Source: Prosthecomicrobium pneumaticum
GTDB lineage: Bacteria > Pseudomonadota > Alphaproteobacteria > Rhizobiales > Kaistiaceae
Direction: 5' to 3'
Length of the DNA stretch: 64,000 nt
Assembly (NCBI RefSeq): GCF_014199915.1
Contig: NZ_JACHOO010000002.1
Coordinates: 536,756-600,755, forward strand
In this document: piece by piece, positions 1 through 64,000 of the stretch
How the letters are laid out: each line of letters begins with the position of its first letter
Numbering within the stretch: position 1 is the first letter of the stretch
Notes under the pieces: model-generated
Told to the model about the DNA's origin: nothing
The model's input: the letters and a program-made list of their open reading frames with translations, nothing else
The model's database searches: none
Program-made: the position numbers and the translations under genes

Positions 1-633
1 ATGGCTCTCGATCGCGGCGCGGGCGGCCGCAGGGTCGCCGGCGCGGACGATCTCGAGCAGCGCGAGATGATCGCGGTGCCAGCTGTCGAGATAGTCGTCG
101 GGCAGCGCGTCGCGCAGCAGGAGGAACATCATCACCTGCGAGCGCAGCGTCTCCCAGGCGCGATAGAGCCGGGCGTGGCCGGCGGCCCGGAAGATCGCAT
201 CGTGGAAGTCGATGTCGAGTTCGGCGACGATCTTGCGCGAGATCTCAATGCGCGGCGTGTCGCGGAAGCGCGTCAGCACCGCCTCGATCGCGGCGATCTC
301 GGCCGGGCCGGCCCGGCGGCAGGCACAGTCGATGGCGAGCGTCTCGAGCGCCGTCCTGAGGCTGTAGATCTCGGCCGCGTCCTCCGGCGAGATCGCCCGC
401 ACGGTGGCGCCGCGATGTGCCTCGTGCGCGACGAGCCCCTCCTGCTCCAGGCGGAAGATCGCCTGGCGCACCGGGCCGCGGCTGACCTTCAGCATCGCGG
501 CGAGATCATCCTCGATCAGGCGCATCCCCGGCTTCAGCTTGCCGGCGAGGATCGCGTCGCGCAGCGCATCGACGACGTCGTCCATCAGGACGCGGCGGCG
601 GGTGGGAGAGAGGGCGGAAAGTTCGTCGCTCAT
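1..633 (-). CDS. GntR/FadR-type (FCD) transcriptional regulator, cut by left edge
   Basis: The minus strand reads 211 codons from an ATG at 633 to the window edge without a stop. The N-terminal third is a GntR winged helix (VSRGPVRQAIFRLEQEGL), and the rest is an FCD effector domain with the metal-site segment ELDIDFHDAIFRAAGH. FCD regulators usually run 220-240 residues, so only the last few are missing. It is divergent from the hydroxyacid dehydrogenase at 711, which it probably controls together with itself. A 12-bp palindrome, ATTGTTTACAAT, lies just in front of its start codon. The ligand is unknown; an organic acid related to the neighbouring dehydrogenase is my guess. Confidence 0.88.
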   Translation of the reverse strand, partial: MSDELSALSPTRRRVLMDDVVDALRDAILAGKLKPGMRLIEDDLAAMLKVSRGPVRQAIFRLEQEGLVAHEAHRGATVRAISPEDAAEIYSLRTALETLAIDCACRRAGPAEIAAIEAVLTRFRDTPRIEISRKIVAELDIDFHDAIFRAAGHARLYRAWETLRSQVMMFLLLRDALPDDYLDSWHRDHLALLEIVRAGDPAAARAAIESH

Positions 634-638
634 CTTCA

Positions 639-650
639 ATTGTTTACAAT
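639..650. promoter_or_regulatory. Candidate GntR operator palindrome
   Basis: ATTGTTTACAAT has perfect 5-bp arms (ATTGT and ACAAT) around TT. It sits in the 77-bp gap between the divergent GntR/FCD gene and the hydroxyacid dehydrogenase, 5 bases upstream of the regulator's ATG. Short AT-rich palindromes are typical operators of this family. Binding is inferred. Confidence 0.45.
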
Positions 651-710
651 CAACGAAGGCCGTCCGCCAAGGGTCATGCGCCCCGGCGTCCGGCACACCA
701 GCGAGGCTCC

Positions 711-1730
711 ATGCGCATTCTGAAGGTCAACACCTACGCCCCCGATACGCCGCTCTATCAGGCCTTCGGTCCCGACGTCACCTTCGACATCCATCGGGCC
801 GGCGCCGAGGCCGTCGCGCCGCCTTCCGCCGAGCGCTGTCGCGCCGCCGATGCGGTGATCAACTGCGCCGCGACCCTGCCGCTCGGCATGCCGCCCTCGG
901 CCTTCGAGAACTGCAGGATCGTGGTGCGGGAGGGCGTCGGCTACGACAATCTCGACCTCGAAGGCTTCGGCGCGCGCGGCGTGCCGGTCTGCAACGTGCC
1001 GGATTACGGCACGACCGAGGTCGCCGACCATGCGATCGCGCTGATGCTCGCTTTCGCCCGCGGCACGGCGACCTATCAGGAGGCGGTGCGCGACGATCCG
1101 GCCGGCTGGAACTTCGCCGGCGCGCCGCTCGTCCGCCGGCTGCGCGGGGCAACCTTCGCCGTGCTCGGCCTCGGCCGGATCGGCCTCGCCGCGGCCCGGC
1201 GGGCCGCCGCCTTCGACATGAAGGTGATCTTCTACGATCCCTACCTTCCGAACGGCGCGGAACTCGCCGTCGGCTATGAGCGGGTTCGCTCGCTCGACGA
1301 GGCGATGGCGCGCGCCGACGTGCTCTCCGTCCACACCCCGCTCAACGACGAGACGCGCGGCATGGTCGGCGCGGCGGCGCTCGCCAAGGCGAAGCCCGGC
1401 CTCATCGTCGTCAACACGGCGCGCGGCCCGATCGTCGACCTCGATGCGCTGACCGAGGCGCTCCGGAGCGGCCGCGTCGCCGGCGCCGGCCTCGACGTGC
1501 TGCCGAAGGAGCCGGCCGATCCCGACCATGCGCTCATCCGCGCCTGGCGGGCCCGCGAGGCCTGGACGGAAGGCCGGCTCGTCGTCACGCCGCACGCCGC
1601 CTTCTACAGCCCCTCGGCGCTCGAGGACATGCAGCGCAAGGCGATCGAGGTGATCGTCACCTATCTGCGCGAGGGCGTGCTGATGAACTGCGTCAACCGC
1701 GAACATCTGCGGGCGCGCACGCCGGCCTGA
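711..1730 (+). CDS. D-isomer-specific 2-hydroxyacid dehydrogenase, CtBP-like (339 aa)
   Basis: An NAD-dependent oxidoreductase of the D-2-hydroxyacid dehydrogenase superfamily, acting in the cytoplasm on a 2-hydroxyacid/2-oxoacid pair. Visible features are the split catalytic domain, the central Rossmann motif VLGLGRIG near residue 150, NTARGP carrying the substrate-binding Arg, the segment AGAGLDVLPKEP with the catalytic Glu, and TPHAAFYS with the catalytic His near residue 296. Length and motif order resemble CtBP-like and phosphoglycerate dehydrogenase relatives; the substrate cannot be read from sequence. The ATG at 711 follows a weak GCGAGG. It is divergent from an FCD regulator. Confidence 0.9.
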   Translation: MRILKVNTYAPDTPLYQAFGPDVTFDIHRAGAEAVAPPSAERCRAADAVINCAATLPLGMPPSAFENCRIVVREGVGYDNLDLEGFGARGVPVCNVPDYGTTEVADHAIALMLAFARGTATYQEAVRDDPAGWNFAGAPLVRRLRGATFAVLGLGRIGLAAARRAAAFDMKVIFYDPYLPNGAELAVGYERVRSLDEAMARADVLSVHTPLNDETRGMVGAAALAKAKPGLIVVNTARGPIVDLDALTEALRSGRVAGAGLDVLPKEPADPDHALIRAWRAREAWTEGRLVVTPHAAFYSPSALEDMQRKAIEVIVTYLREGVLMNCVNREHLRARTPA

Positions 1731-1733
1731 AGC

Positions 1734-1800
1734 TGGCGCGATCGGGCAATCGAATGGCGCGATCGGTCATTGCGCCGCGCCGCGATGCACCTATCTTCCC
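1734..1800 (+). promoter_or_regulatory. AraC-type direct-repeat operator and -10 element upstream of the AraC gene
   Basis: Two TGGCGCGATCGG half-sites (from 1734 and 1754) are joined by GCAATCGAA, and CTATCTTCC starts at 1791. The module recurs upstream of the SDR at 3018: TGGCG, then CAATCGRATGGCGC, then CTATCTTCC, with the same 57-58 bp offset. Repeated half-sites about 20 bp apart next to a -10-like element are the normal architecture of AraC-family activators. Assignment to the adjacent AraC gene is inferred. Confidence 0.6.
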
Positions 1801-1857
1801 GCCGAGCGGCGGCCGCCAGGGGCGGTCGCCGCGTTCCGGTGCGGAGGCCCCAAATCC

Positions 1858-2895
1858 ATGGACCGCATGCCGATCGATCGCTGCCGGATGCCGACGGCGA
1901 TGTGGCGGGCCATCGAGGATGTCGGCCTGCCGCCGGCGGCGGTGCTGCGCCAGGCGCGGCTTCCCGCCGCCTTCCATCTCGACCCGCACGCCATCCTCAC
2001 CACCGCCCAGTTCTTCGAGCTCTGGCGCGCCGTCGAGACGCTCTCCGGCGATCCGAACGTCGCCATGCGCATGCTCGAGGCGGCACGCTCGGCCGGCTAC
2101 CAGCCGCTCTTCCTCGCCGCCTGCTACGCCGCGGATTTTCGCGACGGGCTCGCCCGGATCCTGCGCTTCAAGCGGCTGACCACCTGCGAACAAGTCGATT
2201 CGGAGGAGCGCGACGGGACCTTCACCCTCTTCAAGCGCTGGCCGCACGCGACCGGTCCGGAGCCGCTCATCCTCGTCCAGCTGAGCTTCGCCTTCGCGCT
2301 CGAACTGGGCCGGCGCGGCACCGGATTACCCATCGCTCCGATCCGTGTGGAGTTCAGCCATTCCGGACCGCGCAGCCCGGAGTGCGACACCTTCTACGGC
2401 GTGCCGGCCCGCTATGGCGCAACGGGAAATCGTCTGGTGCTCGCCTCGGCCGATCTCGACCGGCCCTTTCCCGGGCACAATCCCGAACTGCTCGCCATTC
2501 TCACACCGGCCCTGACCGCGGCCCTCAGCGCGGACTGTCCGGAGGAGACGGTTGCCGAGCGGGTGAAGACCACCCTCAAGCAGCGGCTCGCCGGCGGACG
2601 GCCGGATGTCGGCGCGATCGCCCGCGACCTCGGCATGAGCGAGCGGACGCTGCAGCGGCGCATCACCGAGGAGGGGACGAGCTTCCGCACCCTGCTCGCC
2701 GAGGCACGGCGCGAGATGAGCCGGGCGCTGCTCGCCGAGCCCGGCACGGAGATCGACGAGGTCGCGTGCCTGCTCGGCTACCAGGACAAGACCTCGTTCT
2801 ACCGCGCCTTCCGCGACTGGGAGGGCATCACGCCGGGCAAATGGCTGGCGCAGAACGGCCCCGGCGCCGCGGCGGCCGCCGCCCGGGCGGGCTGA
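1858..2895 (+). CDS. AraC-family transcriptional regulator with arabinose-binding-type N-domain (345 aa)
   Basis: A cytoplasmic DNA-binding regulator of the OruR/ArgR-like AraC subgroup. Residues about 20-205 match the 'Arabinose_bd' N-terminal domain layout. Residues about 245-335 form the double helix-turn-helix, with VGAIARDLGMSERTLQRRI as first helix pair and IDEVACLLGYQDKTSFYRAF as second, ending in the family signature F.DWEGITPGKW. The ATG at 1858 is preceded by GGAGG 10 bases upstream. Its promoter carries direct repeats that reappear in front of the downstream SDR, suggesting autoregulation plus control of that SDR. The ligand is unknown. Confidence 0.92.
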   Translation: MDRMPIDRCRMPTAMWRAIEDVGLPPAAVLRQARLPAAFHLDPHAILTTAQFFELWRAVETLSGDPNVAMRMLEAARSAGYQPLFLAACYAADFRDGLARILRFKRLTTCEQVDSEERDGTFTLFKRWPHATGPEPLILVQLSFAFALELGRRGTGLPIAPIRVEFSHSGPRSPECDTFYGVPARYGATGNRLVLASADLDRPFPGHNPELLAILTPALTAALSADCPEETVAERVKTTLKQRLAGGRPDVGAIARDLGMSERTLQRRITEEGTSFRTLLAEARREMSRALLAEPGTEIDEVACLLGYQDKTSFYRAFRDWEGITPGKWLAQNGPGAAAAAARAG

Positions 2896-2919
2896 ACCGC
2901 GCCGACCCCGCCGATCGAT

Positions 2920-2986
2920 TGGCGTCTTTTGCCAATCGGATGGCGCACTCTGCCAATGTCTCCACGGAGTGGCGTTCCTATCTTCC
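2920..2986 (+). promoter_or_regulatory. Second copy of the AraC-type operator/-10 module, upstream of the SDR
   Basis: TGGCG at 2920, CAATCGGATGGCGC from 2934 and CTATCTTCC at 2978 repeat the arrangement seen at 1734-1800 with almost identical spacing. The surrounding sequence is not otherwise alike, so this looks like a functional module and not a simple duplication. It lies 32 bp upstream of the SDR start. Confidence 0.6.
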
Positions 2987-3017
2987 GGCCGTCGCACCCT
3001 TTCAGGAGTTCGCCGCC

Positions 3018-3770
3018 ATGGCCACCGTCCTCATCACCGGCTGCTCGTCCGGCTTCGGCCTCGAGACCGCCCGCCTCTTCCTCGACCGCGGCTGGACCGT
3101 CGTCGCCACCATGCGCACGCCGCGCGAAGACCTGCTGCCGGCCTCGGACCGGCTGCGCATCCTCCCCCTCGACGTCACCGATGCCGACAGCATCGCCCGC
3201 GCCGTCGAGGCCGCGGGTCCGATCGACGTGCTCGTCAACAATGCCGGCATCGGCTGGCTGAATGCCGCCGAGGCGACGCCGATCGGCATGGTTCGTGACA
3301 TCTTCGAGACCAACACGCTCGGCACCATCGCCATGGTGCACGCCGTGCTGCCGCAGTTCCGTGCCCGCGGTGCCGGGGTGATCGTCAATGTGACGTCGAC
3401 CGTGACGATGGCGACCTTCCCGCTCCTCTCCGCCTATACGGCGAGCAAGGTCGCCGTGAATGCCTTCTCCGAGGCGCTGGCGCTCGAGACGGCGCAGATC
3501 GGCGTCAGGACCCACATCGTGCTGCCGGGCCGCGCGCCCGACACCCGCTTCGCCGACAATGCGCGCGGCCACACCGGCGCAGACACGGCGATCCCCGAAG
3601 CCTATGCGCCGCTCGCAACGCAGATGTTCGCGATGTTCGCCGATGCCGACGCACCGGTCACCCGCGCGGACGATGTGGCCGAGGCCGTCTGGCGGGCCGC
3701 GACCGATCCGGCGGCACCGCTCCGCCTGCCGGCCGGCGCCGATGCGCTCGCCCTCGCGGCGGCCGCCTGA
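3018..3770 (+). CDS. Short-chain dehydrogenase/reductase (250 aa)
   Basis: A classical SDR with an NAD(P)-binding Rossmann fold. The cofactor motif is TGCSSGFG at residues 6-13, followed by LDVTDAD, NNAGIG, a catalytic Ser in VNVTSTV and an intact YTASK. SDRs with TGCSSGFG openings usually prefer NADP. The ATG at 3018 follows AGGAG by 9 bases. An in-frame extension reaches back to 1770 only because it reads through the AraC gene in another frame. Substrate unknown. It is probably controlled by the AraC regulator just upstream, whose operator module it shares. Confidence 0.9.
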   Translation: MATVLITGCSSGFGLETARLFLDRGWTVVATMRTPREDLLPASDRLRILPLDVTDADSIARAVEAAGPIDVLVNNAGIGWLNAAEATPIGMVRDIFETNTLGTIAMVHAVLPQFRARGAGVIVNVTSTVTMATFPLLSAYTASKVAVNAFSEALALETAQIGVRTHIVLPGRAPDTRFADNARGHTGADTAIPEAYAPLATQMFAMFADADAPVTRADDVAEAVWRAATDPAAPLRLPAGADALALAAAA

Positions 3771-3779
3771 AGCCGGCCT

Positions 3780-3804
3780 TCGCCCCGTCCCAAGGGGCGG
3801 GGCG
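3780..3804. terminator. Convergent GC hairpin between SDR and epimerase genes
   Basis: CGCCCCGTC and GGCGGGGCG pair around CCAAGG in the 35-bp gap between two converging genes. There is no T-tract on either strand, so it is terminator-like by position and structure only. Confidence 0.45.
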
Positions 3805-3805
3805 T

Positions 3806-4705
3806 TCAGTCGAGGCGGAAGGGCGAGAAGGTCATCGCCCCTTCCGCCCGCTCGCCGGGCGCGAGCACGATGACGCCCAGCTCCGCCTCGCGGCCGGCCA
3901 CCATGTGGTCGAAGGCGGAGGTGGCATGGGTCTGCGGCTCGAGGCAGAAGAACGGCGCGTCCGGGCTGCAATAGAGCATCAGATGACCGTAGAGCGGATC
4001 GGCGACGATCTCGAGCCCGACGCCCCGGCTCGGCCAGCGGATCTCGGCGACGCCGTGCCAGCCGCTGTAGCAATTGTTCCGCCAGCCGCGCGGCAGCGCG
4101 CTCCAGTCGTGGAAGGAGAGCTCGGGCGGGATCGAGACCGGATCGGTCGCGACATGGTCCGGCCCCTCGAGCCAGAATTTCTCCGCCGAGAAGCGCAGCT
4201 CGACATCCGGGTCGCGGATGAACCACGGATGGGCGCCGAACCCGAACGGCATCGTCTCCGGCCCGCGATTCTCGACGGCCATGGTGAGAACGAGCGCCTC
4301 CGGCGTGAGGGCGAAGCGCTGTTCGGCCCGATAGGCATAGGGCTCGCCGGCGATCGCACGGTCGAGCGACAGGATCGCCGCGTCGAGACCGAGCCGCGTC
4401 TCTGTCCAGGCGGAATGCCAGCCCGTGCCGTGCACATGGTAGCGCTCCGGCGGGTTGTTGGCGGGGAAGTCGAAGCCTCTGCCGCGGAAGCTGAGCCGGT
4501 TGCGGCCGATCCGGTTGGCGAAGGGGACCATCGGGAACATCGCGGCGCCGATCGGATCGTGCCGGGCCTGCGCCTCGGCGGACATCGGCCGCATCAGATC
4601 GACCGGACGGCCATCGACCCGCATCCGGAAGGCGGCGACGCTGCCGCCCGCCGCCGGGGCGAGCGCGAGTTCGAGGCCGCCGCTCACCAGCATATCGCTC
4701 TGCAT
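3806..4705 (-). CDS. Aldose 1-epimerase family protein (299 aa)
   Basis: A galactose-mutarotase-fold protein (aldose 1-epimerase / YeaD group) that interconverts sugar anomers in the cytoplasm. Features seen are the N-terminal segment PMVPFANRIGRNRLSFRGR, YHVHGTGWHS with the catalytic-type His pair, GFGAHPWFIRDPD, and the C-terminal CLEPQTHATSAFD with a conserved Glu. I chose the ATG at 4705 because GGAGGAGAGACC stands directly in front of it; the longer in-frame extension has unrelated composition. It lies 135 bp downstream of the SelA-like gene and probably belongs to the same sugar catabolic unit. The actual sugar is unknown. Confidence 0.88.
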   Translation of the reverse strand: MQSDMLVSGGLELALAPAAGGSVAAFRMRVDGRPVDLMRPMSAEAQARHDPIGAAMFPMVPFANRIGRNRLSFRGRGFDFPANNPPERYHVHGTGWHSAWTETRLGLDAAILSLDRAIAGEPYAYRAEQRFALTPEALVLTMAVENRGPETMPFGFGAHPWFIRDPDVELRFSAEKFWLEGPDHVATDPVSIPPELSFHDWSALPRGWRNNCYSGWHGVAEIRWPSRGVGLEIVADPLYGHLMLYCSPDAPFFCLEPQTHATSAFDHMVAGREAELGVIVLAPGERAEGAMTFSPFRLD

Positions 4706-4840
4706 GGTCTCTCCTCCGCCACGCGCATCCCGCCCTTCTACCTCTCCGGACGTCGCGGCGGGAGCCCCTGCACGCCCCTGGCCGGCGTCTCGTCGCCGCG
4801 GAGGCGGCACGTCGGACCGCGGCGCCCGAGGAGCGGCGCC

Positions 4841-6031
4841 TCAGTCCGGCCAGGCGAGCGCGGCGGCGAGACCGGCCGTGCGGTATTCGGCATGGGAGAG
4901 ACGGCGGCCGTCGCCCTGCGCACGCGCCGCCTCGATCTCCGCGCGGATGGCGGTCGCCACCAGCTCCGCTTCCGCCGCATCGAGATTGCACGGATCGAGA
5001 TGGACGATGCCCGTCTCGACGAGATCGGCGCGGACGCGGATCGAGGGCGTGCGGGCCGCGAGCCGGTCTGCGAGTTCCCAGGCGAACAGCCCCGCCGCTT
5101 CGCCGACGCCGATCTCGACGCGGTCGATCGGATTGCCGGTCCAGTCCGGCTGGCGGCGGAGCGTCAGGCCGGGCGCATCGGCGAGCGCCGCGAGCCATGC
5201 CGCGACGATCGCCGTCTCGCGAGCCCGCGCCGCGGCGTGATCGCGCCGGCCCCAGGCTTCGAGCGCGGCGATCGCGCCGACGATGCCCTCCTTGCCGACC
5301 TTCATCGCCCGACCGATGCCGCGGCTCTGCAGATAGGCGGCACGGACGAGGTCCTTGCGGCCGGCGACGATGCCGGCGGTCGGCCCGCCGAGGAATTTGT
5401 GGGCGCTCCAGATGACGAGATCGGCTCCGGCAGCGATCGCGCCGGTGAGATCGTATTCGCTCGCCATGTCGACGATCACCGGCACGCCCTTCGCACGGCA
5501 GAGCGCGACGAAGGTCGGCAGATCGGGCTGGCCGGTCGGCACGACGTGATGCGAAACGACGAAGAGCCCGGCCGCCGTGCGCTCCGACAGGGCGGCGGCG
5601 ACATGGAAAGGCTGCACGTCGAAGGCGGTTCCGGCGGAAACGACCATGGCCCCGGAGAGCCGGATCATCTGGCCGACCGGCGCGCCGAAATTGACGAGAT
5701 GGCCGGCCGGCACGACGACCTCGTCGCGCAGCCCGCCGGTGTCGGGCAGGCGCTCGATCGCGGCCGGATCGGCGCCGGTCATCGCGGCGGCGACGCCGAG
5801 CGTCATCGCCGAGGCGCTCGAGGACGTGACGAAACCGGCTTCCGCACCCGTCGCTGCGGCGATCACGGCGCTCGCCTTCCGCTGCAGGTCGGCGATGTCG
5901 ACGAACTCCGGCAACACCGACGCGACCGCGGCGACGGCCTCGGGCACGACGCGCGAGGCGCCGATCACGGTCATCGTGCCGGAGGCGTTGATGACGGGGG
6001 CAAGCCCGAGCGCGTCGTGGATCGCCGCCAT
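4841..6031 (-). CDS. SelA-like PLP-dependent enzyme (396 aa)
   Basis: A PLP-dependent fold-type I protein of the SelA-like group. That group includes selenocysteine synthase and D-glucosaminate-6-phosphate ammonia-lyase (DgaE). It opens with APVINASGTMTVIGAS, typical of SelA-like lyases, and has the putative PLP Lys in VIWSAHKFLGGPTAGIV at about residue 220 after a VDMASEYDL segment. It lacks the tRNA-binding N-terminal domain of true SelA and sits 3 bp behind an SDR in a sugar transporter operon. A lyase or ammonia-lyase on an amino sugar acid or related metabolite is therefore the best inference. Start ATG at 6031. Confidence 0.82.
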   Translation of the reverse strand: MAAIHDALGLAPVINASGTMTVIGASRVVPEAVAAVASVLPEFVDIADLQRKASAVIAAATGAEAGFVTSSSASAMTLGVAAAMTGADPAAIERLPDTGGLRDEVVVPAGHLVNFGAPVGQMIRLSGAMVVSAGTAFDVQPFHVAAALSERTAAGLFVVSHHVVPTGQPDLPTFVALCRAKGVPVIVDMASEYDLTGAIAAGADLVIWSAHKFLGGPTAGIVAGRKDLVRAAYLQSRGIGRAMKVGKEGIVGAIAALEAWGRRDHAAARARETAIVAAWLAALADAPGLTLRRQPDWTGNPIDRVEIGVGEAAGLFAWELADRLAARTPSIRVRADLVETGIVHLDPCNLDAAEAELVATAIRAEIEAARAQGDGRRLSHAEYRTAGLAAALAWPD

Positions 6032-6034
6032 GGT

Positions 6035-6829
6035 TCAGCCCGGAGAGAGCCGGAAGTCGTTGCCTTCCGGCAGGATCTGGCCCCCGTCGATGACGATCGT
6101 GGTGCCGGTGACATAGGCGGCGTCGTCGGACGCGAGGAAGAACACGGCGCCGGCGATGTCTTCCGGCGTGCCGAGCCGGCCGAGCGGGACCGCCTCCTCC
6201 ATCTGCCGGATGAAGGCGGGGCTCCGGTGCGCCTTCATGCCCTCGGTCAGGATGTTGCCGGGCTCGACGCCGTTCACCGTGATGCCATAGCCCGAGAATT
6301 CGAGCGCGGCGGCGCGGATGAAGCCGTTGATGCCCGCCTTCGACGCCGAGTAGTGGCCATGGCCGGGGCTCGTCACCTTCGGCCCGGTGATCGAGGAGGT
6401 GAAGATCATCCGGCCGCCGCCGCGCGCCCGCATCGCCGGCAGGGCCGCCTGCGCGGCGAGGAAGGTGCCGCGCAGATTGACGCCGAGCACGGCGTCCCAT
6501 TCCTCGGCCGAGATGTGCTCGATCAGCGTCCAGGGATAGATGCCGGCGTTCTGGACCAGGATGTCGAGCCCGCCGAACGCCTCGACGGCGGTCGCGACCG
6601 CGAGATCGGCGCCGGCCTTCTGCGCAATGTCGACGGCAACGAAGCGGGCGACCTCCGGCCCGCCGAGTTCGGCGACCGTCGCGGCGCCGGCCTCGGCCTC
6701 GGTATCGGCGACGACGACCTTCGCCCCCTCCGCGACGAAGCGGGCGGCAATGCCCTTGCCGATCCCCCGCGCCGCGCCGACGACGAGGGCGACGCGGCCG
6801 AGAAGCCTCTTCTCACGCGATACGGTCAT
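6035..6829 (-). CDS. Short-chain dehydrogenase/reductase (264 aa)
   Basis: A classical SDR with VGAARGIGKG as nucleotide motif, VADTEAEA after beta-2 (an Asp there favours NAD), NAGIYP, the catalytic Ser in FTSSITG, an intact YSASK, and a C-terminal YVTGTTIVIDGG. Its ATG at 6829 overlaps the permease stop (TGATG), which shows translational coupling to the transporter. It most likely oxidises the imported sugar or polyol, or a derivative, ahead of the SelA-like enzyme encoded next. Confidence 0.9.
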   Translation of the reverse strand: MTVSREKRLLGRVALVVGAARGIGKGIAARFVAEGAKVVVADTEAEAGAATVAELGGPEVARFVAVDIAQKAGADLAVATAVEAFGGLDILVQNAGIYPWTLIEHISAEEWDAVLGVNLRGTFLAAQAALPAMRARGGGRMIFTSSITGPKVTSPGHGHYSASKAGINGFIRAAALEFSGYGITVNGVEPGNILTEGMKAHRSPAFIRQMEEAVPLGRLGTPEDIAGAVFFLASDDAAYVTGTTIVIDGGQILPEGNDFRLSPG

Positions 6830-7827
6830 CAGGCGAGTTTCTTTCGGATCTGGAGCTTCATGGTGTCGAGCAGCACGGCGGCGAGCACCATCGCGCCCTG
6901 GATCAGCTGGGTGAAATGGGCGGGCATGCCCATCAGGTTGATCGCGGTCTGGATCGAGGAGAGCAGCAGCACGCCGGCATAGACACCCGTCAGGCTGCCG
7001 ACGCCGCCCTTCAGGCTGACGCCGCCGATGACGACCGCCGCGAAGGTCTGGAACAGCATGCCGACGCCGAGATTGGCCGTCGCGCCCGATGTGCGGATGG
7101 CGAGCAGCCAGCCGGCGAGACCGGCGATCGCACCGGCGAGGATGAAGGTGATCACCGTCAGCCGGTCGACGCGGATGCCGGCGCGATAGGCGGCGACCGG
7201 ATTGCCGCCGATCAGCAGCAGATGGCGGCCGAAGGGGGTCTTCCGCAGGACGAAGGCGAAGGCGAGCGTCGCGACGATCGACACCCAGGCGATCAGCGGC
7301 ACGTTGAGGAAGCGCTCGATCGCGAAGACGCGGAGCGCGGCCGGCATTTCCTGCGCCGAGCGGCCGCCCGACAGCGCCACGACGAGGCCGCGGCCCCAGA
7401 TATAGGCGGCGAGCGTGACGATGAAGGCGTTCATCTTCAGCCGGACGACGAAGAAGGCGTTCGTCGCGCCGACCACCGCACCGACGGCGAGCGCCACGGC
7501 GAGCGAGACCGGCACGACGAGCCATTCCGGCGTCAGCGTGATGCCGAGCCCGACCCCCGAGGCGGCGAACAGGATGCCGATCACCATCGCCGAGAGCGCC
7601 ATCACGGACTCGATCGACAGGTCCATATAGCCGGCGATGATGAGGAGCGAGAGGCCGATCGCCAGCGTGCCGACAAAGGTCGCCTGCTCGATGATGTTGG
7701 CGAAGATGCCGATCTGGAAATAGTTCGGAACGGCGAACGAGAAGATCGCGACGACCGCGACGAGAATGAACCAGACGAGATTGTCGAGGACGAACTCGAT
7801 CGCCGCCCGGCGGCGGGGAGAGACCAT
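6829..7827 (-). CDS. Sugar ABC transporter permease, RbsC/AraH family (332 aa)
   Basis: An inner-membrane permease of the CUT2 type that works as a homodimer. It is strongly hydrophobic with about 8-10 membrane segments. The family signatures AGYMDLSIESVMALSAMV near the N-terminus, GATNAFFVVRLKMNAFIVTL, and the cytoplasmic EAA-like segment LIGGNPVAAYRAGI.VDRL are all present. I chose ATG 7827; an in-frame ATG at 7893 exists, but the added residues do not fit the family N-terminus. It ends by overlapping the SDR start and is preceded by a strong hairpin after the binding-protein gene. Confidence 0.9.
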   Translation of the reverse strand: MVSPRRRAAIEFVLDNLVWFILVAVVAIFSFAVPNYFQIGIFANIIEQATFVGTLAIGLSLLIIAGYMDLSIESVMALSAMVIGILFAASGVGLGITLTPEWLVVPVSLAVALAVGAVVGATNAFFVVRLKMNAFIVTLAAYIWGRGLVVALSGGRSAQEMPAALRVFAIERFLNVPLIAWVSIVATLAFAFVLRKTPFGRHLLLIGGNPVAAYRAGIRVDRLTVITFILAGAIAGLAGWLLAIRTSGATANLGVGMLFQTFAAVVIGGVSLKGGVGSLTGVYAGVLLLSSIQTAINLMGMPAHFTQLIQGAMVLAAVLLDTMKLQIRKKLA

Positions 7828-7864
7828 GGAGCGGCTCCGAAGGAGGACGGCGCGGGGGGAGGAT

Positions 7865-7891
7865 GCGGACGCCGGTCGCGCCGGCGTCCGC
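7865..7891 (-). terminator. Intercistronic hairpin after the sugar binding-protein gene
   Basis: A perfect 11-bp stem (GCGGACGCCGG / CCGGCGTCCGC) with a TCGCG loop lies 17 bp after the binding-protein stop and before the permease start. There is no T-tract. The position suggests partial termination or protection of the mRNA 3' end, so that binding protein is made in excess over permease. Confidence 0.6.
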
Positions 7892-7908
7892 AAGCAAGGC
7901 TCGACCGA

Positions 7909-8952
7909 TCAGGGGACCGGGGCGACCGGCGTCTCCGGGGTCTTCATGTTGCCCCAGAACTTCGGATCGTCGACATTGTCCTTGGTGATCGCGGCGCCGG
8001 GCAGCTTGATGTTCGGGCCCCAGCTCTCGATCGTCAGCGTGCCCTGGAGGCCGAGCACGTCATAGCTGCCGGGCTTCAGCTCCTGCTTGCCGACCACCTT
8101 GTCGGCGAACATCGCGAGCGCCGCCGCCTGGGCGAACAGCGGCTGCTCGACCTCGACCTGTTCCCAGCCCTTGCGGATCAGGTCGAGACCGACAGGCGCG
8201 CCGTTCGAGGAGACGAGGAGCACGTCGCCCGGCTTCTTGCCGGCCGCCTCGAGCGAGGCGACGGCGGCGACCGCCAGATGCGCGGCGTGGACGAAGACGA
8301 GATCGATGTCGGGATTGGCGAGCAGCTGGTCGGCGACGATCGAACCGGCATTCGAGGCTTCCCACTGCATCGCCGGATGGGTGATGATGGTGACGTCCGG
8401 GAAGGCCTTCATCTTGGCCTCGAAGCCCTTCTGGATGTCGAGCGTGTAGGGGTCGCCGGGGTCGCCGAGCACCTGAAGGACCTTGCCCTTCACCGCGCCG
8501 TTCTTCTCTTTCAGGAGGCGCTCGATCTCGCCGGCGGCGACCTCGCCGATCTCGACCGTGCCGGCCACCGAGGTGAAGTCGGAGACGGTCGAGGTGATCT
8601 GGCGGTCGAACTGCATCACCGGGATGCCGGCGGCGCGGGCGGCCTCGATCTGCGGCTTCAGCGCGTTGAAATCGACCGCGGCGAGCACGATCGCCGAGGG
8701 CTTCAGGGCGATGACGTCGTTCATCTGGCCCTGCTGCACGTCGGTCTTGTTGTCGGCGTTGAGGGTCACCGTCTTGTAGCCGACATCGCCCATGAACTTC
8801 TCGATCGCCGAGACCGAGCCGGTCTGGAATTCGTCGAGCAGGGTCGGAACGAGGTAGTAGATCGTGCCCTTGTCCTGCGCGAAGGCGGGCGTCATGAACG
8901 TCGCGGCGGCGAGCGCGACCGCACCCGCCAGTGTCGCCATCATTCTCTTCAT
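7909..8952 (-). CDS. Sugar ABC transporter substrate-binding protein, RbsB family (347 aa)
   Basis: A periplasmic solute-binding protein of the type 1 (RbsB/LacI-like) fold. The first 25 residues form a Sec signal peptide ending in TPAFA before QDKG. Further markers are [36 protein letters not shown], typical of ribose/xylose binding proteins, the acidic loop [15 protein letters not shown], and [24 protein letters not shown] in the second lobe. The sugar cannot be assigned. Start ATG 8952. It is separated from the upstream ATPase gene by a 53-bp gap holding a GC palindrome, and from the permease by another hairpin. Confidence 0.92.
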
Positions 8953-8987
8953 GTCGATGTTCCCTGTGCTCTCTTCCGGAAGTGGAA

Positions 8988-9003
8988 GGCGGCCGCGGCC
9001 GCC
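8988..9003. terminator. 16-bp GC palindrome between ATPase and binding-protein genes
   Basis: GGCGGCCGCGGCCGCC is a perfect palindrome just after the ATPase stop codon (9006) on the transcribed minus strand. There is no T-tract. It may be an attenuator between the regulator/ATPase part and the binding-protein part of the operon. Confidence 0.35.
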
Positions 9004-9005
9004 GG

Positions 9006-9803
9006 TTACGCCGGGCCCGTTGTCCGGGCCTCCGCGATCGGTGCGCGGGGCGGCTTGACCGCCTCGCCGGTAATCATCCGCACCACCTCGTCCGCGGTGG
9101 TGTCCTCGGTCCTCACGTCGCCCGCCACCTGGCCCTGCCGGATGACGACCATCCGGTCGGCGACCTGGAAGGCCTGTGCCATGATGTGGGTGATGATGAC
9201 GACGCTGATCCCCTGCGCGGCGATGCGCTTGATCATCTCGAGGCCGCGCCGCGTCTGCTCGACACCGAGTGCGGCGAAGGGCTCGTCGAGCAGCACCAGC
9301 TTGCCGCCCCAGTGGACGAAGCGGTTCAGCTCGATCGCCTGGCGCTGGCCGCCCGAGAGATGCTCGACATTGGTCCTGAGCGAGGGGATGCGGGTGCCGG
9401 CGTCGGCGATCGCCTTGGCGGTTGCCGCCTCCATCGCCCGCTCCTGCAGGATCGGGATACCGAGGAAGCGCTTCACGATCTCGCGGCCCATGAAGAAATT
9501 GGCCACCACGTCGACATTCGTGCAGAGCGAGAGGTCCTGATAGACGGTCTCGATGCCGGCGGCCTTCGCCTCGGCGGGCGATCCGAAGCGGACCTCGCGG
9601 CCCTCATAGACGAGCCGGCCGCCCGACGGCTCCAGCCCGCCGGAGATGATCTTGACGAGGGTCGACTTGCCGGCGCCGTTGTCGCCGAGCAGCGCGACGA
9701 CCTCGCCTTTTCCGATCTCGAAGGTGATGCCGCGCAACGCTTCGATGGCGCCGAAATTCCTGGTGATGCCGTCGAGGCTGAGAAGGGGTTCGCGTGCCGT
9801 CAT
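9006..9803 (-). CDS. Sugar ABC transporter ATP-binding protein, single-domain (265 aa)
   Basis: A cytoplasmic ATPase that would power the RbsC-like permease. It carries Walker [10 protein letters not shown] near residue 38, Q-loop ETVYQDLSL, signature [14 protein letters not shown], Walker [13 protein letters not shown] and the switch His in IITHIM. Classical RbsA/XylG proteins hold two such domains (about 500 aa). This one has a single domain and probably acts as a homodimer, as FrcA-type proteins do. Its ATG overlaps the stop of the ROK gene by 4 bp (ATGA), so regulator and ATPase are translationally coupled. Confidence 0.92.
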
Positions 9804-11032
9804 GCGGCGACCTCCGGCTTGTTCGCTCCGGCCATGATGGGATCCCGCTCGACCCGTTCCTCCTCGCCGGCGAAGAGGAGGCCGAAGCGCGGCGACAGAA
9901 CGCCGGAGACGGCGAGCGCGGCGGCGCCGCGCAGCACCGCGTCCTGGCCTTCGCCGGTCGGGGTGAGCCGCTCCGCCGCCCGGCCGCCATGCTCGGCGAT
10001 GGAATGCGGCAGCGGCGCCGCAGCGGCGACGAGGCGGGCGAGCAGCGCATCGGGCGCCAGCCCGCCGATCAGGATCGTCTCGGGATCGAAGAGGTTCTCG
10101 ATGGTCACGACGGCGGCGCGCAGCAGCGGCGCCACCTCCTCCACCCAGGCCGCGACCGCCGGTGCACCGCCCGCCACCGCGGTGGCGAGATCGGCCGTCG
10201 GATCGTCCGCCTTCAGGCGCCGGTCGAGCGCATCGAGCGAGAGATAGCGCTCGAGGCAGCCGCGATTGCCGCAAGGGCAGAGATCGCCGCCCGGCACCGC
10301 CGGGATATGGCCGATCTCGCCGGCATTGCCGCGCGCGCCGCGCAGCACGACGCCGTCCTGCACCATGGTGCCGCCGAGGCCGACGCCGAAATAGAGATAG
10401 TAGAAGTCGCGGAAGGCACGGCCGGCGCCATAGAGCCGGGCGCCGAGCGCCGCGGCGGCGAGATCGACGCCGACAAAGGCCGGCAGCCCGGTCGCCGCCT
10501 CGAGCCGCTCCGCGATGCGGACTTCACGCCAGCCCTCGAGCGTCGTCGGGCCGACGAAACTCATCGTCTCGACGCCGACCGGCCCGGGCATCGCCATGCC
10601 GATGCCGAGCATGCGGCCGGTGGGGCGGAGCGCCCGAATCTCGGCAACGAGGGCGCCGCAGCGCGCGAAGGCGGCATCCGGATCGCTCGGCGCGCCCGGG
10701 CTGCCGCGGCGGGCGATGACGTCGCCGGCGAGATTGATGAGCGCCGCCTCGATGCCGAGCGGCGTGACGTGCAGGCCGATCGCGAAGCCGCCCTCGGGAT
10801 TGAGCGTCAGTGTCGCCGGCGGGTGGCCGCGGCCCTTGCGCGGCTCCTTGGCGCTGCGCACGAAGCCCTGCAGCTCGAGCTCGCGGGTGATGGTCGAGAC
10901 GGTCTGGACGGTGAGGCCGACCTTCTGGGCGATCTCGGCGCGGGCGATCGGGGCGGAGAGCCGAATGGTCTCGAGCACGATCCGCCGGTTGTACGGCCGC
11001 CCGAATTCCTGATTGGTCCCCCGCAGAGTCAT
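9800..11032 (-). CDS. ROK-family transcriptional regulator (410 aa)
   Basis: A NagC/XylR-type repressor. The N-terminal helix-turn-helix (ARAEIAQKVGLTVQTVSTITRELELQGFV) is followed by a ROK sugar-kinase-like domain. That domain includes FGVGLGGTMVQDGVVLRGARGNAGEIGHI and the zinc cluster CPCGNRGCLERY. I favour the ATG at 11032 (MTLRGTNQEFGRPYN), which matches the usual family N-terminus; an upstream in-frame ATG at 11068 would add 12 residues. It heads the sugar operon and probably represses it until the imported sugar or its phosphate binds. AT-rich direct repeats lie just upstream. Confidence 0.92.
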   Translation of the reverse strand: MTLRGTNQEFGRPYNRRIVLETIRLSAPIARAEIAQKVGLTVQTVSTITRELELQGFVRSAKEPRKGRGHPPATLTLNPEGGFAIGLHVTPLGIEAALINLAGDVIARRGSPGAPSDPDAAFARCGALVAEIRALRPTGRMLGIGMAMPGPVGVETMSFVGPTTLEGWREVRIAERLEAATGLPAFVGVDLAAAALGARLYGAGRAFRDFYYLYFGVGLGGTMVQDGVVLRGARGNAGEIGHIPAVPGGDLCPCGNRGCLERYLSLDALDRRLKADDPTADLATAVAGGAPAVAAWVEEVAPLLRAAVVTIENLFDPETILIGGLAPDALLARLVAAAAPLPHSIAEHGGRAAERLTPTGEGQDAVLRGAAALAVSGVLSPRFGLLFAGEEERVERDPIMAGANKPEVAA

Positions 11033-11069
11033 CCGCGCCCCGCCCCGTCTTTGCCCAAACGGTAGCACC

Positions 11070-11100
11070 GATGAATTTCAAGTCAAATGGATTTCAAAAA
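11070..11100 (-). promoter_or_regulatory. AT-rich promoter with ATTTCAA direct repeats upstream of the ROK operon
   Basis: ATTTCAA occurs at 11075 and again at 11091 in the only AT-rich stretch between the ROK gene and the repeat array. The position fits a promoter/operator for autoregulation by the ROK protein. The tandem array begins immediately beyond it. Confidence 0.4.
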
Positions 11101-11132
11101 AGAGGACGCAGAGCACGGCCGTCTCCCCGAAC

Positions 11133-11519
11133 ACCCGTCACCCCGGCCTCCGTGCCGGGGTCCATAATCGTGTCGCGTGGCGAAGACGCACCACGACGCC
11201 CTATCGATCTGCCGTTCCTCCGGCGCGTGCGGTACCACGCCCCCCGCGCCGTCATCCCGGGCGAGGCGAAGCCGGGACCTGCGACCCATCAGGCAGACCA
11301 TATGGAACCGCACGGCTCGATGGACCCAGGCCTTCGCCGGGGTGGCGAATGGAAAGGTCGCGCCGAGACGCCGCACCTCACGATTATGGATGCCGGCACG
11401 GAGGCCGGCATGACGGGGGGTGGGGCTGTTCGCGAGGCGGCGGAGGGGCGAGCGGCGAGAGGGCGGGCTGGACGTGGCAGGAGGCTTCGAGGACGCAGAG
11501 CACGGGTGCCATCGAGAGC
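11133..11519. repeat. Array unit 1 (387 bp)
   Basis: The left arm is at 11137-11172 and the right arm at 11379-11414. The arms are inverted copies matching at 32 of 36 positions. The four differences are two paired changes that keep each arm's own hairpin intact. The unit also contains TCATCCCGGGCGAGGCGAAG at 11252, a motif found again near 44 kb. Confidence 0.85.
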
Positions 11520-11921
11520 ACCCGTCACCCCGGCCTCCGTGCCGGGGTCCATAATCGTGTCGCGTGGCGAAGACGCACCACGACGCCCTATCGATCTGCC
11601 GTTCCTCCGGCGCGTGCGGCACCACGCCCCCCGCGCCGTCATCCCGGGCGAGGCGAAGCCGGGACCTGCGACCCATCAGGCAGACCACATGGAACCGCTC
11701 GGCTCGATGGACCCCGGCCTTCGCCGGGGTGGCGAATGGAAAGGTCGCGCCGAGACGCCGCACCTCACGATTATGGATGCCGGCACGGAGGCCGGCATGC
11801 CGGGGGTTGGGGCTGTTCGCGAGGCGGCGAAGGGGCGAGCGGCGAGAGGGCGGGCTGGACGTGGCAGGACGCTACGTGGCAGGACGCTTCGAGGACGCAG
11901 AGCATGGGTGCCATCGAGAGC
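11520..11921. repeat. Array unit 2 (402 bp)
   Basis: Nearly identical to unit 1 through the hairpin part. Its spacer is longer because a 15-base piece, GTGGCAGGACGCTAC, is repeated in tandem (about 11863-11893). It carries a perfect CCCCGGC/GCCGGGG hairpin near 11712. Confidence 0.85.
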
Positions 11922-12331
11922 ACCCGTCGCCCCGGCCTCCGTGCCGGGGTCCATAATCGTGTCGCGTGGCGAAGACGCACCACGACGCCCTATCGATCTG
12001 CCGTTCCTCCGACGTGTGCGACACCACGCCCCCCGCGCCGTCATCCCGGGCGAGGCGGGGCGGAGGCCCGGTATCCATCCCGCGGGGAGAACACGGCGAG
12101 GCCGTCCGGCGCCGCGGGGCCCGCCTTTCCGAGGTGATGATGGATGGAGAGCGCCGTGCCAGGACGCCAAAGGACACGATTATGGATGCCGGCACGGAGG
12201 CCGGCATGACGGGGGGTGGGGGCTGTTCGCGAGGCGGCGGAGGGGCGAGCGGCGAGAGGGCGGGCTGGACGTGGCAGGACGCTACGTGGCAGGACGCTTC
12301 GAGGACGCAGAGCATGGGTGCCATCGAGAGC
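11922..12331. repeat. Array unit 3 with replaced centre (410 bp)
   Basis: Both arms and the first hairpins are kept. After the CCCGGGCGAGGCG motif (about 12050) the sequence switches to an unrelated ~120-bp stretch before rejoining the right arm near 12176. The spacer carries the same 15-base duplication as unit 2. Unit-internal recombination or insertion of another REP variant would explain this. Confidence 0.8.
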
Positions 12332-12617
12332 GCCCGTCACCCCGGCCTCCGTGCCGGGGTCCATAATCGTGTCGCGTGGCGAAGACGCACCACGACGCCC
12401 TATCGATCTGCCGTTCCTCCGGCGCGTGCGGCACCACGCCCACCCCCCGCGCCGTCATCCCGGGCGAGGCGAAGCCGGGACCTGCGACCCGTCAGGCAGA
12501 CCATATGGAACCGCACGGCTCGATGGACCCCGGCCTTCGCCGGGGTGGCGAATGGAAAGGTCGCGCCGAGACGCCGCACCTCACGATTATGGATGCCGGC
12601 ACGGAGGCCGGCATGAC
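12332..12617. repeat. Array unit 4, truncated after the right arm (286 bp)
   Basis: Matches unit 2 through the right arm and then diverges: the G-rich spacer is absent and unique sequence leads to the SDR gene at 12732. The end at the right arm marks the hairpin part, arm to arm, as the likely element core. Confidence 0.8.
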
Positions 12618-12731
12618 GGGTGGAGAGGGCCGATCGGAGGAGCCGCCAGGACGAACTCCGGGAACGGCAGCTCCCCCGCAGGGGCGCAGCGAAACGCGCC
12701 CGGCCGCGCCGCCATTCCGCCGCGCCATCCG

Positions 12732-13508
12732 TCACATCATGAAGCCGGCCGTCCAGCCGCCGTCGACCATCATCAAATGGCCCGTCATGTAGGAGTTTTC
12801 CGGCGCGGCGAGGAAGAGGATCGCCTCGGCGATCTCCTCGACATCCGCCGGGCGGCCGAGGGGGACGTGGTCGAGGAACGCGGCCATCTGCGCCCGGAAG
12901 GTGCCGTCGTCACCGTAGAAGAGCTTCTTCGTGCCCTCGGTCAGCACCGAGCCCGGCGCGAGCGCGTTGACGAGGATGCCCTTCGGACCGAGCTCGAGCG
13001 CCATCGAACGCGTCAGGTGGATGACGCCCGCCTTCGCCGCGACGAAGGCGCTCTGCAGCCGCATCGCCGTGACGCCGACCACCGAGGCGATGTTGACGAT
13101 GCGGCCGGCGCCCTGGCGGATCATCGGCTGCACCGCCGCGCGGCTCACCACATAGAGCCCGTCGAGATCGATCGAGACGACGCGGTGCCATTCCTCCTTC
13201 GGGAAGGCGTCGATGTCGACGCGGTCCTTGAAGGTGTTGACGCCGGCATTGTTGACGAGCACGTCGAGCCGGCCATAGCGGGCGAGCGTCGCCGCGACGG
13301 CGCGTTCGGCCGCGTCCGGGTCGCGCACATCGAGGGCGAGGCCGAGCGCATCGGGGAGCGAGGCCGCCACCGCCTCGGCGCCCGCCGCGTCGATGTCGGC
13401 GACCACCACCGCGGCACCGTTCTCGGCGAGCCGCTTCACCGTCGCCCGGCCGATGCCGCCGGCGCCGCCGGTCACGAAGACGACGCGGCCGTTGAGATCG
13501 CAGCGCAT
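12732..13508 (-). CDS. SDR-family protein with catalytic Tyr replaced by Phe (258 aa)
   Basis: SDR fold with TGGAGGIG cofactor motif at residues 14-21, VADIDAAG (Asp, suggesting NAD), NNAGVN, Ser in VNIASVVG, and the C-terminal SYMTGHLMMVDGGW. The active-site YxxxK reads FVAAK: the codon is TTC, so the general acid/base Tyr is missing while Ser and Lys remain. I chose ATG 13508 because GGGAGG precedes it; the upstream in-frame extension is not SDR-like. It is divergent from the GntR/UTRA regulator. It may bind NAD without the standard chemistry, or use another residue. Confidence 0.85.
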   Translation of the reverse strand: MRCDLNGRVVFVTGGAGGIGRATVKRLAENGAAVVVADIDAAGAEAVAASLPDALGLALDVRDPDAAERAVAATLARYGRLDVLVNNAGVNTFKDRVDIDAFPKEEWHRVVSIDLDGLYVVSRAAVQPMIRQGAGRIVNIASVVGVTAMRLQSAFVAAKAGVIHLTRSMALELGPKGILVNALAPGSVLTEGTKKLFYGDDGTFRAQMAAFLDHVPLGRPADVEEIAEAILFLAAPENSYMTGHLMMVDGGWTAGFMM

Positions 13509-13560
13509 CAAAACCTCCCAGATTCGACCAAGGGCGGGCATTTCGGTGCAGCGACAAACG

Positions 13561-13570
13561 TTATAATATC
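13561..13570. promoter_or_regulatory. TATAAT-containing element shared with the E1 promoter
   Basis: TTATAATATC lies in the 119-bp gap between the divergent SDR and GntR genes. TTATAATAGC, 9 of 10 identical, lies upstream of the E1 fusion gene at 19529. It may be a -10 element and/or operator for the GntR protein. Confidence 0.35.
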
Positions 13571-13627
13571 TGCCTTCACTCCGGAATCGGGCGCCCGCCG
13601 CCCGGCCTCCAGCCAAGGACAGACCGC

Positions 13628-14407
13628 TTGCTCGACGACGGAACCAAGGACGGCCCGCTCGACGCCCTTTCCGGCGAACCGCTCGACCGGCGGCACGGCC
13701 CGCTCTACCAGCAGCTCGCCGACATCCTGCGGCAGCAGATCGCCGACGGCATCTTCCCGATCGGCTCGGCGCTGCCGAAGGAGGCCGAGCTCGCCGATCG
13801 TTTCGCGATCAGCCTGATCACGGTGCGCCGCAGCCTGCGCGAGCTGGAGGACGAAGGGCTGATCCGCAAGCGCGCCGCGAAGCCCGCCGTCGTCGCCGCC
13901 TCCGAGCCGCTGATGCGGCCGAGCATCGACTTCCACAGCCTCGCCGCGATCGCCGAATCGACCCGCCACCGCAAGCTGCGCATCCGCTCCTATGGCCGTG
14001 AGGTCTCGGCCGCCGCCGCCGACGCCTTCGGCCTCGAGCCCGGCGAGAGCGTCTATTGCCTGCGGGCCGTGCTGCATGTCGACGGCCAGGCGGTCAGCCA
14101 GCACACCATCTATTTTCCGCCGACGATCGGCAGCCGGCTGAAGAAGGCCGATTTCGACGATGTCGTGGTGTTCCGCTCGGTGCAGCGTCAGCTCGGCATC
14201 CGGCTGTCCGGCGCCCGGGTGACGCTGAAGGCGGAGATCGCCGACGCCGACCTCGCCCACGAACTCAACTATCCGGAGGGCGCGCCGGTGCTGGTCGCTC
14301 AGATGCTCTATCGCTCGGTCGACGGCGAGCCGATCGAGCTGTCGATCGCCCGGAACCGCGCCGACACCTTCAGCGTGACCTACGACGCGCCGAACGACCT
14401 GGTCTAG
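13628..14407 (+). CDS. GntR/HutC-family (UTRA domain) transcriptional regulator (259 aa)
   Basis: The winged helix at residues about 27-92 (YQQLADILRQQIADGIFPIGSALPKEAELADRF and SLITVRRSLRELEDEGL) is followed by a UTRA effector domain (about 115-255) containing PGESVYCLRAVLHVDGQAVSQHTIYFPP. The reading frame starts at TTG 13628, the first plausible start in a frame with no better ATG; start confidence is moderate. It lies between a divergent SDR and the minus-strand operon ending at 14550. It probably regulates both, through the shared TTATAATA element. The ligand is unknown. Confidence 0.88.
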   Translation: MLDDGTKDGPLDALSGEPLDRRHGPLYQQLADILRQQIADGIFPIGSALPKEAELADRFAISLITVRRSLRELEDEGLIRKRAAKPAVVAASEPLMRPSIDFHSLAAIAESTRHRKLRIRSYGREVSAAAADAFGLEPGESVYCLRAVLHVDGQAVSQHTIYFPPTIGSRLKKADFDDVVVFRSVQRQLGIRLSGARVTLKAEIADADLAHELNYPEGAPVLVAQMLYRSVDGEPIELSIARNRADTFSVTYDAPNDLV

Positions 14408-14549
14408 CGAAGCGACGGCACTCATCCCCTTGGCCTGAGGCGAACGGGTCCTCGCCAGGGGACCCCGGCCGCGGGACCCGGCCGACCGTGCGGGACCCGC
14501 GGGCGCCGCGCGGAGGGGGGTTGAGCCCGCCGCCCTCGAAGCGGCGCGA

Positions 14550-15176
14550 TCAGAAATTCCGCGCATAGCCCGCTGCCCAGCCGCCGTCGACATTGAGCGT
14601 GTGGCCGGTCATGTAGCCGTTCTGCGGATCGGCGAGGAAGAGCGCCGCGGCCGTGATCTCGGAGAGGGTCGCCGGACGGCGAAGGCCGGTATGGCCGAGG
14701 AAACGGGCGTTCGCCGGGTCCGCCCCCTCCCCCGCCGCATAGGCGCCGACCGCGACCGCATTCACCCGCACCGCGGGACCGCGTTCCATCGCGAGGGTGC
14801 GGGTGAGCGCGACGAGCCCGGCCTGCGCCGCCGAAAAGGCGGCCGCGCCGCGGACCGGCACGAGGCCGGCGGACGAGACGATGAGGATCGCCCGGGCGAG
14901 ATGCGGCGCGAGGCGGCGGATCGCGCCGGCGAAGGCGGTGAACTCCGCCATGTCGCCGTCATCCTCCGCCGGCAGACCGTCCGCGCCGCAGCTCGCGGCG
15001 AGGAGGAGGACGGGCGTGCCGTGCGCCGCGACCGCCGCGGCGAGCGCCGCTTCGTCCGCCGATGCGGGGCGCACGATGCGGGCGCCGTTCGCGGCGAGTG
15101 CGGCCTCGACGGCCGTCGCGACCGTGCCGGGCGTGCCGACGAGGAAAGCGAGGCGGCCGTCGAGATCGATCTTCAC
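14550..15176 (-). CDS. Degenerate, short SDR-like protein lacking catalytic residues (208 aa)
   Basis: The C-terminus (NGYMTGHTLNVDGGWAAGYARNF) and the order of elements mark an SDR paralogue of the 12732 gene. It is about 40-50 residues short of the family. The glycine motif is VGTPGTVA instead of TGxxxGxG, NNAG is replaced by AASCGADG, and YxxxK reads FSAAQ, so both Tyr and Lys are gone. The GTG at 15176 follows GGAGC, and the gene starts 13 bp after the malate-type dehydrogenase. The frame is open and the codon usage normal, so it looks like a kept pseudoenzyme and not a decaying gene. Confidence 0.75.
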   Translation of the reverse strand: MKIDLDGRLAFLVGTPGTVATAVEAALAANGARIVRPASADEAALAAAVAAHGTPVLLLAASCGADGLPAEDDGDMAEFTAFAGAIRRLAPHLARAILIVSSAGLVPVRGAAAFSAAQAGLVALTRTLAMERGPAVRVNAVAVGAYAAGEGADPANARFLGHTGLRRPATLSEITAAALFLADPQNGYMTGHTLNVDGGWAAGYARNF

Positions 15177-15189
15177 AGCATGGGCTCCG

Positions 15190-16269
15190 TCAGGTCCAGG
15201 ACTGGGGAACGGCCTTGCCGTAGCGGCCCGCGGCGGCCTCGAGCGCCGCCCAGGTCACGGCGTCGACCGGGATGCCCGCCTCGGCGCGGCGGGCGGCTTC
15301 CGCCTTCTCGACATCGCCCGGCGCCATCACCGTCTGGCCCGGATGGGCGGGCTGGCGGCGCAGATCGGCGAGGAAAGCGCCGACGCGCGCATCGAAGGCG
15401 GCGAAGGCCTGGAAGATCGACGGATTCATCACGAGGAAGAAATGGCCGATCGGGATGGTCTTCGAATAATCGCTGCCGGCGAGCGGATCGATCGTCGCGC
15501 CATGGCCCATGCCCGTGAAGGCCGAGCAGAGAATGTCGACCATCGAGGCGAGGCCGGCGCCCTTGTAGCCGAAATCGGCGCCGCCGAGCGGCCGCACCGC
15601 GGTCGCGGCGTGCGGATCGCGCGTCGGATGGCCCTCGGCGTCGACCGCCACTTCGGCCGGCAGCGGCGTGCCGGTGGCGCGGCGCAGGAAGATGCGGTTG
15701 TAGGGGATGGCGCTCGTCGCCATGTCGAGCAGCATCGGCTCCTCGCCCGGCGCCGGCACGGCGAAGGCGAGCGGATTGGTGCCGAAGAAGGGCTTCTTGC
15801 CGCCGAACGGCACCACGGCCGGATCGGCATGGGTCATGGAGATGGCCGCGAAGCCTTGCCGCGCCGCGGCGAGCGCGTAGACGCCCGAGGCGCCGTGATG
15901 CGAGGAGCGGCCGACGGTGATCGCCGCGACGCCCGCCTCCTTCGCGAGCGCGATGCCTTCCTCGATCGCCCGGTAGCTCGCCAGATGGCCGAAGCCGTTA
16001 TCGGCATCGACATGGCCGACCGCCGCCGCCTTCTTCTCGAAGCCGAGCACCGGCCGGCCGTTGATACGGCCGCCCTCGATCATCTGCAGATACCACGGCA
16101 CGAGCCGGACGCCGTGCGTGTCGACACCGCGCGATGAGGCATCGACGACCGAGCGGGCAACCGCGGCAGCGCTCGGCGCATCGGCCCCTGCCGCGCCGAG
16201 CAGCGCCTCGACATATTCCTCGAGCGCCGCCTTCGCCGTGCGCACGCCGTTCAACTGTTCGATCGCCAT
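15190..16269 (-). CDS. Malate/L-lactate dehydrogenase family oxidoreductase, Ldh_2 (359 aa)
   Basis: A cytoplasmic NAD(P)-dependent dehydrogenase of the non-Rossmann Ldh_2 family (malate, ureidoglycolate, 2,3-diketogulonate and related enzymes). Visible motifs are SSRGVDTHGVRLVPWYLQMI, the catalytic-type VGRSSHHGASGVYAL, FFGTNPLAFAVPAPGEEPMLLDMATSA and GYKGAGLASMVDILCSAFTG. The ATG at 16269 follows GGGAGAG. The gene lies 25 bp after the E2-like gene. A dehydrogenase that makes a 2-oxoacid right behind a 2-oxoacid dehydrogenase suggests sequential oxidation of a 2-hydroxyacid and its 2-oxoacid. Confidence 0.9.
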   Translation of the reverse strand: MAIEQLNGVRTAKAALEEYVEALLGAAGADAPSAAAVARSVVDASSRGVDTHGVRLVPWYLQMIEGGRINGRPVLGFEKKAAAVGHVDADNGFGHLASYRAIEEGIALAKEAGVAAITVGRSSHHGASGVYALAAARQGFAAISMTHADPAVVPFGGKKPFFGTNPLAFAVPAPGEEPMLLDMATSAIPYNRIFLRRATGTPLPAEVAVDAEGHPTRDPHAATAVRPLGGADFGYKGAGLASMVDILCSAFTGMGHGATIDPLAGSDYSKTIPIGHFFLVMNPSIFQAFAAFDARVGAFLADLRRQPAHPGQTVMAPGDVEKAEAARRAEAGIPVDAVTWAALEAAAGRYGKAVPQSWT

Positions 16270-16294
16270 CCGTCTCTCCCGATCGGCGCGGTCT

Positions 16295-17023
16295 TCAGAC
16301 GAGGAGACGCAGGGGCGTCTCGACCAGCGCCTTGAACGCCGCGAGATACGCCGCCGCGTCGCCGTCGTCGAGACGGTCGGGATCGTAACTGAGGAGACAA
16401 TCGGCGATTCCGGCGGCATCCGCGCCGCCGACGACCAGCCGGGCGACCGCCCCGGCCGGGATCGGCGCCGCGACGGGCCGCAGGCCGGCCCGGCCGATGA
16501 AGGAGAGCGCGAGCGTCGCCACGCCCGGCTCGGAGGCCGCGCGGCGGGCGGCGATGCCGCCAAGCGACAGGCCGGCGAGCCGCCCGAGGACACGGCCGCC
16601 GTCGCGCGCGCCTCCCGGGAGGCCGATCGCACCATCGAGCGCCGGAGCCTCGGCGAGCGCCACCGCAGCGGCCTTGAGGCAGACGTCCTCGCGGCCGACA
16701 CCGGGGGCGAGATCGCCGAGCCGCGCGAGGAGGTCGGCGACGGCCGAAAAGTCGATCGCCACCGCGAGCGCGGCGGGCACCGGCACGGCCGCCGCGGCCG
16801 GGACAGCCGGAGCTTCGGCTGGGACCGGAGCCGGCGCGGCGGCGGGCGGCGGCGCCGGCTGGACCGGGGCAGGCACGAAACCGATCACGTCGGCGGCGAC
16901 GACGCGGCCGTTCGGGCCGGAGCCGGCGAGCGCGGCGAGCGGCACGCCCCGCTCGCGGGCGAGCCGGCGGGCATAGGGCGTGGCGAGAATGCGCCCGGCG
17001 GGCGCGGCGGCGAGAGCGCTCAC
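16295..17023 (-). CDS. Miniature E2-like protein: E3-binding domain plus degenerate acyltransferase domain (242 aa)
   Basis: The start is GTG 17023 behind AAGGAG, 20 bp after the E1 fusion gene. Residues about 8-46 are a peripheral subunit-binding (E3-binding) domain with [21 protein letters not shown] and [12 protein letters not shown] Pro/Ala linker follows (about 50-90), then a shrunken 2-oxoacid dehydrogenase acyltransferase-like domain ending in [13 protein letters not shown]. Canonical E2 proteins have SYDHRxxDG there, so the catalytic His is absent, and the PDGLVVPVIR region is missing. There is no lipoyl domain here; that domain sits on E1. It may act as a scaffold that recruits E3. 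No E3 gene is in the window. Confidence 0.75.
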
Positions 17024-17043
17024 GGAGTTCTCCTTCGCGCGCG

Positions 17044-19470
17044 TCAGTGGACGGCGCCGATGCGGCCGCCCATCGGCACCACCGTGCCCTCGCGCAGCTC
17101 GATCGCCAGCCGGCCGGCGACCGGCGCCTCGATCTCGACGACCGCCTTGTCGGTCTCGATCTCGGCGACGAGCTCGCCCGCCTTCACCGTATCGCCCTCG
17201 GCCTTCGCCCAGCGCAGAATGGTGCCTTCGCTCACCGTCAGATCGCCGAACGGCATGGTGATCGGCTCGCCGCCCGCCGCCGCGCTCGACAGCGCCTCGG
17301 CGGGCACGACCGGTGCGGCGGGCGCGAGCGCGGGCGGAACCGGCGCAGCGACCGGGGACGGCGCGGCGGTTGCGGGCACCGCGGCGGCGAGCGCCGGATG
17401 GCGCCAGTGCCAGGGAACCGGGGCGCGACCGGCGAGCACCGACTTCGCCGCGGCGACCACCTTCGCGGCGTCGACGAGCATGGTCCGTTCGAGCGCGGGG
17501 GCGAGCGGATGGCTGATCGGCTCGCTGTGCAGCCGGCCGACCGGCGCGTCGAGATCGTCGAAGGCGAGTTCGTTCATCGCCTGGCCGAGCTCGGCGCCGA
17601 CGCCGCACATCGCCCAGCCCTCGTCGACGATCAGCAGCCGGTGCGTCTTCGCGACGCTCTCGGCGACCGTCTTCACGTCGAGCGGCATGATGGTGCGCAG
17701 GTCGATGACCTCGGCCTCGATGCCCTCCTTGGCGAGGGCCTCGGCCGCTTCGAGCGCGCGGTGGACGAGTTGGCCGGCCGACGCGATGGTGAGGTCGCGA
17801 CCCTCCCGCGCGATGCGGGCGACGCCGAAGGGCACCAGATGCTCGCCGTCCGGCACCTCGCCCTTGGTGGCGAAGAGTGCCTTCATCTCGAGCATCAACA
17901 CCGGATCGGAACCGCGCAGCGCCGTCTTCATCAGGCCCTTGGCGTCGGCCGGTGTCGACGGCAGGCAGACGATGAGGCCGGGAATGTGCGCCCAGACCGG
18001 ATGATAGGCGCCGGAATGATGCGGGCCGGCGCTGCGGACCGCGCCGGCTCCGACGCGCACCACCATCGGCGCGTTCATCTGGCCGTTCGACATGTAGCGC
18101 AGCTTCGCCGCCTGGAGCACGATCTGGCCGGCCGCCTCGAACATGAAATCGGCGAACATCAGATCGGCGATGGTGCGCGCGCCCGTCGCCGAGGCGCCGA
18201 CCGCAGCACCGGTGAAGCCCTGCTCGGAGATCGGCGTATCGATCATCCGTTCGGGGCCGAATTCGGCAAAGAGGTTCTTGGTATGCGCAAAGGTGCCGCC
18301 GCGCTCGCCCGTGCCCTCGCCGAAATACATGATCGCCGCGTCGCGCCGCATCTCCTCGGCGATGCCGTCGCGCACCGCGTCGAGCCAGCTCGTCACCGGC
18401 CCGCCGGTCCTCGGCCGATGAGCGAGCGCGGCCGCCGGATTGAGCGGCTCGGCGAAGACGTGATGGAAACTGGTCGCCGGATCGGGCTCCGGCGAGCGGC
18501 GGGCGAATTCGAGCGCCTCCTGAACGACGTTCTCGATACGCCCGTCGATCGCATCCAGTTCGCCGGCCGCGGCCGCCTCGAACTGGTCGACGAGCCGCTC
18601 GCGGAAGGTCTTGATCGGATCGCGCGCCGCCCAGGCGTCGACCTCCTCCTGGGTGCGGTAGGTGCCGACCACCGGGTCGCCCTCGTGATGGCCGACGGTG
18701 CGATAGGTCTTCGCCTCGATCAGGGTCGGCCCCTCGCCGCGGCGGGCGCGGTTGACGGCGTCGCGCGTCACCTCCCAGACGGCGAGCACGTCATTGCCGT
18801 CGACGGCGACGCCGGGAATGCCATAGGCGGCGGCGCGGCTGGCGATCTCGGGATTGAGGGTCGCCGTCTTCAAGGGCGTCGCCGTCGCGTAGAGATTGTT
18901 CTCGCAGACGAAGACGGCGGGCGCCCGCTGGATGCCGGCGAAGTTCAGCGATTCGTGGAAGCCGGCATGGTTGGTCGCGCCATCGCCGAAGAAGGCGACG
19001 CCGATGTCGTCCCGGCCCTGGCGGCGGGCGCTCATGCCGACGCCGACGGCGTGGCTGATGCCGGCCGCGACGATGCCATTGGTGCCGAACAGCCCGACCG
19101 AACGGTCGTAGAGATGCATCGTGCCGCCGCGGCCGCCGCAGCAGCCGTCGCGCTTGCCGAACAGCTCCGCCATCAGGATGTTGGGGTCCATGCCCTTGGC
19201 GAGCGCATGGCCGTGGCCGCGGTGGGTGGAGGTGACCCAGTCGGTCGACCGCAGATGGGCGCAGACGCCGACTGCCGTCGCCTCCTCGCCGATATAAAGA
19301 TGCAGGAAGCCGGGGGTCTCGCCCTTGCGGCAAGCGATCTGCGCGACGCTCTCGAAACGGCGCAGCAGCACCATCTTCTCGTAGAGCGCCAGGAGCTGGG
19401 GAATCTCGAGATTGGGGACGGGACGGAGCGATCGGCCGCTGGCTGCGGCGCGGGAGGAGGTTCGGCTCAT
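17044..19470 (-). CDS. Fused E1-alpha / E1-beta / lipoyl-domain 2-oxoacid dehydrogenase (808 aa)
   Basis: One chain holds three complex parts. Residues about 24-335 are E1-alpha, with [16 protein letters not shown] and VCENN forming the thiamine-diphosphate motif. Residues about 375-690 are E1-beta ([53 protein letters not shown]). An Ala/Pro linker leads to a C-terminal lipoyl domain with Lys775 in [14 protein letters not shown]. It would decarboxylate a 2-oxoacid and reductively acylate its own lipoyl arm. Alpha/beta fusions are known in this family; the extra lipoyl domain is unusual. The substrate could be pyruvate, acetoin or a branched acid. It heads the operon with the E2-like, Ldh_2 and SDR-like genes. 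Confidence 0.9.
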
Positions 19471-19528
19471 TTCCCCACCTGTGACTGCCCCGAACAGGGC
19501 GCTGCGGCGTGAATCGCCGCTCTTAAGT

Positions 19529-19550
19529 TTATAATAGCATCATCTTATAA
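19529..19550 (-). promoter_or_regulatory. AT-rich promoter/operator upstream of the E1 operon
   Basis: A 22-bp element bounded by TTATAA at both ends (TTATAATAGC... and ...ATCTTATAA) is the only AT-rich stretch in the 274-bp gap between the E1 gene and tamB. It contains the TTATAATA motif also seen at 13561 beside the GntR gene. The rest of the gap (19551-19744) is GC-rich with purine runs and shows nothing I recognise. Confidence 0.4.
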
Positions 19551-19744
19551 CCAGCATTCGGGACACGGCAAGAGGGGCGCGCGTCGTCCTCGACGCGCAT
19601 GAGCGCCACCGCCCGGCGGGGCCGGTCGACCGGCGTGACGGGAGAGGGAGGGAGAAAGGGGAAGAGAGAAGGAAGCCGCGCCGCAGCGCGGATCGGGGCG
19701 AGCGGCGCGGCCTCAGGCCAGTGGGCGGAGCGCAGGATGCGGGA

Positions 19745-22700
19745 TCAATAGTCCCACTGCGCGCCGATGCCGATCTCGCTGTCGCCGTCCGCCCCGGTCG
19801 CGCCCTGCAGGCGAATGTTGCGCGTCACATCGACATCGACCGTGACGCGGCTCGAATCCGGCTTCGTGCCCTGGCGGACGCCGAGATAGACGCGGTCGTT
19901 CAGGCGCTTGCCGATGCCGACCTCGGCGCCGGTTCCGGTCGGGTCGGTGCCGATGTCGAGGGTGTCGACGCCGAGCGAGCGACGCACGTCGTCGACAACA
20001 CCCGGCCCGCCGCCGGAGAACTGGGCGATGGTCTGCGCCACCTGGAGCGCCTGGCCGGGGGTGAGCGAGCCGATCGAGCGGTCGAACAGAAGGCGCGACA
20101 GAACCTCGTCCTGGGCGAGTTCCGGGCTCGAGGTGAAGCTCACCTCGGGCGTGGATGCCGTGCCGGTGACTTCCACGGTCACGGTGACGTTGTCGCTCGT
20201 CGTATCGGCGGCGATGTCGAGCGTCGGGTCGAGCGAGCCGGTGAAGCCGACATTGCCGCGTGTGAAGTCGAGCCGGCGGCCGAGGATTTCCAGTCGTCCG
20301 CGGCGGAGTTCGAAGGCGCCGAGCGTCACCGGCGAAGCGGTGGTGCCGGAGAGCGTGAGGTCGCCGCCGAACTCGGCATCCATGCCCATGCCGCGGACGA
20401 ACACGCCGTTCGGCGCCGACAGCGTCAGGTCGAGATCGGCGAGAAAGGCCGGCGGCGCGGCATCCGCTCTCCGGCGGCGTGCCTGTTCCTCGCGGGCGCG
20501 GGCCCGCAGGCCCCGCTCCGCCCCGGGCGCGCGGCCGATATTGATGTGGCGGACGTCGAGCGGATCGAGGCCGCCCGGCAGCCGCTCCGGCAGGTTGACG
20601 TCGAGGCTCGATATGTCGAGCCGGCCGCCGATGCGCGGCCGCTGTGCGATCGGGCCGCTGATCGTCACCCGGCCGCCCGTGACGAGCCGGACGAGGTCGC
20701 TCGACAGGAGCGTCGCCCGGCTGAGCGTCAGGGTGATGTCGGCCGGAAACCCGGCGGCGGGGTCGAGCCCGATGCGGCCGGAGCCGGTCACCGTGCCGCC
20801 CTGCGGCGTCCGCGCGGTGAGCGCGGCGATCTCGACCGTGCGGTCCGACCCGGTCAGGGTCGCCGCGATGTCCGACAGCGCGATGCCGTTGAGCGTATCG
20901 TCGTAGCGCCCGCCGCTCACCCGCGCCGTCCCGGACAGGCGCGGCGCGGCGGCGCTGCCGCCGATTCGCGCATCGATCGCCGTCGTGCCGGCGACCCGCG
21001 CCCCGGAATTGGCGAGCGCCGTATTGGCGATCGCGAGGTCGATCGTGCCGGCAAGGGCGAGATCGAGATCACCGGCGCCGAGCGGTACGCTGCCCTCTAC
21101 CCTGACGCCGGAAACGGAAGGCGCGTCGATCGTCGCATCGACCGTCGCGCGGCCACCCGCAAGCGTCCCCTCGGCGCGGATCGCAAAGGGGCCGAGGCCG
21201 GCGCGGGCGATCCGGCCATTGGTCAGCCGCGGCACGGTCAGGCGGTAGCGCCCTTCGAGCCGGTCGGCCCGGCCCGAGATCTGCGCCTCGCCCGACAGAG
21301 CGCCGTCGAGATCGAGGCCGGGATCGGCGAGCGCGGCGAGCGACAGCGGCAGGTCGGCGATCTCGACGGAAAGGTCGAGCGTCTCGCCCGCCCGGCCGCG
21401 CACCGTCGCGCGGCCCGAGCCGGTGCGCAGCGCCAGCGCGTCGATCGCGACGCCGTCCGCACCGAAGGTCAAGGTCGCAGGCGCGCCGAGCGCCGCGGTT
21501 ACACCGCTCCGCGCGATGTCGAGCCGGTCGAGCCGCAGCCGGCGGGTCTCTCCCGCCAAGGCGAGTTGGCCGGCGGCCTGTACCGTGGCGCCCTCGATCG
21601 CCGTGTCGAGCGTGAGCGCGGTGGCGCTGCCGTCGCCCGAGGCGGTCACCGTCGCCCGCTCGATCCGCCGGCCGCCGGCCGCGACATCGCCGAGCACGGC
21701 GCGTCCGTCGAGCCGCAGGGCGCCGGCCGGATCGGTGACCGTCGCGGAGATCTCGGCGCGTCCGGCGCGGTTGTCGCCGAAGGTGAGCCCCGCGCCGGTG
21801 CCCTCGAGCGCGATCGTCTGCCGCCCGTCCGCCGCATCGAGCGTCACCGTCGCGTCGAGCCGGCCGCCGATATCGGCGAGCACCAGCGGCGCGAGATCGG
21901 CGAGATCGCCGGCCGCGACCGCGAGCCGGCCGCGCAACAGCCCATCGGCGCCGAGCGCGGCCGTGCCCTGCGCTGTGACCGAGCCGACGGCGAGATCGAG
22001 CCCGTCGAGGGTGCGGCCGCCATCGGCGTCGGTGGCGAGCGTCGCGCGGCCGCGCGCCGGCTTGCCGGCGACGCTGCCGGTGAGCGCGAGCGTGCCCGAG
22101 GGGCGCCCGGTCAGATCGGCGAGCGTCGCCTCGAGGGCGAGGTTCTCGACCGGCTTGCCCATCGCGACGCCCGAGGGCACGGCGAGACGCGCGTCGAGGG
22201 CGAGGCTGCCGAGCGCGCCGGAGAAGCGGAAGGTGGCGTCCGCGGCGCCGGAGACGCGGGGATCGAACCGCCCGAGATCGGCGAGCGCCGCCCTGCCGGA
22301 CAGATCGGCCGTTGTCCGGTCGATCCGTCCGTCGACGGACACGTCGAGCCCGTCCGCGGAGAGCGTCAGCCCGTCGACGGCGATCCCGTCGGCGCTGCGG
22401 GCCACGCCACCGCGCACCACGCTGCGGCCGGCGAGCATGCCATCGAGCGCCGCGATGCCGGTCGCGACATGATCGCCGCGGCCTTCGACCGTGGCGCGGA
22501 GATCCGCGAAGCCCGCCGAGGCGGCGACGGTGGCACGCAGCGCCGCGGTGCCCGAGAGCGGCCGCCCGGCGAGCGCCGAGAAGGCGGCGAGATCGAGCCG
22601 CGTCACGTCGAGCCGGCCGTCGAGGCCCGCCGCGCCGGCCGTGCCGGCGAAGCTGGCGTCGAGCGGGTCGAGCCGGGCTTCCGCCGCCGTGACGGTCGGG

Positions 22701-24040
22701 ACGCCGTCGACATAGGTACCCGCGGCGCCGAAGGCGCCATTGCTGCCGAGCGCCGCCGCGACCTCCGGATCGTCCGCGGTGAGGCCCGTTGCCGTGCCGT
22801 CGAGGCGGAAGGCGTGGCCGCCCTCGTCGCGTGGGGTCGCGCTCGCCCGCGCCTCGATCGCTGCGGCGCCATAGCCTTCGCCGGCGACATCGCGCGCGGT
22901 GAAGGTGGCGGACGCCTCGGGCGCCGAGAGCCGGCCGGTGACGGTGGCGTTCAGCCGCCACTCGCGCCAGGCGAGCCCGGGCGCGAGGGCTGCGTAGCGG
23001 GCGGGATCGCCGCCGACGAGATCGAGGGTCAGGTCGAGCGAGTCCGCGCTCCGGTCGATCGCGCCGACGAGGGCGAGGCCGAAGCCGGGCGCCGAGAGAT
23101 TGAGCCCCTCGATGCCGACCGCGCCGCCGTCGCGCACGACGGCAGACCCCATCAGCGTCGTCCGGCCGGCGAAGAGCGGCGCCACCTTGGCGGGAACGAG
23201 GCCCTCGACCGCGCCGGCGAGGTCGAGCATGACGCGGCGGCCGCCTTCGACCCGACGCACCGCGCCCGTGCCCGAGACGGTGCCGGCCGGGCCGGCATCG
23301 AGCGCCAGCGTGCCGTTCCAGTCGTCGAGCGGCGCAGTGCCCTCGATCGTCAGCGAAAGCGGCGGCCGCCCCTCGATCTCGAGCAGATTGGCGACGAGGC
23401 CATCGGCGGGCTCCGTGCCGGTGACGTCGACCGAGAGGCGCCCGCCGGCGGTGCCGGGGGAATAGCCGAGCCGGCCGGAAATCGTGCCGGGCGCATCGAG
23501 CCGGGTGAGCGCGAAATCGACGGCGAGGCCGGCGTCGGGGTCGGCGAGACGGGCGGAGCCGGTGAGCGCGAAGCGGGAGGCGAGGCCGGCAACGGGTCCG
23601 GCGAGCGCGATCTCGTCGACGGAGAGCCGCTCGAGCGCGAGCTCGAGGAGCGGCAGGCCCGCACCGCCATCCGGCTGCGCGTCCGGCAGGACCGGCCGGC
23701 GATCGATCGCAACGCGGGCCGCGGCGAGCCGCTCGATCGCCACCGTGCCGGAGAGGAGCGCGAGCGGATCCCAGACGAGCGACGCCCCCTCGATGGTGGC
23801 GAAGCGGCCCGCGCCGTCGGAAAGCACGATCCGCTCGACGCCGATCTCGGAGGGGACGAAGCCAGAAAGACCCTCGACCGTCACGGTGAGGCCCTCGCTG
23901 CTCGCGAGGCGCCCGGCGAGTGCGGCGAGTGCGCGTTTGCCGGGCCCCGTCTGCGCCGCACCGAACAGCAGCGCGGCGAGCACGGCGACGCCCAGCAGGA
24001 GGGCGATGAGCGAGAGGAGAAGGCGGCGGAGAATGCGCAT
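19745..24040 (-). CDS. tamB: TamB, translocation and assembly module inner-membrane component (1431 aa)
   Basis: A very long AsmA/YicH-superfamily protein anchored by one N-terminal membrane helix (residues about 5-28). It has a repetitive beta-rich body, here with recurring '.DG..LSA.G..V.V.G.' strand patterns, spanning the periplasm. The C-terminal ~350 residues are the DUF490/TamB domain, including LSAPNGVFVRGMGMDAEFGGDL, ILGRRLDFTRGNVGFTGSLDPTLDI, DEVLSRLLFDRSIGSLTPGQALQVAQTIAQF and the terminal strand GAQWDY. It helps insert outer-membrane proteins and move lipids. Its ATG overlaps the tamA stop (TGATG), the classic tamAB arrangement. Length is typical. Confidence 0.95.
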   Translation of the reverse strand: MRILRRLLLSLIALLLGVAVLAALLFGAAQTGPGKRALAALAGRLASSEGLTVTVEGLSGFVPSEIGVERIVLSDGAGRFATIEGASLVWDPLALLSGTVAIERLAAARVAIDRRPVLPDAQPDGGAGLPLLELALERLSVDEIALAGPVAGLASRFALTGSARLADPDAGLAVDFALTRLDAPGTISGRLGYSPGTAGGRLSVDVTGTEPADGLVANLLEIEGRPPLSLTIEGTAPLDDWNGTLALDAGPAGTVSGTGAVRRVEGGRRVMLDLAGAVEGLVPAKVAPLFAGRTTLMGSAVVRDGGAVGIEGLNLSAPGFGLALVGAIDRSADSLDLTLDLVGGDPARYAALAPGLAWREWRLNATVTGRLSAPEASATFTARDVAGEGYGAAAIEARASATPRDEGGHAFRLDGTATGLTADDPEVAAALGSNGAFGAAGTYVDGVPTVTAAEARLDPLDASFAGTAGAAGLDGRLDVTRLDLAAFSALAGRPLSGTAALRATVAASAGFADLRATVEGRGDHVATGIAALDGMLAGRSVVRGGVARSADGIAVDGLTLSADGLDVSVDGRIDRTTADLSGRAALADLGRFDPRVSGAADATFRFSGALGSLALDARLAVPSGVAMGKPVENLALEATLADLTGRPSGTLALTGSVAGKPARGRATLATDADGGRTLDGLDLAVGSVTAQGTAALGADGLLRGRLAVAAGDLADLAPLVLADIGGRLDATVTLDAADGRQTIALEGTGAGLTFGDNRAGRAEISATVTDPAGALRLDGRAVLGDVAAGGRRIERATVTASGDGSATALTLDTAIEGATVQAAGQLALAGETRRLRLDRLDIARSGVTAALGAPATLTFGADGVAIDALALRTGSGRATVRGRAGETLDLSVEIADLPLSLAALADPGLDLDGALSGEAQISGRADRLEGRYRLTVPRLTNGRIARAGLGPFAIRAEGTLAGGRATVDATIDAPSVSGVRVEGSVPLGAGDLDLALAGTIDLAIANTALANSGARVAGTTAIDARIGGSAAAPRLSGTARVSGGRYDDTLNGIALSDIAATLTGSDRTVEIAALTARTPQGGTVTGSGRIGLDPAAGFPADITLTLSRATLLSSDLVRLVTGGRVTISGPIAQRPRIGGRLDISSLDVNLPERLPGGLDPLDVRHINIGRAPGAERGLRARAREEQARRRRADAAPPAFLADLDLTLSAPNGVFVRGMGMDAEFGGDLTLSGTTASPVTLGAFELRRGRLEILGRRLDFTRGNVGFTGSLDPTLDIAADTTSDNVTVTVEVTGTASTPEVSFTSSPELAQDEVLSRLLFDRSIGSLTPGQALQVAQTIAQFSGGGPGVVDDVRRSLGVDTLDIGTDPTGTGAEVGIGKRLNDRVYLGVRQGTKPDSSRVTVDVDVTRNIRLQGATGADGDSEIGIGAQWDY

Positions 24041-25998
24041 CAGAAGGCCTGTCCGAGGCTCAGATAGACCCCGTAGCCGGAATCCTCGCTGTGCGGGTTG
24101 AGCGGCACGGCGACGTCGAAGCGGAGCGGCCCGATGCCGGTGTAGTAGCGCAGGCCGAGACCGGCGGAATAGCGCAGGTCCTGGAAATCGGGCAGCGAGT
24201 CCGCAAAGGCGGCGCCGACGTCGACGAAGGGGACGATGCCGATCTTCTCCGTGATGCGATAGCGGATCTCCGCCGAGGCGGCGAAGAAGGAGAGGCCGCC
24301 GATGATGTCGCCATCGGCGTCGCGCGGGCTCGCCGACTGGTAATCGATGCCGCGCACCGTGCCGCCGCCGCCGACGAAGAAGCGCCGCTGCGGCGGCACG
24401 TCGAGGAGGTCCGCGCCGAAGATCGTGCCGGCCGAGACGCGGCCGGCGATGATGGTGCGCTTCTCCTCGTCGAAGGCGCGGTAGGCCGACAGCGCGCCGC
24501 GGAAGAGCAGCGGCCCCGCCCCCGCCGCACCGAGCTGCGCGAAGGGCTCGAAGGTGGCGCTCGCCCGGATGCCCTCGCTCGGATCGAGCGCGTTGTCCGT
24601 CGTGTCATAGGCGACGTCGAGCGGCACGCCGAGGATCAGGTCGTCGCGGCTGCCGTCGCCGTCCTCGACCGTCGCATCTTCGAAATCGAGGCCGATCTGG
24701 CCGGAGAGCTGTTCGGTGAAGGCCCGCCTCACACCGGCCGTCACCGTATAGCCCTCGCGGACATAGGCGTCGGTCACCTCGCGCAGCACCGAGGCCTCGG
24801 TGACGAGGTCGTCGATCGGCGTGAAGATGCCGGGCTTGCCGAAGCGCGCGGTGAAGCGATAGCCGAACGGATCGGCATCCGGCACATCATCGGGCGTCTT
24901 GCCGTACCAGGAGAGCTGGCCGTCGAGCCGCAGCGTCTCGGCCCCGCCGAAGAGATTGCGGTGGCCCCAGAAGGCATTGATCGAACTGCCGTCGGTCGAG
25001 GAATATTTGGCGCCGAAGCCGACATAGCGAGGCTTGCGCTCGGTCACCACGATCTCGACCGGCAGCCGGCCCTGCGCATCGAGCGCGTCGCCCTCGACGA
25101 TACGCACACCCGAGAAGATCTCGTAGCGGGCGATCGACTTGCGCGTATCGGCGAGACGCTTCGGCGAGAACATCTCGCCCGGAACGATGCGCACCCGCTC
25201 GGCGACGAAGCCTTTCCGGACCTGCTCCTCGCCCGAGACGGTGACCGCGCCGAAGGTCGCGACCGGGCCGGGATCGACAAAGAAGGTCACGTCGAGCGTG
25301 TTGCGGGCATGATCGGCAACGACATCCTTCGACGCCACCTTGGCGAAGGGATGGCCGAGATCGCGATAATGCCGCGCGATGCGGCCCTCCGCGTCGATCA
25401 CGGCGGCCGACCGGGCGGGCTCGCCGGGCTCGAGGCGGATCGCCGCGAGGGTCGGCGGCTCGACGAGCGGGCGGCCGCGCGCGTCGACCAGGGCAATACT
25501 GCCGAACCGGAATTCCGGCCCCGCGGCAACGGTCACGGCGACGGGAACCGGGCCGGCCGATCGCGCCGCCTCGATGGCGGCGAGCGCGCCGTCGGCGTCG
25601 ACGGGCACGCCGGCGACCGTGATGCGGATCGTGCCGGCATAGCGGCCATGGGCATAGAGCGCGGCGGTGATGAGATCGATGTCGCCGAGCGCCCGGCGCA
25701 ACAGGCCGGCGGAACCGGAGGGCGGCGCGCGGCGCAGCCGCTGCAGCCGGGACGAGCGCTCGATCTCCTTGCGGGTGGACCGGCCGGCGCCCTCGACCGT
25801 CAGCTCGACCGTATAGGGCAGCGCATCGGCAATGGCCGGAACCGGCGCGTCGCGCAGGCCGAGGAACACGCCGACCCGCTCGAAGAAGCCCATTTCTTGA
25901 GCCGGCGCCGGCAGGGTCGAGACGCTCGCCAACAGAAGCGCACCGAGAACCACGCCGCCACCGGTCGCTCTTCGTCTTCCGGCCGGCTGCGGAACCAT
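24040..25998 (-). CDS. tamA: TamA, BamA/Omp85-family outer-membrane assembly protein (652 aa)
   Basis: An outer-membrane 16-strand barrel with N-terminal POTRA domains. The signal peptide ends near residue 34 (APAQ). POTRA-like segments span about 60-320, and the Omp85 barrel spans about 325-652 with GGGGTVRGIDYQS (the conserved loop-6 VRGY/F-type motif), FVDVGAAF, GLGLRYYTGIGPLRFDVAVPL and a terminal Phe, the usual barrel-insertion signal. It is translationally coupled to tamB and faces the helicase gene across a 185-bp divergent region. Start ATG 25998. Confidence 0.95.
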   Translation of the reverse strand: MVPQPAGRRRATGGGVVLGALLLASVSTLPAPAQEMGFFERVGVFLGLRDAPVPAIADALPYTVELTVEGAGRSTRKEIERSSRLQRLRRAPPSGSAGLLRRALGDIDLITAALYAHGRYAGTIRITVAGVPVDADGALAAIEAARSAGPVPVAVTVAAGPEFRFGSIALVDARGRPLVEPPTLAAIRLEPGEPARSAAVIDAEGRIARHYRDLGHPFAKVASKDVVADHARNTLDVTFFVDPGPVATFGAVTVSGEEQVRKGFVAERVRIVPGEMFSPKRLADTRKSIARYEIFSGVRIVEGDALDAQGRLPVEIVVTERKPRYVGFGAKYSSTDGSSINAFWGHRNLFGGAETLRLDGQLSWYGKTPDDVPDADPFGYRFTARFGKPGIFTPIDDLVTEASVLREVTDAYVREGYTVTAGVRRAFTEQLSGQIGLDFEDATVEDGDGSRDDLILGVPLDVAYDTTDNALDPSEGIRASATFEPFAQLGAAGAGPLLFRGALSAYRAFDEEKRTIIAGRVSAGTIFGADLLDVPPQRRFFVGGGGTVRGIDYQSASPRDADGDIIGGLSFFAASAEIRYRITEKIGIVPFVDVGAAFADSLPDFQDLRYSAGLGLRYYTGIGPLRFDVAVPLNPHSEDSGYGVYLSLGQAF

Positions 25999-26067
25999 GC
26001 GCGATACGCCTTACTCTGATACGCCTACCCCAACCCGACGCCACGCCCCAAATTAGCCTTGAATCCA

Positions 26068-26081
26068 ATCGTGGTCACGAT
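26068..26081. promoter_or_regulatory. ATCGTG-GT-CACGAT palindrome between tamA and the helicase gene
   Basis: Perfect 6-bp arms lie in the divergent tamA/helicase gap, 70 bp upstream of tamA and about 100 bp upstream of the helicase ATG. It has the form of a small operator. No cognate regulator is recognisable. Confidence 0.3.
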
Positions 26082-26183
26082 GTGGCGTCGGCCCTGTCAA
26101 ATTCGACGAGGGTGAGTCGCGTTCCCCGCCATTTTATCCGCCCATTGCGAACAGAGAGTGAATCGTGCGTGCTTCCGCGGGTC

Positions 26184-28253
26184 ATGGCAGCCCCTGATTC
26201 GTCCGCTTCCTATCTCGACCGGCTGAACGCGGCGCAGCGGGCCGCGGTCGAGCACGGGCTCGACGGCAGCGCGGGGCCGCTGCTCGTCATCGCCGGCGCG
26301 GGCTCAGGCAAGACCAACACGCTCGCCCACCGTGTGGCGCATCTGATCGTGCGCGGCGCCGATCCGCGCCGCATCCTCCTGATGACCTTCTCGCGCCGCG
26401 CCGCAGCCGAGCTCGCCCGCCGGGTCGAGCGGATCGCCGGCCGGGCGCTCGCCGGCCGGCCGGACGCGGTGTCGGGTGCCCTCACCTGGAGCGGCACCTT
26501 CCACGCGATCGGCGCGCGGGTGCTGCGCGAGTATTGCGGCGCGATCGGTCTCGACGAGCGCTTCACGATCCACGACCGCGAGGATTCGGCCGACCTGATG
26601 AGCCTCGTCCGGCACGAGCTCGGCTTCTCGAAGACCGAGAGCCGCTTCCCGGCGAAGGGCACCTGCCTTGCGATCTATTCCCGCACGGTGAACTCGCAGA
26701 CGCCGCTCGCCACGGTGCTGCGCGACGTCTTCCCCTGGTGCGCGATGTGGGAGAAGGAACTGCGCGCCCTGTTCTCGGCCTATGTCGAGGCGAAGCAGGC
26801 GCAGGGCGTGCTCGATTACGACGATCTCCTGCTCTATTGGGCGCAGATGATGGCCGAGCCGGCGCTCGCCGCTGATCTCGGCGGCCGTTTCGATCATGTC
26901 CTCGTCGACGAATATCAGGACACCAACCGGCTGCAGGCCTCGATCCTGCTCGCCCTGCGGCCGGACGGGGCGGGAGTCACCGTGGTCGGCGACGACGCGC
27001 AGGCGATCTATTCCTTCCGCGCCGCGACGGTGCGCAACATCCTCGACTTCCCCACCGCCTTCGCGCCGCCGGCGCGCGTGCTGACGCTCGAACAGAACTA
27101 CCGCTCGACGGGCGCCGTGCTCGCCGCGGCGAACGCGGTGATCGGCCTCGCCGCCGAGCGCTTCACCAAGAATCTCTGGTCGGAGCGCGAGACCGGCGCG
27201 CCGCCCGCCCTCGTCGCGGTGCGCGACGAAGCCGTCCAGGCCGACTATGTCGCCGCCGAGGTGCTCGCCAACCGCGAGGCCGGCCTGCGGCTCAAGGATC
27301 AGGCGGTGCTCTTCCGCACGTCGAGCCACAGCGGTCCGCTCGAGATCGAACTGACGCGCCGCAACATCCCTTTCGTCAAGTTCGGCGGGCTGAAATTTCT
27401 CGACGCCGCGCACGTCAAGGACCTCCTCGCCGTCCTGCGTCTCGCCGCCAATCCGCGCGACCGGATCGCCGGCTTCCGCGTGCTCCAGCTCCTGCCCGGC
27501 GTCGGCGCCTCGACCGCGGCGCGCGTGCTCGACTCGCTCGCGACCGCGGCCGACCCGGGCGCGGCGATCGCGGCCTTCACGCCGCCGGCCCGTGCTGCGG
27601 AACACTGGCCCGCCTTCTCTGGCCTGATGACGCGCCTGATCGCCGGCCAATCGCCCTGGCCGGCCGAGATCGAGGCGGCGCGGCTCTGGTACGAGCCGCA
27701 TCTCGAACGGATCCACGAGGATGCGGCGCTGCGGCGGGCCGATCTCGTCCAGCTCGAGCAGATCGCCACCGGTGCGCCCTCGCGGGAGCGCTTCCTCACC
27801 GACCTGACCCTCGATCCGCCCGATGCGACCAGCGAAGCGGTGCCGCCCGGCCGCGACGAAGACTATCTGGTCCTCTCCACCATCCATTCCGCCAAGGGAC
27901 AGGAGTGGAAGTCGGTCTTCGTGCTCAACGTCGTCGACGGCTGCATGCCGTCCGATCTCGGCGTCGGCTCCTCGGCGGAGATCGAGGAGGAGCGCCGGCT
28001 CCTCTATGTCGCCATGACGCGGGCGAAGGACACGCTGAAGCTCGTCGTACCGCAGCGCTTCTATACGAGCGGTCAGGCGGCCCGCGGCGACCGCCACGTC
28101 TATGCGGTGCGCAGCCGCTTCATCCCCGACCGGCTCGCCGGCTTCTTCGCCCGCGAGGCCTGGCCGATCGCCAGCCCCGAGGCCGCCACAGCGGCCCGCC
28201 CCGACGCGCCCCGCATCGATATCGGCGCGCGCATGCGAGCGATGTGGACGTGA
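26184..28253 (+). CDS. UvrD/Rep-family ATP-dependent DNA helicase (689 aa)
   Basis: A superfamily 1A 3'-5' helicase acting in DNA repair or replication restart. It begins with the Q-motif region LDRLNAAQRAAVEHG. Walker A is AGAGSGKTNTL, motif Ia TFSRRAAAEL, Walker B VLVDEYQDTN, motif III GDDAQAIYSFRAA, motif IV QNYRST, motif V STIHSAKGQEWKSVFVLN and motif VI LLYVAMTRAKDTL. I prefer the ATG at 26184 because the family consensus starts there; a longer in-frame start at 26082 adds 34 residues without similarity. It lacks the C-terminal Tudor tail of long UvrD. It is divergent from tamA. Confidence 0.92.
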   Translation: MAAPDSSASYLDRLNAAQRAAVEHGLDGSAGPLLVIAGAGSGKTNTLAHRVAHLIVRGADPRRILLMTFSRRAAAELARRVERIAGRALAGRPDAVSGALTWSGTFHAIGARVLREYCGAIGLDERFTIHDREDSADLMSLVRHELGFSKTESRFPAKGTCLAIYSRTVNSQTPLATVLRDVFPWCAMWEKELRALFSAYVEAKQAQGVLDYDDLLLYWAQMMAEPALAADLGGRFDHVLVDEYQDTNRLQASILLALRPDGAGVTVVGDDAQAIYSFRAATVRNILDFPTAFAPPARVLTLEQNYRSTGAVLAAANAVIGLAAERFTKNLWSERETGAPPALVAVRDEAVQADYVAAEVLANREAGLRLKDQAVLFRTSSHSGPLEIELTRRNIPFVKFGGLKFLDAAHVKDLLAVLRLAANPRDRIAGFRVLQLLPGVGASTAARVLDSLATAADPGAAIAAFTPPARAAEHWPAFSGLMTRLIAGQSPWPAEIEAARLWYEPHLERIHEDAALRRADLVQLEQIATGAPSRERFLTDLTLDPPDATSEAVPPGRDEDYLVLSTIHSAKGQEWKSVFVLNVVDGCMPSDLGVGSSAEIEEERRLLYVAMTRAKDTLKLVVPQRFYTSGQAARGDRHVYAVRSRFIPDRLAGFFAREAWPIASPEAATAARPDAPRIDIGARMRAMWT

Positions 28254-28935
28254 ACCGGCCCAAGGAGCGTCACGCCCCGCAGTGCTTCCGGCGCCAGCCC
28301 ACTCAGGACACCAAGCCGGTCACGCTGCGAAGATCTGACACGTTAACGCCGAGGTAATGTTGGATTGAGGAGTGAGCGGCGCCACAGTGATCGCCGCTCA
28401 TCGCTCACTTCACATAATACGCGAGATAAGCTCGACCAGCGCTGTGATTGTAACGAGAATTGCTTTCAGCAAGTTCACGATCATCACCATTCGGTCGAGC
28501 CGTCCATATGCTCTACGCATAAGAAGGCTCTACGGTTGCCCATCCAAATTGCGATGATCGCTCACGAGGCGACCGGCAGGGCGGCTGGACCCTACAATCC
28601 GTGATCTCGGCCGCGCGCTGTAGCTATTTGTTCAGGGTAGCCAGCGCGTCTCTTGCAGTAGATAGTCAGCCGCCATTCCCATTTCAAGATGGGCCGCACC
28701 GGCTGGAAGCCGATGTGACGGTAATCATGATCTTGAGTATCATTTATCGGGGCAATCCGCCACACCGGCCGCCGAATTCACCAACTACAACGCCTGCGAT
28801 GCTGCGGGAAAGGCATACATGGAGCGGACCGCAGGCCCGCCGGAAGTCTTGTGGTAGTGCGTGCCCAAGTCTGAAGCCGACTTGCCTGCCTTGATCCGCA
28901 GCAATTGCGGGACCCACGGCTTGGACCCGGAAGCC
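28254..28935. other. 680-bp gap of markedly lower GC, no confident gene
   Basis: This stretch is visibly richer in A and T than all the surrounding DNA and contains only short frames. One, on the plus strand ending at the TAG near 28858, reads CDAAGKAYMERTAGPPEVLW at its end and could be the tail of a lost gene. A 36-codon hydrophobic frame on the minus strand is listed separately. Low GC and fragments suggest an old insertion or a decayed acquired gene. Confidence 0.5.
28410..28520 (-). CDS. Possible small hydrophobic peptide (36 aa)
   Basis: From ATG 28520 the minus strand encodes a short basic start (MRRAYGRLDRM) followed by VMIVNLLKAILVTITALVEL and ISRIM, one predicted membrane helix. 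This is the shape of small membrane peptides such as type I toxins, but there is no good ribosome site and no recognisable antisense RNA. In a low-GC gap such a frame can arise by chance. No family is recognised. Confidence 0.2.
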   Translation of the reverse strand: MRRAYGRLDRMVMIVNLLKAILVTITALVELISRIM

Positions 28936-28963
28936 GGGCCGCCGCGTCTCGAAGCGGCGGCCC
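28936..28963 (-). terminator. GC hairpin downstream of the outer-membrane protein gene
   Basis: A perfect 10-bp stem GGGCCGCCGC / GCGGCGGCCC with an 8-base loop lies 17 bp beyond the stop codon of the barrel protein gene. There is no T-tract, but position and perfect pairing suit a terminator or 3' stabiliser. Confidence 0.6.
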
Positions 28964-28980
28964 GATACCCTGCTGGAAGG

Positions 28981-30039
28981 TCAGAACTGGTATTCGAGGC
29001 CGCTGCGGACGACGTAGCCGTCGAAATCCTGGCTGATCGTGTAGCTGGTCTCGCCGTGGTTATCGACCGCGGTGAGCGAATGTCGGCCGAGGTCGTAGTA
29101 ATAGCCGTCGAGCGTCAGGATGACGTTGTCGGTCACGGCGTAGCTCGCGCCGCCGCCGACCGCGAAGCCATACTTCGTCTCCGAATCGCTCGCCGACCAG
29201 GAGGTGTTGTTGGTGACGCCGCCGCTGCCGACATCGGTGGGCGAGCTGCCGGTATCGCCGCTCCAGTCATTGTCGACCTGCTCCGAGACGGAGGCCGAGG
29301 TCTTCATCCGGATGTCGCCGGATGCGACGCCGCCGGTCGCATAGACGAGCACCGGACCCGCCGCGAGACCGAGCCGGGCGCGCGCGGTGCGGATGTTCGA
29401 CGCCTCGCTCTCGAAGGTGAAGCCGCCGCTCTGGCTGTATTCGCTCTGATAGTCGGTGTAGTAGGTCGTCGTGCAGGGCGAGCCGCCGACGATGCACTGG
29501 CTGGTCGAAGCGTCGATCGTCGCGCCCTCGCCGATCGCGAACGCCTTGTCCACCGCCTGCTTCATCAGGGAGCCGTCGACCTCGGCGCCGAACACCACCG
29601 GCCCGAGCTGGTAATTGGCGCCGATCCTGAGCGAGCCGACGACGTTGATGTCGCCGTTCGCGATCGAATTGATCCAGGGGCTGATCGGGTCGGCGACGCC
29701 GAGCGTGGCGCCGTCGAGCGAGCCGACGGAGGTGAGCGTGCCGCCATAGCCATAGGTCGGACCGTAGGTCGTCGACGCGCGCACGTTATCGTAATGCTCT
29801 TCGCGCGCGAGATCGCTGACATACATGCCGTTTTCCCAGCGGCCGTGCGGCGCGCCGGCCGAGGCCGAGCCGCTGTAGGATGCGCCCGGATCGTCATAGC
29901 GGACCGAAGCGTCGCTCTCCGAACCGGTCACGCCCACCGAGGCGCCGACATAGACGCCCGTCCAGTCGTGATCCTGCGCAGCCGCCAGACCGGCCGAGCC
30001 AACGAGCGCCACTGACGCCAAGAACAGCCTCATCGACAT
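28981..30039 (-). CDS. Outer-membrane beta-barrel protein, Omp25/porin-like (352 aa)
   Basis: A signal peptide (residues 1-22, ending GLAAAQ) is followed by DWTGVYVGASVG, the opening strand of Omp25/Omp31-like and OmpA-like barrels common in Hyphomicrobiales. Alternating aromatic strands run to a C-terminal EYQF, the outer-membrane insertion signal. The protein is longer than the usual 210-280 residues because of Ser/Gly/Thr-rich extracellular-type loops, including one with a CIVGGSPC disulfide candidate (about residues 183-190). It probably has a structural or immunodominant-surface role. ATG 30039 follows AAAAGGGG; ATG 30033 is an alternative. Confidence 0.85.
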   Translation of the reverse strand: MSMRLFLASVALVGSAGLAAAQDHDWTGVYVGASVGVTGSESDASVRYDDPGASYSGSASAGAPHGRWENGMYVSDLAREEHYDNVRASTTYGPTYGYGGTLTSVGSLDGATLGVADPISPWINSIANGDINVVGSLRIGANYQLGPVVFGAEVDGSLMKQAVDKAFAIGEGATIDASTSQCIVGGSPCTTTYYTDYQSEYSQSGGFTFESEASNIRTARARLGLAAGPVLVYATGGVASGDIRMKTSASVSEQVDNDWSGDTGSSPTDVGSGGVTNNTSWSASDSETKYGFAVGGGASYAVTDNVILTLDGYYYDLGRHSLTAVDNHGETSYTISQDFDGYVVRSGLEYQF

Positions 30040-30426
30040 CGCGATGCCCCTTTTCCCCGCGAACCCCTGCGAGCCTGCCCATAGCGCAACTCTCGCGTGC
30101 TACACGCATAGGCTTTATGAGCGGAGGAGTCCAGCCCCTTCCGACGCCGCACGGCGGGCGAAGATCCACCCATCACTTTGATAGTAATAAAATTTTTAAC
30201 TCGGCGTTCAGATTTCGGCCTTCCAGCCTCACCGCCTGGGATTGCATTCCCCGGTCATCCGAGCGATCGGGCCGATCGCGTCGCCGCCGCGCGTCCCGGC
30301 GAGGTGTTTCCGCACTGCCGCAGCGGCCGGTATTCGCATGCCGCAACGGCTCGGAAGGCGTGACATCTTCGGCCGCTGCGGGGTAAAGAGGCCGCGCGTG
30401 CCGTCGCGGCGTCAACGGGGATTTCC
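30040..30426. promoter_or_regulatory. 387-bp divergent promoter region (outer-membrane protein / UDP-glucose dehydrogenase)
   Basis: The region has an AT-rich core at about 30177-30203 (TTGATAGTAATAAAATTTTT) in otherwise GC-rich DNA, the likeliest promoter for one or both flanking genes. No coding frame or RNA gene is convincing here, and I recognise no riboswitch. Confidence 0.4.
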
Positions 30427-31731
30427 ATGCGTATCGCCATGATTGGGTCGGGCTATGTCGGCCTGGTCTCGGGAGCCTGTCTCGCCGACTTCGGCCATCA
30501 GGTGGTCTGCGTCGACAAGGATGCGGGCAAGATCGCGGCGCTCGGGCGCGGCACGATCCCGATCTTCGAACCCGGCCTCGACAGTCTCGTCGCCGAGAAC
30601 GTGCGGCGCGGCAATCTCTCCTTCACGACCGATCTCGCCGCGGCGGTCGGCCCGGCCGACGTCGTGTTCATCGCGGTCGGCACGCCCTCGCGGCGCGGCG
30701 ATGGCCATGCCGACCTGTCCTATGTCTATGCGGCGGCGCGCGAGATCGCCGCGGCGGTCGACGGCTTCACCGTCGTCGTGACGAAGTCGACCGTGCCGGT
30801 CGGTACCGGCGACGAGGTCGAGCGGGTGATCCGCGAGACCAATCCGGCGGCCGATGTCGCCGTCGTCTCCAATCCGGAGTTCCTGCGCGAAGGAGCGGCG
30901 ATTTCCGACTTCAAGCGTCCCGACCGCATCGTCGTCGGCCTCGAGGACGAGCGCGCCCGCCCGGTGATGACCGAGGTCTACCGGCCGCTCTATCTCAACC
31001 AGGCGCCGCTGCTCTTCACCGGCCGGCGCACATCCGAACTGACCAAATATGCCGCCAACGCCTTCCTCGCGATGAAGATCACCTTCATCAACGAGATGGC
31101 CGATCTCTGCGAGAAGGTCGGCGCCGACGTGCAGGAGGTCGCGCGCGGCATCGGCCTCGACAACCGCATCGGATCGAAGTTCCTGCATGCCGGGCCGGGC
31201 TATGGCGGCTCGTGCTTCCCGAAGGACACGATCGCGCTCGCGAAGACCGCGGAGGATTATTCCGCCCCGCTCCGCCTCATCGAGACGACGGTGGCGGTCA
31301 ACGATCACCGCAAGCGCGCGATGGCCCGCAAGATCATCGCCGCCTGCGGCGGCGAGGTGCGCGGCAAGACGGTCGCCCTGCTCGGCCTCACCTTCAAGCC
31401 GAATACCGACGACATGCGCGAGGCGCCCTCGCTGTCGATCATCCAGGCCCTGCAGGACGCCGGCGCCCGCATCCGGGCCTATGATCCCGAAGGCATGGAC
31501 GCGGCGAAAGGGCTGACGGAGAACGTCACCTTCTGCGGCGGCCCCTATGAGGCGGCGGAGGGCGCCGAGGCGCTCGTCATCGTCACCGAGTGGGAGCTGT
31601 TCCGCGCGCTCGATTTCGAGCGGCTGAAGGGCGCGATGAAGGCGCCGCTCCTCGTCGACCTGCGCAACATCTACCGGCGCGACGAGGTGCGCCAGCACGG
31701 TTTCGACTATCTGAGCATCGGCCGCGGCTGA
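30427..31731 (+). CDS. ugd: UDP-glucose 6-dehydrogenase (434 aa)
   Basis: Oxidises UDP-glucose to UDP-glucuronate with two NAD, supplying surface polysaccharide synthesis in the cytoplasm (RkpK in rhizobia). It has N-terminal GSGYVGLVSG, VGTPSRRGDGHADLSYV, the KSTVPVGTGD and NPEFLREGAAISDF substrate segments, and catalytic Cys263 in GPGYGGSCFPKDT. The C-terminal domain carries LGLTFKPNTDDMREAPS. Length is standard and the ATG follows GGGG spaced 8 bases. It stands alone between divergent and convergent neighbours; no other polysaccharide genes are adjacent. Confidence 0.96.
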   Translation: MRIAMIGSGYVGLVSGACLADFGHQVVCVDKDAGKIAALGRGTIPIFEPGLDSLVAENVRRGNLSFTTDLAAAVGPADVVFIAVGTPSRRGDGHADLSYVYAAAREIAAAVDGFTVVVTKSTVPVGTGDEVERVIRETNPAADVAVVSNPEFLREGAAISDFKRPDRIVVGLEDERARPVMTEVYRPLYLNQAPLLFTGRRTSELTKYAANAFLAMKITFINEMADLCEKVGADVQEVARGIGLDNRIGSKFLHAGPGYGGSCFPKDTIALAKTAEDYSAPLRLIETTVAVNDHRKRAMARKIIAACGGEVRGKTVALLGLTFKPNTDDMREAPSLSIIQALQDAGARIRAYDPEGMDAAKGLTENVTFCGGPYEAAEGAEALVIVTEWELFRALDFERLKGAMKAPLLVDLRNIYRRDEVRQHGFDYLSIGRG

Positions 31732-31752
31732 GCCGCCGTCCGGCCGGGGAAC

Positions 31753-33480
31753 CTACCCCCAGACCGAGCGCAGGCTCCACGCCTCGCGCGCCATGATCTC
31801 CGTCGCGGGGCCGGGGACGATCTCGATCACGTCGAGGTCGATGACGCGATAGGTCCGGCGCGTGCCGCAGACGGCGCCGCCATTCGCGAACAGTTCGATC
31901 GTGCCGCGGTCGAAGATCAGCGTCAGTTCGGAGAGGTCGAGCGGCGCCGAGGCGTAGCGGATGCGGCCGTCATCCTCGGGCACGCTGATCTTCAGCCGGC
32001 CGTCGATGTGCTCGACGGCGAAGGCGTGGCCGTCCGCGGTGCGGCCGAAAATGCGGATCCCGTCGAGCCGGCCGGCGAGCGCGATCTCGGCCGCGGCCCC
32101 GGCCACGGTGGCGAGCCGCCCGGGCTCGGCCTCGGCGAGCGGCTCGGAGCGCAGCGCCCGGTAGCCCTCCTCGGGCCGCATCACCAGCCGCTGCCGCGCG
32201 TCGAGCGCGAGGACCCGCGGCAGCGACATCTCGCCGCTATAGACGGAGCCGGGGGGTTTGCGGAACTGCCAGTTGAAGAGCCAGGCGAAGGCGATCTGCC
32301 GGCCCTGTGCCGCGAAGCTCTGCATCGCGTAGAAATCGGTGCCGAAATCGAGCTCCTGGAGTTCGTTTCCATGAGGCTGGAAGCGGTCGTTCTCGAAGCT
32401 GCCGGTCAACGCATACATCAGATTGTGCCGGCCGGTGTCGGGGTCGACGAGGCCGACAAAGCTCATGACGAGCACGAAATGGCCGTCGAGCGGGAAGAAG
32501 TCGGGGCATTCGACGCAGCGCGCGCCGTTCTCGCGATACTGCGCCGGCGCCCGGTAGAGCACGCAGACGAAGGTCCAGTCGATGCCGTCCTCCGAGCCGT
32601 AGAGGAGCACGGCCGGATCGTCCTCGATCGCCGCGCCGAGCACCATCCGGTAGACGCCCCGCTCGGTGTCGTACCAGACCTTCGGATCGCGGAAGTCGTG
32701 CGCGCTGCCTTCCGGCTCGTGATCGAGCACGACCTCGTTGTCGTTCGGCCGCAACAGCCCGCGCGAGGGCACGACGCGCCGCTGCAGCTCCTTGAAGTCG
32801 CTGTTGCCCTCATAGGTGGGCATGCGCTCGGTGTAGTAGACGAGCGGCTTGCCGCCCGGGCCGATGCAGGTCGTGCCGGAGAAGGCGCCACCCGTTGCCC
32901 CGAGCGCCTCGAGGTTCTCTTCCGGATGCAGGAACACCGGCAGGTGGGTCCAATGGTAGAGATCGGGGCTCGCCGCATGGCCCCAATGCATCGGCCCCCA
33001 GTCCGTGCTGTTCAGATGGAACTGGTAGAAGAGGTGGTAGAGGCCGTCGACATAGCAGAGCCCGTTCGGGTCGTTCATCCAGCCGCGGAAGGGCGAGAAG
33101 CGAAGCTGCGGCCGGCCGCGCTCGGCGGCGTACCAGCCCGGCCAGCGGTCGCGCGGATAGGTGCGGATGTCGCCATTGCGGAACTCGACGAAGGTGACGC
33201 CGGTCTGCGCGACGGTCGCGGGATTGAACAGATAGGCGACCGATATCTCGATCGCGGCGTCCTCCCACTCGATCTCGATCTCGCCCTCGCGATAGTGGGT
33301 GTAGGTGTAGAACTGGAAATAGGGGGTCGGATAGGCGAGACGGAAGAAGGTCTTGCCGCCGGCGCGGATGGCGATCGGCGTGTCCGTGGCGGCGCCGGGC
33401 TTCGCCCGCGCCCAGAATTCGAGGCGATCGCCCACCCGGACCGCCGTCGCGGATCGTCTCAGCACCCGTCTCTCCCGCAC
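31753..33480 (-). CDS. Glycoside hydrolase family 32, fructosidase/levanase-like (575 aa)
   Basis: Hydrolyses beta-fructosides (sucrose, levan or inulin type). After about 120 extra N-terminal residues of beta-rich sequence, the five-bladed domain begins with GWMNDPNG (nucleophile Asp137) and continues with FSGT, HDFRDPKVW (transition-state Asp) and ARCVECPDFF (acid/base Glu). The C-terminal sandwich holds LIFDRGTIELFANGG. There is no signal peptide or twin Arg, so it is probably cytoplasmic despite levanase-like looks. The first ~120 residues may be a carbohydrate-binding or regulatory domain. It lies 78 bp downstream of an aldo/keto reductase in the same direction. Confidence 0.92.
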   Translation of the reverse strand: MRERRVLRRSATAVRVGDRLEFWARAKPGAATDTPIAIRAGGKTFFRLAYPTPYFQFYTYTHYREGEIEIEWEDAAIEISVAYLFNPATVAQTGVTFVEFRNGDIRTYPRDRWPGWYAAERGRPQLRFSPFRGWMNDPNGLCYVDGLYHLFYQFHLNSTDWGPMHWGHAASPDLYHWTHLPVFLHPEENLEALGATGGAFSGTTCIGPGGKPLVYYTERMPTYEGNSDFKELQRRVVPSRGLLRPNDNEVVLDHEPEGSAHDFRDPKVWYDTERGVYRMVLGAAIEDDPAVLLYGSEDGIDWTFVCVLYRAPAQYRENGARCVECPDFFPLDGHFVLVMSFVGLVDPDTGRHNLMYALTGSFENDRFQPHGNELQELDFGTDFYAMQSFAAQGRQIAFAWLFNWQFRKPPGSVYSGEMSLPRVLALDARQRLVMRPEEGYRALRSEPLAEAEPGRLATVAGAAAEIALAGRLDGIRIFGRTADGHAFAVEHIDGRLKISVPEDDGRIRYASAPLDLSELTLIFDRGTIELFANGGAVCGTRRTYRVIDLDVIEIVPGPATEIMAREAWSLRSVWG

Positions 33481-33558
33481 TTCGTTCCGCAGCCACGCCG
33501 CCCGCTCCTTCCCGACACGGGAAATGCGGCGTGGCGAGGGCGCGCCTGCCGGCGGCGG

Positions 33559-34386
33559 TCAGCCGAACCGGTCGGGATCCGGGCCGATCCGGCCGGCGCT
33601 GTCGTCGAGCGCGGCGATCGCGTCGAGGTCGGCCTCCGAGAGCGCGAAGTCGAACACCTCGACATTCTCGCGGATGCGCGCCGGGGTCACGGATTTCGGA
33701 ATGACGAGCAGGCCGTTGTCGATGTGCCAGCGGATGATCGTCTGGGCCGGCGTCTTGCCGTGCCGGGCGGCGATCGCGCCGATCGTCGGATCGTCGAGCA
33801 GCCGGCCCTGGCCGAGCGGGCTCCAGGACTGGGTGGCGATGCCCATCTCGGCGTGGAGATCGCGCAGACGCCGCTGCTGGAAGCGCGGATGCAGCTCGAC
33901 CTGGTTGACCGCCGGCACGACGCCGGTCTCGTCGACGATCCGCTTCAGATGGTCGGGTCCGAAATTCGACACGCCGATCGAACGGACGCGGCCCTCCTCG
34001 CGCAGCCGGACGAGCGCCTTCCACGTCTCGACATAGCGATTCCGGCCCGGCTGCGGCCAGTGGATCAGATAGAGGTCGAGCGCATCGAAGCCGAAGGCGG
34101 CGAGGCTCGCCGCGCAGGCCCGCAGCGCCTCGTCGTAGCCGTGCTCGGAATTGGCGAGCTTGCTCGTCACGAAGACCTCGTCGCGCGGCAGGCCGGACTG
34201 CCGCACGCCCGCGCCGACGCCGCGCTCGTTGCGATAGGCCGCCGCGCCGTCGATCAGCCGATAGCCGGCGGCGAGCGCCGCCCCGACGACCGCCGGCGCC
34301 TCGCCGTCGTCGACCTGCCAGACGCCGAGGCCGAGCTGCGGGATCGAACGGCCATCATTGAGGTCGAGCGCGGTCTGATGGGCCAT
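33559..34386 (-). CDS. Aldo/keto reductase, AKR5-like (275 aa)
   Basis: A cytoplasmic NADPH-dependent carbonyl reductase, nearest in outline to 2,5-diketo-D-gluconate reductases. The tetrad is visible: Asp and Tyr in LIDGAAAYRNE, Lys in VFVTSKLAN, and His in DLYLIHWPQP. The cofactor end is IPKSVTPARIRENVEVFDF. The ATG at 34386 follows a GAATGTCCC-type region with a weak ribosome site. Together with the GH32 gene behind it, it may reduce fructose or a related sugar, but no transporter is in this unit. Confidence 0.92.
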   Translation of the reverse strand: MAHQTALDLNDGRSIPQLGLGVWQVDDGEAPAVVGAALAAGYRLIDGAAAYRNERGVGAGVRQSGLPRDEVFVTSKLANSEHGYDEALRACAASLAAFGFDALDLYLIHWPQPGRNRYVETWKALVRLREEGRVRSIGVSNFGPDHLKRIVDETGVVPAVNQVELHPRFQQRRLRDLHAEMGIATQSWSPLGQGRLLDDPTIGAIAARHGKTPAQTIIRWHIDNGLLVIPKSVTPARIRENVEVFDFALSEADLDAIAALDDSAGRIGPDPDRFG

Positions 34387-34939
34387 GGGACATTCCTTCG
34401 GGACGGGGAGCGCGCGGCTTGAGCCGGCTGGGCGGGCGGCGGGGTGCCCGGCTTAAGATAGACCGCCACGGCGCCACGAAAACCCCCGTCGCACGCGCGC
34501 GGTCGACCCTGAAAATCGGCAGAGAGACAAATTTTCCACACTTTGCGTATATGTCGATAACGTGAGCAGATGACCGGTCGGTGCGCAGCCCTCGGCGGGT
34601 GCGGGGGCCGAAGGCCGGCGGCCGGCGGGGCCCACTGCCGCCGCCCGTATTGGCGCAGGCCTTGCAATCGGGTGCAGGATCGGTTGGGAAGCGATGGAAT
34701 ACGGAACTCGGTGAGGCGAAGCCTCCGCACAATTCACGAGACTCTTCTCGCCGATCAAGCGGTGCTATATCGGGGCGTGCCGGCCATGATCCGGCGCCGG
34801 CAACCCGATGATCTCGAGCCGAGCCGGCAATCGCCCAAGCTCGGCCAAGCCTCGGCCGCGACCACGGAACCCCGCACCATGGTCGCGGCCGACGGGCCTT
34901 TTGGATGTTTCGGGATGTGCTTTGGCGGAGCCGGCGGCG
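34387..34939. other. 553-bp intergenic region, promoter plus terminator-like hairpin
   Basis: It contains an AT-rich stretch at about 34525-34562 (probable promoter of the aldo/keto reductase, minus strand) and a perfect hairpin at 34852-34892. The plus-strand frame 34570-34995 is Arg/Gly/Pro-rich and looks like chance. No RNA gene is recognised. Confidence 0.5.
34852..34892 (-). terminator. Perfect 13-bp hairpin downstream of the NTF2-like gene
   Basis: TCGGCCGCGACCA and TGGTCGCGGCCGA pair around a 15-base loop, 47 bp after the last stop codon of the minus-strand operon. It is likely the operon's terminator or 3' stabiliser; on the minus strand no T-run follows. Confidence 0.55.
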
Positions 34940-35434
34940 TCAGCCCTTGCGTGGGCGGCCCATCGGAAAGGGCATATAGCCGACGAAGCCGGTGAGCTTC
35001 CACACTCCGTCGACCTTTCGACAAAAGTAGAGCGTCTGCCAGCTGAGCACGTCCGTGCCGCCGTCGGCGCGCGCCACCGTGCCGTCGAACTTCTTGTGCG
35101 CCACGGCGCGCTCGCCCGCGAGGTCGATGTCGCGCAGATTGGTGGCGCGGAAGAGCGCCGCCCGAAGCGGCTCGGCATAGGCGACCTTCGCCGTCTCGGC
35201 CGCCTGGCGCAGCCATTCGTCGCGATAGACCTCGAGCGTCGGGAAGGCGAGCCGCCAGCTGTCCGGCAGTTCCGAGCCATGGGCGTGGAGCCCCATGAAG
35301 CCCTCCTTGACGAAGTCGCCGTCGACCATCGACCAGTCGGCGGCGAGGAAGGCGTCGATGTCGCGCTCGACGAGCATGGTCCAGATCGCGCGGCGGTCCG
35401 GATCGGCGGGGAAGGGATTGACGGTGGCGTCCAT
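34940..35434 (-). CDS. NTF2-like / SnoaL-like small protein (164 aa)
   Basis: A cone-shaped alpha+beta fold of the NTF2 superfamily, inferred from length, the N-terminal helix AIWTMLVERDIDAFLAADW and the closing strands LSWQTLYFCRKVDGVWKLTGFVGYMP. Such proteins act as small isomerases, dehydratases or binding proteins; the function here is not known. The ATG at 35434 is preceded by GAGGAGC, and it is the last gene of the operon (41 bp after the DSD1-type enzyme). Larger in-frame extensions lack similarity. Confidence 0.75.
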   Translation of the reverse strand: MDATVNPFPADPDRRAIWTMLVERDIDAFLAADWSMVDGDFVKEGFMGLHAHGSELPDSWRLAFPTLEVYRDEWLRQAAETAKVAYAEPLRAALFRATNLRDIDLAGERAVAHKKFDGTVARADGGTDVLSWQTLYFCRKVDGVWKLTGFVGYMPFPMGRPRKG

Positions 35435-35475
35435 GGCGGGCTCCTCGGGCGGGTCTCGTGTCGTGCTCGGCGGGC

Positions 35476-36546
35476 TCAGGTGACCTTGCCGCGGGCCGCG
35501 ACGGGCAGCACGTCGACGACCCTCTCGCCCGAGACGAGATGGACGATGTCGAAGAGATTGCTGACCGGACAGGCGTGATTGGGCAGCACGCGGACCCGGT
35601 CGCCGACCGAGGGCCTCGCCGTCGCGGCGGAGAGGTCGACATGGCCGTGCTCCTCGCTCAGCCCGGCGATCACCGCGCCCGGCGCCTCGAGGATCTCGCC
35701 ATAGCCGACGCAGCCGAGCAGGTCGCTCGTCAGCGCCTTCGATCCCGCGTCGAGGACCGCGCGGTCGGCGGTCGGACGGCTGACCACGGTGGTCAGCACG
35801 GTGAGGGCGCAATCGGCATGGGTGGCTGCGCCGCGGTTGATCAGCGAGCGGTCGTTGTAGATGTAGGTGCCGGGCCGGATCTCGGTCGCATGGGTGACGA
35901 GGTGCGAGCGGTAGAGATCAGGCGTGTTGCCGGCCGAGACCACCTTCACCTCGAGTCCGGCCGCTTCGTGCAGCCTGAGCGCCTCGCCGAGATAGGCGTC
36001 GACCGCCGCCATGCCCCCGACCGGCGGATAGGTCATCAGGCCGCCGAAGACGAGGCCCGGCGCCCGGTCGATCGCCTGCGCGAGCGCGAGTGCCGCCTCC
36101 GGCGACTGCACGCCGCAGCGGCCGGCCCCGGTGTCGCATTCGACGAGCACGGCGATCGGCGCGGCCCGCCCCGCAAAGGCCCCGGACAGGCCCTCGACCA
36201 CCGGCAGGCTGTCCGCCGTCACCTTGATGGTGATGCGGTCGGCGAGCGCGGCGAGGCGGGCGAGCTTCGCCTTCCCGAGAATGTTGTAGGGCATGTAGAT
36301 GTCGGAGAGCCCGCCATCGGCCATCACCTCGGACTCGCCGAGCTTCTGGCAGGTGATGCCGACCGCGCCGAGCTCGACCTGGCGCTTCGCGAAAGCCGGC
36401 AGCTTGTGCGTCTTGATGTGCGGCCGCAGCGCCAGCCGATGCTCGTCCGCATAGGCCTGCGCGCGTGCGAGATTGGCTTCGACGCGGTCGACGTCGATCA
36501 GAACGGCCGGGGTCTCGATGTCGTCGATCGTCTTCGGAAGGGTCAT
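35476..36546 (-). CDS. DSD1-type PLP enzyme: D-serine dehydratase / D-threonine aldolase family (356 aa)
   Basis: A fold-type III (alanine racemase-like) PLP enzyme that cleaves or deaminates D-beta-hydroxy amino acids. It starts with ETPAVLIDVDRVEANLARAQ. The PLP Lys is in RPHIKTHK near residue 46, and the barrel ends with GAGRCGV, YPPVGG and SAGNTPD. The C-terminal domain has HACPVSN, the His-Cys zinc pair of eukaryotic-type D-serine dehydratases and D-threonine aldolases. It lies between the RpiR regulator and an NTF2-like gene. A RidA gene in the same cluster fits aminoacrylate production. D-serine versus D-threonine or an analogue cannot be decided. Confidence 0.88.
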   Translation of the reverse strand: MTLPKTIDDIETPAVLIDVDRVEANLARAQAYADEHRLALRPHIKTHKLPAFAKRQVELGAVGITCQKLGESEVMADGGLSDIYMPYNILGKAKLARLAALADRITIKVTADSLPVVEGLSGAFAGRAAPIAVLVECDTGAGRCGVQSPEAALALAQAIDRAPGLVFGGLMTYPPVGGMAAVDAYLGEALRLHEAAGLEVKVVSAGNTPDLYRSHLVTHATEIRPGTYIYNDRSLINRGAATHADCALTVLTTVVSRPTADRAVLDAGSKALTSDLLGCVGYGEILEAPGAVIAGLSEEHGHVDLSAATARPSVGDRVRVLPNHACPVSNLFDIVHLVSGERVVDVLPVAARGKVT

Positions 36547-36565
36547 GTTCTCGTCCGGAAGCGCG

Positions 36566-37447
36566 TCAGTCGCCGAGCGGCAGACGCGGATTGTTGACCT
36601 TGAAGGTGGCGAGGCTCTGCTTGAGGCGGCGGAGCCCCTCGAGGACCTTCGGACCGATCGTCTCGGCGGTCGCGGTGGCGATCATGTCGACGATGGCGAG
36701 AAGGGCGTAGCGGGAGGAATGCGGCTTGTAGATGTTCGGGTCGTCGGCGGCCGCGAAACCGACCACGAACTCCGCGGCGGCGGCGAGCGGCGAATCGGCG
36801 GCGGTGATCGCGATGGTCGTCGCACCATATTGCCGGGCGATCACCGTCGCGTCGATCGCCGAACGGGCGAAGCCGGACGTCGAGAAGGCGATGAGCACCG
36901 TCTCCGGCCGGGCGACCGAGGCCGCCATGCGCTGCAACTGGCCGTCGGTATAGGCCGCCGCCCGGACGCCGAGCCGGAACAGCCGGTTCTGCATCTCGAC
37001 CGCCATCATCGACGAGGTGCCGCCCGAGCCGACGATCACCACCTGCTCGGCCCGCGCGATGGCGGCCGCGACGCCCATCACGCCGGACATGTCGAGCGAA
37101 TCGCGAATCCGCTCGATCGCGGCGATGGCGGAGGCGGCCACCGCGGTGGCGATCCGGCTCTCGCGCGCGTCGCGGTCGGGGGCGTCGGCGTTGAGATAGA
37201 TGCCGCCCACGGCGAGCGCCTGGGCGAGGTGGAACTTGAAGTCGCGGATGCCCTCGCAGCCGAGCGTGCGGCAGAAGCGGGTGACGGTCGGCTCGCTGAC
37301 GCCCGCCCGCGTCGCCAGCTCGGCGATCGAGGCCTTCGAGGCGAAGTCGACATCGGCGAGGATCAACGCGGCGAGCCGGCGGTCGGATTTCGACCCCTCC
37401 TCCGCCCGCAGCCGGATCCGCATCACGATGTCGAGGATGTCCCTCAT
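36566..37447 (-). CDS. RpiR/MurR-family transcriptional regulator with SIS domain (293 aa)
   Basis: N-terminal helix-turn-helix of the RpiR type (ASKASIAELATRAGVSEPTVTRFCRTLGCEGIRDFKFHLAQ, about residues 36-76), and a C-terminal SIS sugar-phosphate-binding domain (VVIVGSGGTSSMMAVEMQNRLFRLG ... LIAFSTSGFARSAIDATVIAR). The start ATG overlaps the transporter ATPase stop by 4 bp (ATGA), and the DSD1 gene follows 19 bp later. It likely controls this operon and the divergent transporter operon from the shared region near 39.3 kb, in response to a phosphorylated sugar or related ligand. Confidence 0.93.
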   Translation of the reverse strand: MRDILDIVMRIRLRAEEGSKSDRRLAALILADVDFASKASIAELATRAGVSEPTVTRFCRTLGCEGIRDFKFHLAQALAVGGIYLNADAPDRDARESRIATAVAASAIAAIERIRDSLDMSGVMGVAAAIARAEQVVIVGSGGTSSMMAVEMQNRLFRLGVRAAAYTDGQLQRMAASVARPETVLIAFSTSGFARSAIDATVIARQYGATTIAITAADSPLAAAAEFVVGFAAADDPNIYKPHSSRYALLAIVDMIATATAETIGPKVLEGLRRLKQSLATFKVNNPRLPLGD

Positions 37448-38517
37448 CGCACGGGCATGCCCGTCGCCGCATCGAAGACATGGGTGAGGGCCGGATCGGC
37501 CCTGAGCGGCAGGGTCTCTCCGGGCGCGACGCGGATGCGCTCGCGGAACACCGCCCGCACCGGCGCCGTATCGATCGTGCCGTAGAGATGCGTCTCCGAG
37601 CCGGTCGGCTCGACGACGTCGACGCGGAAGGGCAGCGCTCCCTCGCCCTCGCCGATGCGGAAGTTCTCCGGCCGGATGCCGATCTCGACCGCCTTGCCGG
37701 CGTGCGCCGCGCCGATCGCCCGTGTCGCGATCGCCGAACCGTCCGCCCGCACCACCGCGGTTCCGCTCTCGCCGCCCCGCACGGTCGCCGGGATGAAGCT
37801 CATCGAGGGCGAACCGAGGAAGCTCGCGACGAATTTCGAGGCCGGATTGTCGTAGAGGTCGAGCGGCGCGCCGGCCTGGACGATCCGGCCCTCGTTCATC
37901 ACCACGATCCGGTCGGCCATGGTCATCGCCTCGATCTGGTCGTGCGTGACATAGACGATGGTCGAGCGCAGCCGCTGGTGCAGCGCCTTGATCTCGACGC
38001 GCATCTGCACGCGGAGCTGCGCATCGAGATTGGAGAGCGGCTCGTCGAACAGGAACACCGCCGGATCGCGCACGATCGCCCGGCCCATGGCGACCCGCTG
38101 GCGCTGGCCGCCGGAGAGCTGGCGCGGGAAGCGGTCGAGATAGGCGTGCAGGTTGAGGATGCCGGCCGCCCGCTCGACGCGGCCGCCGATGTCGGCCTCC
38201 GGCTCCTTCCGGATGCGCGGGCCGAAGCCGATATTGCCGCGCGCCGTCATGTGCGGGAACAGCGCATAGGACTGGAACACCATGGCGATGTTCCGCTGCT
38301 GCGCGGAGAGCTCGTTCGCCCGCTTGCCGCCGATCAGGAGATCGCCCGAGGAGATATCCTCGAGCCCGGCGATCATGCGCAGAAGCGTGGACTTGCCGCA
38401 GCCCGACGGCCCCACCAGCACGACGAACTCGCCATCGGCGATGTCGAGATCGATGGCGTGCAGGATGGCGACCGGGCCGAACCGCTTGGCGACATTCCTC
38501 AAGGCGAGATCGGACAT
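37444..38517 (-). CDS. ABC transporter ATP-binding protein, UgpC/MalK family (357 aa)
   Basis: The CUT1-type ATPase of the transporter whose other parts lie on the opposite strand at 39495-42535. It has Walker A GPSGCGKST, Q-loop MVFQSYALFPHMTA, signature LSGGQRQRVAMGRA, Walker B VFLFDEPLSNLDAQ, switch His VTHDQIEA, and a C-terminal TOBE/OB regulatory domain with IGIRPENFRIGEG. I chose ATG 38517; the earlier in-frame ATG at 38649 lies inside the SDR gene. Four bases separate it from the SDR stop. The MalK-like tail suggests possible regulatory contacts. Confidence 0.94.
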   Translation of the reverse strand: MSDLALRNVAKRFGPVAILHAIDLDIADGEFVVLVGPSGCGKSTLLRMIAGLEDISSGDLLIGGKRANELSAQQRNIAMVFQSYALFPHMTARGNIGFGPRIRKEPEADIGGRVERAAGILNLHAYLDRFPRQLSGGQRQRVAMGRAIVRDPAVFLFDEPLSNLDAQLRVQMRVEIKALHQRLRSTIVYVTHDQIEAMTMADRIVVMNEGRIVQAGAPLDLYDNPASKFVASFLGSPSMSFIPATVRGGESGTAVVRADGSAIATRAIGAAHAGKAVEIGIRPENFRIGEGEGALPFRVDVVEPTGSETHLYGTIDTAPVRAVFRERIRVAPGETLPLRADPALTHVFDAATGMPVR

Positions 38518-38521
38518 CGCG

Positions 38522-39280
38522 TCACCCCTGGAGCACGTCGTGGATGAAGGGAAGATTGCCGGCGGTGAGGCCGGCGTCGACCGGCAGCGCGACGCCGGTG
38601 ATGCCGGCGGCGGCCGGCGAGGCGAGGAAAAGGCAGGCCTTCGCGACATCGACCGGCGAGACGAGCCGCCCGAGCGGATAGAGCCGCAGGATCTTGTCGG
38701 CGATCGAAGGATCGCGTGCGATGCGGTGCTCCCACGCGGCGGTCATCACCGAGCCCGGGCAGACCGCGTTCGAGCGGAGGCCGTGGCGGCCATACTCGAC
38801 CGCGATGCCGCGCGAATAGGCGAGGATGCCGGCCTTCGCCGCCGCATAGGCCGGATTGCCGAAATGGATGAGGCCGTTGACCGAGCTCACGAAGACGATA
38901 GCGCCCGATTGCGCCGCGACCATCGAAGGCAGCAGCGCCTGCGTGAAGCGCATCACGCCGGTGAGGTTCAGTTCCACCTCGCGGGTGATCGAGGCCTCGT
39001 CGAGATGGTCGAGCGTCTCGGCGCGCGTCCAGCCGGCATTGTTGACGAGGATGTCCGGCGTACCGAAGGCTTCCGCGATCCGCCCGCCCGCGGCGCTCGC
39101 CGAATCGGCGTCGAGCAGATCGAAGGTGACGGCGTGATCGGCCGCCGTGCCCTCGAGATCGCCATTCGTGCGGTCGCAGGCGACCACCTCCGCGCCCGCG
39201 GCCTTGAACACCTCGACGAGCGTCGTGCCGATTCCACCGCCGGCGCCGGTGACCACGGCGCGTTTTCCGCTAAGCTGCAT
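38522..39280 (-). CDS. Short-chain dehydrogenase/reductase (252 aa)
   Basis: A classical SDR with TGAGGGIG, ACDRTNGD, NNAGWTRAETLD, Ser in VFVSSVNG and an intact YAAAK, ending GITGVALPVDAGLTAGN. First gene of the minus-strand operon (SDR, ATPase, RpiR, DSD1-type, NTF2-like). The ATG at 39280 follows AGGGACG; an in-frame extension to 39427 runs through the promoter region and is unlikely. Probably oxidises the imported compound or a breakdown product. Confidence 0.9.
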   Translation of the reverse strand: MQLSGKRAVVTGAGGGIGTTLVEVFKAAGAEVVACDRTNGDLEGTAADHAVTFDLLDADSASAAGGRIAEAFGTPDILVNNAGWTRAETLDHLDEASITREVELNLTGVMRFTQALLPSMVAAQSGAIVFVSSVNGLIHFGNPAYAAAKAGILAYSRGIAVEYGRHGLRSNAVCPGSVMTAAWEHRIARDPSIADKILRLYPLGRLVSPVDVAKACLFLASPAAAGITGVALPVDAGLTAGNLPFIHDVLQG

Positions 39281-39333
39281 CGTCGTCCCTGTCCGGCCCC
39301 CCGCGGGGGGCGTGCTGTTTGGCTCACAACAGC

Positions 39334-39352
39334 GCGAAAAATGAAAGTTCGC
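39334..39352. promoter_or_regulatory. Inverted repeat in the divergent SDR / transporter promoter region
   Basis: GCGAA and TTCGC flank AAATGAAAG in the 214-bp divergent region. RpiR-family operators often contain TGAAA/TTTCA-type arms, so this is a candidate site for the RpiR regulator encoded at 36566. The rest of the region (39353-39494) is moderately AT-rich and presumably holds the transporter promoter. Confidence 0.35.
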
Positions 39353-39494
39353 AACATAAAATATCGCCTTGTGCCGGCAGGGGCGCCGTGTAATGTAGGA
39401 AAGCAACAAGACTTCCGGCTGCGTCAATCATGCGCTCAGGGACTTGGCCGCGCGCCCGGAAAGCCTCGACTGTCCATCGTCTGGAGGGACCAGG

Positions 39495-40727
39495 ATGAAG
39501 ACCATTTGGCAGAAGATCGCGCTCGCGGGCGTCAGCCTCGCCGCGCTCACGGCCGCCGCCTCGGCCGGCACCGTCCGCGTCACGGTCGCGGAATATTCCT
39601 CGAAGACCGGCCCCTATTTCGCCGAGGCCGAGAAGGCCTTCGAGGCGGCCAATCCCGGCATCGACATCCAGTTCGAGGTCGTGCCCTGGGACAACCTGCT
39701 GCAGAAGCTGACCACCGACATCGCCGGCGGCTCGAACGCCGATCTGTCGATCATCGGCACGCGCTGGCTGGTCGACTTCGTGCAGCAGGGCGTCGCCGCG
39801 CCGCTCGACGAGTATATCACGCCGGAGTTCAAGGGTCGCTTCATCGACACCTTCCTCACCCCGTCGATCATGGACGGCAAGACCTACGGCCTGCCGATCG
39901 CCGCGTCCGCCCGTGCGATGTATTACAACAAGTCGCTGTTCGAGAAGGCCGGCGTCTCCGAGCCGCCGAAGACCTGGGCCGAACTGACCGACACCGCCAA
40001 GAAGATCTCCGCGCTCGGTGACGGCGTCTATGGTTTCGGCCTGCAGGGCAAGGAAATCGAGACCGACGTCTATTTCTACTATGCGATGTGGTCCTATGGC
40101 GGCGAAATCGTAGAAGCGGACGGCACGTCGGGTCTCGACAGCCAGGCGGCGATCGACGCGGCGAAGCTCTACAAGGCGCTGATCGACGAGGGCGCCACCG
40201 AGCCGGGCGTCACCTCGTACAACCGCGAGGACGTGCAGAACCTGTTCAAGCAGGGCAAGATCGGCATGATGATGACGGCGCCGTTCCTGTCCGGCCAGAT
40301 CAAGGCCGAGGCGCCGGACCTCCAGTACGGCGTCGCGCCGATCCCGGCCGGTCCGAACGGCGACCAGGGCACCTACGGCGTCACCGACTCGATCATCCTG
40401 TTCGAGAACTCGCAGAACAAGGCCGAAGCCTGGAAGTTCCTCGACTTCCTGTTCTCGACCGAGTGGCGCGTCAAGTTCACGGTCAATGAAGGCTTCCTGC
40501 CGGTCCAGAAGGAAGAAGCGGCCGACCCGCACTTCGTCAACGACGCCGACCTGAAGGTCTTCGCGAGCCTGCTGCCGAACGCCCGCTTCGCGCCGGTGAT
40601 CGCCGGCTGGGAAGAAATCGCGGAGAAGACCTCGAACGCGCTGCAGTCGATCTATCTCGGCCAGGGTGAGGTCGAGGCGACGCTGAAGGCCGCGGCGGCC
40701 GAAGCGAACACCGTTCTCGGCAAGTAA
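39495..40727 (+). CDS. Extracellular solute-binding protein, sugar ABC transporter (410 aa)
   Basis: A periplasmic family 1 (MalE/UgpB-like) binding protein. Signal peptide residues 1-24 end in TAAASA before GTVRV. Then come FEAANPGIDIQFEVVPWDNLLQKLTTDIAGGSNADLSIIG, typical of the family, YGLPIAASARAMYYNKSLFEKAG and GTYGVTDSIILFENSQNKAEAWKFLDFL. The ATG at 39495 follows GGAGGG. It is the first gene of the plus-strand transporter operon, separated from the permeases by a strong hairpin. The ligand is unknown; context suggests a sugar-like or amino-acid-derived compound. Confidence 0.94.
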   Translation: MKTIWQKIALAGVSLAALTAAASAGTVRVTVAEYSSKTGPYFAEAEKAFEAANPGIDIQFEVVPWDNLLQKLTTDIAGGSNADLSIIGTRWLVDFVQQGVAAPLDEYITPEFKGRFIDTFLTPSIMDGKTYGLPIAASARAMYYNKSLFEKAGVSEPPKTWAELTDTAKKISALGDGVYGFGLQGKEIETDVYFYYAMWSYGGEIVEADGTSGLDSQAAIDAAKLYKALIDEGATEPGVTSYNREDVQNLFKQGKIGMMMTAPFLSGQIKAEAPDLQYGVAPIPAGPNGDQGTYGVTDSIILFENSQNKAEAWKFLDFLFSTEWRVKFTVNEGFLPVQKEEAADPHFVNDADLKVFASLLPNARFAPVIAGWEEIAEKTSNALQSIYLGQGEVEATLKAAAAEANTVLGK

Positions 40728-40741
40728 GCCGGACGGAAACC

Positions 40742-40769
40742 GCGTCCGGGGCCGATCCGCCCCGGACGC
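40742..40769 (+). terminator. Intercistronic hairpin after the solute-binding protein gene
   Basis: A perfect 11-bp stem GCGTCCGGGGC / GCCCCGGACGC with a 6-base loop lies 14 bp past the stop. It is the same architecture as after the other two binding-protein genes (7865 and 49640) and probably sets the ratio of binding protein to permease. Confidence 0.65.
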
Positions 40770-40826
40770 CCTCCCTCGTCGACACGCGCGCCCGCCGGGC
40801 GGGCCGAGAAGGGCGACAGCGCACCG

Positions 40827-41711
40827 ATGCGCCGCAGGAATCCGCTTCCCTATCTCCTGATCCTGCCGAGCTTCCTGCTCGCCGCCGCGGTCATCATCTG
40901 GCCGGTCTACGACCTCGTCCAGATCGCCTCGAACGACGTAAACCGCTTCGGCCAGTTGCGCGGCTTCAATGATTTCGCCAATTTCACCGCGCTGTTCGCC
41001 GATCCGAACTTCCTCGCCGCGGTCGGCCGCACGGCGCTGTGGACGGTCGCGGTGGTCGCCGGCGCGATTCTCGTCTCGGTGCCGGTGGCGCTGATCCTCA
41101 ATTCCGATTTCTACGGCCGCGACATCGCCCGCGTGATCGTCATGCTGCCCTGGGCGGTGTCGCTCACCATGACGGCGATCGTCTGGCGCTGGGCGCTCAA
41201 CGGCGAGAGCGGCATGCTCAATTCGGGCCTGCGCGCGCTCGGCCTGATCGACACCAACATCCAGTGGCTGGCGAGCGCGTCGACCGCCTTCCCGATGGAG
41301 ATCGCCATCGGCATCCTCGTCACCATTCCCTTCACGACGACGATCTTCCTCGGCGGCCTCTCCTCGATCCCCGGCGATCTCTACGAGGCCGCCTCGCTCG
41401 AGGGGGCGAGCGGCTGGCAGCAGTTCCGCGAGATCACGCTGCCCCTGCTGCGGCCCTTTCTCAACATCGCGATCGTCCTCAACACGATCTATGTCTTCAA
41501 CTCCTTCCCGATCATCTGGGTGATGACGCAGGGCGGCCCGGCCAATTCGACCGACATCCTCGTCACCCATCTCTACAAGCTCGGCTTCCGGATCGGCCAG
41601 CTCGGCCAGGCCTCGGCCGTGTCGCTGGTGATGTTCGCGCTCCTGCTCTTCTTCACCATCGTCTATGTCCGGCTCGCCATGCGCGAAGAGCGGGCGCATC
41701 AGGGGGCGTGA
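40827..41711 (+). CDS. Sugar ABC transporter permease, MalF/UgpA type (294 aa)
   Basis: An inner-membrane permease with about six helices, starting [25 protein letters not shown]. The EAA loop [26 protein letters not shown], which docks to the UgpC-like ATPase, sits near residues 190-215. The stop overlaps the next start (TGATG), so the two permeases are made together. ATG 40827. Confidence 0.94.
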
Positions 41712-42535
41712 TGTCGAAGAAGCTCAAGCGTTCGATCATCGCCTGGCTGCTGCTCGCGCCGCTCGTCGTGCTCGTCTTCTTCCCCTTCGCGGTGATGTTC
41801 ATCACCGCGATCAAGCCGCAGACCGAGGTTCTGTCGCCGCACTGGTGGCCGCACGAGCCGCGCTGGCGCAATTTCATCGACATGTGGGCGGCGACCAATT
41901 TCGGTCAGGCGCTGTGGAATTCCGTGGTGGTCTCGACCTTCGCGACGCTCGGCGCGATCGTCATCTCGATCCCGTCCGCCTATGCGATGTCGCGCTTCCG
42001 CTTCCGCGGCCGCGAGGCCTACCGCCAGTTCCTCCTCATCACCCAGATGCTGTCGCCGATCGTGCTCGTCGTCGGCCTGTTCCGGGTGATCGCCTCCTTC
42101 GGCCTGATCGACAATATCGGCGCCGTCACCTTCGTCTACATGGCCTTCAACATCGCCTTCACGGTGTGGATGCTGCAGAGCTATTTCGCCACCGTGCCGA
42201 AGGATCTCGAAGAGGCGGCGTGGATCGAGGGCGCCAGCCGCTTTCAGACGCTCGTCAAGGTGTTCCTGCCGCTCGTCACCCCGGCGATCGCCGTCACTGC
42301 GATCTTCACCTTCATCAATGCCTGGAACGAGTTCGTCATCGCGCTCACGCTGCTGCGGCGGCAGGAGAGCTACACCCTGCCGATCCAGGTCTTCTCGCTC
42401 GTCGCCGGCCGCTACACGGTCGAATGGCACCACGTCATGGCGGCGACCTTCGTCGCCACCCTGCCGGTCGCCGTGCTCTTCGCCTGGCTGCAGCGCTATC
42501 TCGTCCGCGGCCTTGCGCTCGGCGCGGTGAAGTGA
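41711..42535 (+). CDS. Sugar ABC transporter permease, MalG/UgpE type (274 aa)
   Basis: Second permease of the pair, with about six membrane helices. MalG-type markers are FITAIKPQTEVLSPHWWP near the N-terminus, SIPSAYAMSRFRFRG, the EAA loop EAAWIEGASRFQTLVKVFLPLVTPAI, and the C-terminal LQRYLVRGLALGAVKG-like end (here RGLALGAVK). It overlaps the first permease by two bases. The matching ATPase gene is on the opposite strand at 37444. Confidence 0.95.
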   Translation: MSKKLKRSIIAWLLLAPLVVLVFFPFAVMFITAIKPQTEVLSPHWWPHEPRWRNFIDMWAATNFGQALWNSVVVSTFATLGAIVISIPSAYAMSRFRFRGREAYRQFLLITQMLSPIVLVVGLFRVIASFGLIDNIGAVTFVYMAFNIAFTVWMLQSYFATVPKDLEEAAWIEGASRFQTLVKVFLPLVTPAIAVTAIFTFINAWNEFVIALTLLRRQESYTLPIQVFSLVAGRYTVEWHHVMAATFVATLPVAVLFAWLQRYLVRGLALGAVK

Positions 42536-42569
42536 CCGGCCGCCCTTCCCCATCGCTCAGAGGATGATC

Positions 42570-42938
42570 ATGTCCAAGCAGACCTTCGGCACCTCGCACG
42601 TTCCGATCTCGCCCGCCGTGCGCGCCGGCGACTTCGTCTATGTCTCCGGCCAGGTTCCGGTCGGGCCGGACGGTAAGCTGGTGACGGGCGGCATCGAGGA
42701 GCAGACCGCCCAGGTGCTCGAGAACATCAAGGCGGCGCTGGCGCTCGCCGGCGCGACCATGGACCAGGTGGTGAAGACCACGGCCTGGCTCGAGGACGCG
42801 CGCGATTTCGGCGGCTTCAACAAGGCCTATGCGACCTTCTTCCCGAAGGAGCCGCCGGCCCGCACGACGGTCGAATCGCGCATGATGATCGACATCAAGG
42901 TCGAGATCGAAGCCGTCGCCTATTCGCCGCGCGGCTGA
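42570..42938 (+). CDS. RidA/YjgF family enamine/imine deaminase (122 aa)
   Basis: A small trimeric protein that hydrolyses reactive enamines and imines such as 2-aminoacrylate made by PLP dehydratases. Family markers are VYVSGQVPVGPDGKLV, QTAQVLENIKAALALAGATMDQVVKTTAWL, and PARTTVE carrying the substrate-binding Arg. Two ATGs are possible (42564 and 42570); the second has better spacing from AGAGG. In this cluster it would protect against the product of the DSD1-type enzyme at 35476. Confidence 0.94.
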   Translation: MSKQTFGTSHVPISPAVRAGDFVYVSGQVPVGPDGKLVTGGIEEQTAQVLENIKAALALAGATMDQVVKTTAWLEDARDFGGFNKAYATFFPKEPPARTTVESRMMIDIKVEIEAVAYSPRG

Positions 42939-42949
42939 CCGCCCGGCTC

Positions 42950-42971
42950 GCCGCGCGCTCCGGCGCGCGGC
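42950..42971 (+). terminator. Hairpin between ridA-like and deacetylase genes
   Basis: A 9-bp perfect stem GCCGCGCGC / GCGCGCGGC with loop TCCG, followed by pyrimidine-rich sequence. It is attenuator- or terminator-like inside the operon. Confidence 0.45.
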
Positions 42972-43006
42972 TCCCCTCCCTCCCCCGAGAGCATTCCGAG
43001 ACGGCC

Positions 43007-44146
43007 ATGGCCTTCGACCTCATCCTCACCAACGGACGGGTGATCGACCCGTCGCAGGGCATCGACGCCGTGCTCGACGTCGCCTTCAAGGACGGCAAGG
43101 TGGCGGCGCTCGGCGCCGGCCTCGACCGCACGAGCGCGGGCGATGTGCGCGACGTCTCGGGGCGCCTCGTCACGCCCGGCCTGATCGACCTGCACACCCA
43201 TGTCTACTGGGGCGGCACCTCGCTCGGCATCGACGCGGAAGAGTTTGCGCGGAAGAGCGCGGTGACCACCGCGGTCGACACCGGCAGCGCCGGCCCGGGC
43301 AATTTTCCCGGCTTCCGCAAGCACGTGATCGAAAAGAGCGAGACCCGAATCCTCGTCTATCTGCACGTCTCCTTCGCCGGCATCTTCGCCTTCTCGAAGA
43401 ACATCAATCTCGGCGAGAGTGCCAATCTGAAGCTGATGGCGGCGCGCGAGGCGGTCGAGGTCGCCGAGGCGAACCGCGACGTGATCATCGGCATCAAGGT
43501 GCGCGTCGGCCGCAATGCCGGCGGCGATTCCGGCATAGCGCCGCTCGACATCGCGCTCCAGGTCGCCGACGAGGCCGGCCTGCCGCTGATGGCCCATATC
43601 GACGAGCCGCCACCCTCCTATGAAGCCGTGGTCGACAAGCTGCGGCCGGGCGACGTGCTGACGCACTGCTTCCGTCCCTTCCCGAACGCGCCGGTGACCC
43701 GGCAGGGCAAGGTGAAGCCCGAGGTGCTCGCCGCACGCGAGCGCGGCGTCATCTTCGACGTCGGCCACGGTATGGGGTCCTTCGCCTACAAGACCGCGCG
43801 GGCGATGATCGCGAACGGCTTCTGGCCGGACACGATCTCCTCCGACATCCACGCCCTCTGCCTCGACGGCCCGGCCTTCGACCAGGTGACGACGCTGTCG
43901 AAGATGCTCTGTCTCGGCATGCCGCTCGTCGACGTGATCCGCGCCACCACCGAGGCGCCGGCGCTCGCCGTCGGCCGGCCGGAGCTCGGCACGCTGAAGC
44001 CCGGCTCGGTCGGCGACGCCTCGATCCTCGACCTCGTCGAGGGTTCGTTCGATTATCCCGACGTGACGGGCGAGATCCTGACCGGCCGCCAGCGCCTGCT
44101 GGCCGGCGGCGTCGTGATCGCCGGCCGCTGGTGGCATCCGGTCTGA
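43007..44146 (+). CDS. Amidohydrolase/deacetylase family metallohydrolase, COG3964-like (379 aa)
   Basis: An amidohydrolase-superfamily enzyme with a binuclear-type metal site: the HxH in GLIDLHTHVYWGG, a probable bridging Lys in VIIGIKVRVG, His in LMAHIDEPP and THCF, and an Asp in TISSDIHALC. Domain order is the usual short N-terminal beta part, barrel, and C-terminal beta part (GSVGDASILDL). The layout matches COG3964 proteins, which include deacetylases acting on N-acyl D-amino acids and related esters. The substrate here is inferred only. It follows RidA in the plus-strand transporter operon. Confidence 0.87.
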   Translation: MAFDLILTNGRVIDPSQGIDAVLDVAFKDGKVAALGAGLDRTSAGDVRDVSGRLVTPGLIDLHTHVYWGGTSLGIDAEEFARKSAVTTAVDTGSAGPGNFPGFRKHVIEKSETRILVYLHVSFAGIFAFSKNINLGESANLKLMAAREAVEVAEANRDVIIGIKVRVGRNAGGDSGIAPLDIALQVADEAGLPLMAHIDEPPPSYEAVVDKLRPGDVLTHCFRPFPNAPVTRQGKVKPEVLAARERGVIFDVGHGMGSFAYKTARAMIANGFWPDTISSDIHALCLDGPAFDQVTTLSKMLCLGMPLVDVIRATTEAPALAVGRPELGTLKPGSVGDASILDLVEGSFDYPDVTGEILTGRQRLLAGGVVIAGRWWHPV

Positions 44147-44160
44147 GAAGACAATACCGC

Positions 44161-44185
44161 GCCGGGCCTGAACGACAGGCCCGGC
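44161..44185 (+). terminator. Terminator-like hairpin after the deacetylase gene
   Basis: A perfect 10-bp stem GCCGGGCCTG / CAGGCCCGGC with loop AACGA lies 14 bp after the stop. It marks the end of the plus-strand operon, in the convergent gap before the D-hydantoinase gene. Confidence 0.65.
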
Positions 44186-44255
44186 CGTAAAGACGGCGCC
44201 GGCGGCACCCGACCGCCCGGCGATCGCCGGTCGCGGCGCGTCCGCCGCAGCCCCC

Positions 44256-44350
44256 TTATCCCCGCGAAGGCGGGAATCCGTGAACCGGCGGCCAGTTCGG
44301 CCGGGTGGATCCCGGATCTCGGCTTCGCCTCGCCCGGGATGAGGGGTTGA
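44256..44350. repeat. Solitary REP-like palindromic element
   Basis: It contains CCCGCGAAGGCGGG and, at 44309-44340, an imperfect hairpin ATCCCGG ... CCGGGAT. Its minus strand carries TCATCCCGGGCGAGGCGAAG, exactly as in the tandem array near 11252. This is a single extragenic copy in a convergent intergenic gap, the usual site of REP sequences. Confidence 0.7.
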
Positions 44351-44398
44351 GGGGGTGGTGCCGGCGCGGACCACCCCGGCTGGCCGTTCGGGCGCGCT

Positions 44399-45772
44399 CT
44401 ACGCGCCGAACTTTCGCCGCTTGAGGAAGCTGCCGTCGCCCGGCGCGCCGACATAGCGGCCGTCCTCGACGACGACCTTGCCGCGCAGCAGCACCGTCTT
44501 CGGCACGCCCTTCACCGTCCGCCCCTCATAGCTCGAATAGTCCATCGCATTGTGCATCGCGCCCTGGGTGATGGTGAAGGTCTCCTCCGGATCCCACAGC
44601 ACGATGTCGGCGTCCGATCCGACGGCGATCGTGCCCTTCTGCGGGAACAGGCCGAACACCTTGGATGGCCTCGTGGCGACGAGATCGACGAACTGGGTGA
44701 GCGACAGCCGGCCCTCATTGACGCCCTGATAGACCATCATCAGCCGCTCCTCGATGCCCGGCGCACCGTTCGGGATCTTGCGGAAGTCGTCGCGGCCCTT
44801 GTCCTTGTGGCCCTTGAAGAGCCACGAGCAATGGTCCGACGACACGGTCTCGAGCCAGCCGTCGGCGAGCGCCTTCCACAGCAGCTCCTGGTCGGCCACG
44901 CTGCGCGCCGGCGGCGTGAAGACATATTTCGCGCCCTCGAAGTCGGGCCGGGCGAGATCCTCCTTGGTGAGATAGAGATACTGGGTGCAGGTTTCGGCGA
45001 GCGCGGTGACGCCACGCGCCTTCGCCCGCATCAGCTCCTGCAGCGCCTCGTCGCAGGTGAGATGGACGATGTAGATCGGCGCGCCGACGATCTCGGCGAG
45101 CGCGATCGCCCGCGCCGTCGCCTCGGCCTCGACACGCGGCGGACGGCTCAACGCATGATAGATCGGCTCGACCTTGCCCTCGGCGACGAACTTGTCGCGC
45201 AGATAGTCGGCCGCGTCGCCGTTCTCGGCGTGCACCATGACGAGCGCGCCCGTCCGCTTCGCGACGTCGAGCGCCTTCAGCAGCGTCACGTCGTCGATCA
45301 TGTTCATGCCGCGATAGGCCATGAAGAGCTTGAACGAGGTGATGCCCTTGTCGGGCAAGGTCGCCAGTTCCTCGATCACCGCATCCGGCGCATCGACGAT
45401 GATGATGTGATAGCCGTAATCGATCGCCGCCTTGCCGACCGATTTCGAATCCCAGTCGGCGACCGCCTCGGCGAGCGTGCCGCCGTGCTCCTGCTGGCAG
45501 AAATCGATGATCGTCGTTGTGCCGCCGCAGGCCGCGGCCCGCGTCGCCGTCTCGAAGGTGTCGGCCGACTGGGTGTCGAAGCTCACCGAATCGACATGGG
45601 TATGGACGTCGACGCCGCCCGGCAGGAGGTAGCGGCCGGCCGCGTCGAGGGTGCGGGCGGCCGGGTCGAATTCCCCGCCGATCTGCACCACCTTGCCGTC
45701 CTTGATGCCGATATCGGCGCGCGAGATCGACGACGCCGTGACGATGGTGCCGTTCGTGATGACGAGATCCAT
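44399..45772 (-). CDS. hydA: D-hydantoinase / dihydropyrimidinase (457 aa)
   Basis: Opens the ring of 5-substituted hydantoins or dihydropyrimidines to N-carbamoyl amino acids. Amidohydrolase fold with two metals: DVHTHVD, a carboxylated Lys in ITSFKLFMAYRG, HAENGD, IVHLTCDEAL and SSDHCSWLFKGHKDKGRDDF. Length is standard for bacterial D-hydantoinases. The ATG at 45772 follows GGAGGG; a longer in-frame start at 45793 is less good. It lies 17 bp downstream of the M20-type carbamoylase on the same strand, in a cluster with hydantoin racemase and D-carbamoylase. Confidence 0.93.
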   Translation of the reverse strand: MDLVITNGTIVTASSISRADIGIKDGKVVQIGGEFDPAARTLDAAGRYLLPGGVDVHTHVDSVSFDTQSADTFETATRAAACGGTTTIIDFCQQEHGGTLAEAVADWDSKSVGKAAIDYGYHIIIVDAPDAVIEELATLPDKGITSFKLFMAYRGMNMIDDVTLLKALDVAKRTGALVMVHAENGDAADYLRDKFVAEGKVEPIYHALSRPPRVEAEATARAIALAEIVGAPIYIVHLTCDEALQELMRAKARGVTALAETCTQYLYLTKEDLARPDFEGAKYVFTPPARSVADQELLWKALADGWLETVSSDHCSWLFKGHKDKGRDDFRKIPNGAPGIEERLMMVYQGVNEGRLSLTQFVDLVATRPSKVFGLFPQKGTIAVGSDADIVLWDPEETFTITQGAMHNAMDYSSYEGRTVKGVPKTVLLRGKVVVEDGRYVGAPGDGSFLKRRKFGA

Positions 45773-45789
45773 GGGACGCCCTCCGGCCT

Positions 45790-47025
45790 TCAATAGGCGA
45801 GTTTGTAAAGGCCGGCCGCGAGGGTGCGGATGCCGGCGACGATGTCGGGAATCGAGGAGAACTCCTCGGGCGTATGGCTGCGGCCGTCTTTCGACCGGAC
45901 GAAGATCATCACCACCTTGGCGATCGAGGCCATCTGCTGGCTGTCATGGCCGGCGCCGCTCGGCATCGTCATGAAGGGAATGCCCTGCTCGCGCGCCGCG
46001 TCCTGGAAGGTCGCGACGAGCCCCGGATCGGAGAGGCAGGGCGCGTGGTCGACATAATGGGTCCAGGAGATCTCGAGGCCGCGCCGTTCGGCGACCTCGC
46101 GCATCAGCGCCTCGTGCCGGCGATAGAGGATGGCGCGCTGCGCGGGATCGGGGTGGCGGGCATCGACCGTGAAGGCGACGCTGCGCGGAACGACGGCCGG
46201 GCCGTTCGGGTCGACGACGGCGCGGCCGACGGTCGTCACCGCCGGGCGGCCCATGCGATGGGCGGTGTTGATGACGCCCGTCGTGATTTCGGCGAAGCCG
46301 GCCATCGGGTCGCGCCGCAGATCCATCGGAAAGGCGCCGGCATGGTTCTGCTCGCCGGTCAGCACGACGCTGTAATGGCGGATGCCGGTGATCGCATCGA
46401 CCACCGCGACCGGCAGGCCGGCATGTTCGAGGATCGGCCCCTGCTCGATATGGAGTTCGACGAAGCTGTCGATGTCGTCGCGCCGGGCGCTCGGGATCGC
46501 CGCCGGATCGAGGCCGACGCCGCGCATCGCGTCGGCCATCGTCTCGTCGGCATAGCCCTTCATCGCCTCGGCATCGCCCGGCGCGATGCGGCCGGTGATC
46601 GCCCGCGAGCCCCAGAAATTGGTCGACGGGAAGCGGCTGCCTTCCTCCTCGCAGAGCGACAGCGCCTCGAGCGTGCGCTTCGGCCGGCCGAACTGTTCCT
46701 TGAGCGCGCGGATGGCGATGAGGCCGGCGAGCGCGCCGAGCGTTCCGTCATAGCGGCCGCCGGGGCGCTGGGTGTCGATGTGCGAGCCGGAGACGATCGA
46801 GGGGCCGGGTTCGGAGCCTTCGAGCCGGCCCCAGACATTGCCGACCGCGTCGCGTGTCACGGCGAGGCCCGCCTCGGCGCACCAGGCGGCGTACTGGTCG
46901 GTCGCCTGCACCCATTCGGGCGAATAGACGGTTCGCCAGACACCGGTATCGGCATAGGCGCCGTAGCGGCCCATCTCGAGAATGGTGCGCTCGACGAAAT
47001 CGGGATCGACGGCGATCTCCGGCAT
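45790..47025 (-). CDS. Zn-dependent hydantoinase/carbamoylase-family amidase, M20 (411 aa)
   Basis: An M20-family metalloenzyme of the L-carbamoylase / beta-ureidopropionase / allantoate amidohydrolase group. It hydrolyses an N-carbamoyl compound to amino acid, CO2 and ammonia. Metal motifs are GSHIDTQRPGGRYDGTLG, the catalytic/metal pair in CEEEGSRFPSTNFWGSRA, ELHIEQGPILE, and MPSGAGHDSQQMA near the C-terminus. In the centre is the dimerisation lid domain (GEQNHAGAFPMDLRRDP). ATG 47025 is preceded by AGGGG. Whether it prefers L-carbamoyl amino acids or ureidopropionate cannot be read. Confidence 0.92.
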   Translation of the reverse strand: MPEIAVDPDFVERTILEMGRYGAYADTGVWRTVYSPEWVQATDQYAAWCAEAGLAVTRDAVGNVWGRLEGSEPGPSIVSGSHIDTQRPGGRYDGTLGALAGLIAIRALKEQFGRPKRTLEALSLCEEEGSRFPSTNFWGSRAITGRIAPGDAEAMKGYADETMADAMRGVGLDPAAIPSARRDDIDSFVELHIEQGPILEHAGLPVAVVDAITGIRHYSVVLTGEQNHAGAFPMDLRRDPMAGFAEITTGVINTAHRMGRPAVTTVGRAVVDPNGPAVVPRSVAFTVDARHPDPAQRAILYRRHEALMREVAERRGLEISWTHYVDHAPCLSDPGLVATFQDAAREQGIPFMTMPSGAGHDSQQMASIAKVVMIFVRSKDGRSHTPEEFSSIPDIVAGIRTLAAGLYKLAY

Positions 47026-47038
47026 GGCGGCCCCTTTT

Positions 47039-47070
47039 GTTCTATATGAAGAATTATGTTCCGTATAAAA
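47039..47070. promoter_or_regulatory. AT-rich GTTC repeats in the divergent IclR / amidase promoter region
   Basis: GTTCTATATGAA (47039) and GTTCCGTATAAAA (47058) are imperfect direct repeats with a 19-bp period, close to the amidase start and 116 bp from the IclR start. They are a candidate IclR operator and -10 region. The remaining bases to 47185 show nothing more. Confidence 0.35.
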
Positions 47071-47185
47071 GATTGACGGCATATTGCGCCGCGGTCAAGA
47101 TCGTTGCGGCGACTGAACGGATGCGCCTTCCCGGATTGAGAAGGAGGCGGTATCAACGCCGACAAGAACGGTATCGGAGCGAAGC

Positions 47186-48115
47186 GTGGCGAGGAGAACG
47201 GTCAAGGTGGAAGCGGGCGCACGCCCGGCCGCCCCCGCAGAGACGAGCACCGCGCCGCTCTACCGGTCGGAACTGCGGCAGGAAGGCTCGCGCTGGCTGC
47301 TCACCGCGCAGGACGACCAGACGGCCCGGCCCGCCGCGCCCGGCCTCGTCCCCGCGCTCGAGAACGCCATCGCGATCATCGACTATATCAACCATGTGCC
47401 GCCGCACATCGCCTCGCTCGCCGAACTGTCGACGAAGCTCGGCATCTCGAAGAGCCATTGCCATTCGATCCTGAAGACGCTCACCCATTTCGGCTGGCTG
47501 CGCTTCGATCCGCGGGCGAAGACCTATGAGCTCAATTCCGGCCTCGTCGCGAGCGCGTCCTCGCTGCTCGGCTCGCCGGTGATCGAACGGATCCGCGCCG
47601 AGGTGACCGCCTTCGTGCGGCGCGCCGGCATCTCGGCCGTGCTCGCGCAGACGCAAGGGGACGACACCTTCATCGTCGTCGACAAGTTCAACGCGCCACA
47701 GGCCATGGAGGTCTCGTTTCCGATCGGCCACCATTTCCCGCGCGACTCGACGGCCAACAGCCGCGCCTACCTGGCCTGGCAGCCGGCAGAGAAGATCGAG
47801 GCCTGGCTCGCCGCCTGGGAGCCCGTGCGCTACACGAGCGCGACCCTCTTGTCGAAGGACGCGGTCCGCGCGGAAATCCTCGCCACCCGCAAGCGCGGCT
47901 ACGCCCGCAGCGCCGGCGAGTTCACCGAAGGCCTGATGGCGCTCGGCATGCCGATCTTCAACCGGCACGGCGAGGTCGACTATGTCGTCACCTGCTCGGG
48001 CCTGATGGCGACGCTCGCCCCGCTCGAGGAGACGATCGCCCGCGACCTCATTCGCAGCGCGATCGCGATCAACCGCGCGGTCCAGGGACGGATGCCACCC
48101 GACTTCCCGGCCTGA
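47186..48115 (+). CDS. IclR-family transcriptional regulator (309 aa)
   Basis: A winged helix-turn-helix (residues about 57-118, AIAIIDYINHVPPHIASLAELSTKLGISKSHCHSILKTL) is followed by an IclR effector domain (about 128-300: GDDTFIVVDKFNAPQAMEVSFPIGHHFPRDSTANSRAYLAW, GYARSAGEFTEGLMALGMPIF). The start is GTG 47186 behind GGAGCGAAGC. An unusually long ~50-residue N-terminal arm precedes the DNA-binding domain. It is placed between the two halves of the hydantoin cluster, divergent from hydantoinase/amidase and ahead of the transporter operon, so it is the probable regulator of both. Confidence 0.93.
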   Translation: MARRTVKVEAGARPAAPAETSTAPLYRSELRQEGSRWLLTAQDDQTARPAAPGLVPALENAIAIIDYINHVPPHIASLAELSTKLGISKSHCHSILKTLTHFGWLRFDPRAKTYELNSGLVASASSLLGSPVIERIRAEVTAFVRRAGISAVLAQTQGDDTFIVVDKFNAPQAMEVSFPIGHHFPRDSTANSRAYLAWQPAEKIEAWLAAWEPVRYTSATLLSKDAVRAEILATRKRGYARSAGEFTEGLMALGMPIFNRHGEVDYVVTCSGLMATLAPLEETIARDLIRSAIAINRAVQGRMPPDFPA

Positions 48116-48261
48116 GGCCGGGCCGCGGCTCACGCCCGGCGCCCTCCCGCCGCGCTGCGCACGCCGTCCCGCACGCCGCACACCGTCCGGTTCGCCTGTT
48201 CCGGCAGCGCGGGACTGCCCCGCGCGCGGGCAACCGTCTCAACTTTAGGCAGGCGCAAAAA

Positions 48262-48320
48262 ACATACAGATCAGGAGTTGACAGCTCCTGCATTCATGCC
48301 TGTAATCTCATCCTGTATGT
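48262..48320 (+). promoter_or_regulatory. Strong sigma70 promoter with overlapping inverted repeats for the Liv-type operon
   Basis: TTGACA at 48278-48283, a 17-bp spacer and TGTAAT at 48301-48306 give a near-consensus promoter. ACATACAG (48262) and CTGTATGT (48313) are perfect inverted arms around it, and CAGGAG/CTCCTG form an inner palindrome on the -35. The start of transcription would be near 48313, leaving a 5' leader of about 107 bases before ATG 48420. Confidence 0.7.
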
Positions 48321-48419
48321 AAGACGTCGTTCTTTCTACAGAATTACAGCGCCTGGACGGTCGCGAGGGAGGGCCTCGCGGCACCCTCCTTCCGCGCTCC
48401 AACGACAGGGAACAGGGAC

Positions 48420-49628
48420 ATGGTCAACGCATCCCGCCGCTCGGTTCTGAAGGGCGCCGGCGCTCTGGCGCTCGCCACGACGCTGTCGACGCCATCGATC
48501 GTCCGCGCTCAGGAAAAGGCGCTGCGCATCGGCCAGCTCGGCGTGATGAGCGGCCCGGAGGCCTCCTGGGGCCTCGTCAACAAGTATTCCGCGCTCGCCA
48601 CCGCCGAGATGTGGAACGACAAGGGCGGCTACGAGATCGGCGGCACGAAATACAAGATCGAGATCGTCTCGGTCGACGACCGCAACGATCCCAAGCTGAC
48701 CGTCTCCGGCGCCGAGCGGCTCACCGGATCGGAAAACATCCGCTATTTCATCGGCCCGAACACCGACACCACCGCGACGAGCGTCCGGCCGATCGCCGAG
48801 AAGAATAATGCGATCTACTTCCCCTATGCCTTCGCCCGATCGCTCTATACGAAGCCGGCGGAGAACGCGATCCTCGGCATGATCGCGAGCTACCAGGTCG
48901 CGCCGATCATGTATCAGCAGTTGAAGGAGCAGCGCGGCGTCAAGACGATCGGCTTCGTCGCCCGCAACGACTCCGACGGCCTGCTGCAGCGCGACGAGGG
49001 CGTCAAGGTCGCGCAGACGCTCGGGCTCGAGATCGTCTCGTCCTCCGATACCTATGAGCCGACGATCACCGACTTCTTCCCCGTCATGTCGAACCTCGTC
49101 TCGCTGGCGCCGGACCTCATCGTGCTCTCCTCGGCGGCGCCGGCGCACGCGCCGCAGATGATGCGCGTCGCCCGCGAGCTCGGCTTTCAGGGCCTCTTCG
49201 CCTGCGAGGCGGCGCAGGACATCAAGATCATCAACGAGGTGGCCGGCGAATATGGCGACGGGCTGATCTCGATCGGCGGCGCTTCGACGCCCGAGATCCG
49301 CAGCCCCTACATGGAGGAGTTCATCGCCCGCTACACCAAGGTGGCCGGCGAATGGAACGACGAGGCGGGCACGAAAGCCTATGCGCTCGAGATCCTGCTC
49401 GCCACGCTCGCCGCGGCCGGTCCGGAAGCGATCGACGACATCGCGCCCTTCAAGGCGGCGATCGACGGCTTCTCGATGAAGAACCCGTTCCTCAAGGAAG
49501 AGTCGCAGCTCACCTATGTCGGCACAGGCGATTTCGGCCAGAAGCGCCAGATCGGCGTGCCGATGGTGATCACCGAGACGAAGGGCGGCGCCTTCACCAC
49601 CTTCGCGATCTCGAGCGTCGCCTCCTGA
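48420..49628 (+). CDS. Branched-chain amino-acid-type ABC transporter substrate-binding protein, Tat-exported (402 aa)
   Basis: A periplasmic LivK-type (Peripla_BP_6) binding protein. The N-terminus has a twin-arginine signal (SRRSVLKGAGALALATT, R6 and R7) with cleavage after VRAQ. The body begins ALRIGQLGVMSGPEASWG and includes SVDDRNDPKLTVSGAERLT and YFIGPNTDTTATSVRPIAEKNNAIYF. Tat export is common for this subgroup in rhizobia. Ligand unknown; neighbours suggest hydantoins, N-carbamoyl or D-amino acids. It is followed by a 34-bp perfect palindrome before the permease. Confidence 0.94.
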   Translation: MVNASRRSVLKGAGALALATTLSTPSIVRAQEKALRIGQLGVMSGPEASWGLVNKYSALATAEMWNDKGGYEIGGTKYKIEIVSVDDRNDPKLTVSGAERLTGSENIRYFIGPNTDTTATSVRPIAEKNNAIYFPYAFARSLYTKPAENAILGMIASYQVAPIMYQQLKEQRGVKTIGFVARNDSDGLLQRDEGVKVAQTLGLEIVSSSDTYEPTITDFFPVMSNLVSLAPDLIVLSSAAPAHAPQMMRVARELGFQGLFACEAAQDIKIINEVAGEYGDGLISIGGASTPEIRSPYMEEFIARYTKVAGEWNDEAGTKAYALEILLATLAAAGPEAIDDIAPFKAAIDGFSMKNPFLKEESQLTYVGTGDFGQKRQIGVPMVITETKGGAFTTFAISSVAS

Positions 49629-49639
49629 CGTCCGGATGA

Positions 49640-49673
49640 GATCCCCCCTCTCCCGCGCGGGAGAGGGGGGATC
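49640..49673 (+). terminator. 34-bp perfect palindrome after the LivK-type gene
   Basis: Two 17-base arms (GATCCCCCCTCTCCCGC and its exact complement) meet with no spacer, 11 bp after the stop. It is the strongest hairpin in the window apart from the tandem array. Intercistronic attenuation or mRNA stabilisation of the binding-protein message is likely; the repeat could also be REP-like. Confidence 0.7.
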
Positions 49674-49757
49674 GGCCGGTCTTCGCGACTGAGGCCGGAC
49701 GGCATTGGCGTGACGGACGCAGGGCGGCTCGACGAAGAGGGACGAAAGCAGGGCGGC

Positions 49758-50618
49758 ATGGAACAGATCCTCGTCAACGGCACCATTCTCGCGGCCAACT
49801 ACGCGCTCATCGCGCTCGGCATCACGCTGATCTTCTCGATCATGAACGTGCTCAACTTCGCGCACGGCCAGATGTTCATGCTCGGCGGGCTGATCGTCTA
49901 CTATGTCTGCGTCGTTCTGCACCTGCCCTATGCGCTCGCGCTGATCGCCGCCGTGGTGATCGTCGGGCTGATCGGCATGCTGTTCGAAGACGTGTTCTTC
50001 CAGCGCGTGATGCGGATTTCCAACCGCGAGGAGAACACCATGCTGCTCGCGGTCGGCACCTCGCTGCTGCTCGAGAACGCCGCCCTCTCCCTGTTCGGCG
50101 AGAAGCAGCGGGCCATCCCGCCGATCGTCTCGGGCGTCTATCGCATCGGCAATGCCTTCCTGCCGGCGAGCCGGGCGCTCGTACTCGTCCTGTCGCTCGT
50201 GCTGATCGCCGCGGTGCTCGTCTTCGTCAACTACACGAAGACCGGCCGGGCGATGCGGGCCCTCGCCCAGGACCGCACGGCGACCTTGCTGATGGGCGTC
50301 GATGCGAAGCGCATCTCGACGCTCGGCTTCGGCCTCGGCGCAGCGCTCGCCGGAGTCGCCGGCGGCCTGCTGATCTCGATTTCCGGCGTCAATGCGGGCA
50401 TCGGCACGGCGATCTCCACCAAGGCCTTCATCATGATCATGATCGGCGGCGCGGGCGTGATCAGCGGCTCGCTGCTCGGCGCCGTCGTGCTCGGCTTCGC
50501 GGAGGCGATCGGCTACGCGCTGATCCCCGGCTCCGTCACCTACCTCCTGATCTTCGTGGCGCTCATCGTCTTCCTGCTGTTCCGGCCGCAGGGGATCATG
50601 GGCAAGCCCGCGGCCTGA
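49758..50618 (+). CDS. livH: Branched-chain amino-acid-type ABC permease, LivH (286 aa)
   Basis: An inner-membrane permease with about eight helices. LivH markers: NGTILAANYALIALGITLIFSIMNVLNFAHGQMFMLGG at the N-terminus, TKTGRAMRALAQDRTATLLMGVDAKRISTLGFGLGAALAGVAGGLL as the cytoplasmic coupling region, and GVISGSLLGAVVLGFAEAIG. I chose ATG 49758 over GTG 49710 because the family consensus begins there. Confidence 0.94.
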   Translation: MEQILVNGTILAANYALIALGITLIFSIMNVLNFAHGQMFMLGGLIVYYVCVVLHLPYALALIAAVVIVGLIGMLFEDVFFQRVMRISNREENTMLLAVGTSLLLENAALSLFGEKQRAIPPIVSGVYRIGNAFLPASRALVLVLSLVLIAAVLVFVNYTKTGRAMRALAQDRTATLLMGVDAKRISTLGFGLGAALAGVAGGLLISISGVNAGIGTAISTKAFIMIMIGGAGVISGSLLGAVVLGFAEAIGYALIPGSVTYLLIFVALIVFLLFRPQGIMGKPAA

Positions 50619-50653
50619 CCCTTCCCGGCAAGCAAAGAAAGGCGGACGGCGCG

Positions 50654-51637
50654 ATGGCAGCCTCCCTCGACGCGATCGCCGGCAGAGCTCCGGAGAGGAT
50701 GGGCGGCGTGTCGCGCGTCCTCCTCACCCTGCTGCCGCTCGCCGCCGTGCTCTACGGCCTCATCCCGGTGCTCTTCGCCGGCCAGCCCTACTGGCTGAAC
50801 GTGATGACGAACGGCGCGGTGCTCTCCTTCGCCAGCCTCGGCGTCTGGCTCACCTTCGCGATCGGCCGGGTCAACATCGCGCAGGGCGCCTTCGCCCTCC
50901 TCGGCGGCTATGTGACGGCGCTGCTCTCGACCCTCTACGGCGTCTCGTTCTGGCTCTGCCTGCCGGCCTCGGCGCTCGTCGCGGCGCTCGTCGGCGCGGC
51001 GATCGGCTGGCCGCTGCTCCGGCTGCGCGGCATCTATTTCGCGATGGTGACGCTGAGCCTCACCGAGGCGATGCGGCTCGCCTTCCTCAATGCCCCCGGC
51101 CTCGGCGGCGGCGGCATCCTCAACATTCCCCGCCCCGCCGGGCTCGACACCCCGCTCGCCTTCTATCTCTTCGCCGCGACGCTGCTCCTCGCCGGCTATC
51201 TGCTCGTCTGGCGGCTCGCCACCAGCCGGATCGGCTGGGTGTTCCGCTCGATGCGGCAGAACGAGGAACTGGCGCTGTCGATCGGCATCGACGTCGCGCG
51301 CTATCGCGTCGTCGCCTTCGCCATCTGCTCCGCCATGGGCGGCGTTGCCGGCGGCTGCTTCGCCAGCCTGCAGCAGAACATCTATCCGGCGAGCTACACC
51401 GTCTCCGACTCGATCAACTTCATGCTCTATTGCTTCCTCGGCGGGCTCGACTTCGTGCTCGGGCCGATCGTCGGCACCTTCGGTCTGGTCATCGCCTTCG
51501 AGCTGCTGCGCTCGATCCAGGAATACCAGGCGCTGCTCTACGGCATCCTGATGATCGTCGTCATGCTGTTCCTGCCGAACGGCGTCATCAGCCTCTTCCC
51601 GCTCCTCGTGCGCCGCTTCGGCCGAGGTGCCTCATGA
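50654..51637 (+). CDS. livM: Branched-chain amino-acid-type ABC permease, LivM (327 aa)
   Basis: The second inner-membrane permease, with about ten helices. LivM features are GVWLTFAIGRVNIAQGAFALLGGYVTALLS, LRLRGIYFAMVTLSLTEAMRL and SRIGWVFRSMRQNEELALSIGIDVARYRVVAFAICSAMGGVAGG. Its stop overlaps the LivG start (ATGA). Confidence 0.94.
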   Translation: MAASLDAIAGRAPERMGGVSRVLLTLLPLAAVLYGLIPVLFAGQPYWLNVMTNGAVLSFASLGVWLTFAIGRVNIAQGAFALLGGYVTALLSTLYGVSFWLCLPASALVAALVGAAIGWPLLRLRGIYFAMVTLSLTEAMRLAFLNAPGLGGGGILNIPRPAGLDTPLAFYLFAATLLLAGYLLVWRLATSRIGWVFRSMRQNEELALSIGIDVARYRVVAFAICSAMGGVAGGCFASLQQNIYPASYTVSDSINFMLYCFLGGLDFVLGPIVGTFGLVIAFELLRSIQEYQALLYGILMIVVMLFLPNGVISLFPLLVRRFGRGAS

Positions 51638-52410
51638 CGCTGCTCTCGGTCGAGGGGCTCACCCGGCGTTTCGGCGGCCTCGTCGCGGTCAACGACGTCT
51701 CCTTCACGGTCAGCGAGGGCGAGATCCTCTCGGTGATCGGCCCGAACGGCGCCGGCAAGTCGACGCTCTTCAAGCTGATCGGCTCCTTCCTGCCGCCCTC
51801 GGCCGGCCGCGTGCTCTTCGAAGGCGCGGTGGTGAGCGGGCTGAAGCCCAATCAGGTGGCGCGCAAGGGTATTGTGCGGACCTTCCAGGAGACCACCGTC
51901 TTCAAGGAAATGACGGCCCTGCAGAACGTCGTCGTGGCGCACCAGCTCGGCGTCACGGCAAGCCCGCTCGGCACCTTCTTCTCGAGCGCCGCTGCGCGTG
52001 CCGACGAACGGCGCTTCCGCGACAGCGCCGCCGAGATCCTCGATTATCTCGGCCTCGGCCACGTCAAGGATGTCGAGGCGCGCAACCTGCCGCACGGCTA
52101 CCTGCGGGCGCTCGGCATCGCCATCGCACTCGCCGCCCGGCCGCGCCTCCTGCTGCTCGACGAGCCCTTCGCCGGCATGAACCCGGAGGAGACCGACCGT
52201 GCGGTCGCGATGGTCGAGGGCATCCGCAAGCGCGGCGTCACGGTGCTCCTCGTCGAGCACGACATGCGCGCGGTGATGCGGATCAGCGACCGCATCGTCG
52301 TGATCTCCTTCGGCTCCAAGATCGCGGAAGGGAGCCCCGAAGCGGTGCGCGCCGACCCCGCCGTCGTCGAAGCCTATCTCGGCAAGGACGACGAGACGAT
52401 CGGTCACTGA
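51634..52410 (+). CDS. livG: Branched-chain amino-acid-type ABC ATPase, LivG (258 aa)
   Basis: An ATPase with Walker A GPNGAGKST, Q-loop VRTFQETTVF, Walker B LLLLDEPFAGMNPEE and switch His LVEHDM. The signature region reads NLPHGYLRALGIAIALA instead of LSYGQQR or LSGGQ, so the usual Gly-Gln pair is only partly kept (HGY). Related variants (LPHG) exist in this family. It is translationally coupled to LivM. Confidence 0.93.
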   Translation: MTLLSVEGLTRRFGGLVAVNDVSFTVSEGEILSVIGPNGAGKSTLFKLIGSFLPPSAGRVLFEGAVVSGLKPNQVARKGIVRTFQETTVFKEMTALQNVVVAHQLGVTASPLGTFFSSAAARADERRFRDSAAEILDYLGLGHVKDVEARNLPHGYLRALGIAIALAARPRLLLLDEPFAGMNPEETDRAVAMVEGIRKRGVTVLLVEHDMRAVMRISDRIVVISFGSKIAEGSPEAVRADPAVVEAYLGKDDETIGH

Positions 52411-52422
52411 GCGGAGGGTGCG

Positions 52423-53136
52423 ATGCGCTATTTCGAGGCCCGCGGGCTGACCGTCGACTACGATCGGGTGACGGCGATCAAGGACATCTCGATCGGCTTC
52501 GACGAGGGCCAGATCGTCGCCCTGATCGGCGCGAACGGCGCCGGCAAGACCACGACGCTGCGGGCGATCACCGCCCTGTCGCGGCTGAAGGCGGGCGAGA
52601 TCTGGTTCGAGGGCGAGCAGATCGACCGCCATGCGCCCGCCGCCCTCGTCGAGCGCGGCATCGCCATGGTGCCGGAGGGGCGCCGCGTCTTCCCGCACAT
52701 GTCGATCCGCGACAACCTCCTGATGGGCGCCTATACGCGGAAGGACAAGGCCGGCGTCGCCCGCGACCTCGAGCGTATCCTCGCCCGTTTCCCCCGCCTC
52801 GAGGAGCGCTTCCGCCAGTCGGCCGGCACGCTGTCGGGCGGCGAGCAGGAGATGCTCGTCGTCGGCCGGGCGCTGATGGCGAAGCCGCGGCTCTTGCTCC
52901 TCGACGAACCCTCGCTCGGCCTCGCGCCGATGGTGGTGCGCGACATCGCCAATCTGATCGTCGAGATCAACCGCGACGAGGGCGTGAGCGTCATCCTCGT
53001 CGAACAGAACTCGCGCATGGCGCTGCGCATCAGCCAATACGCCTATGTACTCGAAACCGGCCGGATCGGCCTCGAGGGCGCGTCGGCCGATCTGCTCCAC
53101 AACGATCACGTCAAGGCGCTCTATCTCGGCGGCTGA
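52423..53136 (+). CDS. livF: Branched-chain amino-acid-type ABC ATPase, LivF (237 aa)
   Basis: Partner ATPase with Walker A GANGAGKTT, Q-loop MVPEGRRVFPHMSIRDNLLMGA (the LivF hallmark), canonical signature LSGGEQEMLVVGRAL, Walker B LLLLDEPSLGLAP and LVEQNS in the switch region. Thus one of the two ATPases has a full signature and the other (LivG) a variant one. It lies 12 bp after livG and 33 bp before the D-carbamoylase gene. Confidence 0.94.
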   Translation: MRYFEARGLTVDYDRVTAIKDISIGFDEGQIVALIGANGAGKTTTLRAITALSRLKAGEIWFEGEQIDRHAPAALVERGIAMVPEGRRVFPHMSIRDNLLMGAYTRKDKAGVARDLERILARFPRLEERFRQSAGTLSGGEQEMLVVGRALMAKPRLLLLDEPSLGLAPMVVRDIANLIVEINRDEGVSVILVEQNSRMALRISQYAYVLETGRIGLEGASADLLHNDHVKALYLGG

Positions 53137-53169
53137 GCCGGGCGGGCGGAAGAGAGAGGAACGACCATC

Positions 53170-54084
53170 ATGGCCCGCAAGATGACGATCGCCGTCGCGC
53201 AACAGGGTCCGATCGCGCGCGCCGACAGCCGCACCGCCGTCGTCAAGCGGCTCGTCGCCATGCTCGAGGAGGCGGCCGGCCGCGGCGCCACCTTCGTCTG
53301 CTTCCCCGAACTGGCGCTGACCACCTTCTTCCCCCGCTGGTACATCACCGACGAGGCGGAACTCGACGCCTTCTACGAGACCGAGATGCCGGGGCCTGAG
53401 ACGCGGCCGCTCTTCGAGAAGGCGAGCGAACTCGGCATCGGCTTCAATCTCGGCTATGCCGAACTGGTCTTCGAGAGCGGCGTGAAGCGGCGGTTCAACA
53501 CCTCGATCCTCGTCGACACGACGGGAACGATCATCGGCAAATACCGCAAGGTGCACCTGCCGGGGCACAAGGACTACGAGGATTACCGGCCGTTCCAGCA
53601 TCTCGAGAAGCGCTATTTCGAGCCCGGCGATCTCGGCTTTCCCGTCTATCGCGTCGACGGCGCGGCGATGGGCATGTTCATCTGCAACGACCGGCGCTGG
53701 CCGGAGACCTGGCGCGTCATGGGGCTGAAGGGGGCCGAGCTCATCTCCGGCGGCTACAACACGCCGACCCACAACCCGCCGGTGCCGCAGCACGATCACC
53801 TGACCTCCTTCCACCACCTCCTGTCGATGCAGGCCGGCGCCTACCAGAACGGTGCCTATGCCGCCGCCGCCGGCAAGGTCGGCGTCGAGGAGGGCTGCAT
53901 GCTGCTCGGCCATTCCTGCATCGTCGCGCCGACCGGCGAGATCGCGGCACTTTCGACCACGCTCGAGGACGAGGTGATTTCCGCGCCGATCGATCTCGAC
54001 CGCTGCCGCGAACTGCGCGAGCATATGTTCAATTTCAAACTCCACCGTCAGCCGCAGCATTACGGCCTGATCGCGGAGCTCTGA
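53170..54084 (+). CDS. N-carbamoyl-D-amino-acid hydrolase (D-carbamoylase, 304 aa)
   Basis: A nitrilase-superfamily enzyme that turns N-carbamoyl-D-amino acids into D-amino acids, CO2 and ammonia. From memory it matches the Agrobacterium D-carbamoylase nearly throughout and has the same length. The catalytic triad is visible: Glu47 in CFPELALTTFFPRW, Lys127 in GKYRKVHLPGHK and Cys172 in GMFICNDRRWPE. It ends HRQPQHYGLIAEL as in the reference. It is in the operon between LivF and D-amino-acid dehydrogenase, so import, hydrolysis and oxidation are encoded in order. Confidence 0.96.
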   Translation: MARKMTIAVAQQGPIARADSRTAVVKRLVAMLEEAAGRGATFVCFPELALTTFFPRWYITDEAELDAFYETEMPGPETRPLFEKASELGIGFNLGYAELVFESGVKRRFNTSILVDTTGTIIGKYRKVHLPGHKDYEDYRPFQHLEKRYFEPGDLGFPVYRVDGAAMGMFICNDRRWPETWRVMGLKGAELISGGYNTPTHNPPVPQHDHLTSFHHLLSMQAGAYQNGAYAAAAGKVGVEEGCMLLGHSCIVAPTGEIAALSTTLEDEVISAPIDLDRCRELREHMFNFKLHRQPQHYGLIAEL

Positions 54085-54105
54085 TCGATTCGGGAGTTAT
54101 CGACC

Positions 54106-55356
54106 GTGCATGTCGTCGTGCTCGGCGCCGGTGTCGTAGGCGTCGCAACCGCCTGGTATCTCGCCCGCGACGGGCACCGCGTCACGGTGGTCGAGCGCGA
54201 GAGCGCGGCGGCGCTCGGCACGAGCTATGGCAATGCCGGCCAGATCTCGCCGGCGCTCTCCTCGCCCTGGGCCTTTCCGGGTCTCGTCGGCAAGGCGATG
54301 AGCTGGGCCTTCGCGCAATATCCCCCGCTCGTGCTCGGCCGGGCGCCCGATGCCGCCATGCTGCGCTTCCTGTGGCGGATGTGGCGGGCGTCGAGCCCGG
54401 ACGATTATGTCCGCTCGAAGCGCGAGATGGTGAAGCTCGCCGAATACAGCCGCGACTGCTTCAAGGCGCTGCGGGCCGAGATCGCGATCGACTATGCAGG
54501 CCGGCAGCGCGGCCTCCTCGTCGCCTTCCGCGAGACGGCGCAGGTCGATGGCTATGCGAAGGATCTCGCCGTGCTCGACGAGCTCGGCGTGCCCTATCGC
54601 AAGATCGGACGCGACGAATTGCAGGCGCTCGAACCCAATCTCTCGCCCGAATCGGGCATCATCGCCGGCGCGCATCTGATCACCGACGAGACCGGCGACT
54701 GCCACCGCTTCACGCAGGCGCTGGCGAAGGAGTGTGCGGCCCGCGGCGTCCGCTTCGTGCACGGCGCGACGGCGACGCGGCTCGTCGCCGAGGCCGGCCG
54801 GATCAAGGCGGTCGAGACGACGGTCGAAACCTTCGAGCCGGACGCCGTCGTCGTGGCGCTCGGCGTCTGGTCGAACGCACTGCTCGCGCCGCTCGGCATC
54901 GACCTGCCGATCTATCCGGTGAAGGGCTATTCCCTGACGGTGAAGGCGGAGTCCGACGCGGTCGGGCCGATGGCGACGGTGGGCGACGAGACGACCAAGG
55001 TCGGCGTCACCAATCTCGGTGACCGCATCCGGGTCGGCGGCACGGCGGAGCTCGCCGGCTTCGACCTGTCGCGGCGCGAGGCTCGCTATGCCGGCCTCAT
55101 CCACACGCTGAAGAGCCTGTTCCCCAAGGTGCCGGAGGCCGCGATCGCCTCCGCCGAGCGCTGGTCGGGGCTGCGCCCGGTGACGCCGGACGGCCCGCCG
55201 GAGATCGGCCGGCTCGCCTATGCCAATCTCTATCTGAACAGCGGGCACGGCACGCTCGGCTGGACCATGTCGATGGGATCCGGCCGGGTTCTTGCAGACC
55301 TGATCGGCGGCGCCCGGCCGGCGGTCGACCTCGCCCGCTTCGCTCCGGCCGCCTGA
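54106..55356 (+). CDS. dadA: D-amino-acid dehydrogenase, DadA-like (416 aa)
   Basis: An FAD-dependent membrane-associated oxidoreductase of the DAO family that oxidises D-amino acids to 2-oxoacids and feeds electrons to the respiratory chain. The N-terminal dinucleotide motif is VVVLGAGVVGVATAWYLA, followed by VVERE and GTSYGNAGQISP, the DadA signature. The C-terminal SGLRPVTPDGPPEIGRL and LNSGHGTLGWTMSMGSGR close the FAD site. The start is GTG 54106 with GGGAG 11 bases upstream. It directly follows D-carbamoylase, which would supply its substrate. Confidence 0.93.
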   Translation: MHVVVLGAGVVGVATAWYLARDGHRVTVVERESAAALGTSYGNAGQISPALSSPWAFPGLVGKAMSWAFAQYPPLVLGRAPDAAMLRFLWRMWRASSPDDYVRSKREMVKLAEYSRDCFKALRAEIAIDYAGRQRGLLVAFRETAQVDGYAKDLAVLDELGVPYRKIGRDELQALEPNLSPESGIIAGAHLITDETGDCHRFTQALAKECAARGVRFVHGATATRLVAEAGRIKAVETTVETFEPDAVVVALGVWSNALLAPLGIDLPIYPVKGYSLTVKAESDAVGPMATVGDETTKVGVTNLGDRIRVGGTAELAGFDLSRREARYAGLIHTLKSLFPKVPEAAIASAERWSGLRPVTPDGPPEIGRLAYANLYLNSGHGTLGWTMSMGSGRVLADLIGGARPAVDLARFAPAA

Positions 55357-55366
55357 GGAGGACGCC

Positions 55367-56104
55367 ATGAAGATCAAGGTCATCAACCCGAACACGACGC
55401 TTTCGATGACGGCCAAGATCGGCGAGGCGGCGCGCGCCGTCGCGGCGGTGGGCACGGAGATCGTCGCCGTCTCGCCGCAGATGGGGCCGGTCTCGATCGA
55501 GGGCTTCTATGACGACGCCTTCGCCGCGATCGGCGTGATCGACGAGGTGCGGAAGGGCGAGGCGGAAGGGTTCGACGGCTATGTCATCGCCTGCTTCGGC
55601 GATCCCGGGTTGCACGCCGCCCGCGAACTGGCGAAGGGCCCGGTGGTCGGCATCGCCGAGGCGGCGATGCACGCCGCGAGCCTGATCGGCACCGGCTTCT
55701 CGGTCGTCTCGACGCTCGACCGTTCGCGCGCCCATCTCGAACATCTCGTCCACGCCTATGGCATGACGCATCGCTGCCGCTCGATCCGCACCACCGATAT
55801 GGCGGTGCTCGACCTCGAGGAAGAGGGCTCGAACGCCCGCGCCGTCGTCGTCGAGGAGTGCCGCAAGGCGATCGAGGAGGACAAGGCCGACTGCGTGCTG
55901 CTCGGCTGCGGGGGCATGTCCGACCTGATGGCGCATGTCTCGCGCGAGATCGGCGCGCCGGCGATCGACGGCGTCTCGGCCGGCGTCAAGCTCGTCGAGG
56001 GGCTGGTGGCGCTCGGCCTCGGCACGGCGAAGCGCGGCGGCTATGCCCGGCCGCTCCCCAAGACCTATACCGGGAACTTCGCCGGCTACGGTCCGACGGC
56101 ATAA
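55367..56104 (+). CDS. hyuE: Hydantoin racemase (Asp/Glu racemase superfamily, 245 aa)
   Basis: Racemises 5-substituted hydantoins by a two-cysteine mechanism, letting a D-specific pathway use both enantiomers. The start MKIKVINPNTTLSMTAKI, Cys76 in IACFGDPG and Cys181 in LLGCGGMSD match the positions of the two catalytic cysteines known in the Sinorhizobium/Agrobacterium enzymes. ATG 55367 follows GAGGAGG. It sits between dadA and the N-methylhydantoinase genes. Confidence 0.93.
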   Translation: MKIKVINPNTTLSMTAKIGEAARAVAAVGTEIVAVSPQMGPVSIEGFYDDAFAAIGVIDEVRKGEAEGFDGYVIACFGDPGLHAARELAKGPVVGIAEAAMHAASLIGTGFSVVSTLDRSRAHLEHLVHAYGMTHRCRSIRTTDMAVLDLEEEGSNARAVVVEECRKAIEEDKADCVLLGCGGMSDLMAHVSREIGAPAIDGVSAGVKLVEGLVALGLGTAKRGGYARPLPKTYTGNFAGYGPTA

Positions 56105-56117
56105 GGAAAGATCGCGG

Positions 56118-58196
56118 ATGAAAACGATCGGCGTCGATGTCGGTGGCACGTTCACCGACCTCGTCTATTGCGACCTTTCGACCGGCGCGGTCGAGATCCA
56201 CAAGGTCTCGACCACACCCGACGATCCGTCCCGCGGCGTGCTCACCGGGATCACGGAGCTTTGCGACATCGTCGGCGTGACGCCGGCGGAGATCGACACC
56301 GTGTTCCACGGCACGACGATCGCCACCAATGCCGTGCTCGAACACAAGGGCGCGACGACCGGGATGATCACCAATGAGGGCTTCCGCGACATCGTCCATA
56401 TCGGCCGGCACCAGCGCGTCCTGCATTATTCGATCCGGCAGGAACTGCCCTGGCAGGACCGGCCGCTCGTCAAGCGGCGGCACCGCAAGACGGTGGCCGG
56501 CCGCCTCGTGCCGCCGACCGGCGCCGAGCTCGAACCGCTCGACGAGGCGGGCGTGCGCGATGCGGCGCTGGAGCTGAAGGCGGCCGGCGTCGAGGCGGTC
56601 GCGGTCTGCTTCCTGTTCTCCTATCTCAACCCGGCGCACGAGAAGCGGGCGGCCGAGATCGTCGCCGACGTGATGCCCGACGCCTTCGTCACCACCTCCT
56701 CCTTCGTCTCGCCGCAGTTCCGCGAATTCGAGCGCTTCACGACGGCCGGCCTCGCTGCCTTCGTCGGCCCGAAGGTGCGGCGCTATATCGCCCATCTCGA
56801 AGAGGCGCTCGCCTATGTCGGGGTGCGCGGCGAACTGCGCATCATGGCGTCGAGCGGCGGCGTCGCCACCGCGGCGATGGTCGCCGAGAAGCCGACGCTC
56901 ACCCTCCTCTCGGGCCTCGCCGCCGGCGTGCTCGGCGGCGCCTTCGTCGGCGCCATCGCCGACCGCAGGAAGCTGATCACTTTCGACATCGGCGGCACCA
57001 GCGCCGATATCGGCATCATCGTCGACGGCCGTTTCGCGGAGACGGATTCGCGCTCCACCTCGATCGCCGGCTTCCCGCTGCTCGCGCCGATGATCGACAT
57101 CCACACGATCGGGGCCGGCGGCGGTTCGATCGCCCATCTCGACCGCGGCGGCGCCTTCCGCGTCGGGCCGCGCTCGGCCGGCGCGGTGCCCGGCCCCGCC
57201 GCCTACGGGCGCGGCGGCGAGGAACCGACCGTCACCGACGCCAATCTGGTGCTCGGCCGGCTCGACGAGGACGATTTCCTCGGTGGCGGCATGGCGCTCG
57301 ACGGCTCGGCCGCGCGCCGCGTCGTCGGCCGGCTCGCCGAGACGCTCGGCCTGTCGCTCGAGGAGACGGCGGAGGGCATCCTCACCGTCATCAACAACAA
57401 CATGGCGAATGCCATCCGCTCGCGCACCGTGCAGAAGGGCATCGACCCGCGCGATTTCGCGCTCGTCGCCTTCGGCGGCGCGGGGCCCCTGCACGGCGCG
57501 GAGGTCGCCGCGATCCTCGGCATCCGCGAAGTGCTGGTGCCGCCCTTCCCCGGCATCACATCGGCGATGGGCCTGCTCACCACCGATCTCAAATACGATG
57601 CGGTGCGGACCCAGTTCCAGGTCTCGGGCGGCATCGATCTCGCTCGCCTCAACGCCGATCTCGCCGAGATGGAGGCGGGGCTCGACGAGCGCCTCGCCGC
57701 CGACCATGTGCCGGCGGAGAAGCGCGGTTTCCAGCGGACCGGAGACCTGCGCTATGTCGGCCAGGGTTATGAGCTGAAGGTGCCGATCCCCGCCGGCCCG
57801 CTCGACGAGGCGGCGCTCGATACGGTCTGGGAGGCCTTCCATGCCGCCCATGCCGCCGAATACGGCCACGCCTTCCGGCAGAGCCCGATCGAGATCGTCA
57901 ATGTGCGGGTGAGTGGAATCGGCGTCATGCCGAAACTGAAGCCGCTCACCGCGCCCGAGGGCGGTTCGCTCGAGGCGGCGACGATCCGCACCGGGCCGTG
58001 CGTCTTCCGCGTCGATGGCGTGCTCGAGCGCTTCGAGACGACCTTCTACCGCCGCACCCTGCTGCCGGTCGGCGAGGCCTTCGCCGGCCCGGCGATCGTG
58101 CTGCAGCGCGACAGCACCACCGTGGTGCCGCCGCGCTCGATCGCCCGCGTCGACGCGGCGGGCAACATCCTGATCACGCTGGAGGCCTCCCGATGA
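56118..58196 (+). CDS. hyuA: N-methylhydantoinase A / HyuA-like subunit (692 aa)
   Basis: The large ATP-using subunit of the hydantoinase A / 5-oxoprolinase / acetone carboxylase family. It opens with IGVDVGGTFTDLVYCD (actin-like ATPase phosphate loop), then VFHGTTIATNAVLEHKGA, a second ATPase motif ITFDIGGTSADIGII, GAGGGSIAHLD and VAFGGAGPLHGAEVA. Known members cleave N-methylhydantoin or 5-oxoproline with ATP. I chose ATG 56118 by family start; the longer frame from 55935 overlaps the racemase. It is coupled to hyuB by an ATGA overlap. Confidence 0.93.
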   Translation: MKTIGVDVGGTFTDLVYCDLSTGAVEIHKVSTTPDDPSRGVLTGITELCDIVGVTPAEIDTVFHGTTIATNAVLEHKGATTGMITNEGFRDIVHIGRHQRVLHYSIRQELPWQDRPLVKRRHRKTVAGRLVPPTGAELEPLDEAGVRDAALELKAAGVEAVAVCFLFSYLNPAHEKRAAEIVADVMPDAFVTTSSFVSPQFREFERFTTAGLAAFVGPKVRRYIAHLEEALAYVGVRGELRIMASSGGVATAAMVAEKPTLTLLSGLAAGVLGGAFVGAIADRRKLITFDIGGTSADIGIIVDGRFAETDSRSTSIAGFPLLAPMIDIHTIGAGGGSIAHLDRGGAFRVGPRSAGAVPGPAAYGRGGEEPTVTDANLVLGRLDEDDFLGGGMALDGSAARRVVGRLAETLGLSLEETAEGILTVINNNMANAIRSRTVQKGIDPRDFALVAFGGAGPLHGAEVAAILGIREVLVPPFPGITSAMGLLTTDLKYDAVRTQFQVSGGIDLARLNADLAEMEAGLDERLAADHVPAEKRGFQRTGDLRYVGQGYELKVPIPAGPLDEAALDTVWEAFHAAHAAEYGHAFRQSPIEIVNVRVSGIGVMPKLKPLTAPEGGSLEAATIRTGPCVFRVDGVLERFETTFYRRTLLPVGEAFAGPAIVLQRDSTTVVPPRSIARVDAAGNILITLEASR

Positions 58197-59974
58197 GCGC
58201 GCTCGAAGCCGCGGCCGAATCCCGGATCGACCCGATCACCGCCGCCGTCATCCAGGGCGCGCTCGAGAATGTCGCGATCGAGATGGGCTACAAGCTGATG
58301 CGGATGAGCTATTCGAGCATCATTCGCGAATCGGAGGATTTCGGCGCCGCACTGACCGATCCGGAGGGCAACCAGCTCTGCGAGTGCAAGCTGTCGACGC
58401 CGCTGCAGTCCGGCCCGATCCCCGGCTATATCCGCGGCATCCGGAAGATCCTCGCCGCCCGCGGCGAGAAGATCCGGCCGGGCGACGTCATCATGCACAA
58501 CGACGCCTATGCCGGCGCCTCGCACGGGCCGGACGTCGCCTTCATCGTGCCGGTCTTCATCGGCCAGACGCTCGCCGCCTTCTCGGCGACGACGGCCCAC
58601 CATCTCGACATCGGCGCGGCGACGCCGGGCAGCGCCGGCATCGTCGAAGCGGTCGACGCCTATGCGGAAGGCCTGCAGTTCAAGGCGCTGAAGATCATCG
58701 ACGAGGGCCAGTGGAACCGGCCGCTCTGGCAGATGGTGCGCGACAACATCCGGGCGTCCGATCTCGTCGTCGGCGACATGGAAGCGCAGATCAAGGCGGC
58801 CGAGATCGGCGCCGAGCGGTTCCGCGGTCTCGTCGACCAGTTCGGGCTCGAGGCGATCGCCGCCGCTTCCGCCGCGCAGATGGATTATTCCGAGCGGCTG
58901 ATGCGCGACGCGATCCGGGGGCTCCCCGATGGCGTCTATGCCGCCGAGACGATCTATGACGGCTATCTCGACGATCCGAGCCCGAGCCGCAAGAACCTGC
59001 CGATCAAGGTCGCGGTGACGGTCGAGGGCGACGAGATCACCGTCGACCTGACCGGCACCGCGCCTCAGGTGCCCGACCGGCCGATCAACATGCCCTTTGT
59101 CGGCACGGTCGATTGCGCGATCTGGCTGACGCTGCGCTCGATCCTGCTCGACTCGGCGATCTATGGCGAGATCCCGCAGAATGCCGGGCTCACCCGGCCG
59201 ATCCGGATCGTCGCGCCGCTCGGCTGCCTCGCCAATCCGATCTTCCCGGCGCCGACCATCGCCCGCTTCACGCCCGGCAATGCGATCGCCGACACGCTGA
59301 TGCACGCGCTCGCCGCGGCCGTGCCGAAGCAGGTCTCGGCCGGTATCGGCAATCTGCGCGTCGTCTCCTTCTCGGGCCTGAAGGACGGCCGGCACTGGGT
59401 GCACATGGAGATCCTCGAAGGCAGCTATGGCGGCCGCTTCGGCATGGACGGCATGGACGCCGTCGATACGCTCTACGCCAACACCCGCAACAACCCGATC
59501 GAGGACATCGAATCGCACCTGCCGATCCGGGTCGAGGACTATGAACTCCGCCCCGAACCGCCCGCGGCCGGCGCCTGGCGCGGCGGCATGGGGTCGGTGC
59601 GCTCCTTCACGCTGCTCTCCGATGGCGCCTTCTCGATCGAGGGCGACGGCCATGGCACTGCCCCGTGGGGCTTTGCCGGCGGGGCGCCCGGCAAGCCCGG
59701 CACGCTGACGCTGCGGCGCGCCGACGGCAGCGAGAAACCGCTGCCTTCGAAGGTCGCCTATCACGAGGCGCGCACCGGCGACCGCATCGTGACGCTCGGC
59801 CCCAATGGCGGCGGCTATGGCGATCCGATGAAGCGCGATCCGCAGGCCGTGCTCGACGACGTGCTCGACGGGCTGATCGACGCGGCGACGGCGCTCACCG
59901 TCTATGGCGTCGCCATCGAGGACGGCCGGGTCGACGCGATGCGCACGGCGCGCCTGCGCGCCGAAGCGGCCTGA
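58193..59974 (+). CDS. hyuB: N-methylhydantoinase B / HyuB-like subunit (593 aa)
   Basis: Partner subunit that, with HyuA, forms the ATP-dependent ring-opening enzyme. Family markers: DPITAAVIQGALENVAIEMGYKLMRMSYSSIIRESEDFGAAL, PGDVIMHNDAYAGASHGPDV, an HHLDIGA metal-type motif, and the C-terminal EGDGHGTAPWGFAGGAPGKPG and LGPNGGGYGDP. The length (593) is normal. ATG 58193 overlaps the hyuA stop. Whether the substrate is N-methylhydantoin, 5-oxoproline or another cyclic ureide is undecided. Confidence 0.93.
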   Translation: MSALEAAAESRIDPITAAVIQGALENVAIEMGYKLMRMSYSSIIRESEDFGAALTDPEGNQLCECKLSTPLQSGPIPGYIRGIRKILAARGEKIRPGDVIMHNDAYAGASHGPDVAFIVPVFIGQTLAAFSATTAHHLDIGAATPGSAGIVEAVDAYAEGLQFKALKIIDEGQWNRPLWQMVRDNIRASDLVVGDMEAQIKAAEIGAERFRGLVDQFGLEAIAAASAAQMDYSERLMRDAIRGLPDGVYAAETIYDGYLDDPSPSRKNLPIKVAVTVEGDEITVDLTGTAPQVPDRPINMPFVGTVDCAIWLTLRSILLDSAIYGEIPQNAGLTRPIRIVAPLGCLANPIFPAPTIARFTPGNAIADTLMHALAAAVPKQVSAGIGNLRVVSFSGLKDGRHWVHMEILEGSYGGRFGMDGMDAVDTLYANTRNNPIEDIESHLPIRVEDYELRPEPPAAGAWRGGMGSVRSFTLLSDGAFSIEGDGHGTAPWGFAGGAPGKPGTLTLRRADGSEKPLPSKVAYHEARTGDRIVTLGPNGGGYGDPMKRDPQAVLDDVLDGLIDAATALTVYGVAIEDGRVDAMRTARLRAEAA

Positions 59975-59991
59975 ACGGAGGAGATCGAGCC

Positions 59992-60981
59992 ATGCGCGCG
60001 ATGCTGCTGCAGAAGCCGGGCGGCGAGGGCGAGGCCCTGTCGCTCGTCGACATCGCCCGGCCGGAACCGGGTCCGGGCGACGTGCTCGTCGAGGTCGCCT
60101 ATTGCGGCTGCAATTTCGCCGACACGATGATGCGCAAGGGCACCTATCCGCACCCGAAGGGCTATCCGATCGTCGCCGGGCTCGAGATCGCCGGCCGTGT
60201 GGTGGCGCTCGGCCCCGACGTCACGACGCTCGCGATCGGCGACCGGGTCGCCGCCTTCTCGGAAGAAGCCGGCGGCTTCGCCGATTTCTGCACCGTCCCG
60301 GCCGAGCGCTGCGTCGTGCTGCCCGAGGCGATCGGCTTCGACACCGGCGCCGCCTTCCTCGTCCAGGGGCTCACCGCCTGGCACATGCTCCACACGGTCT
60401 CGACGACGAAGCCCGGCGACACGCTGCTCGTCCACGCGATCGGCGGCGGGGTCGGGCTCTATCTGACGCAGCTCGGCGTGCTCGCCGGCGCGCGGGTGAT
60501 CGGGACGATCGGCACCGCCGGCAAGGAGAAGCGGCCGCTCGATTATGGCGCGGCGCTCGTCGTCAACCGCGCCGAGCGGGACTTCGTCGCGGCGATCGAA
60601 GAGTTTGCCGGCAAGGACGGCATCGACAAGATCGTCGACTCGACCGGCGCCACCATTCTCGACCAGAGCTTCGCGCTCATCCGCAAGCTGGGGCACATCG
60701 TCAGCTATGGCGAGGCGGAGGGAAAGCCCTTCCCCAATCTGTGGGAGAGGCTGGTGCGCAAGTCGCTCACCTTCACCCGCTTCCATCTCGGCCATTCGAA
60801 CTTCCAGTCGCCCGAATGGCGGGCGGGTGCCGCCTTCGTCACCGGCGCGATCGCCGACGGGTCGCTCGCCGTGCCGATCGAGGCGGTGTTCCCCTTCGCC
60901 GAGGTGGGCGCGATGTACGACCGGCTCGAATCCCGCACCGTTTCGGGCAAGCTGCTGCTCGCCGTCCAGCCGGGGCTGTGA
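59992..60981 (+). CDS. Quinone oxidoreductase / MDR-family alcohol dehydrogenase-like (329 aa)
   Basis: A medium-chain reductase of the NADPH:quinone reductase subgroup without structural-zinc cysteines. It has a GroES-like N-domain (GPGDVLVEVAYCGCNFADTMMRKGTYPHPKGYPIVAGLEIAGRV) and a Rossmann domain with the glycine motif HAIGGGVGLYLTQL. The C-terminal VSGKLLLAV is typical. ATG 59992 follows GGAGGAG by 8 bases. Last gene of the hydantoin operon, 17 bp after hyuB; its role there is unknown. Confidence 0.9.
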   Translation: MRAMLLQKPGGEGEALSLVDIARPEPGPGDVLVEVAYCGCNFADTMMRKGTYPHPKGYPIVAGLEIAGRVVALGPDVTTLAIGDRVAAFSEEAGGFADFCTVPAERCVVLPEAIGFDTGAAFLVQGLTAWHMLHTVSTTKPGDTLLVHAIGGGVGLYLTQLGVLAGARVIGTIGTAGKEKRPLDYGAALVVNRAERDFVAAIEEFAGKDGIDKIVDSTGATILDQSFALIRKLGHIVSYGEAEGKPFPNLWERLVRKSLTFTRFHLGHSNFQSPEWRAGAAFVTGAIADGSLAVPIEAVFPFAEVGAMYDRLESRTVSGKLLLAVQPGL

Positions 60982-61002
60982 CGCCACCAAACGGCCGCGG
61001 GA

Positions 61003-62025
61003 TCAGACCGGCCGGACCGCCTTGATCAGGGCATAGGCGAGCCGGTCACGGCCGGAAGCCAGAAGCGCCCTCGCCAGCGGCGCGACCGCATTGAAGCGGC
61101 GGCGCCGGTGCCGGCGCAGATGCGGCCCGATCCGCATCATATCCGCGAAGGCACGCCGCGCGATCTCGGGCCGGCCCTGCCGCGCGGCATCGCGCAACTC
61201 TTGGAAGGCGATGCGAAAGAACCGCGGCGCAATGAGCTCGGAGACCCACCTCTCCCCGACGACCGGATCGTCCGGAAAGGTCGCCCGGAGCTTCTCCCAG
61301 TAGATCATCCGGGAGCGCGCCATCACCGGGCTGTGCGTCGTCGAGGAGGCGTGCACGCGCCATCGCGTCACCGCCCGGTCGACGAAGACCATTTCGTGGC
61401 CCGCGCAGAACAGGCGGAGGAAGAGATCGTCGTCTTCATAGCCGATCAGCCGCTCGTCGAAGCCGCCGAGCGCGCGGAACACAGCGACCGAAACCAGCGA
61501 TGCCGCCGGAACGATGTAGAGGTCGTCCCGCAGGAGCGCCGCGAGGGAGGTCTTCGGATGCCGCTGCGGCAAGGCGTCGAGCATCGCTCTCATCACCATC
61601 CGCCCCGAGCGGTCGATACGGTCGAGATTGCCATAGGCGAGACCGAGGCCGCGCGGTCCGGCGGTTTCGAAGGGCTCCCTCAGGATGGCGAGATGGTCCG
61701 GGTACCAGACGTCGTCCTGATCGAGAAAGGCGACGTGGCTGCTCGATGCGAGGGCCACACCGAGATTTCGGGCCGATGACTGGCCGCCATTCGGCTTTTC
61801 GGCGAAGCGGATCGGCGCGCGAGGATGCTCCGCGGCGACGGCGCGCGCGACGCCGAGGCCGTCATCGGTCGAGCCGTCGTCGACGACGATGATCTCATCG
61901 GCCGGCACGGTCTGCCGGATGACGCTCTCGAGCGCCTCGCGGATGAAGGGCGCTCCATTGTAGAGCGGGATGACCGCCGCGACCGTGACAGAGCCCACCC
62001 GCGCGCCCTCAGCATCGGAATGCAT
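61003..62025 (-). CDS. Family 2 glycosyltransferase (340 aa)
   Basis: A GT-A-fold transferase, likely working at the inner face of the membrane on a polysaccharide or lipid acceptor. It has the opening VAAVIPLYNGAPFIREALESVIRQT, the nucleotide-binding VVDDGSTDD, PNGGQSSARNLGV, the DXD-type metal motif FLDQDDVWYPDHL and the later LIGYEDDDLFLRL (catalytic Asp/Glu region). No membrane span is evident. It follows the phosphoesterase gene by 9 bp. Its ATG at 62025 lies close to a short AT-rich TTAGG segment. Confidence 0.92.
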   Translation of the reverse strand: MHSDAEGARVGSVTVAAVIPLYNGAPFIREALESVIRQTVPADEIIVVDDGSTDDGLGVARAVAAEHPRAPIRFAEKPNGGQSSARNLGVALASSSHVAFLDQDDVWYPDHLAILREPFETAGPRGLGLAYGNLDRIDRSGRMVMRAMLDALPQRHPKTSLAALLRDDLYIVPAASLVSVAVFRALGGFDERLIGYEDDDLFLRLFCAGHEMVFVDRAVTRWRVHASSTTHSPVMARSRMIYWEKLRATFPDDPVVGERWVSELIAPRFFRIAFQELRDAARQGRPEIARRAFADMMRIGPHLRRHRRRRFNAVAPLARALLASGRDRLAYALIKAVRPV

Positions 62026-62034
62026 TCCTGATTG

Positions 62035-62832
62035 TTAGGCGGGTAGCGGGTCCCGGGCAACAGCGGTCGCGTCGAGCCGCACCGGAAAGTCGTGGAAGTG
62101 TACCACCACACCCGCGGCATCGATCAGGATCACCGCATAGGCCGGCGGCTCCTCGATCGTCGCACCCTGCCCGGTGGTGAAATCGAAGCTCGACTGATGG
62201 TTGGTACCGCGCAGCGCCGAGAAGGTCAGCCCCTGCCAGCTGCCGGTCACGGGGCGGTGGACATGACCGGCGAAAACGTGGCGGACGTCGCCGTGGCGGC
62301 GGCAGGCGGCGAGGAACGCCTGATCGTCGAGGAGCCGGACGGCGTCGAGCACCGGCATGTGCAGCCGGAAGGGCGGGTGGTGCAGGAAGATGTAGACCGG
62401 CCGGCCGGCGGCCTCCGCGAGGCGCGCGTCGAGCCAGGCGAGCCGGTCATCGCAGAGCCGGCCGGGCACGGCCCCCTGATCGAGCGTGTCGAGAAGGATC
62501 AGCCTTCCCTCCCCGGTGTCGACAACGGTCTGGACGAAGCCGTGCTCCACCGGCACTTCCGGGAAGACGGCTCGAAAGGCCGCGCGGTCGTCGTGATTGC
62601 CGAGCATCAGTCGGACGGGAACCGGAAACCGCGCCAGCCGGTCGCGCAGCGCTTCATAGGCGGCCGGCGCGCCCGCATCGGCGAGATCGCCCGAGAACAC
62701 GACGAGCGCGGCGTCGCCGTGATGGGCGGCGATATCGGCGAGCGCCGCATCGAGCCGGCCGAGCGGATCGAGCCCGTGCAGGCGTTCGCCGGGCGCGACG
62801 AGATGGAGGTCGGTGACCTGGATGATCTTCAT
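62035..62832 (-). CDS. Calcineurin-like metallophosphoesterase, CpdA-type (265 aa)
   Basis: A binuclear metallophosphoesterase with the full motif set: TDLHL, VVFSGDLADAG, MLGNHDDRAAF, FLHHPPF and FAGHVHRP. The layout resembles 3',5'-cyclic-nucleotide phosphodiesterase CpdA and Icc. The operon context with an inositol-phosphatase-like enzyme could equally mean a sugar-phosphate or glycerophosphodiester substrate. ATG 62832. Confidence 0.9.
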   Translation of the reverse strand: MKIIQVTDLHLVAPGERLHGLDPLGRLDAALADIAAHHGDAALVVFSGDLADAGAPAAYEALRDRLARFPVPVRLMLGNHDDRAAFRAVFPEVPVEHGFVQTVVDTGEGRLILLDTLDQGAVPGRLCDDRLAWLDARLAEAAGRPVYIFLHHPPFRLHMPVLDAVRLLDDQAFLAACRRHGDVRHVFAGHVHRPVTGSWQGLTFSALRGTNHQSSFDFTTGQGATIEEPPAYAVILIDAAGVVVHFHDFPVRLDATAVARDPLPA

Positions 62833-62907
62833 GGCCGTCGTCCGGTTCGCGAGGGAAATCGGACGACGGCGTAGCGGGAGAAGACTGCGGCCGCGTGACG
62901 GCTGCGG

Positions 62908-63723
62908 TCAGAAGAAGCGCTCGACCCCCGCCGCCTCGACGAGCGCCGCGAGCTCCCCGCGGATCTGCGGCGCGCCGGCGGCGATGCGATTGCCATTGAG
63001 GATGCCGTCGCCGGCGAGGAAATCATTCTGCCAGCCGCCCGCCTCGCGGATCAGGCAGAGGCCGGCGGCGCAGTCCCAGGAATTCATGTGGTGCTCGAAA
63101 TAGCCGACGAGGCGGCCGGCGGCGACATAGGCGAGCATCAGCGCGCCGGAGGCGTTGCGGTAGAACATGCCGCCCGATGCGAGCAGCACCTCGACGAAGC
63201 GCGCCACATCGGCGGCCGGGATGCGATGGTTGCAGCCATAGCCGAGCAGGCCCTCGCCGAGCCCGCGCTTCGGCTCCACCCGCATCGGCGCGCCGTTCAA
63301 CGTCGCGCCGAGCCCGTCGGCGGAGGAGAACATCTCCTCCGAGGTCGGCTTGTAGATCACTCCGACGACCGGTCGCGCCTCTTCCACGACGGCGATCGAG
63401 ACGCACCAGTCCGCCATGCCGGCGAGGAAGGGGCTCGTGCCGTCGATCGGATCGACGATCCACAACGCGCCGGAGGTGCCTTCGGTCAGACCCTCCTCCT
63501 CGCCGAGCACGCCGTCTTGCGGGAAAGCGACCGCGACGCGGGCGCGGATCAGCGCCTCGACGGACCGATCGGCGATGCTGACCACGTCCTGCCCGCCCTT
63601 CTTGAACTCGACGGCGAGGCTCGCCAGCCGCTCGAAATAGGACATGGCGAGAGCGCCGCCCTCGCGGGCGAGTTCCTCGGCGAGACGGTGGCGGGCGGCG
63701 ATATCGGCGGCGGAGAGGGGCAC
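62908..63723 (-). CDS. Inositol monophosphatase family protein (271 aa)
   Basis: A Mg-dependent lithium-sensitive-type phosphatase fold. Metal ligands are visible in LGEEEGL, the hallmark DPIDGTSPF and the C-terminal NSWDCAAGLCLIREAGG. Members include inositol phosphatases, histidinol-phosphatase HisN and 3'-phosphoadenosine phosphatase; the exact substrate is not decidable. It lies 19 bp after the LacI-type gene and 75 bp ahead of the phosphoesterase, so the operon may handle a phosphorylated sugar or polyol. Confidence 0.9.
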   Translation of the reverse strand: MPLSAADIAARHRLAEELAREGGALAMSYFERLASLAVEFKKGGQDVVSIADRSVEALIRARVAVAFPQDGVLGEEEGLTEGTSGALWIVDPIDGTSPFLAGMADWCVSIAVVEEARPVVGVIYKPTSEEMFSSADGLGATLNGAPMRVEPKRGLGEGLLGYGCNHRIPAADVARFVEVLLASGGMFYRNASGALMLAYVAAGRLVGYFEHHMNSWDCAAGLCLIREAGGWQNDFLAGDGILNGNRIAAGAPQIRGELAALVEAAGVERFF

Positions 63724-63742
63724 GAGCGGTCCTCGACGGGGT

Positions 63743-64000
63743 TCAGACGGGAAGCGGGCAGGAGCGACGCGGCACCAGCGGCACCGCGACGCGAATCGTT
63801 ACCGGCGATGATTGCGGGAATTCGCGGCGGCGCTCCAGCAGGCCGATCGCCTCCGCCGCCATGCGCGCCGGATCCTGACGGAACGTGGTGAGCGCGTAGG
63901 ATTCCCAGCCGGCCTCGGGAATGTCGTCGAAGCCGATCACGGCGAGATCGTCGGGCACGCGCAGCCCCCGGCCGCGGACGACATCCATGAAGCCGAGCGC
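63743..64000 (-). CDS. LacI-family transcriptional regulator, C-terminal part cut by right edge
   Basis: An open frame enters from beyond the window and encodes the last ~85 residues of a LacI/PurR-type periplasmic-binding-like effector domain: ALGFMDVVRGRGLRVPDDLAVIGFDDIPEAGWES, with LTTFRQDPARMAAEAIGLL as the closing helix. The DNA-binding N-terminus is outside. It is first in the operon with the inositol-phosphatase-like gene and probably regulates it. Confidence 0.88.
   Translation of the reverse strand, partial: ALGFMDVVRGRGLRVPDDLAVIGFDDIPEAGWESYALTTFRQDPARMAAEAIGLLERRREFPQSSPVTIRVAVPLVPRRSCPLPV

Follow-up and report, generated by a model that had tools for sequence, protein, structure and literature searches.

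The E3-binding protein (E3BP, or PDHX, with its fungal form PX) is the described protein closest in kind to the one reported here. The available part of one account (PMC10156792) describes E3BP for animals and fungi: the mammalian protein has the full E2 domain topology, lipoyl-PSBD-CAT, and that account states that it is not known why it is catalytically inactive; fungal PX is inactive and its CAT-like part is reduced. In the same part of that account, a missing catalytic His is used as the sign of E3BP inactivity. A second related system comes from Corynebacterium where, according to the available part of PMC10415282, PDH and ODH share components in an OdhA/AceF hybrid complex. In a literature search at the level of titles and openings of abstracts, with few subscription journals covered, we found no bacterial E3BP and no report of the short E2-like family described below.

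In the window, i.e. the whole stretch of 64,000 nucleotides that was analysed, we identified a short E2-like gene whose family appears to be a bacterial equivalent of E3BP, the non-catalytic protein found in fungi and animals. Like E3BP/PDHX and PX, as far as that part of PMC10156792 describes them, the short protein is derived from E2 and combines a peripheral subunit-binding (E3-binding) domain, or PSBD, with a CAT-homologous domain that lacks the catalytic His, and as in PX the CAT-like part is reduced; the lipoyl-PSBD-CAT topology is not found in it. It differs from E3BP in being bacterial, in having no lipoyl domain of its own and in being linked to a fused E1-lipoyl gene in a catabolic cluster. 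Furthermore, E3BP is defined by selective binding of E3 and by its incorporation in, or docking to, an E2 core, whereas the short form is likened to it from its sequence and a monomer model, and the bacterial form probably arose independently of the eukaryotic one. With canonical E2s (dihydrolipoyl acyltransferases) it shares the PSBD and the CAT fold, but it has no DHRxxDG motif, has a CAT domain ~44 residues shorter, scores below the cut-off of the acyltransferase family and has its lipoyl domain on E1. A bacterial family that keeps the PSBD and the CAT fold but has lost the site would be a tractable system in which to study the purpose of a dead E2.

The short gene and its surroundings

The short gene (16295..17023, minus strand) encodes a protein of 242 aa that consists of a PSBD, an Ala/Pro linker and a shortened CAT-like domain without the catalytic His. 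It starts with a GTG at 17023, has AAGGAG directly 5' of it, stops at 16295 and lies 20 bp downstream of the stop of the E1-fusion gene on the minus strand. The PSBD (aa 12-46; 16886..16990, minus strand) matched PF02817 (E3_binding) at 5.2e-15, and the CAT-like domain (aa 80-242; 16298..16786, minus strand) was delimited from an AlphaFold2 (AF2) model and its CAT fold. The C-terminal motif of the protein reads [13 protein letters not shown], in which, by profile-profile alignment, DPDRLDDG (aa 214-221; 16361..16384, minus strand) stands where E2s have DHRxxDG. The match to PF00198 (acyltransferase) reached 11 bits against a cut-off of 23, so that with neither the site nor the cut-off attained the protein does not qualify, judged by its sequence, as an acyltransferase (E2, PF00198). 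No lipoyl domain was matched by Pfam in the short protein; one was found on the E1 fusion instead.

This upstream gene (17044..19470, minus strand) encodes a fused E1alpha-E1beta-lipoyl protein of 808 aa (PF00676, PF02779, PF02780, PF00364), which among solved structures is closest to E1 subunits of pyruvate dehydrogenase and other 2-oxoacid dehydrogenases. Its predicted lipoyl lysine is K775 in [14 protein letters not shown] (codon 17146..17148, minus strand), and a Lys is conserved at this predicted site in 16/16 aligned E1 fusions. Downstream of the short gene follow an Ldh_2-family (malate/lactate-type) dehydrogenase (15190..16269, minus strand; PF02615, 8.5e-100) and the short-chain dehydrogenase SDR1 (14550..15176, minus strand; PF13561, 1.2e-18), then a divergent GntR/UTRA regulator (13628..14407, plus strand; PF07702, PF00392) and a second short-chain dehydrogenase, SDR2 (12732..13616, minus strand; PF13561, 3.9e-59). 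The left part of the window holds a D-2-hydroxyacid dehydrogenase (711..1730, plus strand; PF02826, 4.5e-52), related to the one located after the E1 fusion in Mesorhizobium and Devosia, as well as a sugar-type ABC transporter, a ROK protein, an aldose epimerase and a DgaE-like lyase. The last of these, a DgaE-family PLP ammonia-lyase-like gene of the sugar cluster at 4841-6031 (TIGR01437, 287 bits, under its cut-off), had no relative by tblastn in 56 related loci. Between the ROK gene and SDR2 there is a tandem array (11102-12620) of 3.8 copies of a 387-bp unit with 87% matches.

Relatives of the neighbouring genes were counted by tblastn (E 1e-15, with matches below 50% query coverage dropped except for the short E2) in 56 E1-fusion loci, namely the 54 named loci described below plus L190 and L191. 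Relatives of GntR were found in 51 loci, of SDR2 in 52, of MR/MLE in 40, of the ABC ATPase in 38 and of the SMP-30 lactonase in 12, counts that admit distant relatives (from ~26% identity for MR/MLE and 35% for SDR2), may miss weak ones (the short E2 was counted in 40/56 loci, and a profile found more) and are not independent because many of the loci come from closely related Mesorhizobium. Relatives of 2-hydroxyacid dehydrogenases, D-type or Ldh_2, occurred in 47/56 loci (D-type 45, Ldh_2 6) and of TRAP DctP in 3/56, and the content of the cluster varies; selected neighbours include HpcH/HpaI aldolases (L128, L097), transketolase halves (L144, L128) and an MR/MLE enzyme (L144). From their predicted products, the gene surroundings read as a sugar or sugar-acid catabolic cluster, and the relatives of the E1 fusion together with the adjoining 2-hydroxyacid dehydrogenases suggest that its substrate is a 2-oxo acid.

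Loss of the catalytic histidine and the predicted fold

Profile-profile alignment (hhalign) of 52 short forms with the 18 E2s of our alignment A5 (99.6%, E 1.6e-24) placed SYDPDRLDD on SVDHRVVDG. The first-pass annotation had described an E2-like protein that lacks the acyltransferase His and the PDGLVVPVIR region, and in both respects it was right: a Pro stands in place of the His, and no PDGL-type motif is present in the window's short protein. It had also assumed one inserted residue in the motif, which has to be given up, since the two motifs align gap-free and the His is therefore replaced, with no residue inserted.

The 52 aligned short forms, of which 51 are distinct (L133 and L135 being identical), come from Kaistia, Bauldia, Mesorhizobium, Devosia and others. 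None has a His in the catalytic column, which holds Ala in 33, Thr in 8, Glu in 5, Pro in 4 and Ser in 2, and both frame-broken copies described below (L124, L137) likewise lack it. DPDRLDDG as such is thus not kept among the orthologues, as this column varies. Judging from the aligned sequences, the loss of the His is a property of the whole group and not a private mutation of the window gene. An orthologue with a His was not found among the 52 short forms. A counter-example may be L147, where a full-length E2 next to a related E1 fusion carries the His; it is a candidate orthologue of the short form. As an unfiltered control we used 43 loci fetched as ordinary E2 matches, of which 41 gave a frame with a PSBD motif: 40 of these 41 frames have DHR near their end, and the single one without it (L048) stops within the CAT domain. 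A DHR-type motif is also present in all 18 E2s of A5, which are not an independent control because our script had selected them by that motif.

AlphaFold2, run on the 52-row alignment, predicted the short protein as a monomer with a mean pLDDT of 89. Using Foldseek and VIA-align 2, residues 80-242 of the model superposed on E2 catalytic domains; the best 32 of 50 entries had Z of 20.1-22.0, mostly at ~2 A over 161-164 residues. The matched part spans ~206-210 residues in solved CAT domains and 163 in the short protein, i.e. ~44 fewer, from which it follows that the CAT domain of the short protein is shortened. The human E3BP model 6h60 is among the fold matches (Z 19.6) and active E2s score as high, so that the fold alone cannot separate a dead from an active protein.

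Possible role of the short protein and fate of the acyl group

Our preferred interpretation, held with moderate confidence, is that the short protein is a non-catalytic E2 paralogue that acts like an E3-binding protein, with acyl transfer borrowed in trans. The protein would presumably be inactive, its PSBD would recruit E3, the E1 fusion or both, and the reduced CAT domain would serve for assembly or docking. Bacterial PSBDs are described as unselective between E1 and E3 in the available part of PMC10156792. Reductive acylation would occur within one chain, E1alpha, E1beta and the lipoyl domain being together, which leaves E3 and an acyl acceptor missing; since the upstream chain carries the lipoyl domain, the short subunit needs none of its own. 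Once loaded on the lipoyl arm of the E1 chain, the acyl group would most likely reach CoA in trans through the E2 of the housekeeping pyruvate dehydrogenase, and the short protein may perhaps dock the E1-lipoyl module to the PDH E2 core. Indeed, a C-terminal E-x-P-L-R-L is conserved in the short forms to at least 90% in each column, and the available part of PMC10415282 describes the corresponding region as docking the facing trimer in canonical E2 cores; given the CAT fold and this conserved end, it is plausible that the protein oligomerises or docks to a genuine E2 core.

The window's own genome encodes two CAT domains above the PF00198 cut-off (C1 and C5) and two E3s above cut-off. By their ends, we take C1 to be of the pyruvate type and C5 of the succinyl type. 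Contig C8 holds a frame (L003:10-1647) that ends in a stand-alone CAT-like protein with FDHRVLDG and a PF00198 score of 22 bits, just under the cut-off; no E3_binding match was found there. With these CAT domains and the stand-alone DHRVLDG protein in the genome, acyl transfer in trans is possible, and the latter means that the PDH E2 is not the sole candidate donor of such transfer. The corynebacterial OdhA/AceF complex, as far as it is described in that part of PMC10415282, shows, as a precedent, that a dehydrogenase can obtain the parts it lacks from the PDH E2. In that complex the lipoyl domain is the borrowed part and an active CAT is fused to E1; in the window the lipoyl domain sits on E1, and no active CAT belonging to it lies nearby.

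The E1 fusion is accompanied by different partners. In the window's family, 16/28 genomes have an E1 fusion and 14 of those 16 the short form; from their places on the contigs, L107 and L103 seem to belong to the two genomes that lack it. When a species-level genome collection was scanned with the E1-fusion end, 54 named loci were obtained (Kaistia, Bauldia, Mesorhizobium, Devosia, a Reyranella, Rhodospirillales and others). The short form is present in one frame over most of the protein at 46 of the 54, in several genera, and is split across two frames at two, L124:9126-10261 (Mesorhizobium huakuii NBRC 15243) and L137:9440-10233 (M. loti CJ3sym), the split being either a sequencing error or a true loss. 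At one locus (L147) a full-length PSBD-CAT protein with SVDHRVVDG and without a lipoyl domain takes its place. Five loci (L103, L107, L127, L136 and L146) have no short form in place. The contig of L136 ends soon after E1, and a fragment of the short form lies elsewhere in its assembly; in the draft or metagenome assemblies of the other four we found matches of PSBD length or nothing, and no short form elsewhere. L107 has its genes in the same order as the window, except that E1 is followed by Ldh_2 and the short gene is cleanly absent. With the short form missing in 2/16 family genomes and at 5/54 loci (one of them a contig end), it seems to be dispensable somewhere, which speaks against the role that we prefer.

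A class-wide search with the E1 end matched 9/385 genomes, which include, besides the window's own, five E1 fusions judged by neighbourhood; the other three matches are weak and have internal stops. One of the five (L188) is the same place as L147, and the E2 at L189 shares 83% identity with the L147 protein across 206 residues, after which the contig ends before the motif; thus the active-type E2 is seen whole in one place only. At L190 the E2-like match is partial and lies where the contig ends, at L191 there is no E2-like match within 16 kb, and L192 is cut off by the contig end. Hence this type of E1 fusion occurs with an active-type E2, with the short form or with no E2 in place.

This coexistence fits transfer in trans, and it also fits a possible but unlikely alternative in which no acyltransferase is needed at all, the acyl group being released from the lipoyl arm through hydrolysis or through attack by its own hydroxyl, in a lactonisation of a polyhydroxy-acyl thioester, with the E2 site having been lost through disuse and the PSBD remaining to hold E3. 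The range of states beside related E1 fusions, from a full PSBD-CAT protein with His through short and frame-broken forms to no E2, is in line with this explanation, as is the apparent role of the cluster in the use of sugars or sugar acids, with relatives of SMP-30 lactonases (12/56), of MR/MLE enzymes (40/56) and of 2-hydroxyacid dehydrogenases (47/56) and, in L128 and L097, HpcH/HpaI aldolase genes. Lactonases, however, also take part in ordinary sugar oxidation, the same loss is accounted for by transfer in trans, and the E1 fusion is nearest to pyruvate-type E1. Moreover, no rooted tree supports the direction of change: the tree of E1 fusions (56 rows, with L133 and L149 left out because of a too short E1) had a very long outgroup branch and open basal forks and gave no root, so that the order from active to dead to absent rests on the near-universal DHR in E2s and not on the tree. 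The stronger form of this alternative, in which a one-chain E1-lipoyl enzyme works with E3 alone, with a dead E2 relic or nothing holding it, and releases a free acid or lactone instead of acyl-CoA, seems to us rather unlikely. If true, absence of the acyltransferase would make this a lipoyl-dependent 2-oxoacid dehydrogenase that gave up acyltransferase chemistry. E1 fusions with an active-type, a dead-looking or no E2 would let one study how acyl-lipoyl is unloaded when no dedicated acyltransferase is present.

Constraint on the short gene and its wider distribution

We compared selection on the short gene and on the E1 fusion by pairwise dN/dS within groups (Nei-Gojobori, with a dS filter). 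The median for the short gene was 0.257 in Mesorhizobium (253/253 pairs), 0.175 in the Devosia-like group (27/28 pairs after the dS filter) and 0.340 in Kaistia (10/10 pairs), against 0.073, 0.112 and 0.164 for the E1 fusion, i.e. 1.6 to 3.5 times the E1 values in the same groups. All 253 Mesorhizobium pairs of the short gene were below 0.48, and by part of the protein the Mesorhizobium medians were 0.108 for the PSBD, 0.331 for the linker and 0.277 for the CAT-like domain. The window gene itself gave 0.33-0.45 against its relatives at L097, L098, L099 and L100, at a dS of 0.9-1.5, which is near saturation. The short gene is under purifying selection and is maintained, though less tightly than E1.

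These values bear out the view of the first-pass annotation that the protein is maintained, dN/dS being well below 1 (group medians 0.18-0.34) and not near 1 in the comparisons of the window gene either. Its overall reading, a maintained protein with a lost site, holds to that extent and overlooked that the loss extends to the whole group, that the lipoyl domain is present on the E1 protein and that E1 fusions of this type are found beside an active-type E2, the short form or no E2 in place. Among the roles that it had considered, a purely structural one is the best supported, as a putative assignment, with the PSBD the most constrained part, the CAT fold kept and the motif gone.

Weaker constraint than on E1 and the two frame-broken copies count against the adaptor-like role that we prefer, and they would agree with an improbable explanation in which the short form is a decaying remnant of little function, heading for loss. 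Its absence at four loci with downstream sequence, and from the rest of those draft assemblies, would also be expected of a remnant, as would the clean gap between E1 and Ldh_2 in the otherwise unchanged gene order of L107. Against this, one frame over most of the protein is retained at 46/54 loci in several genera, the dN/dS medians are low, with all 253 Mesorhizobium pairs below 0.48 and the PSBD at 0.11, and the fold is predicted at a pLDDT of 89. A pseudogene as the main explanation is rejected by the intact frames at these 46 loci and the low dN/dS.

It is very improbable that the short protein is still an acyltransferase, acting through another residue or a relocated His. Arg195 is conserved in 52/52 short forms, the Asp that precedes the lost His (Asp214) is kept in 51/52, and 10/52 have a His two columns ahead of the lost one, all of which could speak for retained activity; yet the window protein has a Tyr in this alternative column, no His near the motif is common to the family, there is no PDGL motif and the domain is strongly shortened. 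That a mis-assembled or mis-framed gene hides a normal E2, for which nothing speaks but the odd motif, has practically no chance of being true and is refuted by orthologues of the same form in many independent genomes.

Profile searches with the whole short protein matched 37/385 genomes of the class, where all matches except that in the window's own genome stop within the first 60% of the model and are PSBDs of other E2s, and 16/397 genomes of the order, which added one full member (G703, L077) as well as G564 and G761. With a profile of the CAT-like domain only, full-length matches at E <1e-30 were obtained in 14/397 genomes of the order, and eight further genomes gave weak matches, which in seven cases covered at most the C-terminal two thirds. 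A plasmid search with the short protein gave no match.

Two further observations concern single loci. The short E2 at L133, on a contig labelled as a Burkholderiales MAG, is identical to that of the Devosia sp. 66-14 MAG (L135), both being titled SCNpilot, and the L133 contig is probably misbinned. In G564, the E2 at L078:1096-2178 (also in L095), which matched the whole-protein profile and is absent from the matches of the CAT-only profile, has its own lipoyl domain and PSBD and a short CAT-like end with SVDPKAVT replacing DHR. It adjoins separate E1alpha and E1beta genes and, by its sequence, may be an independent case of DHR loss.
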